A program made the position numbers and the translations under genes. DNA of 64,000 nt from Saprospirales bacterium (GTDB taxonomy: Bacteria; Bacteroidota; Bacteroidia; Chitinophagales; Saprospiraceae). The number at the start of each line of letters is the position of its first letter. The stretch's first letter is position 1. The notes below the pieces were generated by a model. It saw nothing but the letters and a program-made list of their open reading frames with translations. It ran no database searches and was not told where the DNA came from. Shown piece by piece: positions 1-64,000 of this stretch. The stretch spans positions 1 through 64,000 of the forward strand of contig REEI01000094.1 in NCBI GenBank assembly GCA_007695145.1. Reading direction: 5' to 3'.

Positions 1-151
1 TTAAAGTATTTAAGTAGGGAGGAATCTTTAGTAAAAAATTCTGAAAGGGGCATCCACTAATTGGTGTTTACTTTTTAAGATTGGCCCTCATTGACTTGTC
101 TCGAGTGAAATTAACAAGGACTAAATGAGCTTTATTATTTAATTGCCTAAT
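1..151 (-). repeat. Dispersed 151-bp repeat, copy 1
   Basis: This stretch aligns along its whole length with 61633..61783, at roughly three quarters identity by eye with one compensated single-base shift. On the minus strand both copies have an open frame of about 25 codons ending in ...KSMRA-x-x-KK-stop. The differences between copies are often conservative (Ile/Leu, Tyr/Phe, Glu/Asp), which suggests the 3' end of an old coding sequence such as a transposase. The copy may continue left of the window. No full element or terminal inverted repeat is visible. Confidence 0.6.
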
Positions 152-266
152 ACAACAGAAGAATTCATTGATGAAAGCAAAAAAAGAAATATGGTCCGAA
201 TCTGGACGACAATCTATGATAAAAGCAGTTTGCTTCTTATTTTCGCGAAAAATTAAATCTAGGCTT

Positions 267-1148
267 ATGCAACTATTAGATGGAAGGAAGATATCAAGTC
301 AAATAAAGGAAGAACTCGCAATCGAAGTAAAGGATTTAATAAGTGCAGGAGAGCGCCCCCCTCACCTCGCAGCTGTTTTGGTTGGAGACGATCCCGCCTC
401 TTCCTTTTATGTAAAAAGCAAGGTTAAAAGCTGTAAAGAAATAGGATTCGAGTCTACCCTTTTTCAGAGGCCGGCTGATATCTCCGAAAGGGATTTACTT
501 GAGCTGATTGATCAATTAAATAAAAATCCTGAAATTGATGGGTACATTGTCCAATTGCCCCTTCCAAAACACATCAATGAAGAAAAAATCAACCTCGCCA
601 TTGACCACCGAAAAGATGTGGATGGATTTCATCCAATGAATTTTGGACGGATGGCCCAGGGGATGACTGCATTTTTGCCGGCCACGCCCTATGGCATACT
701 CATGCTCCTGGAAAAATACGGAATAGAAACCTCCGGCAAGCATTGTGTGGTTATTGGTCGGTCCAATATTGTCGGCAGTCCGATGTCTATACTTATGAGC
801 CGAAAGAGCAAAGTAGGAAACTGTACAGTAACGCTAACTCATTCTAGAACAAAAGATATTGCAGAGGAAGTCAGAAGAGCAGATATCGTAGTAGCTGCAA
901 TTGGTAAACCGTCATTTGTTACTGAGGACATGGTAAAAGAAGGCGCCATAGTTATAGATGTAGGAATCAATAGAGTGGAGGACAGCAGCAGGAAGAGAGG
1001 CTACCGGATAGTTGGAGACGTAGATTTTGAAAAGGTTGCTGCAAAATGTAGCTTTATTACCCCTGTACCCGGTGGGGTTGGACTGATGACAGTAACTGCC
1101 CTACTAAAAAATACCATGTTGGCCAGAAAAAGGTCCATATATCCCTAA
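267..1148 (+). CDS. folD: Bifunctional methylenetetrahydrofolate dehydrogenase / methenyltetrahydrofolate cyclohydrolase
   Basis: FolD interconverts 5,10-methylene-THF and 10-formyl-THF in the cytoplasm using NADP. Family motifs are present in order: the YVKSKVKSC segment with the catalytic lysine, DVDGFHP, the Rossmann motif GRSNIVGSPM, and the C-terminal PVPGGVGLMTV signature. The frame is open from ATG at 168, but the 33 residues before Met at 267 match nothing in the family. Starting at 267 (MQLLDGRK) gives 293 residues, the usual FolD length, so I chose that start. It lies 3 bases before prmA and is probably co-transcribed with it. A second folate gene, folC, lies at 53995 but is not linked. 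Confidence 0.93.
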   Translation: MQLLDGRKISSQIKEELAIEVKDLISAGERPPHLAAVLVGDDPASSFYVKSKVKSCKEIGFESTLFQRPADISERDLLELIDQLNKNPEIDGYIVQLPLPKHINEEKINLAIDHRKDVDGFHPMNFGRMAQGMTAFLPATPYGILMLLEKYGIETSGKHCVVIGRSNIVGSPMSILMSRKSKVGNCTVTLTHSRTKDIAEEVRRADIVVAAIGKPSFVTEDMVKEGAIVIDVGINRVEDSSRKRGYRIVGDVDFEKVAAKCSFITPVPGGVGLMTVTALLKNTMLARKRSIYP

Positions 1149-1151
1149 TTT

Positions 1152-1988
1152 ATGAAGGACAACATCATTACCTACACTGAAATAAAGGTAGAATTAAAGT
1201 CAGAACTACGAGACCACCTGGAAGCAATTGCTTCCAGAGATGAGATTAGTGGAACGGTGGAAGAAGAAGGTCTCTACTGCTTTTATCTACCAGCGGAAGA
1301 CAAGTTGGCCATCGAAAAAATAAGCTGTCGACTCAAGGAGTTAGGACTTGATTTCAGTTTGAAAAATATCGAACCAACCAACTGGAATGCAAAGTGGGAG
1401 GCATCATTTGATCCTGTTTATATTCAAAATACATGGCAAATCATTGCCCCCTTTCACAAGATTCGCAAAGGATACGAACACACGATTACAATAGAACCCA
1501 AAATGGCATTTGGCACGGGGCACCACCCCACTACAAAATTAGTATTGGAAATGATGCAATGTCTTGATTTCAGAGGTAAACGAGTATTGGATTTAGGTTG
1601 TGGTAGCGGAATACTTTCCATTGCTGCTGAAAAGCTGGGAGCTGCAGAAGTGACTGCTATTGACCACGACCCCCTCTCTGTAGAAAACACGATGGAAAAT
1701 ACCCATCTAAATAATTGCAGCAGAATACGCAGCTTTCAGGGTGACGCAGATTACAGCGAAGATCAGATGTTCGACATCATACTTGCCAATATCAATAGAA
1801 ATGTAATAGTAGAAAATCTATCAAATATGGTTGATTCGCTCTATCCTAAAGGAGACATGATCTTGAGCGGGTTCTTAAAAAAAGACCGGGAATTTGTGGA
1901 AAATTCGGCTTCGAATATGAGATTTTCAAATATTCTAACAGACAAAAGTACCGACTGGATTTGCCTCCATTTGATTAAAGTGGGGTAA
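1152..1988 (+). CDS. prmA: Ribosomal protein L11 methyltransferase
   Basis: PrmA methylates ribosomal protein L11 using S-adenosylmethionine. The N-terminal third is the substrate-recognition region. The catalytic part shows the PrmA-specific GTGHHPTT motif, the SAM-binding loop VLDLGCGSGILSIAAEKLG, the acidic IDHDP segment and ILANI. Length is 278 residues, typical of the family. It starts 3 bases after the folD stop, indicating one transcript. The 930 bases that follow hold no protein gene. Confidence 0.92.
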   Translation: MKDNIITYTEIKVELKSELRDHLEAIASRDEISGTVEEEGLYCFYLPAEDKLAIEKISCRLKELGLDFSLKNIEPTNWNAKWEASFDPVYIQNTWQIIAPFHKIRKGYEHTITIEPKMAFGTGHHPTTKLVLEMMQCLDFRGKRVLDLGCGSGILSIAAEKLGAAEVTAIDHDPLSVENTMENTHLNNCSRIRSFQGDADYSEDQMFDIILANINRNVIVENLSNMVDSLYPKGDMILSGFLKKDREFVENSASNMRFSNILTDKSTDWICLHLIKVG

Positions 1989-2339
1989 CTACATCAGGAA
2001 TAAATCCCTAATTTTTCATCTTTGGGCATCCTTCTTATTTTCCATCAAAGAGGTTGTCTAAATGATACAGCATTCCTTTCAGATGCATTATAAGGATAAG
2101 TATCTCTTCTATCACAGTAGTTTTAAACAAGAGAAATACTTATTAATGATCTTCAACTGATACTTTAGAAATATAGAGACTTGCAATCAACCACAACCAA
2201 TCACAAGTAAAGGGAGTGGCGGGAAGCAGGAATGAAATCAGGCTATAAAAAACTTTATTGGAATTTATAACGCAAGCAATTGAATGTGAGGGAAAAACAC
2301 ATTAAATCAAAAAAATTACGAAAATTTTCACAAAAAATA

Positions 2340-2372
2340 CTTGCACAATCCAGAGGAATGTGAGTATATTTG
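2340..2372 (+). promoter_or_regulatory. Bacteroidota-type promoter
   Basis: CTTG at 2340..2343 and TATATTTG at 2365..2372 are separated by 21 bases, matching the TTTG / TAnnTTTG arrangement of the Bacteroidota housekeeping sigma factor. No start codon with an open frame follows before the hairpin at 2414, so the promoter appears to drive a short non-coding transcript. Confidence 0.6.
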
Positions 2373-2378
2373 CATCAC

Positions 2379-2449
2379 AACGGAAATTGGTTATTTTGGG
2401 GTTTTTAAGTAAAGGTGTGTATCATTAGCGATACACGCCTTTTCTTTTT
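2379..2449 (+). ncRNA. Candidate small RNA, about 70 nt
   Basis: A transcript starting about 7 bases after the -7 box would run to the hairpin and T-rich tail at 2449, giving roughly 70 nt. It contains no ATG-initiated frame. I recognise no Rfam family. It could equally be a short attenuated leader, but the next gene is nearly 470 bases downstream. The call rests only on a promoter plus terminator in otherwise empty sequence. Confidence 0.45.
2411..2449 (+). terminator. Intrinsic terminator of the candidate small RNA
   Basis: The arms GGTGTGTATC (2414..2423) and GATACACGCC (2430..2439) form a 10-bp stem with one G-T pair around a 6-base loop, followed by TTTTCTTTTT. This is a typical rho-independent terminator for the plus strand. 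Confidence 0.75.
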
Positions 2450-2917
2450 AACACCCTTTGACAACCAAAAATCGGGCAATACGCGCCCTTTCCTTTAAGA
2501 GTATTTTCTAATATGTTTCCAAGTTGATGGAATAACTTACAAACCATCAAAATCTTCGGTGATAATTCCTAAGAGCATCAAAATTAGCTGCAACATTTCC
2601 ATGACTGTATATTTTTTTATGGATAAATATAATTAACAGTACAAAGGTAAGTGCAGCAAAGAGGTTGCCATAAACAGTTTTACTAATAGCAAGACTGTCT
2701 ATTATTACATATACACCAATCCAGAAAAAACTTACTCTTCTGATTTAGAATAATTTACAAATTACCTCTCGGCTCTTATACATTTCTTTCACAAAGGTAA
2801 GGAGGCAACCAATTCCCACAGAAACAAAATACTACTTTTGAGGACTATCATTTTTTTAATAATTTTAGGGCTAAAATAACTTATTATAATGTTTTTCAAT
2901 ATATTACCTTCATCCCC

Positions 2918-4435
2918 ATGAAATTACTAACAGAACTCATAAGACTATTGCCTCCAGAAAAAATCAGTCAGGTTGAACTCATTAGTTCGGATATTGATCG
3001 GGAAACAAGACTTGGTCAACTTTACTTTGGCATAAAGGACGGACTTTATTCATCTGAAGAAGAAGCATCCCAAAAAATATACGGAAAGCCTTCTTCAAAC
3101 TCCGCTTTCAAGAAGCTAAAGCAAAGGTTGAGGGATAGACTGCTCAATACCCTCTTTTTTGTTGATGTAAACCATTCAAAATACGCTGACTATTCTACTG
3201 CAGTTATGAACTGCTACCAACAATATGCGCAGGTGAAAATTCTTCTGGCCAAATCAGCGCGGGGAACTGCCATTTGGTTGGCTGAAAACTTATTGGAGTA
3301 CACGCGCAAGTATGAGTTAAACGATATTTCCTTCCTCCTTTCAATTGATTTGCAAAATCACTACGGATGGCTGAGTTCAAATAGGCCCAGGTTCAACTTC
3401 TACAGCGATTTGCACAAGGAATTAAAAGAAATAATCATAGCCGAAAGCGAGGCAAATGAACTGATCAACAGAGTCCACCTTGACCGCATCAAAATATTAA
3501 ATGGTAAACTTGGCGATAAAGAATGGGAGGAATTACAAATCAAACTTAGCGAAACTGAAAAGAAACTGAAAAAAGTTAAGAGTACACGGTTCATACTCTA
3601 CCTTTTCCTCTCAAAAGTCACCTTGAGCGAATTGAAAAAGGACTACGGCACTGTTGTCCATTTATGCAGCCATGCGTTACAATTGCTCAAAGAAAAGACC
3701 ATCAATGTGATGCCCATCAGTTTTGTTTTCTTCAGGAGGAAAAGAAATGCCTTATTCAATCTTGGAGAAATAAGTGAAGCTATATCGATGGAGAGTGAAG
3801 TGGAATCCTACACAAGAAAAGGTTCTCACAACTGGTTTGGAACACGGTATGACACAGCTTTACTTTTGCTTCACAACAAAGATTTTGAAGCAGCTCACCA
3901 GCTCCAATTAGAAACTTTTTCAAACAAAACTCAACAATATGTATCTAAAGGAATAATTGAATCTTGGAAGGTGCTCAACGCCTACTTGGCCTTTCTAAAA
4001 ACAATCGGTAAAATTCAGGGGGCCGAGGAGAATTTCCGCCTCAATAAGTTCCTCAATGAAGTACCCAACTTTCAGAAAGATAAACAGGGCAATAATGTAG
4101 CTATACTGCTAGTGCAACTACTCTTTTTGTTGGCGAGAAATGATTACCCCAAGTACATAGACCGACTTGATGCACTCAATCAGTACCGACAGCGCTACCT
4201 CAAAGAACCCAATACTTTTCGTGCCAATTGCATAATGAGGATGATGACTAAGGTGGGCAAATACAGTTTTCACCCAATGAGGGTTAGTGGATATGTTCAA
4301 AAAGATTATTGGAAACTGAAAAATACCCCCCCTGAAATGTCAAATAATTCAGCTGATGTGGAGATAATCCGGTATGAAGATATGTGGGAAATAGTCATGG
4401 AACTGCTGGAAGAAAATTACCAGAAGAATCATTGA
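2918..4435 (+). CDS. Orphan alpha-helical protein, 505 residues
   Basis: I do not recognise this protein. It has no signal peptide or membrane segment. Nearly all of it looks alpha-helical, rich in Leu, Lys and Glu with paired-helix spacing reminiscent of TPR or other helical repeats, for example residues 90-200 and 280-380. The first 80 residues contain two short basic helices (KKLKQRLRDRL). A scaffold or protein-protein interaction role is only a guess. It stands alone between intergenic stretches of 930 and 364 bases, so it is likely monocistronic. ATG at 2918 is the first start in frame. Confidence 0.75.
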   Translation: MKLLTELIRLLPPEKISQVELISSDIDRETRLGQLYFGIKDGLYSSEEEASQKIYGKPSSNSAFKKLKQRLRDRLLNTLFFVDVNHSKYADYSTAVMNCYQQYAQVKILLAKSARGTAIWLAENLLEYTRKYELNDISFLLSIDLQNHYGWLSSNRPRFNFYSDLHKELKEIIIAESEANELINRVHLDRIKILNGKLGDKEWEELQIKLSETEKKLKKVKSTRFILYLFLSKVTLSELKKDYGTVVHLCSHALQLLKEKTINVMPISFVFFRRKRNALFNLGEISEAISMESEVESYTRKGSHNWFGTRYDTALLLLHNKDFEAAHQLQLETFSNKTQQYVSKGIIESWKVLNAYLAFLKTIGKIQGAEENFRLNKFLNEVPNFQKDKQGNNVAILLVQLLFLLARNDYPKYIDRLDALNQYRQRYLKEPNTFRANCIMRMMTKVGKYSFHPMRVSGYVQKDYWKLKNTPPEMSNNSADVEIIRYEDMWEIVMELLEENYQKNH

Positions 4436-4799
4436 GAACTTTACCTTTAGGTTGAATTTCTTTCCTGGGGTCAAACCTTTCTCATTATCAAAAGAATATC
4501 ATCGGATCGCTATTTTATGGCCAAACCTGGCGAGAAAGCACTCTTGAACAACAAACTTTCACCCTACTTTATACACTCCTCTGAAGGTTTCCAAACAAAA
4601 AGGGCCGAAAATATCAATGGGCATTATCACCAGATCCTAAAAGGATATCCAGCCTTGAAAAGATTGCCCCTCGAAACTTGAACTGTCTTGCCAAATCGCT
4701 GTTTCTCGCTTCAATAAACAATTGTTCCAAAAAACTTTTTTGGAGCGCAATCAATTACTAAAATAGCTGTACCTTTATCCAAAATATTAAACATACCTC
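4436..4799. other. Intergenic region, no gene seen
   Basis: These 364 bases hold no convincing open frame. TACCTTTA at 4770..4777 resembles a -7 box and lies 22 bases before the next gene, but I cannot place a -33 TTTG at the proper spacing. Confidence 0.5.
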
Positions 4800-6329
4800 A
4801 TGAGAGGGTTGCTCAACTTTGCTGTTCGTAAAATATTAGAGCGAAACTACCGCAAACTGGAATTTGCATTGGAAAACCCCCATGCAAGGCAGCAGTACTG
4901 GTTTAATTATATCACCCAGGCGGCATCCAGAACCAAATTTGGCAAGAAATACGAATTCAAGTCCGTCAAAACCTACCATGAGTTCACAAAAAGAGTACCC
5001 GTACACGAATATGAAGACCTCAGACCCTACATAGAGGAAATGATGAAGGGCAGATCGGATGTATTGTGGCGGGGCGTGATCAACTGGTATTCAAAATCTT
5101 CAGGCACCACCGGGGGTAGAAGCAAATTCATCCCAGTGCCCAAGGAAAATCTGAAACTCTGCCACAACAAGGGGTCTACGGATGTGCTTAGTTTTCTCTA
5201 CCACAACAATCCAGGCATTGATATTTTTAAGAGAAAAAACCTCATCATGGGGGGTAATCTCGAGAAGTATGAACACGCGAGACAAACCAAAATCGGGGAT
5301 ATTTCAGCCGTAATGCTCTACCACATGCCCTTTCTGGCCAGACTCGTCTTTACCCCTGATATCCCAACTGCCATGCTTGAGGACTGGGAAGAAAAAATCG
5401 AGCGAATTGCGCGAATTGCAAAGGACCAGGACGTGAGTTTCTTTGGAGGTGTTCCCACCTGGACTATCGTACTTTTCGACCGAATACTCGAACTGACCGG
5501 CAAGTCAAACATGTACGAGGTTTGGCCAAATGCGAAAGCGTATGCTCATGGTGGAGTTGGATTTGATCCCTACAGAGCTCGTTTTCACGAATACTTCCCC
5601 AATGGAGATTTTGTTTTTCAGGAGGTCTACAATGCTTCAGAGGGTTTTTTTGCGGCTCAGGGTTCATTTAGCGAAAAAGGAATGTACCTTTTAGTGGACA
5701 ATGGTATCTTCTACGAATTTGCACCCATGGGTCCCGATGGGCCTGTTTTGGATGCAGTTGTCCCTTTAGAAGGCGTAAAAGAAGGAGAAAATTACAGTAT
5801 CATTATAAGTTCCAACGGAGGGCTTTGGCGCTATATGCCCGGAGATGTCATCACTTTCCATTCGACCGCTCCCTATAGAATATCCGTCGTAGGCCGTACC
5901 AGACAGTACATCAATGCATTTGGGGAAGAAGTAATGATTGGCAATACAGATCGAGCCATCGCTCTGAGCTGCAAGGAGTTTGGAACTGAACTGGTGGATT
6001 ATACCGTTGCGCCCATTTATCTTGAAAAAGGGAAAAAAGGTGCACACCACTGGTTGGTAGAATTTGCAGGAAACAGTCCTGATACCACTAGATTTGCTTC
6101 TTTTCTGGACAAAACTCTCAGAGAGCTCAATTCAGATTACGATGCAAAGCGCTCCCATGACCTCGCCTTACAATGCCTCAAATTGGAGGTCTTACCCGCT
6201 GGTTCTTTCCACCGATGGATGGAATCAAAGGGAAAAATGGGTGGCCAGAATAAAGTACCGCGATTGTCCAATGACAGAAAACATATAGAAGAAATTCTCA
6301 ACTTTCTAAAAGTGCGCAATAAGGTTTAG
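4800..6329 (+). CDS. GH3 family (auxin-responsive promoter-like) adenylating enzyme
   Basis: GH3 proteins belong to the ANL acyl-adenylate superfamily; the plant members conjugate amino acids to carboxylic hormones. The ATP-binding signature SSGTTGGRSKFIP lies at about residues 100-112, and later GH3-like blocks include NASEGFFAAQ and WRYMPGD. At 509 residues it has the usual length of bacterial GH3 proteins, whose substrates are unknown. No membrane segment is visible. It is followed 47 bases later by a small unknown gene and then recO on the same strand. Assignment to the family is firm, the reaction is not. Confidence 0.85.
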   Translation: MRGLLNFAVRKILERNYRKLEFALENPHARQQYWFNYITQAASRTKFGKKYEFKSVKTYHEFTKRVPVHEYEDLRPYIEEMMKGRSDVLWRGVINWYSKSSGTTGGRSKFIPVPKENLKLCHNKGSTDVLSFLYHNNPGIDIFKRKNLIMGGNLEKYEHARQTKIGDISAVMLYHMPFLARLVFTPDIPTAMLEDWEEKIERIARIAKDQDVSFFGGVPTWTIVLFDRILELTGKSNMYEVWPNAKAYAHGGVGFDPYRARFHEYFPNGDFVFQEVYNASEGFFAAQGSFSEKGMYLLVDNGIFYEFAPMGPDGPVLDAVVPLEGVKEGENYSIIISSNGGLWRYMPGDVITFHSTAPYRISVVGRTRQYINAFGEEVMIGNTDRAIALSCKEFGTELVDYTVAPIYLEKGKKGAHHWLVEFAGNSPDTTRFASFLDKTLRELNSDYDAKRSHDLALQCLKLEVLPAGSFHRWMESKGKMGGQNKVPRLSNDRKHIEEILNFLKVRNKV

Positions 6330-6376
6330 TAATTTAAAAGCAACCTATCTTCCAAATCGTTAAATTCATTCAAATT

Positions 6377-6706
6377 TTGTCAACTTTGGATCCTTTTTCC
6401 ACTGAAAATATTCAAGACTTTAAATCGCTAATCGCCCGGGACATTGAGTCAGGTGAGGTATCTAAATTGCTGGAGTATCTCACCCAGGTCATTGAGGAAA
6501 TGCTCAGGAGAGAACCGGAATTGTTGTTGAGCTCGCTTTACCGCATGGATGTCTCAGAAAATGCTGTTCACGAAGTGTTGGAAGGGAAAAGAGGGCAGGT
6601 CGAAAAGAGCCTGGCAGAATTGATCATTGAGAGACAGCGAGTGTCCCTCAAAACCAGAAAGATGTTTCCACAGCCAAAGATTGAGGACCCCGAGGCCTCC
6701 TTTTGA
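6377..6706 (+). CDS. Conserved-looking small protein, 109 residues
   Basis: The product is acidic and helical without signal peptide or membrane segments. I do not recognise a domain. The segment EYLTQVIEEMLRREPELLLSSLYRMDV suggests a small helical bundle. The frame begins with TTG at 6377; no ATG occurs in the first half, so the start is uncertain and TTG at 6386 is an alternative. Its position between the GH3 gene and recO, with gaps of about 45 bases on both sides, suggests it is part of that transcript. Confidence 0.6.
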   Translation: MSTLDPFSTENIQDFKSLIARDIESGEVSKLLEYLTQVIEEMLRREPELLLSSLYRMDVSENAVHEVLEGKRGQVEKSLAELIIERQRVSLKTRKMFPQPKIEDPEASF

Positions 6707-6748
6707 TAGGAGCATGCATCCGCAGCTTTCAAAAATACAATAAAAATT

Positions 6749-7471
6749 ATGTTGCTGAAAACGGAAGCAATAGTAATCAAAACTATAAAGTACCGCGAAA
6801 CAAGTGTTATCTCCAACTTCCTGACCCCTGGTAAAGGTATGATTTCGATTATTGCAGGAGGTGTAAGAAAGAGCAAATCCACTATGCACGCCAACCTCTT
6901 TCAACCGGCTTCCCTTGTGGACGCAGTCATCTACTACAAAGAAAATACTGAACTCCACAGACTCAAAGAAATTAGATCCTCTCACCCACTTATGAGCACC
7001 CACGAACAGTTGAAAAAAATAGCCATTGCTCAATTCATGGCTGAATTGGTAAAAAAATGCGTAAGGGAAACCACTCCGAACCCCGGACTATTTTCTTTTG
7101 TAAAAGACCATATTTTAAAACTTGAAAATGACCAAAAGCCAAACCCAAATACTCCTCTCTTATTCATTCTGGGACTAGCCCCAAAACTGGGCATTGCTCC
7201 GGAGTTTGACCGCAATGGAAGATTCCTCGATCTAAAAGAAGGAATTCTCACCAATTTCCAACCTGTCCACCCCCACTTTTTAGATGAAGAAAAAACTGCC
7301 CTTGTAAGGGTGCTTTTAAAGGGCAGCCCCGAAGACATTGTAAGCTTGTCAATAGACAATGAAATGCGGAGAACTTTATTCAACCGCTTGATGGATTATT
7401 ATATGATACATATAGACGGCATGAAGCCCCTTAAGAGTACAGAAATATTCAGAACCGTATTTTTGGTATAA
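6749..7471 (+). CDS. recO: DNA repair protein RecO
   Basis: RecO works with RecF and RecR to load RecA on gapped DNA and anneals complementary strands. The N-terminal OB-fold is recognisable from TEAIVIKTIKYRETSVISNF and GVRKSKS, followed by the helical C-terminal domain. Length is 240 residues, normal for the family. The zinc-binding cysteines of some RecO proteins are absent. It starts 42 bases after the small gene at 6377 and ends before a 277-base gap. Confidence 0.88.
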   Translation: MLLKTEAIVIKTIKYRETSVISNFLTPGKGMISIIAGGVRKSKSTMHANLFQPASLVDAVIYYKENTELHRLKEIRSSHPLMSTHEQLKKIAIAQFMAELVKKCVRETTPNPGLFSFVKDHILKLENDQKPNPNTPLLFILGLAPKLGIAPEFDRNGRFLDLKEGILTNFQPVHPHFLDEEKTALVRVLLKGSPEDIVSLSIDNEMRRTLFNRLMDYYMIHIDGMKPLKSTEIFRTVFLV

Positions 7472-7682
7472 ACGAAAGGAGTCCATTCAATTTAAACTGG
7501 TTCGATCCTTGCCGGGTGCTGCCGTTGGCCACTTCATTGCAAGGGACAAAGAAATGGCATATAATTTATTAAATGCCATAATAGTAATTGGGTTAAGGCT
7601 AAAATTATACTGTTTAAACTATACCAAACCCAGCTGTTTCTCGTGAAGTTGCATCACATTAGTGGTTTCAATGGAATAAAGA

Positions 7683-7712
7683 ATTGCAATTATTGTCAAG
7701 CGTTTATCTTTG
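7683..7712 (+). promoter_or_regulatory. Promoter of the fused E1 dehydrogenase gene
   Basis: ATTG at 7683..7686 and TATCTTTG at 7705..7712 are 18 bases apart. The -7 box is a full match to TAnnTTTG and the -33 box has one mismatch. Transcription would begin about 30 bases before the GTG start at 7749. Confidence 0.6.
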
Positions 7713-7748
7713 CACAATTTTTATACCTGGATCGTTTAAGTTATCCGG

Positions 7749-9761
7749 GTGAATTTTAAAAGTTTAATTGAAGTGGAAGAAAGCAGCATAAAGTATGAGA
7801 TTAAAGGTCTGGAGAAAGAGGAATTGAAAGCTCTTTACCATGGCATGCTCCTGCCTAGACTGATCGAGGAGAGGATGTTGTTGTTGCTGAGGCAAGGTAA
7901 GGTCAGCAAGTGGTTCAGTGGAATTGGACAGGAGGCCATATCAGTTGGATGTACAATGGCCCTTGCAGAGGATGAATATATATTCAGCATGCATAGGAAT
8001 CTGGGGGTTTTTACCTCCAGAAATGTTTCATTGAGTAAACTCATTGCACAGTGGCAGGGAAAGGTTACAGGTTTCACCAAGGGCCGCGATCGATCTTTTC
8101 ACTTTGGAACCAACGAACATCACATCATTGGAATGATCAGCCATCTGGGTCCACAATTATCGGTGGCCGACGGTATTGCATTGGCCCACAAACTAAAGAG
8201 CGAGAATAAGGTCGCCCTGGCTTTTACCGGTGAGGGCGGAACAAGTGAGGGTGAATTTCATGAAGCGCTCAATGTAGCTGCTGTCTGGGAGCTTCCGGTT
8301 ATTTTCATTATTGAAAACAATGGTTACGGACTCTCCACTCCCTCTAAAACTCAATACCGCTGCGATCAATTGGCCGACCGGGCTCCGGGATATGGAATGG
8401 AAGGTATAGTCCTCGATGGAAATAACATTTTGGAAGTATACTCAACGGTAAAGAGGCTTGCTGAAGACTTGAGGCAAAATCCTAGGCCGGTACTCATTGA
8501 ATGTATGACCTTTAGAATGCGCGGACACGAAGAGGCTTCAGGAACCAGGTATGTACCTAAAGAGTTATTCGAGCTCTGGGAGAAAAAGGACCCAATAGCT
8601 AATTATGAAACATTTTTACTAAGGGAAGGATTCCTTACTGAGGATTATGTGGAAAAAAAGCGAAAAGAGCTGACTGATTTTATCAAATCAGAAGTAGCGA
8701 TTGCATTTGCAGAGCCGGAACCGTTAGCAAATGTAGAGGAAGAATTGCGGGATGTATATGCCACTTTTGATCAGGAGCAAAAAAAAGCATCCAGTGAGAA
8801 AAAGAACATGCGTTATGTCGATGCGCTCGCTGATGCTGTAGATGTGGCCATGCAAGAACACGACAATCTGGTACTAATGGGTCAGGACATTGCAGACTAC
8901 GGAGGAGTATTTAAGATTACTGACGGTCTTATGGAAAAATACGGTAAGGATCGAGTCAGGAATACTCCTCTTTGTGAGAGTGCTATTCTCGGTATTGGTC
9001 TCGGCCTTTCTGTAAAAGGGTTCAAGAGTATGATTGAAATGCAATTTGCAGATTTTGTAAGTTGCGGCATCACCCAAATTGCTAATAACCTGGCCAAATC
9101 TCACTATCGCTGGGGACAAAATGCCGATGTGGTGGTGAGAATGCCCACCGGAGCTGGCACAGGTGCAGGCCCCTTTCACTCACAAAGTAATGAGGCCTGG
9201 TTCACACATGTAGCGGGATTGAGGGTCTACTACCCCTCCACCCCTGAAGACGCAAAAGGCCTATTGTTAACAGCATTTGAAAACCCCAATCCAGTGATGT
9301 TTTTCGAGCACAAAGCCCTTTATAGAAAGGTGAGTGGTGAGGTGCCTTTGGGGTATTACAACATCCCTGAAGGAAAAGCCCGACTACACAGAATGGGTGA
9401 TCAACTTTCCATTATCACTTATGGAAGTGGTGTTCACTGGGCCATTGACAAGTTGGAGAAATTGAATTTATCCGGTGATGTGCTGGATTTAAGGACCCTG
9501 GTTCCCCTGGATTACGATGCCATTGAAGAGACCGTAAAAAAGACTGGCAGGGTCATTATACTGCACGAGGACACCCTCTTTGGAGGAATCGGGGGGGAAA
9601 TTTCTGCTTTCATTGGCGAGCAGTTGTTTGAGTATTTGGACGCACCCGTGATGAGAGTAGGAAGTCTGGATACGCCTGTGCCATTTTCCGCTGAACTGGA
9701 AAGCCAATTTCTTCCTGTGGGAAGATTCGAAGAAAAACTGGAAAAACTATTAAAATACTAA
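7749..9761 (+). CDS. 2-oxoacid dehydrogenase E1 component, fused alpha and beta subunits
   Basis: This thiamine-diphosphate enzyme decarboxylates a 2-oxoacid and passes the acyl group to a lipoyl E2. The alpha half (residues 1 to about 340) carries the cofactor motif starting GEGGTSEGEFHEAL and ending ENNGYG. The beta half (about 350-670) carries RYVDALADAVD, GQDIADYGGVFKIT and the C-terminal transketolase domain. A single 670-residue chain replaces the usual separate subunits. The branched-chain type is most likely, but pyruvate cannot be excluded. The start is GTG at 7749. The next gene begins 1 base after the stop, implying coupling. No E2 or E3 gene is adjacent. Confidence 0.88.
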   Translation: MNFKSLIEVEESSIKYEIKGLEKEELKALYHGMLLPRLIEERMLLLLRQGKVSKWFSGIGQEAISVGCTMALAEDEYIFSMHRNLGVFTSRNVSLSKLIAQWQGKVTGFTKGRDRSFHFGTNEHHIIGMISHLGPQLSVADGIALAHKLKSENKVALAFTGEGGTSEGEFHEALNVAAVWELPVIFIIENNGYGLSTPSKTQYRCDQLADRAPGYGMEGIVLDGNNILEVYSTVKRLAEDLRQNPRPVLIECMTFRMRGHEEASGTRYVPKELFELWEKKDPIANYETFLLREGFLTEDYVEKKRKELTDFIKSEVAIAFAEPEPLANVEEELRDVYATFDQEQKKASSEKKNMRYVDALADAVDVAMQEHDNLVLMGQDIADYGGVFKITDGLMEKYGKDRVRNTPLCESAILGIGLGLSVKGFKSMIEMQFADFVSCGITQIANNLAKSHYRWGQNADVVVRMPTGAGTGAGPFHSQSNEAWFTHVAGLRVYYPSTPEDAKGLLLTAFENPNPVMFFEHKALYRKVSGEVPLGYYNIPEGKARLHRMGDQLSIITYGSGVHWAIDKLEKLNLSGDVLDLRTLVPLDYDAIEETVKKTGRVIILHEDTLFGGIGGEISAFIGEQLFEYLDAPVMRVGSLDTPVPFSAELESQFLPVGRFEEKLEKLLKY

Positions 9762-9762
9762 G

Positions 9763-10194
9763 ATGAGCAAAGAATTGAAATTTGAGGAATTAATTGCGGT
9801 TTCCGGTTTGCCCGGACTTTACAAAATGGTTGCCAATCGATCCAATGGTCTTATAGTGGAAAGCCTACTTGATGGAAAAAGGCGTTTTTGCTCGGTTCGA
9901 AAGCACCAATTTACCCCAATGGCAGGAGTATCTATTTACACAGTAACCGATGCCACACCAATGGATGAGGTGATGATGGCACTTTACAATACCGACCAGT
10001 CAGAGGAGCACAATGTCTCCGATCAGGATTCTGTAGAGGCGCAAAAGTTGGTTTTTGGGATAGCTATCCCCGACTACGATCCCGATCAGGTTTCAGGTGG
10101 TGACATTAAGAAGGTCATCAAGTGGTACTGCTTTCTCAGAGACAATGAATTGATTGACTTTTCCCAGCTCGCAAGTAAGGAAGAAGAAGAGTAA
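9763..10194 (+). CDS. DUF5606 domain protein
   Basis: The N-terminal block, with the pattern ISGLPGLYK followed by NGLIVESLLDGKR and a few residues later FTPMAGVSIYT, is typical of the DUF5606 family, which is common in Bacteroidota and has no known function. Its first residues here read VSGLPGLYK. The C-terminal part is acidic and ends EEEE. It overlaps no neighbour but starts 1 base after the E1 stop, so it is probably translated from the same message. Confidence 0.75.
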   Translation: MSKELKFEELIAVSGLPGLYKMVANRSNGLIVESLLDGKRRFCSVRKHQFTPMAGVSIYTVTDATPMDEVMMALYNTDQSEEHNVSDQDSVEAQKLVFGIAIPDYDPDQVSGGDIKKVIKWYCFLRDNELIDFSQLASKEEEE

Positions 10195-10679
10195 AGTCAA
10201 CTCACTTTAATTTTGGTGATTGGTAAATTTCTTTTGGAATCGATCATGACCAATAGATGTCAACTTATGTTTGGCAAAACTGTTGAAAGCTTGCTTACTG
10301 AAAAGCTGTACTATCTTTGGTTTGATCATTTAAACTTTTGAAGCTCCTGCTGACTTAAATGCGATTGAGTGTAAGCCAGGAAGTATATTAACCCTGTCTC
10401 GCCCTGTTATCTATTCGGAAAATACTGTGATGGGTGAACACAGGGTACCTTCGTAAAACTCCACTTTGTTAGTTGTTTTCCAATTAGCAGAATGAATCTA
10501 CCTGAATACTTAGGGAGGTCAATGGAAGAATTTTAAAACATTTACCCTTAGGAAAAATTAGGTCTTTAGAGGTCTGATCTCAACTTGGATCCACACTGAT
10601 CCACGACCACAAGGGAAACCAACCTGGCAAGCAGGTAATCCTTAGGCCTACCTTTTGCCAAAAGAAAAAACGATATCTC
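10195..10679. other. Convergent intergenic region, no gene seen
   Basis: These 485 bases separate the plus-strand DUF5606 gene from minus-strand bamA. I find no open frame with coding character and no strong terminator hairpin. Confidence 0.5.
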
Positions 10680-13307
10680 TTAATCCGGTTCAAATCCAAG
10701 GATAAGACTAAAGGTGCCGTATTGGGACCAGGACTCGCCTCGTAATTGAGGCTTATCGAATCCTATGCCATAGTCAAACCCGAGCAATCCAAACATGGGG
10801 AGAAAGACCCTAAGTCCAAGACCAGCGGATCGTCTGAGATCAAATGGATTATAATCACTGAATCGATTCCAGGCATTTCCACCTTCCAGAAAACCAAGCA
10901 CAAAAATGGTTGAGCTCGGATTGGTCGAAATAGGATACCTCAACTCCAATTCAAATTTGTTGAATATTGAGGCGTCATCAGTAAGACGCCCTCTTCTGAT
11001 ATCATCAACTTCATAACCCCTGAGGCGTATAATGTCCTTTCCGGTAATCCCGGTTTGCTGATTGTTCAAGCCGTCACCACCCAATTCGAATCGCTCAAAA
11101 GGCGAGAGGCCAATGGTGCGGCTGTAATAACCTAGATAACCCATTTTTGCAGATGCCCTAAAAACAAGATCTCCGACAATTGGTGTGAACCACTCGAGGT
11201 CAAACCTCCACTTGTGGTACTCTAAAAATCTGAATCGCTGTGAGAGCTCCTCCCTTTGGATCAAATTGGCTTCTTCTGCTGAAGACAGGGGATTGTCTCT
11301 GTCCATATTTGCCTTGTCGATGAGGTTTTTGCGCTCGTCCTCACTCAGTTGCCAAAATCGACTTCCCCGGAATAGTGAGTAAGGGGGAGTGAACTGTACA
11401 CTTAACGAAATACGGGATCCCGTTCTGGGAAATATAGGATCGCTTATAGAAGTTCTGGCCAGAGTAGTTTTGATCGAAAAATTATTATAGCTACCAAAAT
11501 CTACCGGTCTGCCTTCAAAAGAGAAGAAAGCTCCGTAGTCATTCAAACGGATATTCTCGATATTCACCGTTGCATTGAGTATAAAGTTATCATCTGGCCA
11601 CGACAGTCTCGTACCCAATCCCACAAATCCTCTGGCAATTGCGAGCGAACCTCTACTACCGCGAGTGGTTTGACCAAAAAGACTGGTAAATTTAGTATAA
11701 TATCCCCCAATGGAAAAAGAGGTGGGCTTATTGCCCCCCAGCCATGGTTCTGTAAAACTAAGATTGTACGATTGAAAAAAGCGCCCGTTTGTTTGGGCCC
11801 TTAAGGACAATCTCTGACCATCTCCCTGCGGCAATGGCCTCCAGGCTTGCCTGTTGAGAAGGTTGCGCACAGAAAAGTTATTGAACTGCACTCCAATGGT
11901 ACCGATCAATCCACTAAATCCACCCCACCCTGCAGACAGTTCCACCTGGTCGGAGGGTCTTTCTGTAAGGTCGTATTCAATATCTACTGTATATCTTTGA
12001 GGATTGACCGGGGTGTTGATATCCATGGTCTCTCCATCAAAGTATCCAAGATTGATGATTTCGCGCTGTGAACGAATGATATCCGACCTACTGAATTTTC
12101 TTCCGGGGCGGGTTCTCAACTCCCTCCTAACAACGTGTTCGTGTGTGCGGTCATTCCCGCGAATAACCACCCTGTCAATGGTCGCCTGAGGGCCTTCAAA
12201 TATCCTCATTTCAAAGTCAATAGAGTCATCGACTATGGCCACTTCAATTGGCTGGACATTGAAGAAAAGATACCCGTCGTCCATGTAGAGTGAATTGATA
12301 TCTCTCCCATCCATTGAAAAATTGAGGCGTTGCTGCATCAATTCCTTATTATATGGGTCCCCCTTATTGATCCCCAAAACAGAGGAAAGTGTCCGATCGT
12401 CATAAAGCGTATTTCCGGACCAGGTAATATTTCTGATATAGTAGCGATTGCCCTCTTCGATGGTCACAAGTATATTAATCAATCCCTTATCGTCACGCCA
12501 AATGGAGTCGTCGACTATACGGGCATCGCTATATCCGAGAGTTTGATAGTAGCGGACTACATTCTCCAGGTCCTCTTCAAATGCCTCTCTGTCGAATCTG
12601 GATTTTGCGAAAAGTCTTCTTCGCTCCTTGGTGTCGTCCATTTCCCGCCTAAGCCTCCTGTTTGTGACTTCCTCGTTCCCTCTGAATCTTATATTTCTGA
12701 TTTTAACCTTATCGTTCAGCTCTACATTGAACTCCACTTCCATAGAATTAGGCAACCTGGGATCCGGCCTCTGAACAATTTCCATTTCGGCATCCAAATA
12801 GCCCTTATCTCTTAGGAAATGCAGTAAATCCCGCTCCACGTTCTTCAGTGCATTTTCAGTAATTATACTTCCCCTTCTGAGGTAGCGAGACACCTTTTTG
12901 TTCATGTCATCGTGGTAGGTCCTGCGCACTCCCTGATAGGAATGTCTGGAAAATCTCGGCATCTCCACCAACTGGATTTCCAAAAATATCACCTCGCCAA
13001 CGCGTTGAGTCTGCACAATAGAAATATCAGTAAAAAGGCTCAGGTCCCAAAGCTTCTGTATAGCTGAACTAATATCCCGCCCTGGAATTCTTATTCTGTT
13101 TCCTACCTGCAGTCCAGTTACAGCCACAATGGCATTGTGATCAGAATACTCCGCTCCAGTAACCGTTATCCCACCAATTTCAACCTCTTCAATTCCAGTG
13201 AAATCAGCAAATGCCAGAGTATCGAGCCTATCCATCTGGCTAAAGGCTGATGGAAGCACAAAGATGGAAGCGAAAATCAGGAAAGTAATAATTTTGTTTA
13301 ATGTCAT
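10680..13307 (-). CDS. bamA: Outer membrane protein assembly factor BamA
   Basis: BamA is the central outer-membrane insertase for beta-barrel proteins. A signal peptide of about 23 residues ends at AFSQ. Several POTRA domains follow in the first roughly 450 residues, recognisable from recurring patterns such as IRNIRFRGNEEVTNRRLRRE and ITWSGNTLYDDRTL. The C-terminal 400 residues form the surface-antigen barrel, including the VRLRGYE-like block IIRLRGYEVD. Length is 875 residues. Upstream on the same strand is uppS, a neighbour seen in many Bacteroidota, but a decayed gene lies between. TATTTTTG (minus strand, 13330..13337) is a plausible -7 box close to the start. Confidence 0.92.
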   Translation of the reverse strand: MTLNKIITFLIFASIFVLPSAFSQMDRLDTLAFADFTGIEEVEIGGITVTGAEYSDHNAIVAVTGLQVGNRIRIPGRDISSAIQKLWDLSLFTDISIVQTQRVGEVIFLEIQLVEMPRFSRHSYQGVRRTYHDDMNKKVSRYLRRGSIITENALKNVERDLLHFLRDKGYLDAEMEIVQRPDPRLPNSMEVEFNVELNDKVKIRNIRFRGNEEVTNRRLRREMDDTKERRRLFAKSRFDREAFEEDLENVVRYYQTLGYSDARIVDDSIWRDDKGLINILVTIEEGNRYYIRNITWSGNTLYDDRTLSSVLGINKGDPYNKELMQQRLNFSMDGRDINSLYMDDGYLFFNVQPIEVAIVDDSIDFEMRIFEGPQATIDRVVIRGNDRTHEHVVRRELRTRPGRKFSRSDIIRSQREIINLGYFDGETMDINTPVNPQRYTVDIEYDLTERPSDQVELSAGWGGFSGLIGTIGVQFNNFSVRNLLNRQAWRPLPQGDGQRLSLRAQTNGRFFQSYNLSFTEPWLGGNKPTSFSIGGYYTKFTSLFGQTTRGSRGSLAIARGFVGLGTRLSWPDDNFILNATVNIENIRLNDYGAFFSFEGRPVDFGSYNNFSIKTTLARTSISDPIFPRTGSRISLSVQFTPPYSLFRGSRFWQLSEDERKNLIDKANMDRDNPLSSAEEANLIQREELSQRFRFLEYHKWRFDLEWFTPIVGDLVFRASAKMGYLGYYSRTIGLSPFERFELGGDGLNNQQTGITGKDIIRLRGYEVDDIRRGRLTDDASIFNKFELELRYPISTNPSSTIFVLGFLEGGNAWNRFSDYNPFDLRRSAGLGLRVFLPMFGLLGFDYGIGFDKPQLRGESWSQYGTFSLILGFEPD

Positions 13308-13437
13308 CCCTATTGAGAATATTTGAGCGCAAAAATATAAAAAATTCCAACACGTATAGATTAACTTGTTGGAGGGGAAATAATTGTAAGAGGCGAAATT
13401 GTTTAACGTGATTGAAACTTACCAAAAATTATATAAA

Positions 13438-13921
13438 ATTACGGCCGCACAATATTCGCAGAGAAGAACTTGTCCAAATTCCGGAACAAAAAAGCTGCAG
13501 AATGGGGGAACTTTTTCAGCATTGAAGAGATGGACCATATAGGATATTTGAGCCGAACAAAAAGACCCGGGCTTTTATTGGCATGCTGGTAGCAAGCTAT
13601 ATCATGGGGTTTATAGTGCCTGTTTTGCCAGAGGAAAGCCATTGGATTTTGTGGTAGTTTTAACCTATATCTGACACTTATTCTACTTGGCCTGATTTGG
13701 GTTGAGAACGATACCACACAACATTTTTATAAGATTGGCTTGTATTTGCGCTCAGCTTTTATTTTGAGTCTGATATTGGCACTTCCCTACTCTCTTTTCC
13801 GAGTGAAGGGACTGTCTGCATTAAAAACCCTGAGCTGGAAGTTCCTATTCATACTGTTAGTGCTTTTCAAAGTCTTTTTTGGAGGAATACCCGGCATCGT
13901 AATAGTCGAGTTTTTACTTTA
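13438..13921 (+). pseudogene. Decayed gene for a small membrane protein
   Basis: Three plus-strand frames join into one plausible protein of about 160 residues when two frameshifts are allowed. The first part, about 13438..13570, reads AEKNLSKFRNKKAAEWGNFF and onward to KRPGLLLA. The second, about 13580..13650, reads GMLVASYIMGFIVPVLPEES. The third, 13655..13921, has strongly hydrophobic stretches (LTLILLGLIWV, AFILSLILALPYSLF, FLFILLVLFKVFFGG) and ends at a stop. Each switch is close to where the previous frame meets a stop. I do not recognise the family. Sequencing error is the alternative explanation for the frameshifts. Confidence 0.55.
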
Positions 13922-14042
13922 GGAAAAACTGGGTTGGGAGTTTTACAAAATATCAGTTGAACAACCATTGGTTGAGCCCGGTAAACCAGCGGGACATTCG
14001 AATCAGGAAATGATTGAGGAAACAATTTATTGGCTTTCACTC

Positions 14043-14798
14043 TCACCCAATCTTCATAGACTTCAGTTGTTGTCCGGTTTTACCGAATCGACGTTCTCTT
14101 CCCTGGAAGTCTAAAATAGCTTCAAAAAAGTCTTGTTTGCGGAATTCCGGCCAAAATTTGGGTGAAAAAAACAGTTCGGCATAGGCGAGCTCCCAGAGCA
14201 GAAAGTTACTGATCCTCTGTTCTCCGGAAGTTCGAATCATAAGTTCCACATCAGGCATTTGGGCCGTGCTCAAGTGAGAGCGAAAAGAATGTTCATCTAT
14301 GCTTTCCGGATCTATTTTTCCACTGGCGGCTTCTCTTGCCAAATTCGCAGCAGCCTGTACCATATCCCATTTTGCGCTATAGTTCAATGCCAGTACCACT
14401 TTAAGACCAGTATTGTGCGCAGTTGCTGCTATTCCCTCCTTCAGGGCCTTTCTTGATTTTGAGGGAAGTTTTGATATGTCGCCAATCGACCTTAATTGAA
14501 CCTGTTTTTTCACCAGTTCATTCACCTCCTGTCTGATGGTCTGTACCAACAAAGTCATCAATGCGTTCACCTCAAAGGCTGGCCTCTTCCAGTTTTCAGT
14601 ACTAAATGCGTAGAGCGTGAGATATTCTACCCCTATTTCACCTGCAGCTTCAACAACTTCTCTCACCGATTGCACACCACTCTGATGTCCAAAAACTCTT
14701 GGTTTTCCCATCAAATTGGCCCATCGTCCATTGCCATCCATAATTACCGCTACATGTCCGGGAACTTTATTCCTGTCAATCCGCTCTTTCAGAATCAT
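14043..14798 (-). CDS. uppS: Isoprenyl transferase (undecaprenyl diphosphate synthase)
   Basis: The enzyme condenses isopentenyl diphosphate in cis onto farnesyl diphosphate to build the lipid carrier for cell-wall synthesis. It shows the catalytic HVAVIMDGNGRWA block with the magnesium-binding Asp, the GHQSG segment, FSTENWKRP, and the C-terminal RTSGEQRISNFLLWELAYAE signature. Length is 251 residues, standard for the family. It lies upstream of bamA on the same strand but 735 bases away, so co-transcription is doubtful. Confidence 0.93.
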   Translation of the reverse strand: MILKERIDRNKVPGHVAVIMDGNGRWANLMGKPRVFGHQSGVQSVREVVEAAGEIGVEYLTLYAFSTENWKRPAFEVNALMTLLVQTIRQEVNELVKKQVQLRSIGDISKLPSKSRKALKEGIAATAHNTGLKVVLALNYSAKWDMVQAAANLAREAASGKIDPESIDEHSFRSHLSTAQMPDVELMIRTSGEQRISNFLLWELAYAELFFSPKFWPEFRKQDFFEAILDFQGRERRFGKTGQQLKSMKIG

Positions 14799-15044
14799 TT
14801 TACTGAATATCTATTTTTTACCAAATTCAAGCCCGCAAAGGCAAGCCTTACAAGTACAACAAACGGTTCAATCCCCTTTTCTGACCTTTGCAATTCTAAA
14901 ACTTCCACCAAAAGTAAGCATTTATTCTCTAATCAAAAAAAACAGGTTCACAGTAATTGGGACCACCGGACATGAACTCACATTTTTCCGAAGACAATTT
15001 CCCATTAATTTTTAGTTTTTCAGATAAAAATCGGTTATGTATCC

Positions 15045-16415
15045 TCAGTCAAAAACAATTTCAAAAACATTCAACTTATCATTGGGGTTGGAATAAGTGA
15101 TTCCCGCTTTGTGGAGTTCCAAAATCTTTTTGGTCAATACTAACCCAAGGCCAAAACCTGATACCTCCCGACTGTTTTCTCCTCTGAAAAAGTGGTTAAA
15201 CAGTAGCTTTTCCTCCTCTATCTTTATTGGATCACCCGAATTCTTAATCTGAATGTTCAATCCTTGTCTGGAAGAACAATCAATAGTCACTTCTGCTTTG
15301 GGGTGGTCGCTGTAAATGATACAGTTATTCAGTAAATTGAGCAAAGCCTGTCGCATGAGTACAGGATTGGCTTTTAACAAAAGTCTATCCTCTTCAAACT
15401 CCTCCGGGATAAAATTCACCTCAAACTTAAATTTGGGCGAGACGATGGAAAGTTCATCAATGATGTCAAATATCAATTCATCGATCCTGATAGACTTCTC
15501 GACAATTTCCCTGCCGGACTCCAACTTGGATATTTCCAATAGCACATTGATGATACTACCGAGAGATTTTGTCTTTACTATTAGATCATTCAGTTCAATC
15601 TCCAGTTCGGTATCGGCAGCGCGATCGCTCAACCGCTCCAATTCGGACACCAACACTGATATTGGGGTCTTTAACTGATGAGATATGTGGTGAACTGTGT
15701 GCTTTTGAAAGTCGAAGGCCTTTCTCGTTCTTTCCAGCATTTGGTTAAACTTATCGGTAAGTTCCAATATCTCAGTAGTCTTGGTATCCGCTTTGATCAA
15801 CTCTGTATCCTCTTTCTGCAGGTCATAATTTTGAAGAGTTTTGGTCAGCTCTGTGATGGGTCTCGATATCACCTTGGATAAAAAGTGCGAGATGACAACC
15901 ACTATGACAGCTATGATGAAAAATATTCCCATCAAGATATTTCGGAGAAACTGCATCTTGGTGAAGCCCAATTCGTCGTAGGCCTTACTGATCGCATAAA
16001 ACTCATCTGTTCTGCTCTGGAAAAAAATGCCCACCACTTCAAAGTTACCCTCTCTCGTTTTAAAAACCGGATTTCCGGGAGACAGATGGAGAAAAATTTC
16101 TTCAACATCTGGAGAGGGTATATCCTCCTTACTGACATACAGCAGCTGTCGCTCACTATTGAAGATCATCAGCTTTTCATCGTAGTAGTCATAAACCGTG
16201 AGAATATCCATGGTCTGCTGTATATTGTTATCTTCCCGGGTGATTTCGCTAAAAAGCTGCAGGGTGGTTTTTATCCTCTCTCGCTGCTGTTTTAAAAATT
16301 GCTCCTCCCGGTATTCAGCAAAGAGCAGGTAAATCATAATGAGTGTCACACCGGTAATGAGGTTAATCGCGATGGAGTAGGAAAGCAGTATTCTGTTTCG
16401 GATTTTCATGATCAC
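15045..16415 (-). CDS. Sensor histidine kinase
   Basis: The kinase has a first membrane helix at about residues 10-33, an extracytoplasmic sensor region to about 155, a second helix at 157-180 and a HAMP-like linker. The dimerisation and phosphoacceptor box is HHISHQLKTP with His246, followed by an N box (LNNCIIYS) and the G-rich ATP lid GFGLGLVLTKKIL. Met3 at 16409 is an equally good start. The cognate response regulator lies 84 bases upstream on the same strand. The signal sensed is unknown; the periplasmic domain matches nothing I recognise. Confidence 0.9.
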   Translation of the reverse strand: MIMKIRNRILLSYSIAINLITGVTLIMIYLLFAEYREEQFLKQQRERIKTTLQLFSEITREDNNIQQTMDILTVYDYYDEKLMIFNSERQLLYVSKEDIPSPDVEEIFLHLSPGNPVFKTREGNFEVVGIFFQSRTDEFYAISKAYDELGFTKMQFLRNILMGIFFIIAVIVVVISHFLSKVISRPITELTKTLQNYDLQKEDTELIKADTKTTEILELTDKFNQMLERTRKAFDFQKHTVHHISHQLKTPISVLVSELERLSDRAADTELEIELNDLIVKTKSLGSIINVLLEISKLESGREIVEKSIRIDELIFDIIDELSIVSPKFKFEVNFIPEEFEEDRLLLKANPVLMRQALLNLLNNCIIYSDHPKAEVTIDCSSRQGLNIQIKNSGDPIKIEEEKLLFNHFFRGENSREVSGFGLGLVLTKKILELHKAGITYSNPNDKLNVFEIVFD

Positions 16416-16499
16416 ACAAGCTTTTTTCCGTATTATTCTGCATTTAATTTACGCGGTAGGATTTTCGGCAACAATCTATTTTGAGAAAAAAAGGCATCT

Positions 16500-17186
16500 T
16501 TAACTGAAGTCCAGAAAATAGCCATAACCCACTCTGGTTTTCAGGCAGGATGTGCCAAACGGCTTGTCAATTTTATTCCTGAGAAAATTGATATACACCT
16601 CAATCGTATTGGTATTGGTATCAAAACTGCGACCCCAGATTTCAGCGATCAACTCATTTTTTGAGACGATCTCCCCGGGTTTCTCGGCCAGTTTTCTCAA
16701 GATTTGATACTCACGAGGGGTAAGTCTTATTTCCTCCCCCTTGCGGTAAACCCTCTTTTGGGCATCGTTAATAGATAAATCTCCGGCCGTAATGACATCA
16801 TTTTCCACCTCACGACTTCCAAATTTCCTCGACCTTTTCACCAGCGTATTAACCCTTACCATCAACTCTCTCATGTAAAAGGGCTTGGTGAGATAGTCAT
16901 CGGCTCCACAATCAAATCCGATTACTTTATCTTCCAGCTCTCCAAAAGCCGTAAGCATAATTACCGGAGTAGATGAGTCGACCTTGCGATATTCTCTGCA
17001 AAGGTCAAATCCGTTTTTACCCGGCAGATTGATATCCATCACGACACAGTCAAACTTCTGCTTGAGCATCATACGCTCTGCAAGTTTTCCATCAAAAGCT
17101 ACCTCCACATTCATGCCCTCTGCCTTCAGTGCTGCAGAAATATTTTTACTCAAGGTAGCATCATCCTCAATTACCAAAACATTCAT
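16500..17186 (-). CDS. OmpR-family response regulator
   Basis: The receiver domain (residues 1-120) has the acidic pair at Asp8-Asp9, phosphoacceptor Asp51 in VVMDINLPG, Thr79 and Lys101 in TKPF. The C-terminal winged-helix DNA-binding domain contains RLTPREYQILRKLAEKPGE and ends in the RVGYGYFL-type hairpin. Length is 228 residues. It is first in a two-gene unit with the histidine kinase. The T9SS cargo gene upstream is over 500 bases away and has its own promoter. Confidence 0.93.
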   Translation of the reverse strand: MNVLVIEDDATLSKNISAALKAEGMNVEVAFDGKLAERMMLKQKFDCVVMDINLPGKNGFDLCREYRKVDSSTPVIMLTAFGELEDKVIGFDCGADDYLTKPFYMRELMVRVNTLVKRSRKFGSREVENDVITAGDLSINDAQKRVYRKGEEIRLTPREYQILRKLAEKPGEIVSKNELIAEIWGRSFDTNTNTIEVYINFLRNKIDKPFGTSCLKTRVGYGYFLDFS

Positions 17187-17731
17187 TTCTTATTAAAGCT
17201 TTCACAGGCAAAATTATTGCGAATCATTGAATTTTGAACATCAACACACTGAGCATTGATTCGATGGGTTAATGGAACTTTACACACAACTTTAAAAGTT
17301 CGAAGTATCAATATAAATCTCCTCTGACCTAAGCAATAATTTCATTTCGAACATATAACTGGATTGAATTCGATTCACCAGCAGTTCCCGATCTCTTTAG
17401 GCCGGCCATTTATCATTAGTCATTGGCTGGTTGGTCCATTGCCATCAAACCCTGGATATGAAAATCAGAAAGCTGAAATGACCATACATATTAAAGCCAA
17501 TTCCAAATGACCAGTTATTCCGGGAAACATTAGTAGCAACCAATTCTTTTGCTCATGGATCATCCACAAACTCTTTGAAAAACCATGATAGTTCATAAAA
17601 TAAAGTACTAATAGGCCAAATCTCAGGAATTAAGCGATTGAACATTAGATAGATTGTGGTTGGCTCATATTGTCCAACCCAACCTTATGAATTTTGATGC
17701 CATTCTTAATAGACCATATATTGGAAAGTCT
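17187..17731. other. Intergenic region, no gene seen
   Basis: These 545 bases lie upstream of the response regulator and downstream of the T9SS cargo gene. CAAAATTA at 17209 reads TAATTTTG on the minus strand, a possible -7 box for the regulator, but no -33 box sits at the proper distance. No coding sequence is apparent. Confidence 0.45.
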
Positions 17732-18847
17732 TTATTTTTTTATCACCTTAAACCCTTGTTGCACTTCATCATTTTTTAGAAAGATGAGATAGGTGCCCGG
17801 CTCCAAATCAGAGAAATCGATCCGATCTACATCCATTCCTGAAAGAGAAGCAGACTTTAACAATTGTCCCTTGATGTCAAACAATTGATACTGCAAACCA
17901 TTTAGGGGTTTACTATATTCAATTTCTATAAACTCATTGGTGGGGTTTGGGAAGATCCTCCTGACCCCGATAGGCTCATTTTCTCCAATAGAAGTGATTA
18001 CACCGGAAACCTCCTCAGACCAGGCCACACAAGCATTATCATCAATAGATCGCACCAGATAAGGGCCAAATGCGCACTCATCATAAGAATCAAACCAGTA
18101 AATTGAGCTTTCATTGGAAACAAAGATCAACTCATCGGTCCAGAAGGAATAACAATGCCACTCCCAAAAGATGAGATCATCCACATTTAAAATTTTAAAT
18201 GTATCCCCTAGGTGGTAGAAGTATTCTACCTCAGGAACTATGGCATCTACATTTCTAAATTCCACTTCCAGGCTCAATCCCAGACTCATAATGAAATCAG
18301 GGCACTCTTCAGGAGCCCCTTCTGCATGGTAACTTCCTCCTTCTGTAACAATCAGCTCTTTGTCCGTGGCGTCGGAGATGGGCTCAAAGTTTCGAAACCA
18401 TTGTATATTGGTATCCATAGAAAAAATAAAAACCAGAGTATCTCCATTACAGAGAATAGTTTCCCCATTGGGTCCAACAGAATGGTCTCCAACAGATTCT
18501 ACAAATGGGAGGAGAAAAACATAGCCATCCAAAAGAACCTCTTCCGACCTCACTCTGCAAGTATCGTAGGTAACCTCCACGCTGAACCAGGCTGGAACAT
18601 CATCAAAGTAGTTGACAGTCAAAAAACTATCCGTAGCACCCGCTATAGCCACGGGATCATCTCCTCCTGATAAAGCCCTTTTGTACCACTGATAGGACTC
18701 AAACGATCCTGTGATGATTACTCCATCACTTTCCGGGCAAAGCATGAGGTCACCCTCTATCTTGGGCAAAACATCACACTGACCAAACAAATTAAATGCA
18801 GCAAAAAACACTGCCTTTAGAATAGTAAACTTTAATAAATTCTGCAT
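17732..18847 (-). CDS. Secreted protein with type IX secretion C-terminal domain
   Basis: A signal peptide of about 22 residues ends near NLFGQ. The mature part shows beta-rich Ig-like segments with cysteines (SDGVIITGSFESYQWYKRA, QWFRNFEPISDA) resembling PKD/Ig-type domains of Bacteroidota surface proteins. The final 75 residues are a T9SS sorting domain with the marks RRIFPNPTNEFIEIEY, QLFDIKGQLL, LEPGTYLIFL and a terminal KVIKK. The protein is therefore probably exported across the outer membrane and cleaved or anchored. The ligand is unknown. It has its own near-consensus promoter. Confidence 0.85.
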   Translation of the reverse strand: MQNLLKFTILKAVFFAAFNLFGQCDVLPKIEGDLMLCPESDGVIITGSFESYQWYKRALSGGDDPVAIAGATDSFLTVNYFDDVPAWFSVEVTYDTCRVRSEEVLLDGYVFLLPFVESVGDHSVGPNGETILCNGDTLVFIFSMDTNIQWFRNFEPISDATDKELIVTEGGSYHAEGAPEECPDFIMSLGLSLEVEFRNVDAIVPEVEYFYHLGDTFKILNVDDLIFWEWHCYSFWTDELIFVSNESSIYWFDSYDECAFGPYLVRSIDDNACVAWSEEVSGVITSIGENEPIGVRRIFPNPTNEFIEIEYSKPLNGLQYQLFDIKGQLLKSASLSGMDVDRIDFSDLEPGTYLIFLKNDEVQQGFKVIKK

Positions 18848-18872
18848 AATGGGTCTTGTTTTGTTTAAATCC

Positions 18873-18903
18873 CAAAGATAAAAATCCGAATGGATGTTTC
18901 AAA
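18873..18903 (-). promoter_or_regulatory. Near-consensus promoter of the T9SS cargo gene
   Basis: On the minus strand TTTG (18900..18903) and TATCTTTG (18873..18880) are separated by exactly 19 bases, a full match to the Bacteroidota consensus. It lies 26 bases before the ATG at 18847. Confidence 0.8.
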
Positions 18904-19006
18904 ATTAGTTGTAGTTAGCGAAGCTTATTCTGCCATTTGTGCTGTCCCTATCTTTTTTCGTAACACCGTTCGATTTACTATTTTTGAGCCGGAAAACGAA
19001 TAATTG

Positions 19007-20005
19007 ATGAGTATTGAGTTTAAAGACAGGCAGACTGCAGAGAAAAAGATGAATGAAATGGCCGGAAAGGGTGATTCGTTTCTGTTTCTCATCGATTATA
19101 GCATGGAAAAATGCCTCGTTTTGCCACCGGAAGATGCTGAAAAGGCAGGTATCTTTTACAAGTTTCAAGATCAGACCAACATAAAAACACAGATAAGCAA
19201 TTGCTCAAAGGTTTTTGCTAACACCTCATTGAAGTCTATACCTCCGTCCCGTGAGGTCTATGAAAATGCTTTTCAGAAAGTGATGGGGCAAATTCGTCTG
19301 GGGAACACCTATCTCATTAATTTGTGCTTTGAATCAAGACTGCTGAATTGCCCCAGTTTTTCCGACATCTTCATTCAGGCCGGTGCACCTTACAAACTAT
19401 GGCTAAAAGATCAATTTATTGTATTTTCCCCTGAGCGTTTTGTCCATATAAAAGACCGTAAAATCAGCACTTATCCAATGAAGGGTACAATAAACATGGA
19501 CCTGCCCGGTGCCGCTGAAATGCTTCTGAACGATCCAAAGGAAATGGCAGAGCATTACACAATTGTGGATTTGCTGAGGAATGACTTATCCATTGTTTCA
19601 AAGAAAGTTCGGGTAGACAAATTCAGATTTCTGGATGAGATTAACATCGGCAAAAGGAGGCTACTCCAGACAAGCACTTCCATTTCCGGTGAATTACCTG
19701 AGGACTACAGCCATAGTTTGGGAAGCATAATATTTAGTATGCTGCCTGCAGGAAGCATTACCGGAGCCCCAAAAAAGAAGACAGTAGAAATACTGGCTGA
19801 AACCGAGAATTTTGACCGGGGATTTTACACGGGCATTGCAGGCATCTACAAGAATGGCATACTAGATAGTTGTGTGCTCATAAGATTCATTGAAAAAAGA
19901 GGGAATCAGTTTTTCTATAAAAGTGGTGGAGGCATTACTTTTCAGAGCAATTCGGATAAAGAGTATCAGGAACTCAAAGAAAAAATATATGTGCCTTTTA
20001 CTTGA
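19007..20005 (+). CDS. pabB: Aminodeoxychorismate synthase component I (chorismate-binding)
   Basis: The protein converts chorismate plus ammonia to 4-amino-4-deoxychorismate for folate synthesis. The C-terminal chorismate-binding signature is clear: TYPMKGTI, HYTIVDLLRNDLS, the SIIFSMLPAGSITGAPKKK block and RGFYTGIAGI. It is the short form of about 330 residues and lacks the full N-terminal domain of enterobacterial PabB. The frame opens at TTG 19004, but ATG at 19007 is preferred. TATTTTTG at 18979..18986 is a likely -7 box. The 3' end overlaps pabC by 17 bases. Confidence 0.88.
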   Translation: MSIEFKDRQTAEKKMNEMAGKGDSFLFLIDYSMEKCLVLPPEDAEKAGIFYKFQDQTNIKTQISNCSKVFANTSLKSIPPSREVYENAFQKVMGQIRLGNTYLINLCFESRLLNCPSFSDIFIQAGAPYKLWLKDQFIVFSPERFVHIKDRKISTYPMKGTINMDLPGAAEMLLNDPKEMAEHYTIVDLLRNDLSIVSKKVRVDKFRFLDEINIGKRRLLQTSTSISGELPEDYSHSLGSIIFSMLPAGSITGAPKKKTVEILAETENFDRGFYTGIAGIYKNGILDSCVLIRFIEKRGNQFFYKSGGGITFQSNSDKEYQELKEKIYVPFT

Positions 20006-20603
20006 AAGTATCAGATATCAGGATGGTCGCTTCCATCTACTGGAATACCACCTGGAAAGAATGCGCTCCTCCTGTGAAAAACTGAATCTCCCGATACCAA
20101 CCGATCTGCAAAAACATCTCACTCCTCCGACCGGCCTTCAAAAAGGCCGATGGAAGGTCCGGGTATTGTACGATTCGGAAATAAAAAATGTTGAGTGGCT
20201 ACCCTACCAAAAAGCCCAAACCAAAAGAGTTCTGCTCATCGCGAAAAACTCATTAAATTACTCCCTTAAACTGGCGAACCGAAGTTTTTTCGAAGGATTA
20301 AAAACCAATCATCCGAATTTCGATGATTTTATTATTGTAAAGAATAACCAAATTACCGACGGCACCTACAGCAATATTCTGGTTAAACTCAATGGCCGGT
20401 GGTTCACGCCTTCTCACCCCCTCCTCAAAGGAGTTCAGCGACAGTTTTTATTGAATTCCGGTCTTATCCACCCAATTCCCATCAGCCCGGAAATCCTTTT
20501 AAATCAGGCTGAACAAATAAAGTTAATCAATGCAATGATGCCCATGGAGGATTGTATTGATCTGGTAACAGAAAATATTTATATCGATGGGAAATTAAAG
20601 TGA
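19989..20603 (+). CDS. pabC: Aminotransferase class IV, probable aminodeoxychorismate lyase
   Basis: The product would release 4-aminobenzoate and pyruvate from aminodeoxychorismate with PLP. Family marks are RYQDGRFHLLEYHLERM near the start, a Lys in SLKLANRSFFEGL that fits the PLP lysine position, ITDGTYSNILV for the phosphate-binding loop, and the C-terminal LLKGVQRQFLL. The frame is open further upstream, but ATG at 19989 begins the homologous part and gives 204 residues, somewhat short for the family. The start lies inside the end of pabB, so translation is coupled. The pairing with pabB supports the lyase role. Confidence 0.82.
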   Translation: MCLLLESIRYQDGRFHLLEYHLERMRSSCEKLNLPIPTDLQKHLTPPTGLQKGRWKVRVLYDSEIKNVEWLPYQKAQTKRVLLIAKNSLNYSLKLANRSFFEGLKTNHPNFDDFIIVKNNQITDGTYSNILVKLNGRWFTPSHPLLKGVQRQFLLNSGLIHPIPISPEILLNQAEQIKLINAMMPMEDCIDLVTENIYIDGKLK

Positions 20604-20786
20604 AATGGATTTCACACATCATTTGCACCCATAAATGAGCTGTTTTACAAAAGTGCCTTCAGAAACAAAACCCTCGGAGATTTACCCGGTCTAGTTATGT
20701 TACTTTTGGCTAGGTACCCACTGCGGTGAAAAAAGCCATAAGTTCTTATCAACCCCTTATTCAGTTTTCAACTCCTCCTCCAAGCT

Positions 20787-21848
20787 CTAATCCAATGATT
20801 CAATAAAAACCATACGTACCGTTCTTCGACCAATGGTATCTGAGGCCAGTCTTGGATCGTAGAAATACTGTTCAATAATTGGGTCCCGAAATGATACCCG
20901 GTAGGTATCTATATAATCCTCAAGAGCGGCGGCAGCCCTCCGTTCTATATCCCCACTACCCGAGAAAAGCACCTGAAGAGTCGTTCCTCCCTCTATCCTG
21001 AGATAGTCAAAGCTGCGATTGGGCAGCGAATCCTGAAGAGGAATAGCCATGAACTTATTCAAACTGTCGGAAACTTCACTATCCTGTATCAACCCAATTG
21101 GCATTCCTGCAGAACGCAAATTGTTTTTCGCCACATACTCCGCCAGATCATTGAGCAACTCATCATCAAAACCGGAACCCGGTGCAGCAACCGGAACAGG
21201 GCCATTGATCAGCAAGTGAAATCCGGGGTGCCTGATCCTGCTTATCTCAAAACCATCAAATACATTGGTTGGAAAGTGAGCTTTCAAATACTGATTCAAT
21301 CGCTCGCTAGCCTTCCTGTGTTTTTCAAGGTGTTTCTTACCGTATTCATTCCACCAGGCGGGAATATTGTATGGAAAGGAGAAAATCCTTCTCCTCACCC
21401 ATTTAATATCAATCATTGCGCCTGTCCCGGGAATAATTTCAAAATCCTCCACATCCAAAAACCGGCTGTTGAGTTGTTTGTCTGATATAAGACTCAAGTG
21501 TTGAAATACTTTAGCATTCCTTCCTCCTCCCAGCTCATTGATAATCAATCCACCTTTTCGGTCGCAAACTTCAGACCGCCAGTTAAGTTGTCCTCTGGAA
21601 CTCCCTTCTATTTCAGTCAATTTAATTTTGTATCCGGTGTCATTGGGAAAATACCAATCTCTATAGGTCTCAAAGGAAGAAAGCACGCGAAAGGCCCCAC
21701 TGGCCGGCACCCTTACACTTATCCTTTCCTCTGTTTGGTACTCATTGGGGAGGACAATGCTGACCAGTAGCAAGGCCAGCAACAGCGCTATAACGGATAT
21801 GACTGTATACTTCCAAAGGGGTTTCACCTGAAATGATTTTTCCGGCAC
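20787..21848 (-). CDS. Membrane-anchored SRPBCC / GyrI-like ligand-binding protein
   Basis: An N-terminal membrane helix (about residues 12-32) is followed by a START/SRPBCC-like fold: residues 38-185 begin ISVRVPASGAFRVLSSFETYRDW, as in polyketide-cyclase-like proteins of Bacteroidota. Residues about 195-350 resemble the GyrI-like small-molecule-binding fold, with paired beta-alpha-beta units and a C-terminal IEQYFYDPR. A single helix with the rest outside the cytoplasmic membrane is the likely topology. The ligand is unknown. It stands alone and converges with pabC. Confidence 0.6.
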   Translation of the reverse strand: MPEKSFQVKPLWKYTVISVIALLLALLLVSIVLPNEYQTEERISVRVPASGAFRVLSSFETYRDWYFPNDTGYKIKLTEIEGSSRGQLNWRSEVCDRKGGLIINELGGGRNAKVFQHLSLISDKQLNSRFLDVEDFEIIPGTGAMIDIKWVRRRIFSFPYNIPAWWNEYGKKHLEKHRKASERLNQYLKAHFPTNVFDGFEISRIRHPGFHLLINGPVPVAAPGSGFDDELLNDLAEYVAKNNLRSAGMPIGLIQDSEVSDSLNKFMAIPLQDSLPNRSFDYLRIEGGTTLQVLFSGSGDIERRAAAALEDYIDTYRVSFRDPIIEQYFYDPRLASDTIGRRTVRMVFIESLD

Positions 21849-22450
21849 AAAATAAGGATTATTCTTATAGCGACCAAATTGCTGCCCAATAACGATAAAG
21901 ACATATCCTTTTGTTTGAAATTTCTGACCGACAACAATTCAATGGAGACTCCAAAAACCTGGTCGACCCAATTCCCGAGTTTGGGAACATTTTTCACAAT
22001 CAATGAATAAGGGGAAATTTATTACTAAAGTTTTTCGCGAGCTAACCAATATAAATTCAGTAGTTTATATAGCAATAAAATGCATGATTTAATCATTTTT
22101 TCATTGGTTTGTCCATGACTTATGCTCATTTTCCACTTCTCATCAATCAAATTCTTTTAGGCCGGAAAAGAAGGTAGAAGACTCCGGGCCGATACGCTAA
22201 TTTTGATGTAATCTGCTACAGAAATTTAATAGAAATATCCCTTAGTCTTGCTCTTAGGATTCGATAAACAGTCTCGTAAAGCAAACTATATCTGATTCAT
22301 TGAGAAATGCGAAACTTGAGTTTTTTAGAGATGCTTAGAGAAGTGAATGAATGGATTCAGGTAAAAATTTAATCGATGTAGCAGGCCTGGTGCTCCTTAA
22401 ATTTAGTATGCCATTTTATGTTTCCCTACCTGAATTGCACCGTTCGTGAT
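21849..22450. other. Intergenic region, no gene seen
   Basis: About 600 AT-rich bases separate the divergent SRPBCC gene and the kynurenine operon. I see no coding frame, repeat or hairpin of note until the operon promoter at 22451. Confidence 0.5.
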
Positions 22451-22482
22451 TTTGCAAAAGCCGTCACTTCTTCGTACCTTTA
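22451..22482 (+). promoter_or_regulatory. Promoter of the kynurenine operon
   Basis: TTTG at 22451..22454 and TACCTTTA at 22475..22482 are 20 bases apart, matching the Bacteroidota promoter arrangement with one mismatch in the -7 box. Transcription would start about 10 bases before the ATG at 22502. The boxes fall inside the upstream extension of the first frame, which argues for the shorter protein. Confidence 0.7.
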
Positions 22483-22501
22483 CCCCAAAGAAAACTTCAG
22501 A

Positions 22502-22915
22502 ATGAAAAATAGCAAACTGGTTGAGGGAAAAGCCAAGCCCAGGGGTAAATTTCCTCACATCAAAAGAGCAGGAGACTTCCTCTATGTGAGTGGCACAAGT
22601 TCCAGGAGGCCTGACAATACTTTTGTCGGTGCAGAGGTGGATGAAGTGGGGACTACAAAACTTGATATCCGCCAACAGACAAGAGCGGTACTCGAAAACA
22701 TTGAAGATATACTAAAATCTGAGGGAGCCGGACTCAGCGACATCATTGATATTACAACCTTTCTTGTGAATATGAATGATTTTGGAGGTTACAATGAAGT
22801 TTACGCGGATTTTTTTGACTACAGTGGCCCCACCCGAACTACGGTAGCAGTGCATCAATTGCCACACCCCCTCTTATTGATAGAAATTAAGGCCATTGCG
22901 TATAAGCCACTTTAA
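22502..22915 (+). CDS. amnD: 2-aminomuconate deaminase (RidA superfamily)
   Basis: The protein resembles 2-aminomuconate deaminase, which converts 2-aminomuconate to 4-oxalocrotonate after ACMS decarboxylation and semialdehyde oxidation in kynurenine catabolism. It shows [30 protein letters not shown] and the long C-terminal run from [17 protein letters not shown] to [14 protein letters not shown]. The length of 137 residues fits the family. The open frame begins at 22418, but the promoter at 22451..22482 and the family alignment point to ATG at 22502. It is the first gene of the operon; 12 bases separate it from the next. Confidence 0.85.
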
Positions 22916-22927
22916 ATCTCTCACCAA

Positions 22928-24181
22928 ATGAAACGGAATCTACTCATTCTTACTACCTGTATGTCTATAATTCTTTTACAGGCCTGCGGAAGCTCAAATG
23001 AGGAAGTAATTCAAACTTCCAGGCAATATACCGTTATTCTCTCTTTGGACGGCTTTAGGTGGGATTACGCAGACCACACCCCTACTCCACATTTGGACTA
23101 TATAGCCCGGAAGGGTGTAAAAGCCGAATCTTTGATCCCTGTTTTCCCCAGTGGCACTTTTGCGAATCACTACAGTATGGCAACAGGTCTGCATCCGGAT
23201 AACCATGGAATAGTCGCAAACCGATTCAGCTGCCCCATTTTGCAGAGGGATTACAACAAAGGAGATCGGTCAACAGTAAGAGAGGGTATGTTTTATAGTG
23301 GGGAGCCAATTTGGGTCACTGCCAACAAGCATGGCTTGCGCACAGCTGCCTTTTACTGGGTCGGGAGCGAAGCCGATGTCATGGGAATCAGACCAGATAT
23401 CTGGAAAAAATACTCCAATGATTTTCCCTACGGAGACCGGGTCGACTCTGTAGCCCACTGGTTGTCACTGCCCGAACCTGATCGACCCGATCTTATCATG
23501 TGGTATTATCACCAAATTGATAGTGATGGCCACAGATACGGCCCTTTGGCAGACAGCTTATTAATGACTGTCCGCATGAAAGATAGCCTGATCGGGGTTT
23601 TTCTCAATAAAATTGATGATTTACCCTATAGGGATCAAATTAATTTTATTGTGGTTTCGGACCATGGGATGACGGAAATAAACAGGGATGAAATCATATA
23701 TCTCGACTTATTGGTTGACACTTCTCTGATCGAATTAATTGATGGCGGAGGAGCAATAATGAACATTAAGGCCAGAAAGGGAAAAAAAGAAGAACTCTAC
23801 CACTCACTTAAAGCAATTGATAAGCTCTCAGTCTGGAAATCAGGAGAAGTGCCTGAGCGATTTCACTACGGCACACATCCCCGAACTCACGATATAGTTG
23901 TCCTGGCCGATCTTGGATATCTAATCGGCTGGAGTAGCAGGAACTACACCTTTATAGGAGCCCACAACTACGATAATTTTGAGCCCGATATGCATGGAAT
24001 TTTCTACGCTATGGGTCCTGCCTTTGAAAGAGGAGTGGTGCTGGAGTCCTTTCAAAATATTTCCATCTATCCACTCCTTTCCTACCTGTTGGGAATAGAG
24101 CCTGCAAGAAACGACGCAGAACTCTACCCCTTAGAGGCCGGATTGCTGCTAAAAAACAATAAAAAAACTGACAATGAGTGA
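22928..24181 (+). CDS. Lipoprotein nucleotide pyrophosphatase/phosphodiesterase (ENPP type)
   Basis: This is a type I phosphodiesterase/nucleotide pyrophosphatase of the alkaline phosphatase superfamily. A lipoprotein signal ends in LLQAC with Cys20. Metal ligands and nucleophile are in place: Asp41 in LSLDGFRWD, Thr77 in FPSGTFANHYSMATGLHPDNHG, QIDSDGHRYGP, VVSDHGM and a late His in the GAHNYDN/MHG region. ENPP enzymes cut phosphodiester or pyrophosphate bonds in nucleotides such as NAD or nucleoside triphosphates. It acts outside the cytoplasm. Its end overlaps tryptophan dioxygenase by 8 bases, so it is a coupled member of the kynurenine operon. Confidence 0.85.
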   Translation: MKRNLLILTTCMSIILLQACGSSNEEVIQTSRQYTVILSLDGFRWDYADHTPTPHLDYIARKGVKAESLIPVFPSGTFANHYSMATGLHPDNHGIVANRFSCPILQRDYNKGDRSTVREGMFYSGEPIWVTANKHGLRTAAFYWVGSEADVMGIRPDIWKKYSNDFPYGDRVDSVAHWLSLPEPDRPDLIMWYYHQIDSDGHRYGPLADSLLMTVRMKDSLIGVFLNKIDDLPYRDQINFIVVSDHGMTEINRDEIIYLDLLVDTSLIELIDGGGAIMNIKARKGKKEELYHSLKAIDKLSVWKSGEVPERFHYGTHPRTHDIVVLADLGYLIGWSSRNYTFIGAHNYDNFEPDMHGIFYAMGPAFERGVVLESFQNISIYPLLSYLLGIEPARNDAELYPLEAGLLLKNNKKTDNE

Positions 24182-25283
24182 AAAATATACCAGTATTCAC
24201 TACCACAACTACCTGCAATTAGACAAGATACTCTCCGCTCAGGACTTGAGGAGTGCAATGGACGGGGAAGCTGCCCATGATGAAATGCTATTCATTATCA
24301 TCCATCAAGTCTATGAGTTGTGGTTTAAAGAAATAGGTCACGACCTAGGATCAGTTACCGGGATGTTTGAATCAGATAATGTGGATGAAAAAAGTATCGG
24401 TCTGGCTGTGGCCAGACTTGACCGCGTAATTGAAATCCTGAAAGTGCTGATAGCTCAAATACGTGTTCTCGAAACCATGACCTCACTGGATTTCCTGGAT
24501 TTTCGAAATTATCTCTTTCCGGCTTCGGGATTCCAGTCTTTTCAATTTCGCATGGTTGAATTAATGTTGGGCTTAAAATCCGGTCAGCGCATTACCTACA
24601 ATCAGGCGCCCTATACGGATGCCTTTGAGGGCAGGCAACGACAAAGACTAAAAGAGTTGGAAAGCTCAAAATCCATGCTCGATTTATTGGAGGCCTGGCT
24701 AGAGCGAACGCCATTTCTCGAGTTTAAAAATTTTAACTTTTTAACTGCCTACAAGGAAGCGGTAAAAAATATGCTTAATGAGGAGTCAGAGGCCATCCGA
24801 TCCTCTCCCATTCTTAAAGAGGATGAAAAAAAAATGAGGTTAACTATGCTGGGTGACACGGACACCTATTTTGCCTCTGTATTGGATGAGACTCACCACA
24901 ATCAACTGATAGAAAAAGGCGAGCTTCGCCTTAGTTACAAGGCTACTATGGCAGCACTGTTGATAAACTTGTACAGGGATGAACCAATTCTTCAAATGCC
25001 CTATCTGTTTATCTCCAAGTTGCTGGAGATTGATGATCTGCTGACCACCTGGAGATTTAGGCACGCTCAGATGGTTATGCGAATGCTGGGCAGGAAAACT
25101 GGCACAGGTGGTTCATCCGGGCATAAATACCTTAGGGAAACAGCAGATAAACATAAAATCTTCAGTGATCTTCACAATATTTCCACTCTACTCATCCCCC
25201 GTTCCATGTTGCCAAAATTACCCAACGAGCTAAAAATGGAGTTGGGTTTTTATTTCACCGAGAAAAAGCAGAATGATGATTAA
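24174..25283 (+). CDS. kynA: Tryptophan 2,3-dioxygenase
   Basis: This haem enzyme opens the indole ring of tryptophan to N-formylkynurenine. The family signatures are YHNYLQLDKIL, the HDEMLFIIIHQVYELWFKEI block, SGFQSFQFRMVELMLG, and the late FRHAQMVMRMLGRKTGTGG with the following SSGHKYL. At 369 residues it is longer than proteobacterial enzymes, owing to a middle insertion (about residues 150-230). It overlaps both neighbours: the phosphodiesterase by 8 bases and ACMSD by 11. No kynurenine formamidase gene is nearby. Confidence 0.95.
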   Translation: MSEKYTSIHYHNYLQLDKILSAQDLRSAMDGEAAHDEMLFIIIHQVYELWFKEIGHDLGSVTGMFESDNVDEKSIGLAVARLDRVIEILKVLIAQIRVLETMTSLDFLDFRNYLFPASGFQSFQFRMVELMLGLKSGQRITYNQAPYTDAFEGRQRQRLKELESSKSMLDLLEAWLERTPFLEFKNFNFLTAYKEAVKNMLNEESEAIRSSPILKEDEKKMRLTMLGDTDTYFASVLDETHHNQLIEKGELRLSYKATMAALLINLYRDEPILQMPYLFISKLLEIDDLLTTWRFRHAQMVMRMLGRKTGTGGSSGHKYLRETADKHKIFSDLHNISTLLIPRSMLPKLPNELKMELGFYFTEKKQNDD

Positions 25284-26316
25284 CGTTGATGGTAAAGACC
25301 TCTTGAAAATTGATATACATACCCACATTATGCCGGAGCATATGCCGCGATGGGCAGAAAAGTTTGGCTATGGGGGGTTTATTCATTTAGATCACCACAA
25401 GCCCTGTTGTGCCCGAATGATGCAGGACGACAAATTCTTCAGGGAGGTAATGGACAATTGCTGGGATCCGGAAAGCCGGATGAAAGAATGCAAAGAACAC
25501 CATGTAGATGTTCAGGTACTATCTACCATTCCCGTTTTGTTCAGTTACTGGGCAGAGCCTCAGGATGCCCTGGATGTATCGCGTTTCCTCAATGATCATA
25601 TTGCAGGTATTGTAGATCGATACCCCAAAAGATTTGTTGGCTTGGGAACAGTCCCCATGCAGGCACCTGAACTTGCCATTAAAGAAATGGAGCGCTGCGT
25701 CAAGGATCTCGGTCTTGCAGGCATAGAAATCGGCTCCCATATCAATGACTGGAACCTCTCAGACCCTGCTTTATTTCCCTTTTTCCAGGCGGCTGAAGAG
25801 TTTGGAGCTTCCATTTTTGTTCATCCCTGGGATATGATGGGCAAAGACAAGATGAGCCGATATTGGCTTCCGTGGTTGGTAGGAATGCCAGCCGAAACTT
25901 CACTAGCAATTTGCTCTATGATATTCGGAGGGGTTTTTGAACGATTGCCAAACTTGAGGGTGGCATTTGCCCACGGAGGTGGATCATTCCCCGCCACTAT
26001 TGGCCGTATTGAGCACGGGTTCAATGTAAGGCCGGATCTATGCGCCATCGACAACAATGTCAATCCCAAAGAATACCTCGGTAAATTTTACCTGGATTCC
26101 CTTGTTCACGATCCCAGAATGCTGGATTACATAGTCGATTTGGTTGGAAAAGATAAGGTTGCTCTGGGCACAGACTACCCTTTCCCACTGGGAGAACTCG
26201 AGCCCGGAAAATTGATTGAAGGCATGCCCTGGGACACAGAAACCAAAGAAAAACTTCTCAGCGGAAATGCCCTAAATTGGCTAGGCCTTTCAAAACAAAA
26301 TTTCCTCAATCCCTAA
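25273..26316 (+). CDS. acmsd: 2-amino-3-carboxymuconate-6-semialdehyde decarboxylase
   Basis: ACMSD is a zinc amidohydrolase that decarboxylates ACMS and so diverts it from quinolinate and NAD synthesis. Metal and catalytic residues are visible: DIHTHIMPEHMP (HxH), FVHPWDMMG, VAFAHGGGSFP and LGTDYPFPLGE. The substrate-binding segment MKECKEHHVDVQVLSTIPVLFSYWA is also typical. Length is 347 residues. It overlaps kynA, and the kynU start follows 17 bases after its stop. In this operon it indicates degradation of tryptophan for carbon and nitrogen. Confidence 0.93.
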   Translation: MMINVDGKDLLKIDIHTHIMPEHMPRWAEKFGYGGFIHLDHHKPCCARMMQDDKFFREVMDNCWDPESRMKECKEHHVDVQVLSTIPVLFSYWAEPQDALDVSRFLNDHIAGIVDRYPKRFVGLGTVPMQAPELAIKEMERCVKDLGLAGIEIGSHINDWNLSDPALFPFFQAAEEFGASIFVHPWDMMGKDKMSRYWLPWLVGMPAETSLAICSMIFGGVFERLPNLRVAFAHGGGSFPATIGRIEHGFNVRPDLCAIDNNVNPKEYLGKFYLDSLVHDPRMLDYIVDLVGKDKVALGTDYPFPLGELEPGKLIEGMPWDTETKEKLLSGNALNWLGLSKQNFLNP

Positions 26317-26333
26317 TCTTAGACAAACTCTTT

Positions 26334-27605
26334 ATGGAGAGAAAAATTCCCGAAGAAATATTGGAAATGGACCGAAGAGATCCTCTTGGCCATTTTCGAG
26401 ATAAATTTAATAGGCCGGCCACCTTCAATGGAGAGCCATGCATATACCTCTGCGGAAATTCGCTTGGCTTGCAGCCATCACGGGCAGTTGATTTTGTTGA
26501 ATTGGAAATGAAGAAGTGGGCTGAAATGGGGGTAGAAGGTCATGTAAAAGGAAAATATCCCTGGATGCCGTATCACGAGTTTTTGACTGATAAAATGGCT
26601 GAAATCGTAGGGGGAAAACCCGGGGAAGTCGTGGTAATGAACTCCCTAACAGTAAATCTGCATCTCTTGATGGTCTCCTTTTACAGACCTACCAGAAAAA
26701 AATACAAAATCCTTATTGAATTCCACCCCTTCCCCTCGGACAGGTATGCAGTGGAATCTCAGGCAAAGTTCCACGGATATGATCCACAGGACGCCATTAT
26801 TGAGCTGCAGCCGGATAGCGGTTCTGCTTATGTAAGCATGGAATCCATTGAGCAGAAATTTGAACAGCATGGCGATGAAATCGCTTTGGTGCTCATTGGG
26901 GGAGTAAATTATTACAGCGGGCAGTATTACGACATACCCAGAATCAGCAAACTGGCTCACAAATATGGGGCAGTAGCCGGCTTTGACCTCGCACATGCAG
27001 CTGGAAATGTTCCCTTGCAGTTGAATGAATGGGGGGTGGATTTTGCCGCCTGGTGCTCTTACAAATATCTCAACTCCGGACCAGGTGCGCTTTCAGGAGT
27101 TTTTGTCCACGAAAGACACGGCAAGGACTTCGATATGCCTCGATTTGCAGGCTGGTGGGGACACGATAAACAAACCCGGTTTAAAATGGGTTCTGAGTTT
27201 GTCCCAATGGAAGGTGCTGAGGGGTGGCAATTGAGCAATCCTCCAATTCTACCGATGGCCTGTATGCAAGCTTCGCTTCAACTTTTTCACGAAGCAGGGA
27301 TGAACAGTCTGAGAAAAAAAAGTGAGCAATTGGTCAGTCTTTGCGAAAATCTTATCAACTCAATCCCCGGTGAAAGAATTGAACTCATCACCCCGGAAAA
27401 TCCCGGCGAAAGGGGGTGCCAATTGTCCCTCAGGGTGATCATCTCAGATCGCAAACTTTTTGAAACCATATCATCGAAAGGGGTAATAGCAGACTGGCGA
27501 GAACCTGATGTGATCAGAATAGCGCCGGTACCTCTTTATAACACCTATTCAGAGATTTATATATTCTCTGAAATACTAAAAGAAAGTATCCATGAGCAAT
27601 CATAA
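26334..27605 (+). CDS. kynU: Kynureninase
   Basis: Kynureninase is a PLP enzyme that releases alanine from kynurenine or 3-hydroxykynurenine, yielding anthranilate or 3-hydroxyanthranilate. It shows the N-terminal YLCGNSLGLQP, FDLAHAAGNVPLQLNEWGVD, the PLP lysine in CSYKYLNSGPG, and the WGH and SNPPILPMA substrate-binding segments. I placed the start at ATG 26334 rather than the in-frame ATG at 26277, which lies inside ACMSD and adds residues not seen in the family. Length is 423 residues. Its end overlaps kmo by 14 bases. Confidence 0.94.
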   Translation: MERKIPEEILEMDRRDPLGHFRDKFNRPATFNGEPCIYLCGNSLGLQPSRAVDFVELEMKKWAEMGVEGHVKGKYPWMPYHEFLTDKMAEIVGGKPGEVVVMNSLTVNLHLLMVSFYRPTRKKYKILIEFHPFPSDRYAVESQAKFHGYDPQDAIIELQPDSGSAYVSMESIEQKFEQHGDEIALVLIGGVNYYSGQYYDIPRISKLAHKYGAVAGFDLAHAAGNVPLQLNEWGVDFAAWCSYKYLNSGPGALSGVFVHERHGKDFDMPRFAGWWGHDKQTRFKMGSEFVPMEGAEGWQLSNPPILPMACMQASLQLFHEAGMNSLRKKSEQLVSLCENLINSIPGERIELITPENPGERGCQLSLRVIISDRKLFETISSKGVIADWREPDVIRIAPVPLYNTYSEIYIFSEILKESIHEQS

Positions 27606-28935
27606 AATAGTCGTAATCGGTGCCGGACTTTGCGGTTCCTTGTTGGCCATTCGTCTGAAGCAAAGAGGTTTTGATGTGGAACTCTTTGAGAAGAGGCCGG
27701 ATATGCGCAAAGCCAAAATAAGTGCAGGGCGCTCAATCAATCTCGCACTATCCAACCGCGGCTTGAAGGCCCTGAAAATGATTGGTCTGGAAGAGAAAGC
27801 AAGGAAGATAACGATACCCATGAGGGGTCGGATGCTCCACGACAGAGAGGGGGAACTATTTTTTTCACCCTATAGCGGAAGAGAAGGAGATTACATCAAC
27901 TCCATTTCAAGAGGACAGCTGAATTCCCTACTATATGATGAGGCTGAAAAGCTCGGCATTAATATTAATTTTAATATGGGTTGTGTTGACTCCGACCCGG
28001 ATTCCGGTTGGTTAACATTCGAGGATGAGAATGGAAAGATGACTAAAATTGTGGCCGAAGCCGTTTTTGGTGCAGATGGGGCCGGAAGTGCCATCCGCAA
28101 GGCAGCTATGGAAAGGAGCAATCTCATCAGGTTTAATTTTAGTCAGGACTTTCTTACACACGGATATAAGGAATTATCGATACCCCCTGGACCCAACCAA
28201 AGCTTCAGAATCGAAAAAAATGCACTCCACATCTGGCCCAGGAAGACATTTATGATGATAGGACTCCCCAATCCCGATGCTACTTTTACAATGACCTTGT
28301 TTTTGCCCTTTGAGGGAAAGGATGGCTTCGATGCAATCAGGTCAGATGAGGACGTATTCAACTATTTCAAAAAATGGTTTCCGGATGCCATTCCGCATAT
28401 GCCAAATTTGATCGAAGAATACCACGATAATCCAACCTCCAGTCTTGGCACTATTCGCTGTTTCCCCTGGCAAACGGGCAAAAGGACGCTGCTGATAGGT
28501 GACGCGGCCCATGCTATTGTCCCTTTTTATGGTCAGGGCATGAATTGTGCATTTGAAGATGTAGTGGTCCTCGATAAAATAATGGACCAAACCGGCTCCG
28601 ATTGGGAGCGCACATTTAGTCAATTTCAGAGGGTGAGAAAGCCGGATGCAGATGCGATTGCAGATCTTGCAATAGACAATTTCCTGGAAATGCGGGATCG
28701 GGTGGCTGATCCGGTGTTTATGCAGAAGCGCAAATTAGAAATGGAATTGGAGAAAAACTTTCCCGAATACTATTCCAAATACTCCATGGTTACTTTCCTC
28801 GATGAAATGAGGTATTCCGAGGCATTGAAAAAAGGGAGAAAACAAGATGAATTCCTTTTAGAACTCTGCCGGCGAGAACCCGACATTCAAAAGTTGAACT
28901 TTAGCGAATTGCTAAATGAGCTTGGTCGATTGTGA
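27592..28935 (+). CDS. kmo: Kynurenine 3-monooxygenase
   Basis: Kmo hydroxylates kynurenine using FAD and NADPH. The N-terminal dinucleotide motif is VVIGAGLCGSLLAIRLKQRG, followed by the GRSINLALSNRGLKAL segment typical of Kmo. The second FAD motif reads LLIGDAAHAIVPFYGQGMN. It is 447 residues long and lacks the C-terminal membrane anchor of mitochondrial enzymes. It is the last gene of the operon; 370 bases without a gene follow. The product feeds kynU, giving 3-hydroxyanthranilate. Confidence 0.94.
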   Translation: MSNHKIVVIGAGLCGSLLAIRLKQRGFDVELFEKRPDMRKAKISAGRSINLALSNRGLKALKMIGLEEKARKITIPMRGRMLHDREGELFFSPYSGREGDYINSISRGQLNSLLYDEAEKLGININFNMGCVDSDPDSGWLTFEDENGKMTKIVAEAVFGADGAGSAIRKAAMERSNLIRFNFSQDFLTHGYKELSIPPGPNQSFRIEKNALHIWPRKTFMMIGLPNPDATFTMTLFLPFEGKDGFDAIRSDEDVFNYFKKWFPDAIPHMPNLIEEYHDNPTSSLGTIRCFPWQTGKRTLLIGDAAHAIVPFYGQGMNCAFEDVVVLDKIMDQTGSDWERTFSQFQRVRKPDADAIADLAIDNFLEMRDRVADPVFMQKRKLEMELEKNFPEYYSKYSMVTFLDEMRYSEALKKGRKQDEFLLELCRREPDIQKLNFSELLNELGRL

Positions 28936-29307
28936 GATGATTCCCGTAGAAGGTATTCTGGCAAATAGAACAATCAATTCCTGCTGACCTAATTACATTC
29001 CTACCAGGTTAAATTAGAGCTTAGTTCAATTCCATCTTTATTCAGGAAATGCTGATAAAAAATGCACTTTACAGAAAAAAATACCTGAGAAAAAATTTGA
29101 CAAAATTATGTTGGTTTCAGAAAATGATGTATTATTGAAGGATGCTATTGGTCCAAAAACATTGAGCCGATGACCGGGATTGCCAGTGTTTTACAAGGAA
29201 GATGAAAATATCCCGGGTTTGTTTTAAGTTGAGAAAAGCTAATCCGGAATTGGAGAGCCGATCTCTTGATTAAGCAATGACTTAATTATTCACAAAAACC
29301 AGTAATC
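28936..29307. other. Intergenic region, no gene seen
   Basis: No coding frame is seen in these 372 bases after kmo. I could not identify an intrinsic terminator for the kynurenine operon or a consensus promoter for the next gene. Confidence 0.45.
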
Positions 29308-29925
29308 ATGGGAAAACTATTAAATATTCACCCGGAAAACCCACAGGGTAGAAAAATTGAAGAAGCTTGCAAAGTGCTGGAAGATGGTGGCATGGTAATC
29401 TATCCAACAGATAGCGTTTACGCGGTAGGTTGCGACATTTTAAGACAAGACGTGGTAGAGCGCATTTATCAATTCAAAAATTTAGACCCCACAACCGCCA
29501 ATATGACCTTCTTGTGCAAGGATATCAGCCAAATTTCAGAATACGCTGCACAAATCAACAATGAAGTATTTCGGTTGATGAAAAGAAATACCCCCGGTCC
29601 ATTTACCTTTATTATCAATGCCAACAGTGCTGTACCGAGAATATTTAAGAACCGAAGGAAAACAATAGGAGTGAGAATTCCATCAAATAAAATCGTTCTC
29701 AGTATGATTGAAATGCTGGACAGGCCCCTCCTCAGCACCTCACTCAAGAGAAATGACGATGTTTTGGAGTACTACACCGACCCCTCTTTTATTTTTGAGC
29801 GCTACGGAAATCAATTCGACATGGTTATTGACGGCGGCATAGGTCAAACAGTCCCTTCTACCATCATCGATTGCACACAGGCCATTCCCGAAATAATCCG
29901 CGAAGGATATGAAGAGCTGAGATAG
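29308..29925 (+). CDS. yciO: YciO-type Sua5/YrdC family protein
   Basis: The protein belongs to the YrdC/Sua5 fold, whose TsaC members make threonylcarbamoyl-AMP for the t6A modification of tRNA. The N-terminus (IHPENPQGRKIEEA), GGMVIYPTDSVYAVGCDI, MKRNTPGPFTFII, RRKTIGVRIPSN, LLSTSL and the C-terminal STIIDCTQAIPEIIREG resemble the YciO branch more than TsaC itself. At 205 residues it lacks the Sua5 C-terminal domain. Whether it has threonylcarbamoyl-AMP synthase activity is unclear. A strong terminator follows immediately. Confidence 0.85.
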   Translation: MGKLLNIHPENPQGRKIEEACKVLEDGGMVIYPTDSVYAVGCDILRQDVVERIYQFKNLDPTTANMTFLCKDISQISEYAAQINNEVFRLMKRNTPGPFTFIINANSAVPRIFKNRRKTIGVRIPSNKIVLSMIEMLDRPLLSTSLKRNDDVLEYYTDPSFIFERYGNQFDMVIDGGIGQTVPSTIIDCTQAIPEIIREGYEELR

Positions 29926-29950
29926 AGTTCTGAATCAAGGTTTATACTGA

Positions 29951-29990
29951 AAAATGGGCACGAGTTTAGTTACTTGTGTCCATTTTTTTT
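29951..29990 (+). terminator. Intrinsic terminator after yciO
   Basis: The arms ATGGGCACGAGT and ACTTGTGTCCAT form a 12-bp stem with two G-T pairs around a 6-base loop, followed by eight T. It closes the yciO transcript and marks the last core sequence before the restriction island. Confidence 0.88.
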
Positions 29991-30330
29991 AGGTGGCTAT
30001 TCTGGTGATACTACCCTCTCAAATCTGCAGTTTTCTACCGGGAGAATTATCAGACAATCCGTTAGATGCAGACCCCAATTTAGAATATCCGGAGCATATT
30101 GACCCCTGTGTTGGAGAAAAAACCAAAAAGCCAGCAAACTCCTCCCCCCAAAAAAACTCCTTTCTACCAAAATATTCTTAAGTTTGCCCAGGAATGACCC
30201 GGAAGACAAAGAAAGCTAATCAGGAGGTCAATGACGGAAAACATGCGTGTATACACCCCCTCTGCTTATATGCGCAAAAAGAAGCTGGACTATGATGAAA
30301 TTTGAAACTGATAAAAAGAACTTAAAATAA
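29991..30330. other. Left flank of the restriction-modification island
   Basis: These 340 bases lie between the yciO terminator and hsdM. A 62-codon frame at 29993 has no family resemblance and I do not call it. No integrase, tRNA or direct repeat marking an integration point is visible. The hsdM promoter should be here, but I cannot identify a consensus pair. Confidence 0.45.
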
Positions 30331-31911
30331 ATGGCAAAAAAGAAAGGTAACGGAACAGAGGAGCCCTTAGAAAAGCAACTCTGGAAATCGGCCGATAAGC
30401 TAAGGAAAAACATAGATGCTGCGGAATACAAACACGTTGTGCTCGGGCTGATATTCTTAAAATACATCTCGGATGCGTTTGAGGAACTCTACGACAAACT
30501 TAAAGCGGGAGAAGGCGAATATGCAGGAGCTGATCCGGAAGACAAAGACGAGTACAAAGCCGAAAATGTATTCTTTGTGCCGGAGAAAGCCCGTTGGTCT
30601 TATTTACTCTCACAAGCCAAACAACCGACCATTGGAAAGTCTGTTGATGAAGCGATGGACTTCATTGAAAAGGAAAACGTTTCCTTGAAAGGCGTTTTGC
30701 CCAAAGTATATGCCCGACAAAATCTTGACCCAACCAGTTTAGGCGAACTCATAGACATGATTGGAAACATTGCCTTGGGTGATGCCAAAGCTAGAAGTGC
30801 AGATATTCTCGGACATGTGTTCGAATATTTCTTGGGCGAATTTGCTTTGGCTGAAGGTAAAAAGGGCGGACAGTTCTACACGCCAAGAAGCGTTGTTGAA
30901 CTTTTGGTAGAAATGCTGGAACCATACAAAGGCCGTGTCTTTGACCCTTGCTGTGGCTCTGGTGGTATGTTTGTCCAATCCGAGGAGTTTGTAACCAGCC
31001 ACCAAGGAAAAATCAATGACATTTCCATTTACGGACAGGAAAGTAACCAAACCACCTGGCGACTGGCAAAAATGAATTTGGCCATTAGAGGCATTGACAG
31101 CTCTCAGGTAAAGTGGAACAACGAAGGCTCGTTTTTGAATGATGCCCATAAAGACCTGAAAGCCGATTACATCATTGCCAACCCACCGTTTAACGTGAGC
31201 GATTGGAGCGGTGATTTACTGCGTACCGATGGCCGCTGGAAATACGGCACACCACCCACCGGAAATGCCAACTACGCTTGGATTCAACATTTCATGTATC
31301 ACCTGGCACCTAACGGACAAGCAGGTTTTGTCTTGGCAAAAGGCGCTTTGACGTCTAAAAGCGGCGGTGAAGGCGACATCAGAAAAGAACTAGTGGAAGC
31401 CGATTTGATTGATTGTATTGTCAACCTGCCGGCCAAGTTATTTTTAAATACCCAAATTCCTGCTTCGCTGTGGTTTATGAGCCGTAACCGCAGCAATGGC
31501 AAGTTCCGAAACCGAACAGGCGAAATTCTCTTTATTGATGCCCGCAACCTGGGACATTTAATAAACCGAAGGACCAAAGTGCTCTCTGAGGAAGATATCC
31601 AAACCATTACCAATACCTACCACAACTGGCGCAACAAATTCCCCTCCGATGGAGGGGTGCCCGAAGGGCGGGGTGGTTACGAAGACATCAAAGGTTTCTG
31701 CGCATCCGTAACCAAAGTACGGGTAGCCGAACTGGACTATGTACTCACTCCCGGACGCTATGTAGGATTGGCCGAAGAAGAAGATGACTTTGATTTTGCC
31801 GAACGCTTTAGAAGTTTGAAAGCGGAGTTTGAAGCGCAATTGCAGGAAGAAGCGGAGCTTAATGAGCGAATCCAAGAGAACCTTGCTAAAATCAAACTTC
31901 CCAATGCGTAG
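30331..31911 (+). CDS. hsdM: Type I restriction-modification system, methyltransferase subunit HsdM
   Basis: HsdM supplies N6-adenine methylation and forms the core complex with HsdS. The N-terminal helical domain (residues 10-150) begins [17 protein letters not shown]. The SAM motif [11 protein letters not shown] is at residues 204-214 and the catalytic NPPF at 284-287. The C-terminal region contains [11 protein letters not shown]. Between [10 protein letters not shown] and YEDIKGFC, a loop of about 13 residues ([11 protein letters not shown]) is encoded by a REP-like palindrome in frame. Length is 526 residues. The next gene overlaps its stop by 8 bases. Confidence 0.95.
31639..31678 (+). 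repeat. REP-like two-hairpin unit inside hsdM
   Basis: The unit has a first stem CCCCTCC / GGAGGGG, a second stem GCCC / GGGC around GAA, and the tail GGGGTGGTTA. The start TTCCCCTCC and the tail GGGGTGGT match the units in hsdR at 37973, 38021 and, inverted, 38428. It is read through in frame, adding a Gly-rich loop to HsdM. This is directly visible in sequence. Confidence 0.85.
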
Positions 31912-32770
31912 CACAAACGAACTTATTTTATATCAATCGGATGAGCTGGCTGAGCATATTGAAGTAAGGCTCGAAGATGAAACCATTTGGCTTACGCAAA
32001 ACCAGATTGTAGACCTTTTCGCAAGCAGTAAAGCCAATATTAGTGAGCACATCAAACATATTTTTGATTCAGGTGAGCTTGTGGAAAATTCAACTGTTCG
32101 GAAATTCCGAACAGTTCGCTTGGAGGGAGACCGAGAGGTTAGTAGGCAATTACGCCATTATAGTCTGGACGTTATACTTTCAGTGGGGTACAGGGTAAAC
32201 TCAGGGCGGGGAACGCAATTTCGTATTTGGGCAAATCAAGTGCTCAAAGACCATCTTCTCAAAGGATACTCCATTGCTAAACGTATAGACAGGATAGAAG
32301 ATAATGTTCATGGCCTAATCGGACGAATGGAAGAAATAGAATTGCAGATAAACACCAACCTTACACCAAAACAAGGAATCTTCTTCGATGGCCAAATCTT
32401 TGACGCCTATGTCTTTGTCGCTGATCTCGTTAAAAAAGCCAAAAGCAGCATCGTACTGATCGACAACTACGTGGAAGAATCGGTGCTAACCTTGTTGAGC
32501 AAACGCGAAAAGAACGTGGCCGCCACCATTTACACCAAAGCCGTCAGCAAGCAGTTCAAACTCGACCTAAAAAAACACAACAGCCAGTATCCGGAAATAA
32601 AGGTTGTGGAGTTTAAAGATGCCCACGACCGCTTTTTGATTTTGGATAAAAAGGAACTGTACCACTTTGGCGCTTCTCTGAAAGATTTGGGGAAGAAGTG
32701 GTTTGCTTTTTCGAGGATGGATACTATGACAAAAGCTGTCTTAAACCAATTAAGTAAAGTCCAGTCCTAA
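31904..32770 (+). CDS. RhuM-family protein with C-terminal HDRF domain
   Basis: The N-terminal half (residues 1-130) carries the RhuM signature: [35 protein letters not shown], followed by [16 protein letters not shown] and [13 protein letters not shown]. RhuM-like proteins often accompany type I restriction operons; their role is unknown. The C-terminal part (about 165-288) reads [21 protein letters not shown] and [25 protein letters not shown], a pattern reminiscent of phospholipase-D-like folds in regulators. ATG at 31904 overlaps hsdM; a longer start at 31862 is possible. Its stop overlaps the next ATG by 1 base. Confidence 0.8.
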
Positions 32771-34302
32771 TGAAAGCCCTCTTAGACACAAATATCATTA
32801 TTCACAGAGAAGCCGGACGGGTGGCCAATCAGGATATTGGTATTCTGTTTAAGTGGCTCGATAAGGTAAAATATCAGAAGTGCATTCATCCGGTGACCAT
32901 TCAGGAAATCGAAAAAAATCCCAATACCGGCACGGTCGATACCTTTAAAATCAAGATGGATAGCTATGAGCAGTTGCTTACAACGGCTCAAATGACGGAT
33001 GAAGTAAATGCTGTTTCGGATCAATTTGACCAAAACGAAAATGACCGGAACGATACCATTTTGCTAAATGAGCTATTTGTAGGCAGAGTGGATTTATTGA
33101 TTTCAGAAGACAAGAAAATCCATTCCAAAGCAGAGGCGTTAGGAATTTCAGAACAGGTATTTACTATAAATACATTTCTCGAAAAGGTCTTTGCTGAATT
33201 CCCTGAACTTGTCAAGTACCAAGTATTAGGTGTTCAGCAAAAGTTATTTGGTGAATTGAGCATAAACGATCCATTTTTTGACACCTTGAAAGAAGATTAC
33301 CCCGGTTTTGAAAAATGGTATCATGGAAAGGCAAATAAAAAGGCCTACGTCACCATCAATAATGAAAATGGTTTATTACTTTCCTTTCTTTACATCAAAA
33401 CAGAGGATAAAGACGAAGCGTATCCGGACATAAATCCTGCTTTTAAACCCAAAAAGAGACTGAAAGTGGGCACCTTCAAAGTCATCAGCAATGGTGTGCG
33501 ATTGGGGGAGCGATTCATGAAAATTATTTTCGACAATGCGCTTGCACGAAAAGTGGATGAAATTTACGTAACCATCTTTGAACAGCGGGACGAGCAGCAG
33601 CGGTTGATTACCTTATTGGAAGAGTGGGGATTTTATAAGCACGGCACTAAGGGAGAGGACGGAGAATTGGTGTATGTCCGCGACTTTACTCCACAAGCAA
33701 ATACGGAAAATCCCAAACTGACCTTTCCATACCTTAGTGCCGGGCAAAATGTTTTTCTGATCCCCATATATCCCGATTACCACACGGAACTTTTGCCCGA
33801 TTCTTACTTAAAAACGGAATCTCCGCAAAACTTCATTGAGCACGAGCCCCACCGGAACGCCTTGAGCAAGGTTTACATCTGCCGCTCCATAGAAAGAGGT
33901 ATCAAAAAAGGCGACATCATTGTGTTTTACCGGACAAAGGAAAGAGGTAAAAGCGCTTATTACAGCAGTGTCATTACAACTATCGCCATTTGTGAGGAAG
34001 TGATAGAAGACATCCGGGATGAAAGCGACTTTATCGCCAAGTGCCGTAAAAGAAGTGTTTTTAGTAGTGAGGGGTTAAAAGAATTTTGGAACTGGAATCC
34101 CCGGTTCCGACCGTTTATTATCAATTTTCTCTACGTCTGGTCATTTGGTTTAGGTAACCGGATAAACAGGGCAAGACTTTTAGAACTGGGTATTTTATCC
34201 GGTGAGGAAAACGAGATAAGGGGATTGAAACAAATAACACACGAACAATTTAAAACGATTTTGAATGAAACAGGAACAAATGAAAGTCTTATTGTCGATT
34301 AA
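32770..34302 (+). CDS. PIN nuclease - GNAT - PUA-like fusion protein
   Basis: Three parts are visible in the 510 residues. Residues 1-135 form a PIN domain with acidic residues in LLDTNIIIH, TIQEIEKN, NDTILLNEL and LISEDKKIHSKA, so the nuclease centre looks complete. Residues about 150-325 resemble a GNAT acetyltransferase: KVGTFKVISNGVRLGERFMKII, YVTIFEQ and the LLEEWGF block. Residues 335-440 look like a PUA/EVE-type domain (HRNALSKVYICRS, GDIIVFYRTKE). It is wedged between the RhuM-like gene and the ASCH gene with overlaps on both sides. A role in nucleic-acid conflict or as a toxin is inference. Confidence 0.75.
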   Translation: MKALLDTNIIIHREAGRVANQDIGILFKWLDKVKYQKCIHPVTIQEIEKNPNTGTVDTFKIKMDSYEQLLTTAQMTDEVNAVSDQFDQNENDRNDTILLNELFVGRVDLLISEDKKIHSKAEALGISEQVFTINTFLEKVFAEFPELVKYQVLGVQQKLFGELSINDPFFDTLKEDYPGFEKWYHGKANKKAYVTINNENGLLLSFLYIKTEDKDEAYPDINPAFKPKKRLKVGTFKVISNGVRLGERFMKIIFDNALARKVDEIYVTIFEQRDEQQRLITLLEEWGFYKHGTKGEDGELVYVRDFTPQANTENPKLTFPYLSAGQNVFLIPIYPDYHTELLPDSYLKTESPQNFIEHEPHRNALSKVYICRSIERGIKKGDIIVFYRTKERGKSAYYSSVITTIAICEEVIEDIRDESDFIAKCRKRSVFSSEGLKEFWNWNPRFRPFIINFLYVWSFGLGNRINRARLLELGILSGEENEIRGLKQITHEQFKTILNETGTNESLIVD

Positions 34303-34672
34303 ACCGGAATTTGCGGAGCGAATTTTTGATGGTTCCAAGAAATATGAGTTCCGCAAAGCGGTATTCAAGAACAGTGGCATCAAAACGGTAGTCGTATATG
34401 CTTCTTCGCCTACACAACGAGTGATTGGAGAATTCGAGATTGAGACGATCATTAGCGATAGCCCGGAAATGCTCTGGAATGAAACCAAAGAATTTGCAGG
34501 AGTAGAAGAGCATTTCTTTTACGAATATTTTGCCAATCGGGAAATGGGCTTTGCCATCAAAATTAAAAAGACCAAGAAATATAAAGAGTCACTATGCCTG
34601 CGGGAGCATTTTAACCTCACCCCACCGCAATCCTTTCTTTATTTGCGAAATGAAAATCTTGTGAGTCAATGA
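34280..34672 (+). CDS. ASCH-domain protein
   Basis: The 130-residue product fits the ASCH fold, an RNA-binding PUA-like domain: VLLSIKPEFAERIFDGSKKYEFRKAVF at the N-terminus, VVVYASSPTQRVIGEFEI in the middle. I chose ATG at 34280, where the domain begins; ATG at 34265 adds five residues. The gene overlaps the PIN-GNAT gene by 23 bases and hsdS by 4 bases, so it is translated as part of the operon. The pair with the preceding gene may be one functional module. Confidence 0.8.
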   Translation: MKVLLSIKPEFAERIFDGSKKYEFRKAVFKNSGIKTVVVYASSPTQRVIGEFEIETIISDSPEMLWNETKEFAGVEEHFFYEYFANREMGFAIKIKKTKKYKESLCLREHFNLTPPQSFLYLRNENLVSQ

Positions 34673-36459
34673 GTGAGTGGAAGGAAATAAAGTTGGGTGA
34701 CCTTGGAACAGTGGTCACAGGTAAAACACCTTCTAAAAATAATCCTGAAGATTGGGGGAATGATACTCTGTTCATCACACCTTCTGACTATAGAAACTAT
34801 CGGAAATGGGCAGATGATAGCATTCGTAAACTATCTGCTGATGGTGCTGAAAGATTATTTAATAAAGTCTTACCAGTTGGTTCAATCTTAGTAACCTGCA
34901 TAGGTTCAGATATGGGTAAGGTTGTAATGAATAGAGAAGATGCAATTACAAATCAACAAATCAATTCCATCATTCCTAACACTGATGTTGTCAACTCTGA
35001 TTTTGCTTATTACCTACTTGTTGACTTATATGAAACTTTGAGAATTTACGGTGGTGACGGCACTGCAGTTCCAATAGTTAATAAAGGTGATTTTGAGAAG
35101 ATAGATGCTCTAATTCCAGAAAAAGACGAACAACGCGCCATCGCATCCGTCCTTTCCAGCTTAGACGATAAAATAGACCTGCTGCACCGCCAAAACCAAA
35201 CGCTGGAGCAAATGGCAGAGACGCTGTTTCGGCAGTGGTTTGTGGAGGAAGCGGATGAGGGGTGGGAGGAAGCAACGATTGCAGATTATGCTGAACACAC
35301 GAAGATTTCAATTAAACCCAGTGCAAATCCTTTGTCAATTTATGCTCATTACAGCATCCCTGGATTTGATAATGACAAAGAACCTATACATGAACTCGGA
35401 CAAGAAATAAGAAGCAACAAGTATCAGGTTTTCAAATACACCATTTTATTCTCTAAGCTAAATCCACATAAGGACAAAAGAGTTTGGTTGATACTTGGCG
35501 AAGTACCTGAAAACGCAATTTGCTCAACGGAATTTCAAGTTGTCAAACCATATAATGATAATCATTTGTATTTCTTATATGGATGGCTATCAAACTCAGA
35601 CAATTATCGAGAAATCTCATCAGGCGTTGGCGGTACAAGTGGAAGTCATCAGAGGATATCACCAAATGAAATCTTCACATTTTCTGCACCAAGAGTTTCT
35701 GATGAAGTACTAGAGGATTATGCGAATTCAGTAAAACCGATTTTTCTAAAGCAACAAATTAACCAAACCCAAATCCGCACCCTCACCGCCTTGCGGGATA
35801 CGCTGCTGCCTAAGTTGATGAGTGGGGAGGTGCAGGTTGTTGATATACCTGTTCATGTGCTGAAGAAATCAAAAGAAGCACGTCCAGAATTTAAAGAAGC
35901 TATTCTTATAGCGGCTATTGTACGGACTTTGTTTACACCCAAGATTGGTAGCGTTAGCCGTCAATGGTATCAAAAGATAGCCTATCTGCACAAACGAAAA
36001 CTGAAAGAGCAGTCCGAACAGCAATCTGTTTTTGAACTAACTACGGAATACAGTAAAAAAGCGGCCGGTCCTTATAAAAAGAAAATGCGCTATCAAGGGC
36101 CAGAAGGTATTTGTTTAAAGAATAGGTATCTGGTAGCGGTCAATGATTATGCTTTCATGCCATCCGAAGACATTCATAAGATAGACAACTATTTTGATAA
36201 ATACTGGAACAAAGAACTGTTTGAAAACTGGACAATGAAAAATTTCCGATTTGTTCCGGTTAAGAAATTAGGGGTTTATGCCACGGTAGATTATTCCTTG
36301 CTGGAATTAAAAAAGGAAGGTAAAGAATTGTCTGCATTTAATGTGCTGGATAATATTTCGGAATCAAAAGACTGGAAACACAAAAAGGATCTGCCGGAAT
36401 TTTCAGCCCAAAATATTGAACAGGCCATAATTGATTTAAAAAACCTATATACCTATTGA
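34669..36459 (+). CDS. hsdS: Type I restriction-modification specificity subunit HsdS with C-terminal extension
   Basis: HsdS recognises the bipartite target site. Two target-recognition domains are seen: residues 1-185 start WKEIKLGDLGTVVTGKTPS, and the second occupies about 200-380. The conserved helices are RAIASVLSSLDDKIDLLHRQNQTLEQMAETLFRQWF and, at the end, QIRTLTALRDTLLPKLMSGEV. About 200 more residues (395-596) follow, including EFKEAILIAAIVRTLF and KKAAGPYKKKMRYQGPEG. Such an extension occurs on some HsdS proteins and faintly resembles the Panacea/DUF4065 fold, but I am unsure. The total of 596 residues is well above the usual 400. Confidence 0.9.
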   Translation: MSEWKEIKLGDLGTVVTGKTPSKNNPEDWGNDTLFITPSDYRNYRKWADDSIRKLSADGAERLFNKVLPVGSILVTCIGSDMGKVVMNREDAITNQQINSIIPNTDVVNSDFAYYLLVDLYETLRIYGGDGTAVPIVNKGDFEKIDALIPEKDEQRAIASVLSSLDDKIDLLHRQNQTLEQMAETLFRQWFVEEADEGWEEATIADYAEHTKISIKPSANPLSIYAHYSIPGFDNDKEPIHELGQEIRSNKYQVFKYTILFSKLNPHKDKRVWLILGEVPENAICSTEFQVVKPYNDNHLYFLYGWLSNSDNYREISSGVGGTSGSHQRISPNEIFTFSAPRVSDEVLEDYANSVKPIFLKQQINQTQIRTLTALRDTLLPKLMSGEVQVVDIPVHVLKKSKEARPEFKEAILIAAIVRTLFTPKIGSVSRQWYQKIAYLHKRKLKEQSEQQSVFELTTEYSKKAAGPYKKKMRYQGPEGICLKNRYLVAVNDYAFMPSEDIHKIDNYFDKYWNKELFENWTMKNFRFVPVKKLGVYATVDYSLLELKKEGKELSAFNVLDNISESKDWKHKKDLPEFSAQNIEQAIIDLKNLYTY

Positions 36460-36462
36460 TTT

Positions 36463-37086
36463 ATGTCAGACCGCTATCAAAACAAATACCGCATCCCCTC
36501 ATCCCGTGCCTCCTTTTGGGATTACGGGTGGAATGCCGCGTATTTTGTGACGATCTGCACCAAAAACCGGGAATGTTGGTTTGGGGATGTGGTGGATGGG
36601 ATGATGGATTTATCGCCCATTGGGCATATTGCCAATTCGTGTTGGCATGAAATACCCAACCATTTTCCATTTGTGGAATCGGGGGCGCATATTATTATGC
36701 CCAATCATGTGCATGGTATAGTTATAATTAATAAACCGGATGATGGACGCACCGATGAACGTATTAATGAACACACCGTAGAGACGCAAAATTTTGCGTC
36801 TCTACTACCAAACGCGGATATGTCATCGGAACCGTCCGAACCACCGGAACCACCGTCCAACAAACCCAAAAACCAATTCGGCCCCCAATCCAAAAATTTG
36901 GCATCCATCATTCGGGGATTTAAAATTGGTGTGACCAAAAATGCCCGGCAAATCAATCCTGATTTCACCTGGCAATCCCGGTTTCATGACCACATCATTC
37001 GTGATGAAAAATCATTTCAACGCATATCGGAATACATCATCAACAATCCCTTAAAATGGTCTGACGATGAATTTTATAACAAATGA
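36463..37086 (+). CDS. REP-associated tyrosine transposase (RAYT), IS200-like Y1 family
   Basis: RAYTs are single-copy HUH enzymes that bind and cut REP palindromes. The HUH motif HVH is at residues 82-84 in IIMPNHVHGIVII, and the catalytic tyrosine is probably Tyr191 in RISEYIINNPLKW. The middle region (about 100-145) is a Pro/Ser-rich linker, partly encoded by a 28-bp palindrome. It lies 3 bases after hsdS and its stop overlaps the hsdR start by 4 bases. Insertion into an operon with coupled translation is unusual. REP-like units that it might recognise lie inside hsdM and hsdR. Confidence 0.88.
   Translation: MSDRYQNKYRIPSSRASFWDYGWNAAYFVTICTKNRECWFGDVVDGMMDLSPIGHIANSCWHEIPNHFPFVESGAHIIMPNHVHGIVIINKPDDGRTDERINEHTVETQNFASLLPNADMSSEPSEPPEPPSNKPKNQFGPQSKNLASIIRGFKIGVTKNARQINPDFTWQSRFHDHIIRDEKSFQRISEYIINNPLKWSDDEFYNK
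36778..36805. repeat. 28-bp perfect palindrome inside the RAYT gene
   Basis: The arms GTAGAGACGC and GCGTCTCTAC flank AAAATTTT, so all 28 bases are self-complementary. It is read in frame as VETQNFASLL in the variable linker of the transposase. The sequence is of a kind often seen as a dispersed repeat in Bacteroidota and cyanobacteria, which I recall rather than can test here. It carries GTAG at its foot, a tetranucleotide used by some RAYTs. Confidence 0.85.
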
Positions 37087-40000
37087 CAAGAATCACCGAA
37101 CATAGCATAGAAGATTTCGCCATCAAATTGTTGGAGCATTTGGGCTATGAATACATCTATGCCCCAAATATTGCCCATGATGGCGAAAATCCCGAGCGGA
37201 GTTCTTACCAAGAAATTCTGCTCACCAACCGTATGGCAGAAGCAGTGCGAAGAATTAACCCCACCGTGCCATCTGCAGCACAAGAAGAAGCCATTAAGGA
37301 GATTCAGCGCATCCATTCGCCAGAATTATTGACCAACAATGAAAGCTTCCATCGCTTATTGACAGAAGGTATCAAAGTCAGCTATCAGAAAGATGGTCAG
37401 CAAAGAGGTGATTTGGTGTGGTTAATCGACTTCAATACACCTGAAAACAATGACTTTATTGTTGCCAATCAGTTTACGGTGGTAGAAGATGGCGTAAACA
37501 AACGCCCAGATGTCATTCTTTTTGTCAATGGGTTGCCTTTGGTGGTAATTGAACTTAAAAATGCAGCAGATGAAAACGCCACTGTCAAATCCGCTTTCCG
37601 CCAGATAGAAACTTACAAAGCGGTCATTCCAAGTCTGTTTACTTATAATGCATTCACGATTATTTCAGATGGATTGGAAGCCAAAGCAGGAACGCTTTCA
37701 TCGGGCATGAGCCGTTTTATGGCTTGGAAATCGGCAGACGGCAAAGAAGAAGCTTCACACTTGGTGAGCCAAATGGAAACGCTTATTAATGGAATGCTCA
37801 ACAAAGAAACTTTACTGGATTTGGTTCGCCATTTCATTGTTTTTGAAAAATCAAAAAAAGAGGATGCAAAAACAGGTGTTGTGACAATTACCACCGTTAA
37901 AAAGTTGGCGGCTTATCATCAATATTATGCGGTGAATCGGGCAGTAGAGTCTACTTTGAGAGCCACAGGTTATTCCCCTCCATTGGAGGGGTGGCAGACG
38001 AAGTCTGACGGGGTGGTAAATTCCCCTCCATTGGAGGGGCTGCATCGACCAGAGGGTGATGACGGGGTGGTAAAAAGAGCCTCAAAGAACTACTTCAACC
38101 TCCCCTACAATCCTGACCTAAAAGATCGAGCACGAAAACTTCGTAAAGCCGGAAACTTGCCGGAAGTACTCTTTTGGAATCAAGTTAAAAACAAGCAATT
38201 CAAAGGTTTTGATTTCGACCGTCAGAAAATCATAGGTAATTATATCGTTGATTTTTATAGTTCGAACTGTAATGTAGTTATTGAAATAGATGGCAGTAGT
38301 CATGATCACAAGGTGGACTATGATGCTGAAAGAGATGCGTATTTGGAATCTTTAGGGCTTTCGGTAATCCATATTCCTGTGCAGGATGTGATGAAGCGGA
38401 TGGATGAGGTGATAAATATGCTTTATGACCACCCCGCCCTAAAGGGCACCCCTCCAGAGGAGGGGAATGTGCAGGAAGACCCTGAGAGTTATGGTTTACC
38501 CGGGGTAAAAACTCAGCCCAGGGGCGACCGAAAAGGCGGTGTGGTGTGGCACACACAAGGCAGTGGCAAATCGCTTTCCATGGTGTTTTTTACTGGGAAA
38601 CTCGTGTTGGCCTTGGACAATCCCACCGTTGTAGTCATCACCGACCGCAACGATTTGGACGACCAACTCTTTGACACTTTTGCTTCTTCTACGCAGCTAT
38701 TGCGACAAGAACCGAAGCAAATAGAAAATCGAAACGACTTAAAGGCAAAACTGAAAGTGGCTTCTGGTGGTGTGATTTTCACCACTATTCAAAAGTTCTC
38801 ACCCGAAGAAGGCAATGTGTATGAAACCCTTTCTGAACGGGAAAACATTGTGGTGATTGCCGATGAAGCACACCGAACCCAATACGGTTTCAAGGGGAAA
38901 ACAATTGATGACAAAGATGAGAAAGGAAATATAATTGGAAAGAAGATTGTTTACGGCTTTGCCAAATACATGCGTGATGCTTTGCCCAATGCCACCTATA
39001 TTGGTTTTACGGGCACACCCATTGAAAGCACAGATGTAAACACCCCGGCCGTTTTCGGAAACTACATTGACGTCTATGACATTGCCCAAGCGGTAGAAGA
39101 TGGTGCAACTGTTCGTATTTACTACGAAAGCCGTTTGGCAAAAGTGACCCTAAGCGAAGAAGGAAAAAAACTTGTTGAGGAACTGGATGATGAGTTGGAC
39201 GGTGAAGAACTAACCGAAACCCAAAAAGCCAAAGCCAAATGGACACAGTTGGAAGCATTAATCGGCAGTGAAAACCGAATCAAGAATGTAGCTAACGACA
39301 TCATTCAACATTTTGGCCAACGCCAAGAAGTATTTGAAGGCAAAGGAATGATTGTGGCCATGTCCAGAAGAATTGCAGCGGATTTGTATGCCGAAATTAT
39401 CAAATTAAAACCTGAATGGCATTCAGACGACTTGGACAAAGGTGTGATTAAAGTTGTGATGACTTCTTCATCTTCGGATGGACCGAAAATAGCCAAGCAT
39501 CACACCACCAAACAGCAAAGAAGAACCCTTGCCGACCGAATGAAAGACCCAGAAGATGAATTGAAACTGGTGATTGTTCGGGATATGTGGCTCACAGGTT
39601 TTGATGCACCGAGTATGCATACGCTTTACATCGACAAACCGATGAAAGGCCATAACCTGATGCAAGCGATTGCAAGAGTAAACCGAGTGTATAAAGACAA
39701 ACCTGGCGGATTGGTGGTTGATTATTTGGGTATTGCTTCTGATTTGAAAAAAGCACTTTCGTTCTATTCAGATGCGGGAGGAAAAGGCGACCCAACCATT
39801 GTCCAAGCCCAAGCCGTTGAACTGATGCTGGAAAAACTGGAAGTGGTTTCGCAGATGTATAGCGGTTTCCCTTATGAAGATTACTTCCAAGCAGAAACAG
39901 GACAGAAACTTTCCATGATTCTGGCAGCCGAAGAACATATTCTTGGTTTAGAAGATGGTAAGAAAAGATACATCAATGAAGTAACAGCTTTATCCAAAGC

Positions 40001-40775
40001 TTTTGCGATTGCCGTTCCGCACGAGCAAGCCATGGACGTGAAAGATGAAGTTTCATTTTTCCAGGCCGTTAAAGCACGATTGGCCAAGTTTGACAGCACC
40101 GGTTCAGGCAGAACCGATGAAGAAATTGAGACAACCATTCGCCAAGTTATTGACCAAGCCTTAGTTTCTGAACAGGTGATTGATGTGTTTGATGCCGCAG
40201 GAATCAAGAAACCAGACATTTCTATTCTATCCGAAGACTTCCTGATGGAACTAAAAGGCATGGAGCATAAAAATGTGGCCTTGGAAGTCCTGAAAAAATT
40301 GCTCAATGATGAAATAAAGGCACGTTCCAAAAAGAACTTGGTCAAAAGTAAGTCACTCAAAGAAATGTTGGAAAATTCCATCAAGAAATACCACAACAAG
40401 ATTTTGACGGCTGCCGAAGTGATGGACGAACTTATTAAGTTGAGTAAGGAAATCGTGAACATGGACAGTGAAGCTAAAAAGCTTGGACTGACTGACTTTG
40501 AATATGCTTTTTATACAGCAGTAGCCGATAACGACTCAGCCAAACAGCTCATGCAACAAGACAAGCTAAGAGAGCTGGCTGTGATTTTGACCGAACGTGT
40601 CAAACAAAACGCTTCCATCGACTGGACAATAAAAGAAAGTGTCCGAGCAAAACTGAAAGTAATCATCAAGCGAACTTTGAGACAATACGGCTATCCACCA
40701 GACATGCAAAAACTGGCAACCGAAACGGTATTGAAACAGGCGGAAATGATTGCAAAAGAATTAACAACGGACTAG
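37083..40775 (+). CDS. hsdR: Type I restriction endonuclease subunit HsdR with inserted DUF559 nuclease domain
   Basis: HsdR is the ATP-driven translocase and nuclease. The N-terminal PD-ExK nuclease has Asp143 and E157-x-K159 in PDVILFVNGLPLVVIELKN. The motor has Walker A GSGKS at 493-497 and DEAH at 594-597, then the later helicase motifs MVIVRDMWLTGFDAPS-like LVIVRDMWLTGFDAPS and QAIARVNR, followed by a helical C-terminal domain. Between AVNRAVESTLRATGY and ESYGLPGVKTQP lies an inserted segment, residues about 298-462, holding a second nuclease domain and REP-like units. Without it the protein would be 1065 residues, normal for HsdR. It overlaps the RAYT gene by 4 bases. Confidence 0.93.
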   Translation: MTRITEHSIEDFAIKLLEHLGYEYIYAPNIAHDGENPERSSYQEILLTNRMAEAVRRINPTVPSAAQEEAIKEIQRIHSPELLTNNESFHRLLTEGIKVSYQKDGQQRGDLVWLIDFNTPENNDFIVANQFTVVEDGVNKRPDVILFVNGLPLVVIELKNAADENATVKSAFRQIETYKAVIPSLFTYNAFTIISDGLEAKAGTLSSGMSRFMAWKSADGKEEASHLVSQMETLINGMLNKETLLDLVRHFIVFEKSKKEDAKTGVVTITTVKKLAAYHQYYAVNRAVESTLRATGYSPPLEGWQTKSDGVVNSPPLEGLHRPEGDDGVVKRASKNYFNLPYNPDLKDRARKLRKAGNLPEVLFWNQVKNKQFKGFDFDRQKIIGNYIVDFYSSNCNVVIEIDGSSHDHKVDYDAERDAYLESLGLSVIHIPVQDVMKRMDEVINMLYDHPALKGTPPEEGNVQEDPESYGLPGVKTQPRGDRKGGVVWHTQGSGKSLSMVFFTGKLVLALDNPTVVVITDRNDLDDQLFDTFASSTQLLRQEPKQIENRNDLKAKLKVASGGVIFTTIQKFSPEEGNVYETLSERENIVVIADEAHRTQYGFKGKTIDDKDEKGNIIGKKIVYGFAKYMRDALPNATYIGFTGTPIESTDVNTPAVFGNYIDVYDIAQAVEDGATVRIYYESRLAKVTLSEEGKKLVEELDDELDGEELTETQKAKAKWTQLEALIGSENRIKNVANDIIQHFGQRQEVFEGKGMIVAMSRRIAADLYAEIIKLKPEWHSDDLDKGVIKVVMTSSSSDGPKIAKHHTTKQQRRTLADRMKDPEDELKLVIVRDMWLTGFDAPSMHTLYIDKPMKGHNLMQAIARVNRVYKDKPGGLVVDYLGIASDLKKALSFYSDAGGKGDPTIVQAQAVELMLEKLEVVSQMYSGFPYEDYFQAETGQKLSMILAAEEHILGLEDGKKRYINEVTALSKAFAIAVPHEQAMDVKDEVSFFQAVKARLAKFDSTGSGRTDEEIETTIRQVIDQALVSEQVIDVFDAAGIKKPDISILSEDFLMELKGMEHKNVALEVLKKLLNDEIKARSKKNLVKSKSLKEMLENSIKKYHNKILTAAEVMDELIKLSKEIVNMDSEAKKLGLTDFEYAFYTAVADNDSAKQLMQQDKLRELAVILTERVKQNASIDWTIKESVRAKLKVIIKRTLRQYGYPPDMQKLATETVLKQAEMIAKELTTD
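37973..38020 (+). repeat. REP-like unit A, left side of the hsdR cassette
   Basis: The first stem CCCCTCC / GGAGGGG encloses ATT. The second stem CAGAC / GTCTG encloses GAA, followed by the tail CGGGGTGGTAAA. It is translated as SPPLEGWQTKSDGVVN. Confidence 0.85.
38021..38075 (+). repeat. REP-like unit B, left side of the hsdR cassette
   Basis: It follows unit A directly and shares the first stem and the CGGGGTGGTAAA tail. The second hairpin has diverged to CATC / GATG with a longer loop. It is translated as SPPLEGLHRPEGDDGVVK. Confidence 0.8.
38428..38467 (-). repeat. REP-like unit C, right side of the hsdR cassette, inverted
   Basis: Read on the minus strand it begins TTCCCCTCC, has a CCCCTCC / GGAGGGG stem, then a GCCC / GGGC stem around TTTA, and ends GGGGTGGTC. 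It is inverted relative to units A and B, and its second stem is of the hsdM type. It is translated as HPALKGTPPEEGN in HsdR. Confidence 0.85.
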
Positions 40776-41331
40776 GAAATGCCAACGCTCATCTTCCACA
40801 CATCCCAAAAGCTTTCGGGACCAAAAGCCGCTCAAAGCAGCCGCACCAGCCAAAGCTTGTCAATAAGTGCGCCTAAGCCAACGCACGGACGAAAGGAAAA
40901 AATCACGATTACACAACAGCAAACATTAATACTAAGTGGCTAATCCCTTTTAGAAATCAAACCCATAATGTCTAGTATCTTGCGGAAGATACTACACAAA
41001 TTACCTCACTTTCTTATTATTGCTTCCGTAGGTGAAAAATACATTTTAATGGACAAATACCATACACTCCAAGAAATTGCGCGAAAAGTTTCTGAGATTC
41101 TACCCTCTGCAATACAACCTAAGCTAATGCCGGATTTCATTGCACACACAATTCATTTGCTAGTAATCCCATCTCAAGATTATCAAAAAAACCGCCTTTG
41201 ATAACAAATGAAAACTAAGTGTGTTAAGAGGAAAAGTCAAACGAGAAGGATAAAACTTAAAAAAGGTCTAAGCTGATATGAGGTTTTAATGCATCCCTGG
41301 GACACCACTTAATCAACTGCCATCACAGCAT
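40776..41331. other. Right flank of the restriction-modification island
   Basis: The first 170 bases after hsdR (to about 40945) are richer in GC than the surroundings and have the look of non-coding cassette remnants; no frame is open through them. A 77-codon frame at 40968..41201 (MSSILRKILHKLPHF) has no recognisable relatives and I leave it as doubtful. No integrase or repeat pairing with the left flank is evident. Confidence 0.4.
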
Positions 41332-42201
41332 TCACTCTAACCTAAAATCAATGGTTATGGTGCCACATTGTCGGTCGATATTGGATTTAGTGAATTTGAA
41401 CCTCCTGGCACTGTCAATGGCTTTCTGACGGAGTTCGCCATCAGTGGTTGTGGATCCTCTTTGGGTGTATTCAGCAGAAACAACTTCGCCTTCAGCATTC
41501 ACACAAACACGAACCACTACCCTCCCTGTTTTTTGGGAATTGTCCTGTATGGAAGGTTCAAAGAGCACGCCTCTGTCCCCGAGGCCGCCACCAACCATTC
41601 CACTACCACTGCTGATTCCTTCGAGACGGGAGGCATCTGGATCGCCATCTGACACTCCCTGTGATCCTGATTGACCGGTCCTCCCCGACCCTGTACCCAA
41701 AAATTCTCCAAATTGTTGCTTGGCTTGTTCGTACTGCTCTTGTTGTCTTCGAGCCTCTTCCTCTGCTCTACGGCGCTGCTCGGCTTCAGCTTCTCTTCGC
41801 TCTCTTTCAAGTTCTTCTATTCTTCTTCTCTCTGCGTCCTCCCTTTGCCGCTCTTGTTCTCGTTGTTCTCTAATCCGTATTTCCTCTTCCATTTCAGAGG
41901 TAATGATATTGTCATCCGGTTCCGGGGGCACCACTTCTTCCTGAATCGGCTCCACCACTTCTTCCACTTCTACCGGGGGAGTAGGTTCTACTTCTTCCTC
42001 CTGTTGGGTATCGGGCAAATCATCCCCCTGGCCCACTTCCGGCATTCCGAAACTAACCAGAATTCCCTCCTGGCCCGGAGGAGGATATTGATAACTAAGC
42101 AGAGGTAAGAACAAAACGGCAATCAGCAAAAGGGAGTACCCTATGCTAAAATAAAGACCTTTCCTCTTATCTTCCCTTTCGTTTTCTTCCTCGTAGCTCA
42201 T
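41332..42201 (-). CDS. tonB: TonB-family energy transducer
   Basis: TonB carries energy from the ExbB-ExbD proton channel to outer-membrane transporters. An N-terminal membrane helix (about residues 17-37) is followed by a Pro/Glu-rich and then a long charged helical stretch (residues 80-165, repeats of RRRAEEEARRQQEQ type) that spans the periplasm. A Gly/Ser-rich linker leads to the C-terminal domain (about 222-289) with GRVVVRVCVNAEGEVVSAEY and ARRFKFTKS. Two cysteines in this domain are compatible with a disulfide. It is the last gene of the exbB-exbD-exbD-tonB unit, 45 bases after exbD. Confidence 0.85.
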   Translation of the reverse strand: MSYEEENEREDKRKGLYFSIGYSLLLIAVLFLPLLSYQYPPPGQEGILVSFGMPEVGQGDDLPDTQQEEEVEPTPPVEVEEVVEPIQEEVVPPEPDDNIITSEMEEEIRIREQREQERQREDAERRRIEELERERREAEAEQRRRAEEEARRQQEQYEQAKQQFGEFLGTGSGRTGQSGSQGVSDGDPDASRLEGISSGSGMVGGGLGDRGVLFEPSIQDNSQKTGRVVVRVCVNAEGEVVSAEYTQRGSTTTDGELRQKAIDSARRFKFTKSNIDRQCGTITIDFRLE

Positions 42202-42246
42202 AGTCTCCTAACATTATAATCCGGGAATTCATTCCAAAATACCGGC

Positions 42247-42651
42247 TTAGCGGGCCCTGTCTACCATTATTGTATTGACCTGCATGGTATAAGCAAGATC
42301 CAGGACTTCCACAACTTTTTCAATCTTTGCATTAGGGTGTACAGTGACGGCGACAGTATATCTTGAATCTCCGGTTCTCCGATCAATCTGTCGTCTGAAT
42401 TCTCGCTGCAATTGGTTAATGGATACATTATCGCCATTGTAGACAATGGATCCATCTCTGGTAATATTGATTTGAGAAGGGTCGGAGCTTACGGTAGCTC
42501 TGCTTTCAGTACCCGGGAGCCTTAAATTAAGGGCATTCGGGACAATCAATGAAGAGGTCAGCATGAAGAATATCAGCAACAGAAAAATAATATCTGTCAA
42601 GGATGACATACTAAACTCAGCTGAAACCCGGCTTTTCTTTTTGATACCCAT
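42247..42651 (-). CDS. exbD: ExbD/TolR family protein (second copy)
   Basis: The protein has a cytoplasmic basic start (KKKSRVSAEFSMSS), one membrane helix with the proton-carrying Asp in LTDIIFLLLIFF, and a periplasmic domain ending in AYTMQVNTIMVDR. Length is 134 residues. Its first 40 residues are nearly the same as those of the ExbD encoded just upstream, showing duplication, while the periplasmic domains differ. The gap to the upstream exbD is 2 bases. Confidence 0.9.
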   Translation of the reverse strand: MGIKKKSRVSAEFSMSSLTDIIFLLLIFFMLTSSLIVPNALNLRLPGTESRATVSSDPSQINITRDGSIVYNGDNVSINQLQREFRRQIDRRTGDSRYTVAVTVHPNAKIEKVVEVLDLAYTMQVNTIMVDRAR

Positions 42652-42653
42652 AA

Positions 42654-43052
42654 TTATGAACTTTTGGGTTGAGTGGCAATAATAGCCCTGGCTTGCAGTC
42701 GATTGGCCAGGCGGGTAATATCGCTCACTTCACTCCAATTTACACCCTTTTCGGCCACAATGGTCACAGTGGCATTTTGTCTGTTGTCGCTCTGTTCAAT
42801 GGCTTGTCTAACTGCATTTTCCAAACCAGCTTTAGTAATGGCCCGGCCATTCAAGGTCAATACCCCGGCCGCAGTAATGGCAACTGTAACATCAGTTGGT
42901 GCAACGGTTCGCGCATCCGATTCGGGCAGATCAACGTTGATCTGCACAAGAGAGGAAGTAAGCATAAAAAAGATGAGCAGAAGGAAAATGATGTCTGTAA
43001 GTGAAGACATGCTAAATTCTGCCGATACTTTTGATCTTTTTTTGAGGCCCAT
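42654..43052 (-). CDS. exbD: ExbD/TolR family protein (first copy)
   Basis: It has the same architecture as its neighbour: basic start, membrane helix with LTDIIFLLLIFFMLTSSLVQ, periplasmic domain with VTVAITAAGVLTLNGRAIT. Length is 132 residues. It lies 5 bases downstream of exbB. Two ExbD proteins next to one ExbB are common in Bacteroidota and probably form a mixed stator. Confidence 0.9.
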   Translation of the reverse strand: MGLKKRSKVSAEFSMSSLTDIIFLLLIFFMLTSSLVQINVDLPESDARTVAPTDVTVAITAAGVLTLNGRAITKAGLENAVRQAIEQSDNRQNATVTIVAEKGVNWSEVSDITRLANRLQARAIIATQPKSS

Positions 43053-43057
43053 GTTAA

Positions 43058-43744
43058 TTACTCAGTTGGTTCTTGCAATAAATCCAGGAATTCCATACTT
43101 GTGCGCTCCATTTTAAAAACTACCTTTTCTACATTGGCAACGAGTATGTTATAACCAATAAACGCCAAAATGCCGATAAAAAGTCCAACTGCTGTGGTAA
43201 TAAGAGCCTGATAGATACCTCCCGCCAGTACATCAGGAGTTACATTTTGTTCAGTAGCCATTCGGTAAAATGCAATGATCATACCTGTTACCGTTCCAAA
43301 AAAGCCAATCATCGGGGCAGCACCGGCAATACTGGCAAGGGTCGAAAGGTTTTTCTCCAATTTGAACACCTCCAAATTACCGACGTTTTCAACTGCCGCG
43401 TTGATATCCCGCATGGGCTTACCAATTCTCATCAATCCCTTTTCAATCATCCGGGATGCAGGTGAATCATTGGTCTGACAAAGCAACTTTGCTTCTTTTA
43501 TGTTTCCAGATTGTACCCTGACTCTTATATTGTCAATAAAACTCTCATCTACCTTGCCTGCCCGCTGTATAGTAAAGTACCTCTCTACAAAAATATAGGC
43601 TGCAATTACAGAAAGTACCAGCAAAATAGCAACTATCGCAATTCCGAGGGGGCCTCCGAGTAAGATCAAATCAACCAAACTCTGGGTCTCTTCACCGTTT
43701 CCATTTGCAGGGTCCTGAATAAGGAAAATCATCAAGTTTTTCAT
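43058..43744 (-). CDS. exbB: MotA/TolQ/ExbB proton channel family protein
   Basis: ExbB forms the proton channel that powers TonB. Three membrane helices are visible: residues about 32-52, 135-160 and 175-200. The conserved segment AAPMIGFFGTVTGMIIAFYRM is followed by GGIYQALITTAVGLFIGILAFIGYN, both typical of the family. Length is 228 residues. It is the first gene of a four-gene unit with two exbD genes and tonB. Confidence 0.92.
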   Translation of the reverse strand: MKNLMIFLIQDPANGNGEETQSLVDLILLGGPLGIAIVAILLVLSVIAAYIFVERYFTIQRAGKVDESFIDNIRVRVQSGNIKEAKLLCQTNDSPASRMIEKGLMRIGKPMRDINAAVENVGNLEVFKLEKNLSTLASIAGAAPMIGFFGTVTGMIIAFYRMATEQNVTPDVLAGGIYQALITTAVGLFIGILAFIGYNILVANVEKVVFKMERTSMEFLDLLQEPTE

Positions 43745-43998
43745 AAGGTCTTTTTATTCATAATATTTTAAGGAACAATATTAACAAGTGCGAAGATATT
43801 AAAATATTCGTTAATCTGTAATTATTATATCTTTAACAATTTCGAGCATTATTTTAAGTCCTCAAAAATCAGTTCACCTGCTTTATTTTTTGGGGAATTC
43901 ATCTATAAAAACAATTTCAGGTAAAAAATTTTTTATAACTTGGTGGGTAGTTTTTAATCAATATGTTGCTTTAAACGATTTCAACCTGAAAGAATAGT

Positions 43999-46383
43999 AT
44001 GATAAGGATAAAAAAAATTGCAGTTTTGGGAAGTGGTGTAATGGGTTCTGCGCTCTCCTGTCACTTTGCCAATTGTGGGTTTGATGTACTTTTACTAGAT
44101 AGAGTGCTGCCTGAATTTTTGGAGAGCTCTAATCGCGAGGAAAGGAATAAAGTGGTTAATGACTCGCTTCAAGCAAGTATCCGATCCAGGCCGTCCCCAT
44201 TGTTCATCAAAAGTTTTGCCGGGCATATTCAAACAGGAAACTTCACTGATGACTTAAAGGAGATCGGAGGATGCGATTGGATTGTTGAGGCTGTAATAGA
44301 GGACCTTGAGATAAAAAGAGGACTGTTTGAAAAGGTTGAAAAGTATAGAAAGCCGGGTAGTTTAATAACTACCAATACCTCAGGTATTCCAATTGCAATG
44401 CTGGCCTCAGGCAGGTCTGAAGACTTCAAAAAGAACTTCCTCGGCACCCATTTTTTCAATCCTCCCCGATACCTAAGACTACTAGAGATTATCCCGGGCA
44501 AAGATACTGACCCTGAGGTAGTTGATTTCTTTATGCATTTCGGGGAGCGCTTACTTGGCAAAGAGACCGTACTTTGCAAAGACAGACCGGCATTCATCGC
44601 CAACCGTATCGGCGTCTTTGCAATGTCTGATATTTTTAGAATAACCCAAGATTTGAAGTTGGATATAAATACCGTTGACAAACTCACCGGACCCGCACTT
44701 GGAAGGCCCAAAACAGGCACCTTCAGACTTGGTGACCTCGTAGGGCTTGATGTTGCTGTAAAGGTATTGAAGGGGATGCGCGAAAACTGCCCGGAAGATA
44801 AAATGCTGAAAGAACTAAAAATACCTGATTACCTCAACTACCTGATAGAAAATCAGTATCTGGGAAATAAATCGGGTCAGGGTTTTTACAAAAAAACAGA
44901 TGAAAAGGACGAAAACGGCAAACGAGTAATCCTCTCTTTAAATCTTCAATCCAAAGAGTATGAAAAACCTTCAACCACTAAATTAGATAGTCTTATTTTT
45001 TCCAGGCAAACTGAATCAGATGAAAAAAGAATAAAGGGTTTTTTCAAAATGGAGGACAAGGGGGCCGAGTTGATAAAAAAGTCGCTGCTTCGCTTATTTG
45101 CTTACTCTGCTATGAGAATACCTGAAATATCTGATGACATTTACAGTGTAGATCAAGCTATGAAGACCGGATTTGGGTGGGGCTATGGCCCTTTTGAATA
45201 CTGGGATATAGTAGGTCTAAAAGACTCTATCTCAATGATAGAATCGCTTGGAATGGAACTACCTGATTGGATTCATCAATTGTCTGCGGCCGGACTCGAA
45301 AGTTTTTATAAAAAGGAGGGTGGCAAGCGATACTTTGTCGATTGGAATTCTGGAAATTACCTTGAAGTGCCGGGACAGGAATCCTTTATCTTACTGGATA
45401 ATTACCGCGAAAAAAGTCCGGTATATCAAAACGATGAGGTCACTTTGCACGATATAGGAGACGGGGTGTTGTGTCTGGAATTTCAATCAAAGAGCAATGC
45501 CATTGGCGAAGGGATACTGAATGGATTACTCCAATCTATACAAATTGCAGAAGATGATGGCTGGAAAGGGCTTGTTATCGGAAACAATTCCAGCAACTTT
45601 ACCGTGGGTGCAAATCTCATGTTAATTGGAATGATGGCATTCCAGCAACAGTGGGATGAACTCTACTTTGCGGTAAAAACCTTTCAGGAGGCGACCATGC
45701 GATGCAGATACTCATCTATTCCAGTTGTGGCAGCTACTCAGGGATTCACCTTTGGCGGCGGCTGTGAATTGATTATGCATTGTGATGCTACAGTTGCAGC
45801 AGCTGAGTCTTATATTGGGCTTGTAGAAGTGGGAGTCGGTCTACTTCCCGGGGGGGGTGGCACCAAAGAATTTGCAGTCAGGATTTCTGATTCATTTTTT
45901 GAAGGAGATGTAAAAGTACCTACTCTGGTAAAGTACTTTAAGACTATAGCGATGGGTGAAGTAGCCACATCAGCCGATGAGGCTTTCGAAAAAGGCTACT
46001 TGTTGAAGACCAAAGACAGGAGGGAGCTCAATGTGAGAAGAAATATTAGTGAGGCAAAAAAAGAGGTGTTGCGATTGGCTGAAACTTATGTGCAACCCAG
46101 ATTGAGAAAGGATATCACAGTACTTGGCAGAGGAGGACTGGGTACTCTTTACACTGCTACCAACGAAATATTTAAAGGGAGGTATGCCAGTGAGCACGAT
46201 GTAAAAATTGCCCATAAAATTGCCTGGGTACTCTGCGGTGGAGATTTGACCGGAGAGCAATTAGTGGACGAAAACTACCTAATTGACATAGAGCGGGAGG
46301 CATTTTTAAGTCTTTGCGGCGAGCCAAAAACCATGGAGCGCATTCAGTATATGCTCGAAAATCGAAAGCCGCTCAGAAACTAG
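43999..46383 (+). CDS. fadN: 3-hydroxyacyl-CoA dehydrogenase / enoyl-CoA hydratase, FadN type
   Basis: The protein carries out the second and third steps of fatty-acid beta-oxidation. The NAD-binding dehydrogenase comes first: IAVLGSGVMGSALSCHFANCG, ANRIGVF and FRLGDLVGLD (residues 1-420). The hydratase is C-terminal: ATQGFTFGGGCELIMHCD and VGLLPGGGGTKE (about 500-720). This order is the reverse of FadB/FadJ and matches the FadN branch; the 794-residue length fits too. The thiolase gene follows 85 bases downstream. The upstream neighbour exbB is divergent. Confidence 0.92.
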   Translation: MIRIKKIAVLGSGVMGSALSCHFANCGFDVLLLDRVLPEFLESSNREERNKVVNDSLQASIRSRPSPLFIKSFAGHIQTGNFTDDLKEIGGCDWIVEAVIEDLEIKRGLFEKVEKYRKPGSLITTNTSGIPIAMLASGRSEDFKKNFLGTHFFNPPRYLRLLEIIPGKDTDPEVVDFFMHFGERLLGKETVLCKDRPAFIANRIGVFAMSDIFRITQDLKLDINTVDKLTGPALGRPKTGTFRLGDLVGLDVAVKVLKGMRENCPEDKMLKELKIPDYLNYLIENQYLGNKSGQGFYKKTDEKDENGKRVILSLNLQSKEYEKPSTTKLDSLIFSRQTESDEKRIKGFFKMEDKGAELIKKSLLRLFAYSAMRIPEISDDIYSVDQAMKTGFGWGYGPFEYWDIVGLKDSISMIESLGMELPDWIHQLSAAGLESFYKKEGGKRYFVDWNSGNYLEVPGQESFILLDNYREKSPVYQNDEVTLHDIGDGVLCLEFQSKSNAIGEGILNGLLQSIQIAEDDGWKGLVIGNNSSNFTVGANLMLIGMMAFQQQWDELYFAVKTFQEATMRCRYSSIPVVAATQGFTFGGGCELIMHCDATVAAAESYIGLVEVGVGLLPGGGGTKEFAVRISDSFFEGDVKVPTLVKYFKTIAMGEVATSADEAFEKGYLLKTKDRRELNVRRNISEAKKEVLRLAETYVQPRLRKDITVLGRGGLGTLYTATNEIFKGRYASEHDVKIAHKIAWVLCGGDLTGEQLVDENYLIDIEREAFLSLCGEPKTMERIQYMLENRKPLRN

Positions 46384-46468
46384 GGATGGGTCAGCTCAGG
46401 AGATTGGTTAATCAATTTTAAGACATTAAAAAATTGCAGGCGAATACGACCTGCCAAAAACATAAAAA

Positions 46469-47641
46469 ATGAGAGAAGCATTTATTGTAGCCGCCAATAG
46501 ATCAGCAGTAGGCAAAGCTAAAAGAGGCGGTTTTGCAAACTTCAGGTCAGACGATCTGGCTGTGGAAGTCATCAAAGGCCTGCTTTCAGGCTTCCCGGAA
46601 TTTGACCACAACGCCATCGATGATGTGATCGTAGGCTGTGCCAACCCTGAGGGAGAGCAGGGGTTGCAGATTGGCAGACAAATCGCCCTAAGAGCCATCG
46701 GAAAACAAGTCCCGGGCATAACTATCAACAGATATTGTGCCTCAGGTCTTGAAAGTATCGCTATCGCATCTGCAAAAATCAGGGCGGGCATGGGAGATAT
46801 ATACCTTGCAGGCGGTGCCGAAAGCATGAGCATGATTCCAATGACCGGATACAAACTCGCACCCAATTACAATGTTGCAAAAGATACGCCGGACTATATT
46901 ATCAGCATGGGACTGACTGCTGAAGCCGTTTCCCAAAAGTACAAAGTTTCGCGCGAGGACCAGGACGAATTTGCGTATCAGTCTCACATGAAAGCTGCAA
47001 ATGCATTGGAAAAGAAATACTTTGCATCTGAAATCATTCCTATTAGAGTTCCCAGGGTGGTGGTTGAGTCGGGAAAGCGAAAGGAAGAGACATATTCTGT
47101 AGATTCCGATGAAGGTGTGAGGAGTGACACTAGTATCAAAGCGCTTTCCAGATTGAGACCGGTCTTTGCAAACCGGGGAAGCGTTACAGCGGGAAACTCA
47201 TCTCAAACCTCAGACGGTGCAGCTTTCGTTTTGGTAATGAGTGAGGAAAAGGTCAGGGAATATGGATTTGAGCCCATAGGAAGATTGGTATCATGTACAG
47301 TGGCCGGAGTAGATCCCCTTTACATGGGAATTGGACCTTGTGCTGCCATACCTGGAGCTCTTAAAAGAGCAAATCTCAAATTAGAGGACATTGATCTGAT
47401 TGAACTAAATGAGGCCTTTGCTGCTCAGTCAATTGCTGTTATAAGAGAAGCCAATCTCAATCCCGAAATCGTCAATGTAAACGGTGGTGCAATCGCACTG
47501 GGCCATCCTTTGGGGTGTACCGGGGCCAAGCTAAGCACGCAGATATTGAATGAACTCCAACGAAGGAATAAAAAATACGGCATGGTCACGGCCTGTGTTG
47601 GGGGAGGACAGGGGATAGCCGGCATAATTGAGCGATTCTAA
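46469..47641 (+). CDS. fadA: Acetyl-CoA acyltransferase (thiolase)
   Basis: Thiolase cleaves 3-ketoacyl-CoA to acetyl-CoA and a shortened acyl-CoA. The nucleophilic cysteine is in INRYCASGLESIAIA, the His in GGAIALGHPLGCTGAK and the second Cys in MVTACVGGGQG. Length is 390 residues. With fadN it makes a near-complete beta-oxidation pair; an acyl-CoA dehydrogenase (fadE) is not in the window. It converges on dnaK. Confidence 0.93.
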   Translation: MREAFIVAANRSAVGKAKRGGFANFRSDDLAVEVIKGLLSGFPEFDHNAIDDVIVGCANPEGEQGLQIGRQIALRAIGKQVPGITINRYCASGLESIAIASAKIRAGMGDIYLAGGAESMSMIPMTGYKLAPNYNVAKDTPDYIISMGLTAEAVSQKYKVSREDQDEFAYQSHMKAANALEKKYFASEIIPIRVPRVVVESGKRKEETYSVDSDEGVRSDTSIKALSRLRPVFANRGSVTAGNSSQTSDGAAFVLVMSEEKVREYGFEPIGRLVSCTVAGVDPLYMGIGPCAAIPGALKRANLKLEDIDLIELNEAFAAQSIAVIREANLNPEIVNVNGGAIALGHPLGCTGAKLSTQILNELQRRNKKYGMVTACVGGGQGIAGIIERF

Positions 47642-47727
47642 ATCGTATTTCTCTTGATTGGGTTCTTCAAGGGGGCAGCGAGTTAAGGCACCACCTGTGC
47701 CCTTAGATTCAACTTCTTTTGCCCAAT

Positions 47728-47753
47728 TAAAAAGGGGAGCAAATTGCTCCCCC
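47728..47753 (-). terminator. Intrinsic terminator of dnaK
   Basis: The arms GGGGAGC (47734..47740) and GCTCCCC (47746..47752) enclose AAATT. Read on the minus strand the stem is followed by TTTTT, placing it as the terminator of dnaK. In the plus direction no T-run follows, so it probably does little for fadA. Confidence 0.85.
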
Positions 47754-47817
47754 TGACTCTTTATCTACTTGCTTCAATGCTACAGGAAGCAAACAGCATT
47801 CAATTCTTTATAAAATA

Positions 47818-49755
47818 CTATTTATTGTCCTTGTTGTCATTCACCTCTTCAAATTCTACATCCGTCACATCGTCTCCATCAGCAGTGCTGGTTGAATCTT
47901 CTGCTCCTGTATTTTCAGTTGTTCCAGCACCATTTGGATCAGCCTGAGCTTGTTGTGAAGCCTGATAGATATCCTGACTTGCAGCATTCCAGGCTGCATT
48001 CAATTTTTCCATAGCGGCATCAATCTTAGCAACGTCCTGAGACTGATGAGCTTCTTTCAGCTCTGCTGCAGCAGTTTCAATTGCAGACTTTTTATCAGCC
48101 GGTATTTTATCGCCGTATTCTTTCAATTGTTTCTCAGTCTGGAATACCAAAGTATCTGCAGCATTGAGTTTTTCAACCCGCTCTTTGGCCAGCTTATCTG
48201 ATTCCGCATTGGCTTTCGCCTCTGCTTTCATTTTCTCAATTTCCTCTTTGCTAAGGCCAGTTGAAGCTTCGATTCGTATTTTCTGTTCCTTATTGGTGCC
48301 CTTGTCCTTAGCACTCACATTCAATATACCATTGGCGTCCATATCAAAAGTCACTTCAATCTGAGGAACACCGCGCGGAGCAGCTGGAATTCCATCCAGT
48401 ATAAACCGCCCTACTGTTCTATTGTCCTTGGCCATGGGGCGCTCTCCCTGAAGGATATGGATTTCAACACTTGGCTGATTGTCCCCGGCAGTTGAATAGA
48501 GCTTTGACTTCTTGGTTGGAATCGTTGAATTGGATTCAATAACTACATCGTAAACTCCACCCATAGTTTCAATTCCAAGAGAGAGGGGCGTAACATCCAG
48601 TAACAATACGTCCTGCACATCGCCACTGAGCACTCCTCCCTGAATGGCAGCTCCAATTGCAACTACCTCATCCGGATTAACAGTTTTGTTGGCTTTCCTT
48701 CCAAAAAATTCCTCTACAGCAGCCTGTATCCTGGGAATTCTTGTAGAACCACCTACCAAAATCACCTCATCGATATCACTTTTTGACAGTCCGGCATCTT
48801 TGAGAGCTGCTTCACATGGTTTTAAAGTTCTCTCAACCAGATGATCCGAAAGTTGCTCAAACTTTGATCTGGTAATCTTTAGTACAAGGTGCTTGGGCAC
48901 TCCATCCACAGCTGTGACATAGGGAAGGTTTACCTCAGTTTCTGAAGAGGATGATAGTTCAATCTTAGCCTTTTCTGCAGCATCTTTAAGGCGCTGAAGA
49001 GCCATCGGATCTTTTCTGAGGTCAATATTTTCTTGCTCTTTGAAGGTGTCGGCCATATAGTTGATCAATACCCGGTCAAAATCGTCACCCCCTAAATGAG
49101 TATCACCGTTGGTTGATTTCACTTCAAAGACACCATCCCCCAATTCAAGTATTGAAATATCAAAAGTTCCCCCTCCGAGGTCATATACTGCAACAGTTTT
49201 ATCTTCACCCTTTTTATCCAAACCATAAGCCAGGGCAGCTGCAGTGGGCTCATTGATTATACGCCTAACTTTAAGACCTGCAATTTCGCCTGCCTCTTTA
49301 GTCGCCTGACGCTGAGAATCATTAAAGTAAGCAGGTACTGTAACAACCGCCTCAGTAACCTCTTGTCCTAGAAAGTCTTCAGCCACTTTTTTCATCTTCT
49401 GAAGTATCATGGCTGAAATTTCCTGGGGAGTGTAGTTGCGATCATCGATTTCAACCCTTACCGTATCATTCTCACCTTTGATTATTTTGTACGGGACGTT
49501 CTCAATTTCCTCAGCCATCTCATTGAATCTGGCTCCCATAAATCGCTTGATGGATGCCACTGTTCTCTGAGGATTTGTAATGGCCTGACGCTTGGCAGGG
49601 TCACCAATTTTTCTGTCTCCGTTATCCATAAATGCCACTATAGATGGCGTTGTTCTCCTTCCTTCGTCATTGGAAATAACCTGTGGCTCATTTCCCTCCA
49701 TTACTGCCACGCAGGAGTTGGTTGTTCCCAAGTCAATACCGATTATTTTACCCAT
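47818..49755 (-). CDS. dnaK: Chaperone protein DnaK
   Basis: DnaK is the Hsp70 chaperone. The N-terminal ATPase starts [18 protein letters not shown] and contains [16 protein letters not shown] and [11 protein letters not shown]. The linker [16 protein letters not shown] leads to the substrate-binding domain and helical lid. The C-terminus is acidic and ends [12 protein letters not shown]. Length is 645 residues, with no truncation. No dnaJ or grpE gene is adjacent. Confidence 0.97.
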
Positions 49756-49800
49756 AATGATAAATTTTTAGATTTTTTATTCATTATGGATCAACCTTTG

Positions 49801-49822
49801 TGCCATTGACATTATACTGCCA
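49801..49822 (-). promoter_or_regulatory. Repeated TGnCA element upstream of dnaK
   Basis: Read on the minus strand the element is TGGCA, 6 bases, TGTCA, 1 base, TGGCA, located 46 bases before the dnaK ATG. It might be a stress-regulator site. No database motif could be checked, so this is an observation of repeated pentamers near a stress gene and no more. Confidence 0.3.
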
Positions 49823-49878
49823 AAATGGACAAAAAAGGCTTCTTAAAAAGAAACAGGTACTGACAATTAGACAGATTT

Positions 49879-50859
49879 CTATCGAATAAAGTTAAGATTG
49901 GCAGTTGTACTCCCCATTGTAAGGCTATCGAGGGCACGGGTGGTAAGATTGTAGCCGCGAATAAGCTCAAAATTAGTAGAGCTAAATACTCCGAGACCTC
50001 CATCTATATTGGTATAAAGGGGCAATTCATTAGAAGAAGTAATTCCGAGATTGGCGCGCCCGACATCTATATAATTGGCAAGCTCTTCTCCAACTGCATC
50101 CAGCCTTAAATCTATGGAATTAAATCGTCTCTGTGCAGAGGGGTCCTCGGGCACCACAGATCTCACAAATTGAAGGAACTCCTCTCCTCTCACGCTGAAA
50201 TTATTATTTGTTGTTCTGCTGGTCATCGTCCAGGTAGCCTGCCGGGCTTCAAATTCATTACCGGTTGCAGGAGACCTCTCCAGATAATTAAAGATCAACC
50301 TTAGGCTGTAAAATGAAGCTTCCGGATTCTCTGCCCATAAAAACCTGGCCAAAGAAATTCCCTGCAGGTTCAGGGAAGTACCCGACTGTGGAGACCTCCA
50401 GTCTATATCTCTCAATACCGGAGAAAACGAGGATGCCATCAGCGAATCATTGATATCTCTCACCTCAATTCTGTATATTTCCCCACCGCTCAAAACCAGG
50501 CTGTCCGATGAAATCGTGTATAAAAAATTGGGGTCGGAGGGGAACACCCCCTCTTCTCTGGGAAGACCGATATCCGCAGCATTAATCCTCTCTAAAGTAA
50601 AGCGGTCTCCTGTGGACTCTCTGATTAATTCCACTATTGCATTCTCATAGAAAATGGAATCCGGTTCATTGGCTACCAAAAATGCGGAGCGGGTTTCATC
50701 TAGAAAAGCCCTTTCTAAGCGAATATACTGATTTTCCTCCGCTTTGGAAAGGAGTCCGAAGACTACAGGTATATTTTCTCTCTCAGTGAAAAGGTCAAAA
50801 TCATTGGAGCAGGCGATCAGTGTCGCAAGGAAGAAGAAAAGGGCTAATCTGTAAATCAT
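49879..50859 (-). CDS. Lipoprotein resembling DUF4249-type proteins
   Basis: A lipoprotein signal peptide ends LATLIAC with Cys near residue 18. The mature part begins with IPVVFGLLSKAEENQYIRLERAFLD, and its beta-rich pattern resembles the DUF4249-type lipoproteins of Bacteroidota, which often pair with TonB-dependent receptors; none is adjacent here. It ends with NELPLYTNIDGGLGVFSS and a short tail. I chose ATG at 50859, where the signal peptide starts; the frame is open to 50889. Function unknown. Confidence 0.6.
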   Translation of the reverse strand: MIYRLALFFFLATLIACSNDFDLFTERENIPVVFGLLSKAEENQYIRLERAFLDETRSAFLVANEPDSIFYENAIVELIRESTGDRFTLERINAADIGLPREEGVFPSDPNFLYTISSDSLVLSGGEIYRIEVRDINDSLMASSFSPVLRDIDWRSPQSGTSLNLQGISLARFLWAENPEASFYSLRLIFNYLERSPATGNEFEARQATWTMTSRTTNNNFSVRGEEFLQFVRSVVPEDPSAQRRFNSIDLRLDAVGEELANYIDVGRANLGITSSNELPLYTNIDGGLGVFSSTNFELIRGYNLTTRALDSLTMGSTTANLNFIR

Positions 50860-50957
50860 AGAATTGGATATAAGATCATTCAAAGACAACGCTAATGTAA
50901 AGCGGGGATTTCAATGATGGACAGTATAAAGTTATAAAAAACTCTTAAATACTCATT

Positions 50958-51515
50958 CTAGTCCGATTGGGATGGCCGCGGATTGAATTTAATAATGGAA
51001 ATCGCCCCGGCTATGAGCGCAAAAAATATGATCCAAAGAACATAAGCAGGAACAGCCTCAGTAAAATGCAAAAAGCCAATGCTTGTGAACCCAAAAAAGA
51101 ACATCATGCTCATGGCTATACCGCGGGCTTTTCTGGTAAACGGTCTTTTTCCGTCAATAATCTCCATTGAGGGGCCAAACATCTTATTTCGAAGCAGTTT
51201 GTCTTCAAGCCAGGGGCAACTCTTGGAAAAACTCCAGGCGGCAATAATGACGAATATGGTTGTGGGCAAACCCGGAACTATAGTGCCCAGTGCTCCAAGC
51301 CCCACGCAAATGAGTCCGAGACCAGCGAGTAACCAACGCTTAAAATCTTTGGGTCTCCAACTCAAATCCCGCACTTCTTTTGAATCGTCTGCAATGGTAC
51401 CGACCGGACAGACTCCTACCCCATCAGTTCGATCCGGATCAGAGTAATCCAGGCGACCTTTTAATGCTTGTCTATTTGTTTTGCTTTCAGTCTTTTGATA
51501 TTCCTCCTTCATCAT
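50958..51515 (-). CDS. DUF454 (YbaN-type) inner membrane protein
   Basis: The DUF454 core runs from residue 60: GLGLICVGLGALGTIVPGLPTTIFVIIAAWSFSKS, then LLRNKMFGPSME. Three or four membrane helices are visible. An unusual N-terminal extension of about 55 polar residues precedes it. The start at 51515 lies inside the 3' end of the upstream gene by 29 bases; a start further in would remove the extension and the overlap. Function of the family is unknown. Confidence 0.8.
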   Translation of the reverse strand: MMKEEYQKTESKTNRQALKGRLDYSDPDRTDGVGVCPVGTIADDSKEVRDLSWRPKDFKRWLLAGLGLICVGLGALGTIVPGLPTTIFVIIAAWSFSKSCPWLEDKLLRNKMFGPSMEIIDGKRPFTRKARGIAMSMMFFFGFTSIGFLHFTEAVPAYVLWIIFFALIAGAISIIKFNPRPSQSD

Positions 51516-52629
51516 CCCATTCAGCTATAAATACATTGATATCGCGTGTACCCTCAGCATTATTCCTTGATGAGGAAAACACGAGGTATTTTCCGTTGTG
51601 TGAAAACATAGGAAAGGACTCAAATGTTTCACCAAAAGTAATTTGCTCCAAGCCGGTACCATCTACATTGATCATAAACAAGTTAAAGGGATGGCCCCTT
51701 TCAGTATGGTGGTTAGAGGAAAAAATAATCTTCTCTCCCGAGGGATGAAAAAACGGCGCCCAATTAGCCCCTCCCAGTCGGGTGACCTGTCTCAAGTTTG
51801 ATCCATCTGCATCCACTACAAATATTTCCATTTTCGTTGGTTGTACCAAATCCTCTCCCAATAGCTCCTTGTATTCCTCAACCTCCTCATCCGTAGTAAA
51901 GGCGGATCCTCTGAAAACAATCTGAGAGCCATCGGGGGAGAAAAAGGCACCTCCCTGATATCCGCGCTCAGTTGTTATTTGCCGTAAATCACTACCATCT
52001 ATATTCATAGTGTACAGATTCAGGTCTCCTGTTTCCCTTCGAAGTGAAGTGAAAACAATTTTGTCTCCTTTAGGAGATACAGTTGCCTCTGCATCATAGC
52101 CAACATTATCGGTGAGCTGACTAACCAAATTACCTTCCAAATCAGCCACAAAAATATCGAATGTTCTGTAAATCGGCCAACTGTAGCGTCCGCCAACCCT
52201 TCTTTCAGGTTCAGGAGGACAGGGAGCACCTCCGAGGTGGGTCGAGGAATACAATATGAGCGAATCACCTGGCAAAAAATAAGCACAGGTTGTTCTTCCC
52301 AGACCGGTGCTTACTCTTCTGGGCATTTTTTCATTGGAGTATGTTTCGTCAAGCTCCATTAAAAAAATCTGATCGCATTGCACATCCCAGGCATCATTTT
52401 TTGCCTGAAAAACAAGCCGGCTGTCATCGTAGCTAAAGTAAGCCTCCGCATTAGCTCCGCCAAAGGTCATTTGATGGAGACTTTTAAAGTACTTTTCATC
52501 TTCGTGTATATGTTCATTGGCATTGGCTTGCCATGGCGGACCCTCTTTTGTTTCTGAAACTTCATATCTCTCGGTTGAAAAGGTCATTGCGAATAATGAC
52601 AGAAATAAAACACTGAACTTAAAGAGCAT
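51487..52629 (-). CDS. Secreted TolB-like PD40 beta-propeller protein
   Basis: A signal peptide of about 18 residues is followed by WD40-like PD40 repeats, seen as recurring patterns such as SPKGDKIVFTSLR, SPDGSQIVFRGSA, HPSGEKIIFSSNHH and SHNGKYLVFSSSR, each followed by a DxNLYxMNxDGSxLRQIT stretch. Five or six blades can be counted. Such proteins bind peptides or glycans outside the cytoplasm; the partner is unknown. It is divergent from the M28 peptidase gene and overlaps the DUF454 gene. Confidence 0.8.
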   Translation of the reverse strand: MLFKFSVLFLSLFAMTFSTERYEVSETKEGPPWQANANEHIHEDEKYFKSLHQMTFGGANAEAYFSYDDSRLVFQAKNDAWDVQCDQIFLMELDETYSNEKMPRRVSTGLGRTTCAYFLPGDSLILYSSTHLGGAPCPPEPERRVGGRYSWPIYRTFDIFVADLEGNLVSQLTDNVGYDAEATVSPKGDKIVFTSLRRETGDLNLYTMNIDGSDLRQITTERGYQGGAFFSPDGSQIVFRGSAFTTDEEVEEYKELLGEDLVQPTKMEIFVVDADGSNLRQVTRLGGANWAPFFHPSGEKIIFSSNHHTERGHPFNLFMINVDGTGLEQITFGETFESFPMFSHNGKYLVFSSSRNNAEGTRDINVFIAEWDDEGGISKD

Positions 52630-52680
52630 AATCGTAATTTTGCCGTAAATTTATATCCTTTGACGACAAAAAACACAATA

Positions 52681-53946
52681 ATGAAGGCTTATTACCAATA
52701 TTTTACAATTTCTTTTGTTTTCGGGTATCTGTGGTTATTGGCTGGCTGTTCGAGTACGGCCGTCATACCCACAACCGAACCACTAAGCCCGGTCGAGCAG
52801 TTCAGGGCAGACGTAGAGTTTCTCGCATCTGATGAGTTGAAGGGTAGAGAGACTGGAACAGAGGGGGAACAGCGCGCAGCAGCTTATATTGCAGACCGAC
52901 TTGAAAGCCTTGGTCTACTCCCCGCAGGTGATCACGGTACTTTTTACCAGCAATTTGAAGGCACACAACTACCCCATCCACATGCCAGGCCTGAAGAAGG
53001 AGAAGTAATCGAGGGGATTAATGTATTGGGGTTTATCGATAATGCAGCAGATCATACAGTAGTCATTGGAGCCCATTACGACCATATTGGACTTGGGGTA
53101 AGAGGCTCGCTACACACAGGAGACCCCGCCATACATCCCGGCGCAGATGACAATGCCAGTGGTGTGGCACTAATGCTTTATCTGGCGGAAAGACTGCGAG
53201 ATGTCCACACTGGCAACAACTACCTGTTCATCGCCTTTTCCGGAGAAGAAAAAGGGCTTTGGGGCTCCGGCCATTGGACAAAAAACCCAACAGTAGTTGA
53301 AATTGAAAACCTGAATTACATGTTGAACCTCGACATGGTGGGTCGACTGAATGAAGACCGGACGCTCATGATCAATGGTACCGGAACTTCCTCTGTATGG
53401 GAGAGAAGACTGGAGCGAGCAAACAGAGCCAATCTCAACCTTCGCTTTACCCAATCCGGAGTGGGGGGTTCGGACCACACTTCTTTTTATTTGGTAGAAG
53501 TGCCTGCTATTCACTTTTTTACCGGTACTCATGAAGATTACCACAGGCCGTCGGATACTCCGGACAAGATCAATTATCAGGGTATGGCAGAAATTGGTTC
53601 CTTTGCTTTTAACTTGATCGGATTGTTAGACTGGGAGGACAAATTGGTGTTTTCTGAAACCGTTCAGGAGGAGTCTCGATCGGCTCCTCGATACTCTGTA
53701 AGCCTGGGAGTTATTCCCGACTATTTATTCTCAGGGGGTGGGTTAAAAATAGAAGGAGTGACCTCAGGGCGACCTGCTGAAAATGCAGGATTAATAAGAG
53801 GGGATATTATTATTAAAATGGGGGAAAAGGAAATTGAGACTATTTATGATTATATGGAGGCTTTGAGTGACTACATCTCCGGAGATGAAACCGAAGTAGG
53901 CTTTAAACGAGATGGTGAGCTTAGGACCACCACCGTTAAATTTTGA
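52681..53946 (+). CDS. M28-family zinc aminopeptidase lipoprotein with PDZ domain
   Basis: The lipoprotein signal ends WLLAGC. A peptidase M28 domain follows with ligands in VVIGAHYDHIGLG, HPGADDNASGVALML, FSGEEKGLWGSGHW and LNLDMVGR, plus a late His in FFTGTHEDYHRPSDTPDKIN. The C-terminal 100 residues are a PDZ domain (VTSGRPAENAGLIRGDIIIKMG). The frame is open from a TTG at 52660, but promoter-like bases lie there, so ATG at 52681 is used. It should act in the periplasm or at the outer membrane. Confidence 0.9.
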   Translation: MKAYYQYFTISFVFGYLWLLAGCSSTAVIPTTEPLSPVEQFRADVEFLASDELKGRETGTEGEQRAAAYIADRLESLGLLPAGDHGTFYQQFEGTQLPHPHARPEEGEVIEGINVLGFIDNAADHTVVIGAHYDHIGLGVRGSLHTGDPAIHPGADDNASGVALMLYLAERLRDVHTGNNYLFIAFSGEEKGLWGSGHWTKNPTVVEIENLNYMLNLDMVGRLNEDRTLMINGTGTSSVWERRLERANRANLNLRFTQSGVGGSDHTSFYLVEVPAIHFFTGTHEDYHRPSDTPDKINYQGMAEIGSFAFNLIGLLDWEDKLVFSETVQEESRSAPRYSVSLGVIPDYLFSGGGLKIEGVTSGRPAENAGLIRGDIIIKMGEKEIETIYDYMEALSDYISGDETEVGFKRDGELRTTTVKF

Positions 53947-53994
53947 CCCAAAATCCACCCCTTACATTTTTATCAACTGCTCCTTTCTACTCAG

Positions 53995-55314
53995 ATGAAC
54001 AGCAATTTATCTTTTAGACCCTCCAACTATTCTGAGGCCCTGGATTTTCTCTACAGCCAATTGCCGATGTTTCAAAGGGTTGGGCCAAAGGCTTTCAAAG
54101 CAAACCTAAACAATATTCGCGACCTGGTGGACCACCTGGGTAATCCTGAAAAAAAATTCAGGTCAATTCACATAGCTGGAACCAATGGAAAAGGCTCCGT
54201 TTCACACATTATTGCCGCCATCCTCCAGGCTGCCGGTTACAAAACCGGACTGTATACTTCCCCTCATTACAAAGACTTTAGAGAGCGAATTAAGGTCAAT
54301 GGCACTGTTGTGAATCAAGAGTTTGTAATACAATTTGTCCATCGCATATCGGACCTTAGTTTGAAGTTGAGTCCTTCCTTTTTTGAAATAAGTGTGGCCA
54401 TGGCCTTTGAGTATTTCAAATCAGAAGAGGTTGATGTTGCGGTAATTGAAACCGGGTTGGGCGGCAGGCTGGACTCAACCAATATTATAGTTCCGGAGAT
54501 CAGTGTGATCACCAATATCGGAATGGATCACACACAGTTTCTCGGCAATACACTGGAAGCAATAGCAGAAGAAAAAGCTGGAATAATAAAAAAAGGGGTA
54601 CCCATAGTCATTGGAAAAACTCAATCTGAAACCCGCTCTGTATTCCAACAAAAGGCCGACTCCCAGTCCTCTCCTCTGACTTTTGCCGACCAGAGATACC
54701 GAACTAAATTGACCCGAAAATCGATGGGTTGCAGTGTTTTAGATTTTTTTGAATCCGATGAGAAGATATACGAACGGTTAGAAGTGGATCTGATGGGAAA
54801 TTATCAGGAAGAAAATCTAAACACTGCCCTGGCTACCGCAATGGCGCTAAAAAATCGGGGCTTCAAAATTAGTGAAAACGCAATCAGTCGAGCACTTTCC
54901 AGGCTGAGGCAACTCACGGGATTTGTCGGCAGAATGCAGATTCTCGGCACCGGTCCCCTCATTTTGGCAGATAGTGCTCACAACAGAGAGGGCATACAAA
55001 TGCTGATAGACGAAATTTCCACTATAGAATTTGATCGACTAAAAATTGTTATTGGATTGGTGGGAGACAAAGACCCTACTCCCCTATTATCCTTACTTCC
55101 CAGGGATGCAACTTACTATTTTGCCAGGGCAAACATCCCGAGAGGTATGGATGCAGGAGAGCTTAAAAACCTTGCCTCAAAATGCGGCTTAAGTGGTGGT
55201 GTTTACAAAGGAGTTGAACACGCATTTATTCAGGCTCAAAATGAAGCAGGACCCCATGACCTTGTATTAGTTTGTGGTAGCATTTTTACTGTAGCAGAAG
55301 TATTGCCGGGATGA
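53995..55314 (+). CDS. folC: Bifunctional folylpolyglutamate synthase / dihydrofolate synthase
   Basis: FolC adds glutamate to dihydropteroate and to folates. The Mur-ligase-like ATP loop IAGTNGKGSVSHIIA is at about residue 59, followed by YTSPHYKDFRERIKVNG, VAVIETGLGGRLDSTN and NIGMDHTQFLGNT. The C-terminal domain begins near VGRMQILG. Length is 439 residues. It starts 48 bases after the M28 gene, so it may share its transcript. Confidence 0.92.
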   Translation: MNSNLSFRPSNYSEALDFLYSQLPMFQRVGPKAFKANLNNIRDLVDHLGNPEKKFRSIHIAGTNGKGSVSHIIAAILQAAGYKTGLYTSPHYKDFRERIKVNGTVVNQEFVIQFVHRISDLSLKLSPSFFEISVAMAFEYFKSEEVDVAVIETGLGGRLDSTNIIVPEISVITNIGMDHTQFLGNTLEAIAEEKAGIIKKGVPIVIGKTQSETRSVFQQKADSQSSPLTFADQRYRTKLTRKSMGCSVLDFFESDEKIYERLEVDLMGNYQEENLNTALATAMALKNRGFKISENAISRALSRLRQLTGFVGRMQILGTGPLILADSAHNREGIQMLIDEISTIEFDRLKIVIGLVGDKDPTPLLSLLPRDATYYFARANIPRGMDAGELKNLASKCGLSGGVYKGVEHAFIQAQNEAGPHDLVLVCGSIFTVAEVLPG

Positions 55315-55367
55315 TAGAAAATCAGAAGGATTAACAACTTCACAACTGAGGCGTTGTGGATCAAAAA

Positions 55368-56198
55368 TTACTTTCCAAAGAATCCTGCCCGCCAGGGCTT
55401 TCCTTTGTAGGGTAAGATACCCGCACGGAATAAAAAGTCCTCCTGCTGATGCGGTGCGAGTATTCCAAATAAAAAGTAATCAAGTGCAATACCTTCATGC
55501 ATTAAATAAAGCTCGCTCCAGGCAGCTAACATTGCCTCCGACCATCTGATGTCATCGATAAAAAACACTGGTAACTTTCCATTCTTTTGGGAAAAATTAT
55601 TAATCAAGTGATAGTTGTTCAAAAGGGCAACACCGCGATGGTCACCGTCTAAAACTATTAGGTCCCAGGCAGTTTGTCGCACTGATTCGTCCTCCAAAAA
55701 TGACGAAAAATGCTCGCAAATAAAGCTACTCTTGTGGTAGTTTCGCCCGATATTGGCCCTTGCCATTTCAGTGAGAAATGGGTCAGCATCAACTGAAGTA
55801 ATCATGGCTTCAGGCCTGGCCTTTCTAAGTATGTAGTGTCCCAGGCCACTTCCAGTTCCCAATTCAAGAATATTTTCTGCAGACAGGAATTCAGCAAGCC
55901 GATAGAGTCTCCTGTAATTATAGAGCGGTGCCTGACTTTTCCTTGCAAAATTTCCAACTGTTTCCTTCATCGAGGAACTCATGCCATCTTTCGGCCCTGC
56001 ACCCATTTTTTTGAACATCTTCCTGTCCTTTCTGAGCATTTGTCTGAATTCCAAAATTTCTCGCCCATCCTCGTCCCGGATACTCCCTTTTTCCACTGAT
56101 TCTACCAGAGAATATACGGAAGGGGAATGAATGTCGTAGATGGTAATGCCAGAACGGTACCACTTGAGAAAAGATTTGAACTTCCAAAATATTGGCAT
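55368..56198 (-). CDS. Class I SAM-dependent methyltransferase
   Basis: The SAM-binding loop is ENILELGTGSGLGHYIL, with an acidic SVDADP after it and LIVLDGDHRG downstream, as in O-methyltransferases. The N-terminus has a segment around IYDIHSPSVYSLVESV that recurs in Bacteroidota methyltransferases. I chose ATG at 56198, as the frame above it begins with TTG. Length is 276 residues. The substrate is unknown. It converges with folC and is close to deoC on the same strand. Confidence 0.75.
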   Translation of the reverse strand: MPIFWKFKSFLKWYRSGITIYDIHSPSVYSLVESVEKGSIRDEDGREILEFRQMLRKDRKMFKKMGAGPKDGMSSSMKETVGNFARKSQAPLYNYRRLYRLAEFLSAENILELGTGSGLGHYILRKARPEAMITSVDADPFLTEMARANIGRNYHKSSFICEHFSSFLEDESVRQTAWDLIVLDGDHRGVALLNNYHLINNFSQKNGKLPVFFIDDIRWSEAMLAAWSELYLMHEGIALDYFLFGILAPHQQEDFLFRAGILPYKGKPWRAGFFGK

Positions 56199-56361
56199 AA
56201 TGCTCAAAAATTTGGCCGGGTTATGCAGTTAGCGCAGGAGAAGGCATACAAGATAATAGGCTGACTTGCATTCACCAGAACTGGAAAAACCAGGGCAGCT
56301 AAAATCCAATGACCTTCCACTTTCCATCCTTCGAATGACTCCAGGTAAATCAATTCTGAAA

Positions 56362-57018
56362 TCACTCCACTCCAATCAATTTCATAGCCGAGGAAGTACC
56401 CAATCTGTCTGAGCCGGCCAGAATCAATGCTTTGGCCATCTCCGGAGTTTTAATACCTCCGGATGCCTTGAGCTTAATGGTGTCAGGTAGGTTTTCCCTC
56501 AAATGTTGAATAAGTGAAAGTTGATCTTTCGGAACATGATAGCCTGTGCTGGTTTTTACAAAATGAGGTACGGCAGCAGAGATAATGGGAAGAAGCTGTG
56601 CCAATTCACTCTCACTTAACAATGCTGCCTCGATGATCAATTTGATCTTTTTTCCCTTCATCTTACAGGCTGTGACAAGACTATCAATTTCACTTTCAAC
56701 ATCCTGCCAGCGTTCGCTTTTAATGGCAGAAATATTGATTACCACGTCCAGTTCATCAGCCCCCAGATCTATACATCTTTTTATAGCATCTACTTTAGTA
56801 CCGATATGGTCGTACCCATTTGGAAAACCAACTACTGTAGCAAGACCTACCTCGGTGTTGCGGAGGATAGTATGTGATAATTTCACAAAATACGGCGGCA
56901 CGCAAACTGCTGCAAAATGGTGGGCTGTTGCCTGTTCGCACAACCTTTTCACATCCTCTTCGCAGATGTCGGGTTTCAATAGTGTATGGTCAATATATTC
57001 ATTGAGATTTTCAGCCAT
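56362..57018 (-). CDS. deoC: Deoxyribose-phosphate aldolase
   Basis: DeoC splits 2-deoxyribose 5-phosphate into glyceraldehyde 3-phosphate and acetaldehyde. The Schiff-base lysine is in FVKTSTGY, the second Lys in KLKASGGIKT, and the ELDVVINISAIKS block holds the catalytic Asp. Length is 218 residues, normal for the bacterial class. It is the first gene on the minus strand before the methyltransferase. Confidence 0.93.
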   Translation of the reverse strand: MAENLNEYIDHTLLKPDICEEDVKRLCEQATAHHFAAVCVPPYFVKLSHTILRNTEVGLATVVGFPNGYDHIGTKVDAIKRCIDLGADELDVVINISAIKSERWQDVESEIDSLVTACKMKGKKIKLIIEAALLSESELAQLLPIISAAVPHFVKTSTGYHVPKDQLSLIQHLRENLPDTIKLKASGGIKTPEMAKALILAGSDRLGTSSAMKLIGVE

Positions 57019-57305
57019 AGTGCCTTAATTTAATCGCAATATACGACCTTTGCCAAACTGGAGTAAGCCAATGCTTCTCAAAATTTTAGTTAGGATTTAC
57101 AACCCATTGATATTCAATTTGCAAAAGGCCAATTCTTTTATCAAAAAAAATCCATCATATTCGCATGTTCAAGAAAAATGGCTAGAGGTTCAAGTGAACC
57201 TTAAAAATTTCTTGGTATTTTAGCCGCTGATTCGGAAAAAAAAGCCTTTTCCATATCATTAACTTTTAATCAAATAGTTGGATCAATAACCATTTAACTC
57301 ACAGG

Positions 57306-58694
57306 ATGAAGATTAGATACATTGACTTTATTCAGCAAACTTTTGACTTCCCACAGGACGAGTTTAATGTCAAAAACGGGCAGTTATTTTTCAATGACAT
57401 CTCAATGATGGATTTGGTCGAGAAATACGGTACACCATTAAAGTTTTTTTACCTTCCCAACATCAGTCGAAATATTCAAAGGGCAAAAAAGTGGTTCAAC
57501 AAGGCGATCAGGGACAATAATTACAATGGCGAGTATCACTATTGCTATTGTACGAAGAGTTCTCACTTCTCTTTTGTACTGAAAAAAGCGCTCGCGAACG
57601 ACATCAATATTGAAACCTCCTATGCAACTGATCTAGAAATTGTTCAAAAACTCACTAAAAGTGGAGACTTCAACAAGGAGAGGAAAATTATTTGCAATGG
57701 ATTTAAAACCGATCAATATCTCGCCAAAATAGGAGAACTCCACAGGGATGGATTTCAGGTTTTGCCTATAATTGACAGTCCATTAGAACTCTCAAAACTT
57801 CGAGACGAAATTGCCGGGCCCATTGACATTGGGATTAGAATTGCCTCGGAGGAAGAACCTAAGTTTGAGTTTTACACTTCGCGCCTGGGGATAGGATATA
57901 AGGATATACTGCCGCTGTATAAGAGCAAAATACAGAAAGATGAGCGCCTCAATCTGAAGATGCTCCATTTTTTCATCAATACCGGCATAAGGGACAATGC
58001 ATATTACTGGAATGAGTTTTTCAAATGCCTCAAATTGTATGTAGAGTTGAAGAAAATTTCTCCCGGACTTGATTCATTCAATATTGGTGGTGGATTCCCG
58101 ATCAAAAACTCTCTTGCATTCAACTACGATTACTCTTACATGATAGACGAAATCGTTTTTCAGATCAAAAAGTTTTGCAAGGACGAAAGAGTGGAAGAGC
58201 CCGATATCTACACTGAATTTGGTTCTTATACAGTAGGTGAAAGTGGAGGTGCAGTATTTAAAATACTCAATCAGAAACAGCAAAACGATCGGGAAAAATG
58301 GAATATGATCGACAGTTCCTTCATGACTAATTTGCCGGATTCATGGGCACTCTCAAAAAGGTTTATTTTGTTGCCATTGAACAAATGGGAAGACTCGTAC
58401 GAAAGAGTATTCCTGGGGGGGCTCACTTGTGATAGCGATGATTACTACAACAGCGAACAACACCTCAATGCGATCTATCTGCCTCAATACAGGCCATCGA
58501 AGCCCTTGTATATAGGCTTTTTCAACACAGGTGCTTATCAGGAGTCCCTTGGGGGGTACGGTGGCCTCCAACACTGTTTGATACCCAACCCGAAAATACT
58601 ACTGATCGACAAAGACAAAAACGGCGACCTGGTCTACGACCTTTTTGCAGAGCAACAAAGTCCGGAGTCCATGCTCAAACTTCTCGGCTATTAA
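57306..58694 (+). CDS. speA: Arginine decarboxylase, fold-III type
   Basis: The enzyme converts arginine to agmatine. The PLP lysine is in CYCTKSSHFSF, the Gly-rich loop is FNIGGGFPI, GESGG follows, and the catalytic Cys-Asp pair is in GLTCDSDD. At 462 residues it is much shorter than enterobacterial SpeA and matches the form common in Bacteroidota. It is followed 22 bases later by agmatinase, and then by a deoxyhypusine synthase homologue, forming a polyamine cluster. Confidence 0.88.
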   Translation: MKIRYIDFIQQTFDFPQDEFNVKNGQLFFNDISMMDLVEKYGTPLKFFYLPNISRNIQRAKKWFNKAIRDNNYNGEYHYCYCTKSSHFSFVLKKALANDINIETSYATDLEIVQKLTKSGDFNKERKIICNGFKTDQYLAKIGELHRDGFQVLPIIDSPLELSKLRDEIAGPIDIGIRIASEEEPKFEFYTSRLGIGYKDILPLYKSKIQKDERLNLKMLHFFINTGIRDNAYYWNEFFKCLKLYVELKKISPGLDSFNIGGGFPIKNSLAFNYDYSYMIDEIVFQIKKFCKDERVEEPDIYTEFGSYTVGESGGAVFKILNQKQQNDREKWNMIDSSFMTNLPDSWALSKRFILLPLNKWEDSYERVFLGGLTCDSDDYYNSEQHLNAIYLPQYRPSKPLYIGFFNTGAYQESLGGYGGLQHCLIPNPKILLIDKDKNGDLVYDLFAEQQSPESMLKLLGY

Positions 58695-58716
58695 ACCATA
58701 AAATACAATCATACAA

Positions 58717-59568
58717 ATGAGTAAAACTTTTGCAGGAATTCCTCAGCAATATCATGATTACGATAAAGCTAGGGTGGTTCTTTTCCCGGTAAATTTTGAT
58801 GGGACAAGCACCTGGGGAAAAGGTGCCGACAAAGGTCCTGATGCGATGCTCAACGCAGCTGAAAATATGGAGCTCTACGATATTGAGACCGGGACCGAAC
58901 CTTACAAAATTGGAGTTCATCTCGCGGATGCAGCCCCGAAATTTGACAAACCGGCCCAGATGGTTGAGTTTGTGCACAAGGAGGTGTTATCTCACCTCAA
59001 AAGGGACAAGTTTCCAACCATAATTGGAGGAGAACACAGCATTTCTATTCCGGTTATCAGGGCATTTCGAGAGTACTACGGCAGCTTAACTGTTCTTCAA
59101 ATTGACGCCCATGCAGATTTGCGTCATTCGTATGAGGGCACTCCCTACAATCACGCATGTGCTATGGCCGAAGCAGTCAACACAACTAATTTAATTCAAG
59201 TGGGTATCAGATCCATGGACACAAGTGAAGTTCAACCCATGAAAAAGGAAAATGTCTTTTTTGCCCACAAAATCAGGCAAGACGAGAACTGGATACAGAA
59301 AGTGGTCGACAAGTGCGAAGGAAATGTTTATATTACCATAGACCTTGACGCATTTGACCCTTCAATCATGCCCTCTACAGGCACACCCGAGCCCGGAGGG
59401 CTTTACTGGTATGAAACTCTGGATTTATTAAAACGCGTTTGCAGCCACAAAAAAGTGGTGGGATTTGACATTGTTGAGTTGTGCCCCAACGAAAACAATC
59501 CTGCGCCGGATTTCATGGCAGCAAAACTTTATTACAAATTGCTGGCCTATTTGCAGAAAAATTTGTAA
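58717..59568 (+). CDS. speB: Agmatinase
   Basis: Agmatinase cleaves agmatine to putrescine and urea using two manganese ions. The metal ligands are in GGEHSISIP, the DAHADLRHSYEG block and ITIDLDAFDPS; GTPEPGGL follows. Length is 283 residues, normal for the ureohydrolase family. Its position right after arginine decarboxylase favours agmatinase over arginase or formiminoglutamase. Confidence 0.9.
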   Translation: MSKTFAGIPQQYHDYDKARVVLFPVNFDGTSTWGKGADKGPDAMLNAAENMELYDIETGTEPYKIGVHLADAAPKFDKPAQMVEFVHKEVLSHLKRDKFPTIIGGEHSISIPVIRAFREYYGSLTVLQIDAHADLRHSYEGTPYNHACAMAEAVNTTNLIQVGIRSMDTSEVQPMKKENVFFAHKIRQDENWIQKVVDKCEGNVYITIDLDAFDPSIMPSTGTPEPGGLYWYETLDLLKRVCSHKKVVGFDIVELCPNENNPAPDFMAAKLYYKLLAYLQKNL

Positions 59569-59588
59569 GTTGGCAAAAAGATATAAAC

Positions 59589-60560
59589 ATGAATTACAAC
59601 ATTTCTTCCTTCATTGAAAAGTACTACCTACATTTTAACGCTGCAGCCCTTGTCGATGCAGCCAAAGGATACTCCCACCAATTGGAGGATGGTGGAAAAA
59701 TGATGGTAACCCTCGCCGGCGCAATGAGCACAGCGGAGTTGGGGAAAATTCTCGCAGAAATGATACGACAGGACAAGGTGCACATCATCTCCTGTACCGG
59801 AGCAAATCTCGAAGAGGATGTTATGAATCTTGTGGCGCACGATCACTACAAAAGAATTCCAAATTACCGCGAACTCACTGCAACTCAGGAAAGGGAGTTA
59901 CTGGACCAGGGACTCAATCGGGTCACTGACACCTGCATACCGGAGGAGGAAGCATTCAGGCGAATACAGGGAAAAATATTTAAAAGATGGAAAGAAGCAG
60001 AAGATTCCGGAAAGCGATTTTTCCCACATGAATATATGTACCAGATGCTAAAAAATGGCGATTTGGAAGAATTTTACCAAATACCTCCAGAGGATAGTTG
60101 GATGGTAGCGGCCGCCGAAAAGAACATCCCGATTTTAGTGCCCGGGTGGGAGGATAGTACCCTGGGAAATATCTTTGCCTCTTACTGCATAAAGGGTGAT
60201 CTAAATCCATCCACAGTGAAGTCCGGTATCGAATACATGACTTTCCTGGCCGATTGGTACCTCAAAAACTCCAGTGGAAAAGGTGTGGGCTTCTTCCAAA
60301 TAGGGGGAGGAATAGCCGGTGACTTCCCTATTTGTGTGGTACCCATGTTGTATCAGGATCTTGAATATGAAGACATCCCCTTTTGGGCCTATTTCTGTCA
60401 AATATCCGACAGTACCACCAGCTTTGGCTCATATTCAGGTGCTGTTCCCAATGAGAAGATAACCTGGGGCAAATTGGACGAAACCACACCAAAGTTCATT
60501 ATTGAATCGGATGCAACCATTGTCGCCCCACTCATTTTCGCCCATGTTTTAAATTGGTAA
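59589..60560 (+). CDS. Deoxyhypusine synthase homologue
   Basis: The family transfers an aminobutyl group from spermidine. Eukaryotic and archaeal members modify a lysine of eIF5A; bacteria lack eIF5A, and bacterial homologues are thought to make a polyamine such as homospermidine. Motifs seen are GGKMMVTLAGAMSTAELG, ISCTGANLEEDV and ITWGKLDE with a Lys at the position of the catalytic residue. The frame is open from 59481, inside speB, but ATG at 59589 starts the family alignment. Length is 323 residues. It lies 20 bases after agmatinase. Confidence 0.88.
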   Translation: MNYNISSFIEKYYLHFNAAALVDAAKGYSHQLEDGGKMMVTLAGAMSTAELGKILAEMIRQDKVHIISCTGANLEEDVMNLVAHDHYKRIPNYRELTATQERELLDQGLNRVTDTCIPEEEAFRRIQGKIFKRWKEAEDSGKRFFPHEYMYQMLKNGDLEEFYQIPPEDSWMVAAAEKNIPILVPGWEDSTLGNIFASYCIKGDLNPSTVKSGIEYMTFLADWYLKNSSGKGVGFFQIGGGIAGDFPICVVPMLYQDLEYEDIPFWAYFCQISDSTTSFGSYSGAVPNEKITWGKLDETTPKFIIESDATIVAPLIFAHVLNW

Positions 60561-60989
60561 AGCTAGAAGGACTGCGGTCACACTTTTCAAATGAACTTTC
60601 TCTCACCTCAACTGTGAATGGGGACATGCGCCATTGAAAGCCCTGTAAACAACTTTTGGTCGGTTTGGTAAAGTGGTTCAAATTCTGAGGAGGTCAATAG
60701 AATCATTCTCTTCGATCCTCCTATCTAATTATATGTAGCAGTGCTTCCCTCCTTAATGGAAGATTTGGAATGGAAAATATGTGCTTGAAACCAAGATTAG
60801 ACTTCCGCATCCGAAACGCTCAACAGCAGAAAATGAGTCTAAATCCTAAAAAATCTACTTCCACCTCCAAAAACAACATTGCCCTTGGCTTTAAGTAGAT
60901 CCTATCTTACAAAATAATTTTTGGAGGCTTTTGGGTACACATTTCTGAGAAATTACACCTAATGCTGAATCAGAAAAAAAGCATTAACG
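60561..60989. other. Intergenic region, no gene seen
   Basis: These 429 bases after the deoxyhypusine synthase homologue hold no coding frame or clear terminator. Confidence 0.45.
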
Positions 60990-61334
60990 ATGGGTAAATT
61001 TTGCCAGGAATGTGACAGCCCGATCAAGGGAAGAATAGACAAGAAGTTTTGCTCTGATGACTGCAGGTCAAGTCACCACAATCGCATGAGAAGAGATACC
61101 AATAATTTTATGCGATCCGTCAACAGCATCCTCAGAAAAAACAGGCGGATACTTTTCGAACTCTACAGCAGGGGTGAAACCAGAATCGACAGGGACAGAC
61201 TATTACAGGAGGGATTCGCCTTTGGCTATTATACCAATGAGAAAAAAGACAGCGGGAAACTTCAGCGATACTGCTACGAACTTGGATATGTGGAAAACGA
61301 CAGCCAAAAATACAGCCTTGTAAGAGCCATTTAA
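60990..61334 (+). CDS. Small zinc-ribbon protein, 114 residues
   Basis: Four cysteines at positions 5, 8, 21 and 25 in FCQEC and KFCSDDC form a zinc ribbon, followed by a basic segment with several His and Arg (SSHHNRMRR). The rest is a helical region with NSILRKNRRILFEL and a terminal QRYCYELGYV. The architecture recurs in uncharacterised proteins of Bacteroidota. Nucleic-acid binding is plausible. It stands alone on the plus strand. Confidence 0.75.
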   Translation: MGKFCQECDSPIKGRIDKKFCSDDCRSSHHNRMRRDTNNFMRSVNSILRKNRRILFELYSRGETRIDRDRLLQEGFAFGYYTNEKKDSGKLQRYCYELGYVENDSQKYSLVRAI

Positions 61335-61413
61335 ACTTAATGAGTGCACAACCAAGCCAATAGCCAACCGCCAAATACTTGACAGCCTTGATTTTTTGCT
61401 ACTTTTTGAACTA

Positions 61414-61482
61414 GTGTTGAGTTTGTCGAAGCACTTGTGCTGAGCCTGTCGTAGCACTTGTGCTGAGTTTATCGAAGCATCA
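61414..61482. repeat. Three tandem 23-bp repeats
   Basis: Units at 61414, 61437 and 61460 follow the pattern GTGCTGAGxxTGTCGAAGCA plus 3 bases, with two to four differences each. The unit looks like the CTTCGACAAGCTCAGCAC-type dispersed repeat seen in many Bacteroidota. No spacers are present, so it is not a CRISPR. Confidence 0.85.
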
Positions 61483-61632
61483 AGACAAAAAATAAAGGAA
61501 AACTTGAGATAACTATTCAATTGCAAAAAGGACTTGATTGATGAGAAGCAAAAATTATGCACAAGTCATTGATGCACAAATGGATAAGGCTTTTAAATTA
61601 TGCATTTTATTACTGTTTAAATAACTGTGAAC

Positions 61633-61783
61633 TTAAAGTAGTTAAGTGGGGGAAAACTTTAGTAAATAATCCTAAAAAGGGGCGTCCGTTAATCAGTATT
61701 TACTTTTTATGATAGGCCCTCATTGATTTTTCTAGAGTGTAATTAACAATGACTAATTGATCTTTCTTATTTAATAGCCTAAT
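61633..61783 (-). repeat. Dispersed 151-bp repeat, copy 2
   Basis: It aligns with 1..151 as described for copy 1. On the minus strand it reads LVIVNYTLEKSMRAYHKK-stop in the last codons, against LVLVNFTRDKSMRANLKK-stop in copy 1. Identity stops abruptly at both ends of the 151 bases on the side visible here. Confidence 0.65.
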
Positions 61784-61860
61784 TCGTTACACTTATTGAG
61801 TAGATGGTAACCTTAAGGGAGCACTTTTGAAAGGCCCCATTTCTTTCTAGAAGGGGGATA

Positions 61861-62433
61861 CTAGCGATCACTCTTTGAAAATTCAATTTTCTCGATCGCT
61901 TTTTTGAGTTTTCCTAGCGCTTTGTATCTCTGGGATTTTATGGAGTTTACGCCATTAAAACCGGACAAATTCTGTTCATCAATTTCCCTGTCTGAGAAAC
62001 CTTCAAAATAAGTGAGCTCAATAAGTCTTCGGTGCTTCTCGCCTATCATCTTTAGACCGGATTCTACCAGTTCCCAGTTTAAAAGCTCGGTAGTTTCACT
62101 TTTACTGACTGGTAAGTCTTCGCGGATTTGCTGAAATTCAGGTCCCTTATTTCTGAGGTAATAATATGCCCTAAATTTTGCGACTTTAGAAAGATAATGG
62201 ATTACATCAATGCCCTGATCTGAATACTCCCCGGCTCTCACTTTTTCCACAAAAAATGCCATTGAATCCAACACCACCTCCTCTACGTCTCTTTTATCGA
62301 GCCCCATAGCAAGCAGGTGACCTTTCATTTTTTGGGTTAGGGAAGTCAACAAACCGGAAATCACAAAACTGTCGCCACGAGCCACATTTTGTAATAATTT
62401 TACATTGGCATTAGGTTTCCTACTTTTTCCCAA
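61861..62433 (-). CDS. Sigma-70 family RNA polymerase sigma factor (ECF-like)
   Basis: The 190-residue protein has an N-terminal region-2-like segment (DKRDVEEVVLDSMAFFVEKV and YLSKVAKFRAYYYLRNK) and a C-terminal region-4 helix-turn-helix (RRLIELTYFEGFSDREI and SIKSQRYKALGKLKKAI). The similarity to standard ECF factors is moderate. It lies 145 bases downstream of a membrane-anchored protein on the same strand, which may control it. Its promoter targets are unknown. Confidence 0.8.
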   Translation of the reverse strand: MGKSRKPNANVKLLQNVARGDSFVISGLLTSLTQKMKGHLLAMGLDKRDVEEVVLDSMAFFVEKVRAGEYSDQGIDVIHYLSKVAKFRAYYYLRNKGPEFQQIREDLPVSKSETTELLNWELVESGLKMIGEKHRRLIELTYFEGFSDREIDEQNLSGFNGVNSIKSQRYKALGKLKKAIEKIEFSKSDR

Positions 62434-62578
62434 ATCTCAAAATATCGGATTAGACCTGGCAAATATAAGCTTGAAAACCATCAAAACATTCTTAAGCAAA
62501 GGGTTTTAATATTTATTAAGGAAATAATCAGGCAAGTAGCCGATTCATTTCCGGCTTGGAAACTTGAGGATTCTACCT

Positions 62579-63304
62579 TCAATTTTCAGTCAATCGAGTC
62601 TGCAATTCTCTGGCTATAGAAAAGTAATCGTTAAATCTGTTATCAGCAACCTCTTCGATGTAAACCAGAGCTTTGGAAATTTCTCCTTTTCCAAGGTAAG
62701 ACAATCCAAAAATCCATGTAAATTCTGATCGCTGAGTAAGTTCCGGATGATTTTTCATAAACTCAATAGTCTCAGCAAACTCCCCTTCTGAAAGTAAAAC
62801 ATGGCATTTATCCAATACCTCTTTGAGGCTATTCGTCCGAGAGTCCATAGCTCCCCCCCTCGTCATACCATCATCGAAAGGACGTTTGCCGGCAAATTCT
62901 ATAGCAATCTGCCTGTAATCCATATGCTCTGCCTTTGCCATTTCAACGGATGTAGCAGGCGTTTCAGAGCTTTCTATAGCTTGTGGCCGAAGGATGAACC
63001 ACCACAGTGAGAAGAAAACTACAAATGCAATCGCGAGTAGAGCCAATCCCCACTTTCTGAAAAAAGGCTTTCGGTTCCTATTGTTTGAATCAATAGCTAT
63101 AGCTTTTCGGAATTCAGGATTGGCAGCGAGCTTAGCCCTGGTAACCATACAACTCAATGCATTTGCCACTCTGAGATACTCCTCAAACTGCTCATTCAAC
63201 TCAGGGTTCCCCTTCAGGGCAGCTTCGAATTCCATTTTTTCTTTGGAACTCATTTCCTTCCTGTAATAACTCTCAAACTTTTCCCACCATTTAAAGTCTT
63301 CCAT
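62579..63304 (-). CDS. Membrane-anchored TPR-like protein, possible anti-sigma partner
   Basis: Residues 1-80 form a cytoplasmic helical region with WWEKFESYYRKEMSSKEKMEFEAALKGNPELNEQFEEYL, resembling anti-sigma and zf-HC2-like domains but without its zinc ligands. One membrane helix follows (about 86-107), then a region outside the membrane with TPR-like helices (CHVLLSEGEFAETIEFM, GKGEISKALVYIEEV). The order partner-then-sigma on one strand fits a regulatory pair, but direct binding is inference. Confidence 0.6.
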   Translation of the reverse strand: MEDFKWWEKFESYYRKEMSSKEKMEFEAALKGNPELNEQFEEYLRVANALSCMVTRAKLAANPEFRKAIAIDSNNRNRKPFFRKWGLALLAIAFVVFFSLWWFILRPQAIESSETPATSVEMAKAEHMDYRQIAIEFAGKRPFDDGMTRGGAMDSRTNSLKEVLDKCHVLLSEGEFAETIEFMKNHPELTQRSEFTWIFGLSYLGKGEISKALVYIEEVADNRFNDYFSIARELQTRLTEN

Positions 63305-63787
63305 CGTTCAACTTTCTAAAAAACAACACCTCCGGATAATTTAAGCTGCAACAAATATATTTTTAGGCAAAGCAAAATTACCACATTATTTTTAAACCTA
63401 AGGCCTGTAAACTTAATTCTCATCCTAAAAGGGGAAGGAGTATGAATAGCGAGCAAAACTTCAGGGGCTATTCCTCAATCTCCAGGTTTAGGATACCTTA
63501 TACTTTATACATTACCTTTTTTGTCAAAAAGTAACCGAAACAAGCTTTTTTTTTCAAAAAAAATACTGCCTTCATTGTCAAAAGATTAAAAAAGGAGACC
63601 CATTTATTCTGGTAGAAATGTCCCGCCGACGTCAAACTGTGTCAACTTCTTCATACACATCTGGATATACAAAGACATATCAAACAGCCCTAAATAAACC
63701 ATTTATTTTGAGATCTATTTCTTTACGACGAACAAGCAAAATAAAATAAACTTGTACCTTTAAGGTAGTCATTTTAACTGAGAGGTT
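63305..63787. other. Divergent intergenic region, no gene seen
   Basis: These 483 bases separate the minus-strand membrane protein and the plus-strand gene at 63788. TACCTTTA at 63755..63762 is a possible -7 box for the plus-strand gene; I find no -33 match at the right spacing. Confidence 0.45.
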
Positions 63788-64000
63788 ATGATAAAATGTT
63801 TGGGCATTAGCTTTATCCTTCTTTTCTTTATGAATCCTACTTCACAATGCCAAGGTAATGAAGGAGATTTAGGAGAAATTAGAGAGGAGCTTGGGGCCGT
63901 TTATTCTGACATCCTTCGCCTTTTCAGGTCAGGAGATTACCATGCAGCCATAGAGATAAATAAGGAGCAACTAGAGGGGATCAAGATTCACCTGGGAACC
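63788..64000 (+). CDS. Secreted protein, start only (cut by the window edge)
   Basis: An open frame of 71 codons begins with ATG at 63788 and runs to the last base. A signal peptide (MIKCLGISFILLFFMNPTSQC) is followed by a helical segment with SDILRLFRSGDYHAAIEINKEQ, which looks like the start of a TPR repeat. TPR-containing secreted proteins often accompany sigma/anti-sigma loci in this group, which I know only as a tendency. The rest is missing. Confidence 0.7.
   Translation, partial: MIKCLGISFILLFFMNPTSQCQGNEGDLGEIREELGAVYSDILRLFRSGDYHAAIEINKEQLEGIKIHLGT

Follow-up and report, generated by a model that had tools for sequence, protein, structure and literature searches.

The ENPP gene and its operon

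Why should a gene for an outer hydrolase unrelated to the operon substrate lie inside a tryptophan-degradation operon? Among catabolic genes such an enzyme looks out of place. We analysed the case found on Saprospiraceae bacterium contig REEI01000094.1, in a stretch of 64,000 nucleotides referred to here as the window, where six genes follow each other on the forward strand in the order AmnD-ENPP-TDO-ACMSD-KynU-KMO. The first one (AmnD, 22502-22915) encodes a RidA-family (PF01042) 2-aminomuconate deaminase-like protein. Its start was placed at an internal ATG common to relatives, the reading frame opening at 22418. The protein matches the solved 2-aminomuconate deaminase 6izh with an E-value of 8e-62, the next best match being at 5e-24, and its score lies below the NCBIfam Rid cut-off (76.7 vs 106.25 bits). 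The ENPP/NPP-family gene (22928-24181) comes next, followed by the genes of tryptophan 2,3-dioxygenase (TDO, 24174-25283; PF03301, E 2e-107; solved TDOs, E 6e-97), 2-amino-3-carboxymuconate-6-semialdehyde decarboxylase (ACMSD, 25273-26316; 2wm1, E 3.4e-150), kynureninase (KynU, 26334-27605; TIGR01814 of NCBIfam, 439.8 bits for a cut-off of 246.4) and kynurenine 3-monooxygenase (KMO, 27592-28935; 6lkd, E 4.4e-91). The gaps along the six genes are +12, -8, -11, +17 and -14 nt.

A sequence-only reading of this DNA had described an ENPP with a lipoprotein-like N-terminus inside a tryptophan-degradation operon, placed between two kynurenine pathway genes and overlapping kynA by 8 bases. This description is borne out by the domain and structure matches given here and below, by the AmnD-like and TDO neighbours, and by the TDO (kynA) start at 24174, which gives an overlap of 8 bases.

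As judged from these matches, the operon is predicted to cover a large part of the degradative route that passes via ACMS. The gene of 3-hydroxyanthranilate dioxygenase (3-HAO) is present in the same genome on a different contig. For kynurenine formamidase, the enzyme of the second step, only candidates were obtained, i.e. two cyclase-family matches in the genome, the stronger of which resembles an uncharacterised cyclase and isatin hydrolases more than it does the solved kynurenine formamidases.

Separately, the solved relatives of three of the proteins (24174-28935) fall into a much closer and a more distant set, with 328 vs 117 bits for TDO, 504 vs 238 for ACMSD and 309 vs 216 for KMO; we take the closer set to be mammalian and the distant one to be bacterial or fungal. 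Elsewhere in the window, the translation of 30331-31911 resembles by eye a type I restriction-modification methylase subunit (HsdM-like), and 32770-34302, one of the genes that follow it, gave no Pfam match. Within 57306-60560, a member of the deoxyhypusine synthase family (PF01916, E 5.2e-42) is encoded near a PLP decarboxylase-like gene (57306-58694, PF02784); it is probably a homospermidine-type polyamine enzyme.

Assignment of the ENPP protein

The ENPP reading frame starts with ATG and encodes 417 residues. The predicted protein matches PF01663 of Pfam over the whole profile (1-342 of 342) with an E-value of 8.2e-83 and 279.3 bits for a cut-off of 23, which places it in the ENPP/NPP family of two-zinc phosphodiesterases, in the alkaline phosphatase superfamily. 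The only NCBIfam match is a weak one to PhnA (19 bits vs a cut-off of 407.55). Among solved structures, the Xanthomonas NPP (2gsn, E 5.3e-66) comes nearest by sequence, followed by ENPP5, ENPP1, ENPP7 and ENPP3, while a profile search gave venom PDE, NPP5 and NPP3 as top matches. The structure predicted from 11 homologues has a mean pLDDT of 81.6 and retrieved the same enzymes in a fold search (7n1s, E 1.5e-38); the nucleophile loop, residues 75-79, is poorly modelled (pLDDT below 50).

The N-terminus, MKRNLLILTTCMSIILLQAC, has by eye a lipobox-like end. In the same way, a signal and a lipobox-like motif were recognised by eye in 5/5 of the linked ENPPs discussed below, two of which (G154 and G327) have a longer N-terminus and perhaps a wrong start. 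Across the own genome PF01663 gave one strong match, the ENPP itself (280 bits), and a second, weak match of 29 bits on a different contig. The GC and GC3 contents of the gene resemble those of its operon neighbours, and a recent acquisition of ENPP was rejected since its base composition is not odd in comparison with theirs.

Active site and substrate

The zinc-site and nucleophile residues of NPP3, as listed in PMC6052110, are D168, T206, D326, H330, D373, H374 and H483. They correspond to D41, T77, D198, H202, D245, H246 and H346 of the bacterial ENPP, all seven being invariant across the 11-sequence alignment, and the protein should therefore be an active phosphodiesterase. PMC6052110 also gives F207 and Y290 as base-stacking residues, together with N227; their counterparts are F78, Y162 and N98, so that the base pocket has its F and Y, and the N that binds phosphate is there too. 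Two homologues (L093 and L094) carry F in place of the base-pocket Y. G76 and A345 stand where NPP3 has its leaving-group contacts, K205 and T482, and the specificity may therefore differ from that of mammalian NPP1/3. Among the active-site residues compared with NPP3, none that would select NAD was found. The residues fit a nucleotide phosphodiesterase and pick out no single substrate.

A non-nucleotide activity, e.g. that of a glycerophosphocholine or sphingolipid-type diesterase like ENPP6/ENPP7, was considered in this context. The fold search was strong for ENPP6 (E 1.8e-36) and ENPP7 (E 2.9e-34), and the loss of the NPP3 leaving-group contacts points the same way. Nevertheless, F78/Y162 and N98 are as in NPP3, and XacNPP comes out on top both by single sequence and by fold, while the profile search is led by venom PDE, NPP5 and NPP3. 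We regard such an activity as very unlikely, the least probable of the readings weighed here.

Conservation of the gene order within the genus

Eight species of the genus are included in the 398-genome family sample. The deaminase-ENPP-TDO-ACMSD-KynU-KMO order was found in 5/5 members in which it could be read (the window, G154, G253, G327 and G374), the KMO of G374 running off its contig. Three loci from Saprospiraceae or Saprospirales MAGs (L090, L091 and L092), whose coordinates agree with those of G327, G253 and G374, were counted once. In two further members, G407 and G434, the contig starts 47 and 28 bases before TDO, and these remnants resemble by eye the ENPP C-termini of G374 and G154; that they are ENPP ends is suggestive only. 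TDO was not found in the eighth genome, G453, which is 67% complete. The distance between ENPP and TDO ranges from -8 to +15 nt across the five linked loci. ENPP is therefore tightly and co-directionally linked to the kynurenine operon in 5/5 readable genus members, and a strain-specific accident was rejected because of this recurrence.

Does this order reflect a function? ENPP could instead have entered the operon by accident and have persisted as its expression there is tolerated, with no metabolic tie to tryptophan, an explanation that we judge unlikely, although it carries more weight than the other alternatives. ENPP is the least conserved operon protein, with 59-68% identity among the five species vs 68-95% for the other five proteins, as would suit a passenger. 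However, the order is kept in all five readable members despite saturated synonymous sites in ENPP (10/10 pairs), and the active site is intact. The dN/dS ratio was unusable because most pairs show saturation at synonymous positions. The flanks bear on the same question. Upstream of the operon, PabB, PabC and one further protein are encoded in the window, and an S1-like ribosomal protein in G154 (assigned partly by eye), where the operon is intact despite flanks unlike those of the window, which speaks against a chance passenger. This argument is weakened by what other members share with the window upstream of the operon: G374 has PabB, PabC and a relative of the further flank gene, and G253 likewise has a relative of that gene. 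The gene order has probably been kept by selection; a neutral history is possible, since a conserved order across one genus can persist without functional need.

Two observations concern individual loci of the genus. KynU is 95% identical, with a dS of 0.50, between L090 (4342-5607) and L091 (11378-12643), whereas the other operon genes have dS values of at least 1.3 or saturated; this looks like a local recombination or transfer of KynU. Additionally, two similar small genes (GxxExxY-like by eye) flank the L091 operon on both sides (14624-15025 and 6749-7126), one of them adjoining a short repeated-peptide reading frame (6373-6786).

Distribution outside the genus and origin of the linkage

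In the order sample of 149 genomes, an ENPP homologue (E <= 1e-30) was found in 6 and TDO in 124, and the own genome is the only one of the 149 with both on a common contig. In the family sample, ENPP homologues (E <= 1e-75) are present in 40/398 genomes and TDO (E <= 1e-120) in 169/398. Seventeen genomes have both, i.e. the five of the genus, in which they are linked, and 12 others, in which they lie on separate contigs of draft assemblies, so that closeness across a contig break is conceivable. The two samples overlap and consist of draft genomes. Linkage beyond the genus was thus not found in the 149- and 398-genome samples, and a family-wide linkage was rejected because no contig outside the genus carries both genes there. 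Conservation in relatives, on which the sequence-only reading turned, holds for the readable members of the genus and ends with them in the samples searched.

The TDO loci of relatives were examined for the state without ENPP. The best 30 TDO loci of the family, own included, comprise 5 with ENPP upstream, 2 that are cut off, 6 with the deaminase directly before TDO and no ENPP, and 17 with neither; for these 17 the flank covered is at most 1.5 kb, and less than 0.7 kb in L133, L137 and L145. Among 29 further TDO loci of the order sample, the window's own excluded, a deaminase-family gene stands just before TDO in 6 and ENPP in none. Four of these six deaminases are 64-76% identical, with ACMSD behind TDO, and two (L029 and L032) are 39-40% identical. 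In total, 12 loci of relatives have a deaminase-family gene directly before TDO without ENPP.

In a TDO tree of 38 rows, rooted for drawing only, the seven rows of the genus form one clade with a support of 100/100. The nearest rows, of unsettled branching, are L129 and L137, with neither gene, and the pair L132 and L142, with deaminase-TDO. All ten deaminase-TDO rows used in the tree fall in the same half as the genus, the support of this half being weak (81/82). The simplest account, and a probable one, is a single insertion of ENPP into a pre-existing operon in the ancestor of the genus. That one insertion event accounts for every occurrence agrees well with a chance passenger too.

More distant ENPPs were surveyed at 44 loci (sets of 18, 9 and 17, one gene being in two sets), L085, L087, L088 and L089 having been scanned for operon genes. 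No TDO, ACMSD, KynU or KMO match was found in the flanks covered, some of which are shorter than 2 kb a side; in L117 a weak deaminase-family match (30%) lies on the strand opposite to ENPP. By eye, the neighbours at 34/44 loci, a survey that left out L098 and 9/17 of the loci L105-L121, are varied and recur only among close kin, such as M16 peptidases in L096, L097, L099 and L101 and a HisS-like gene in L051, L106 and L110. Functional hints from these neighbours were rejected, the recurring genes being confined to kin. The lack of common neighbours beyond close kin and of any NAD- or Trp-specific feature found in ENPP is what a hitch-hiking gene would lead one to expect.

The NAD question

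Could the enzyme serve NAD supply? In this explanation, extracellular NAD would be split into NMN and AMP, NMN dephosphorylated, and nicotinamide riboside taken up by PnuC, balancing the draw of ACMSD on ACMS away from quinolinate and NAD. The degradative branch encoded by the operon (ACMSD, AmnD-like) and the PnuC of the own genome would suit it, and NPPs are able to cleave NAD, according to the kinetics of NPP3 in PMC6052110 and, for NPP1, to PMC8038981. NAD is thus a possible ENPP substrate.

Nevertheless, the own genome also carries quinolinate synthase NadA, NadC and 3-HAO, and NAD can therefore probably still be made from aspartate. The loss of de novo NAD synthesis was rejected on this ground, and the idea of the sequence-only reading that NAD scavenging might make this synthesis unnecessary is not supported. 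Its other suggestion, a nutrient response common to both, is possible. PnuC was found in 10/10 genomes tested, five of which carry the linked ENPP while the other five lack a close one. NadA was found in seven of a partly different set of ten genomes, three with ENPP (G000, G154 and G117) and four without (G086, G123, G139 and G143), and not in G201 and G219, with an unlinked ENPP, nor in G093, without ENPP. Neither PnuC nor NadA tracks with ENPP, and the co-occurrence evidence does not favour NAD as the substrate. Moreover, deaminase-TDO-ACMSD occurs without ENPP in G093, G123, G139 and G143, an ENPP at E <= 1e-75 is missing from 152 of the 169 TDO-bearing genomes of the family, and no ENPP residue favours NAD over other nucleotides. 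We therefore regard an NAD-linked role as improbable. Even more doubtful is its extended form, a paired module in which tryptophan would be committed to full degradation, ACMSD and the 2-aminomuconate deaminase taking away the precursor of quinolinate, while the outer enzyme would harvest pyridine or flavin dinucleotides, cofactor supply shifting from synthesis to salvage each time tryptophan is burnt. If the substrate were NAD, the ACMS branch point would be tied to cofactor salvage.

Promoter and transcription

A candidate operon promoter was located at 22452-22482 of the forward strand (TTG - 20 nt - TACCTTTA), with the -7-like element lying 27 nt ahead of the start codon (ATG) of the deaminase gene. 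It resembles what we take to be the Bacteroidota -33/-7 promoter; the pattern with a 19-nt spacer gave no match in the window, where the spacer is 20. TAYCTTTA, a pattern picked after looking at the loci, is present within 200 nt upstream of the deaminase gene in 5/5 genus loci and in 1.8% of random 200-nt stretches from the same loci, and the forward strand of 22300-29000 has no copy besides the promoter one. In the four other genus loci TATCTTTA starts 24 to 107 nt before the deaminase gene, and a TTG precedes TAYCTTTA by 18-23 nt in 4/5 loci, G327 being without. In ten relatives without ENPP, the pattern stands before the deaminase gene in 2/10 and a looser form in 3/10 (chance per stretch 1.4% and 3.8%), and is therefore not general to such operons.

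Between 22000 and 29500, a generic scan gave 8 terminator-like sites vs 7.8 in shuffled sequences, with none on the forward strand at the ENPP-TDO junction. Sigma-70-like promoter patterns are somewhat commoner there than in shuffles (21 vs 13.1, sd 3.5). Two of them lie on the forward strand inside ENPP, at 23270 and 23482, and an internal transcription start is therefore possible.

Proposed function and meaning

Taken together, we tentatively favour, as the most likely function, a broad outer nucleotide scavenging placed under shared control with tryptophan degradation. ENPP would be an ordinary 5'-nucleotide phosphodiesterase/pyrophosphatase with two zinc ions, a lipoprotein attached to the outer face of a membrane. 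Its gene would have been inserted, in the genus ancestor, between the 2-aminomuconate deaminase gene and the TDO of an existing tryptophan-degradation operon. Today a single promoter ahead of the deaminase gene probably drives ENPP together with that operon. The enzyme would act outside the cell and perform no kynurenine-pathway step. From its family, we infer that it may hydrolyse nucleoside polyphosphates, dinucleotides or nucleotide sugars released by cell lysis into nucleoside monophosphates, products that could supply phosphate and nucleosides. A promoter common to ENPP and tryptophan degradation would then exist because both serve feeding on dead biomass.

The observation is modest and well-bounded. 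It hints at dead biomass as a nutrient condition under which Saprospiraceae may break down amino acids at the same time as nucleotides, and the genus-wide, long-kept insertion offers a clean before/after comparison.

Comparison with known systems

The closest known enzyme is XacNPP (2gsn/2rh6/7mw8), which is 33% identical across the domain when aligned by fold and has the same two-zinc residues, the threonine nucleophile and the base-pocket F and Y. It differs in the residue before the nucleophile, L in XacNPP and G in ENPP, and the ENPP gene here lies within a tryptophan-degradation operon. The catalytic domains of mammalian ENPP1, ENPP3 and ENPP5 have the same fold and catalytic residues, and some of these enzymes cleave NAD, as stated in PMC6052110 and PMC8038981. 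In contrast to them, the bacterial protein is, at 417 residues, too short for somatomedin or nuclease-like domains. NPP3 moreover has K205 and T482 at the places of G76 and A345, and NPP5 has a tyrosine after the nucleophile where the bacterial ENPP has F78.

With bacterial kynurenine degradation operons the locus shares the deaminase-family gene just before TDO, seen at the 12 loci of relatives. The G093 operon has a deaminase-TDO-ACMSD-KynU series, but KMO was not found next to it. The difference is ENPP between the deaminase gene and TDO, which was seen in the own genus only; the titles and abstract openings of the open-licence papers listed gave no description of this linkage. The enzyme family and the pathway are both already known, and what is new is most likely their genus-specific combination.
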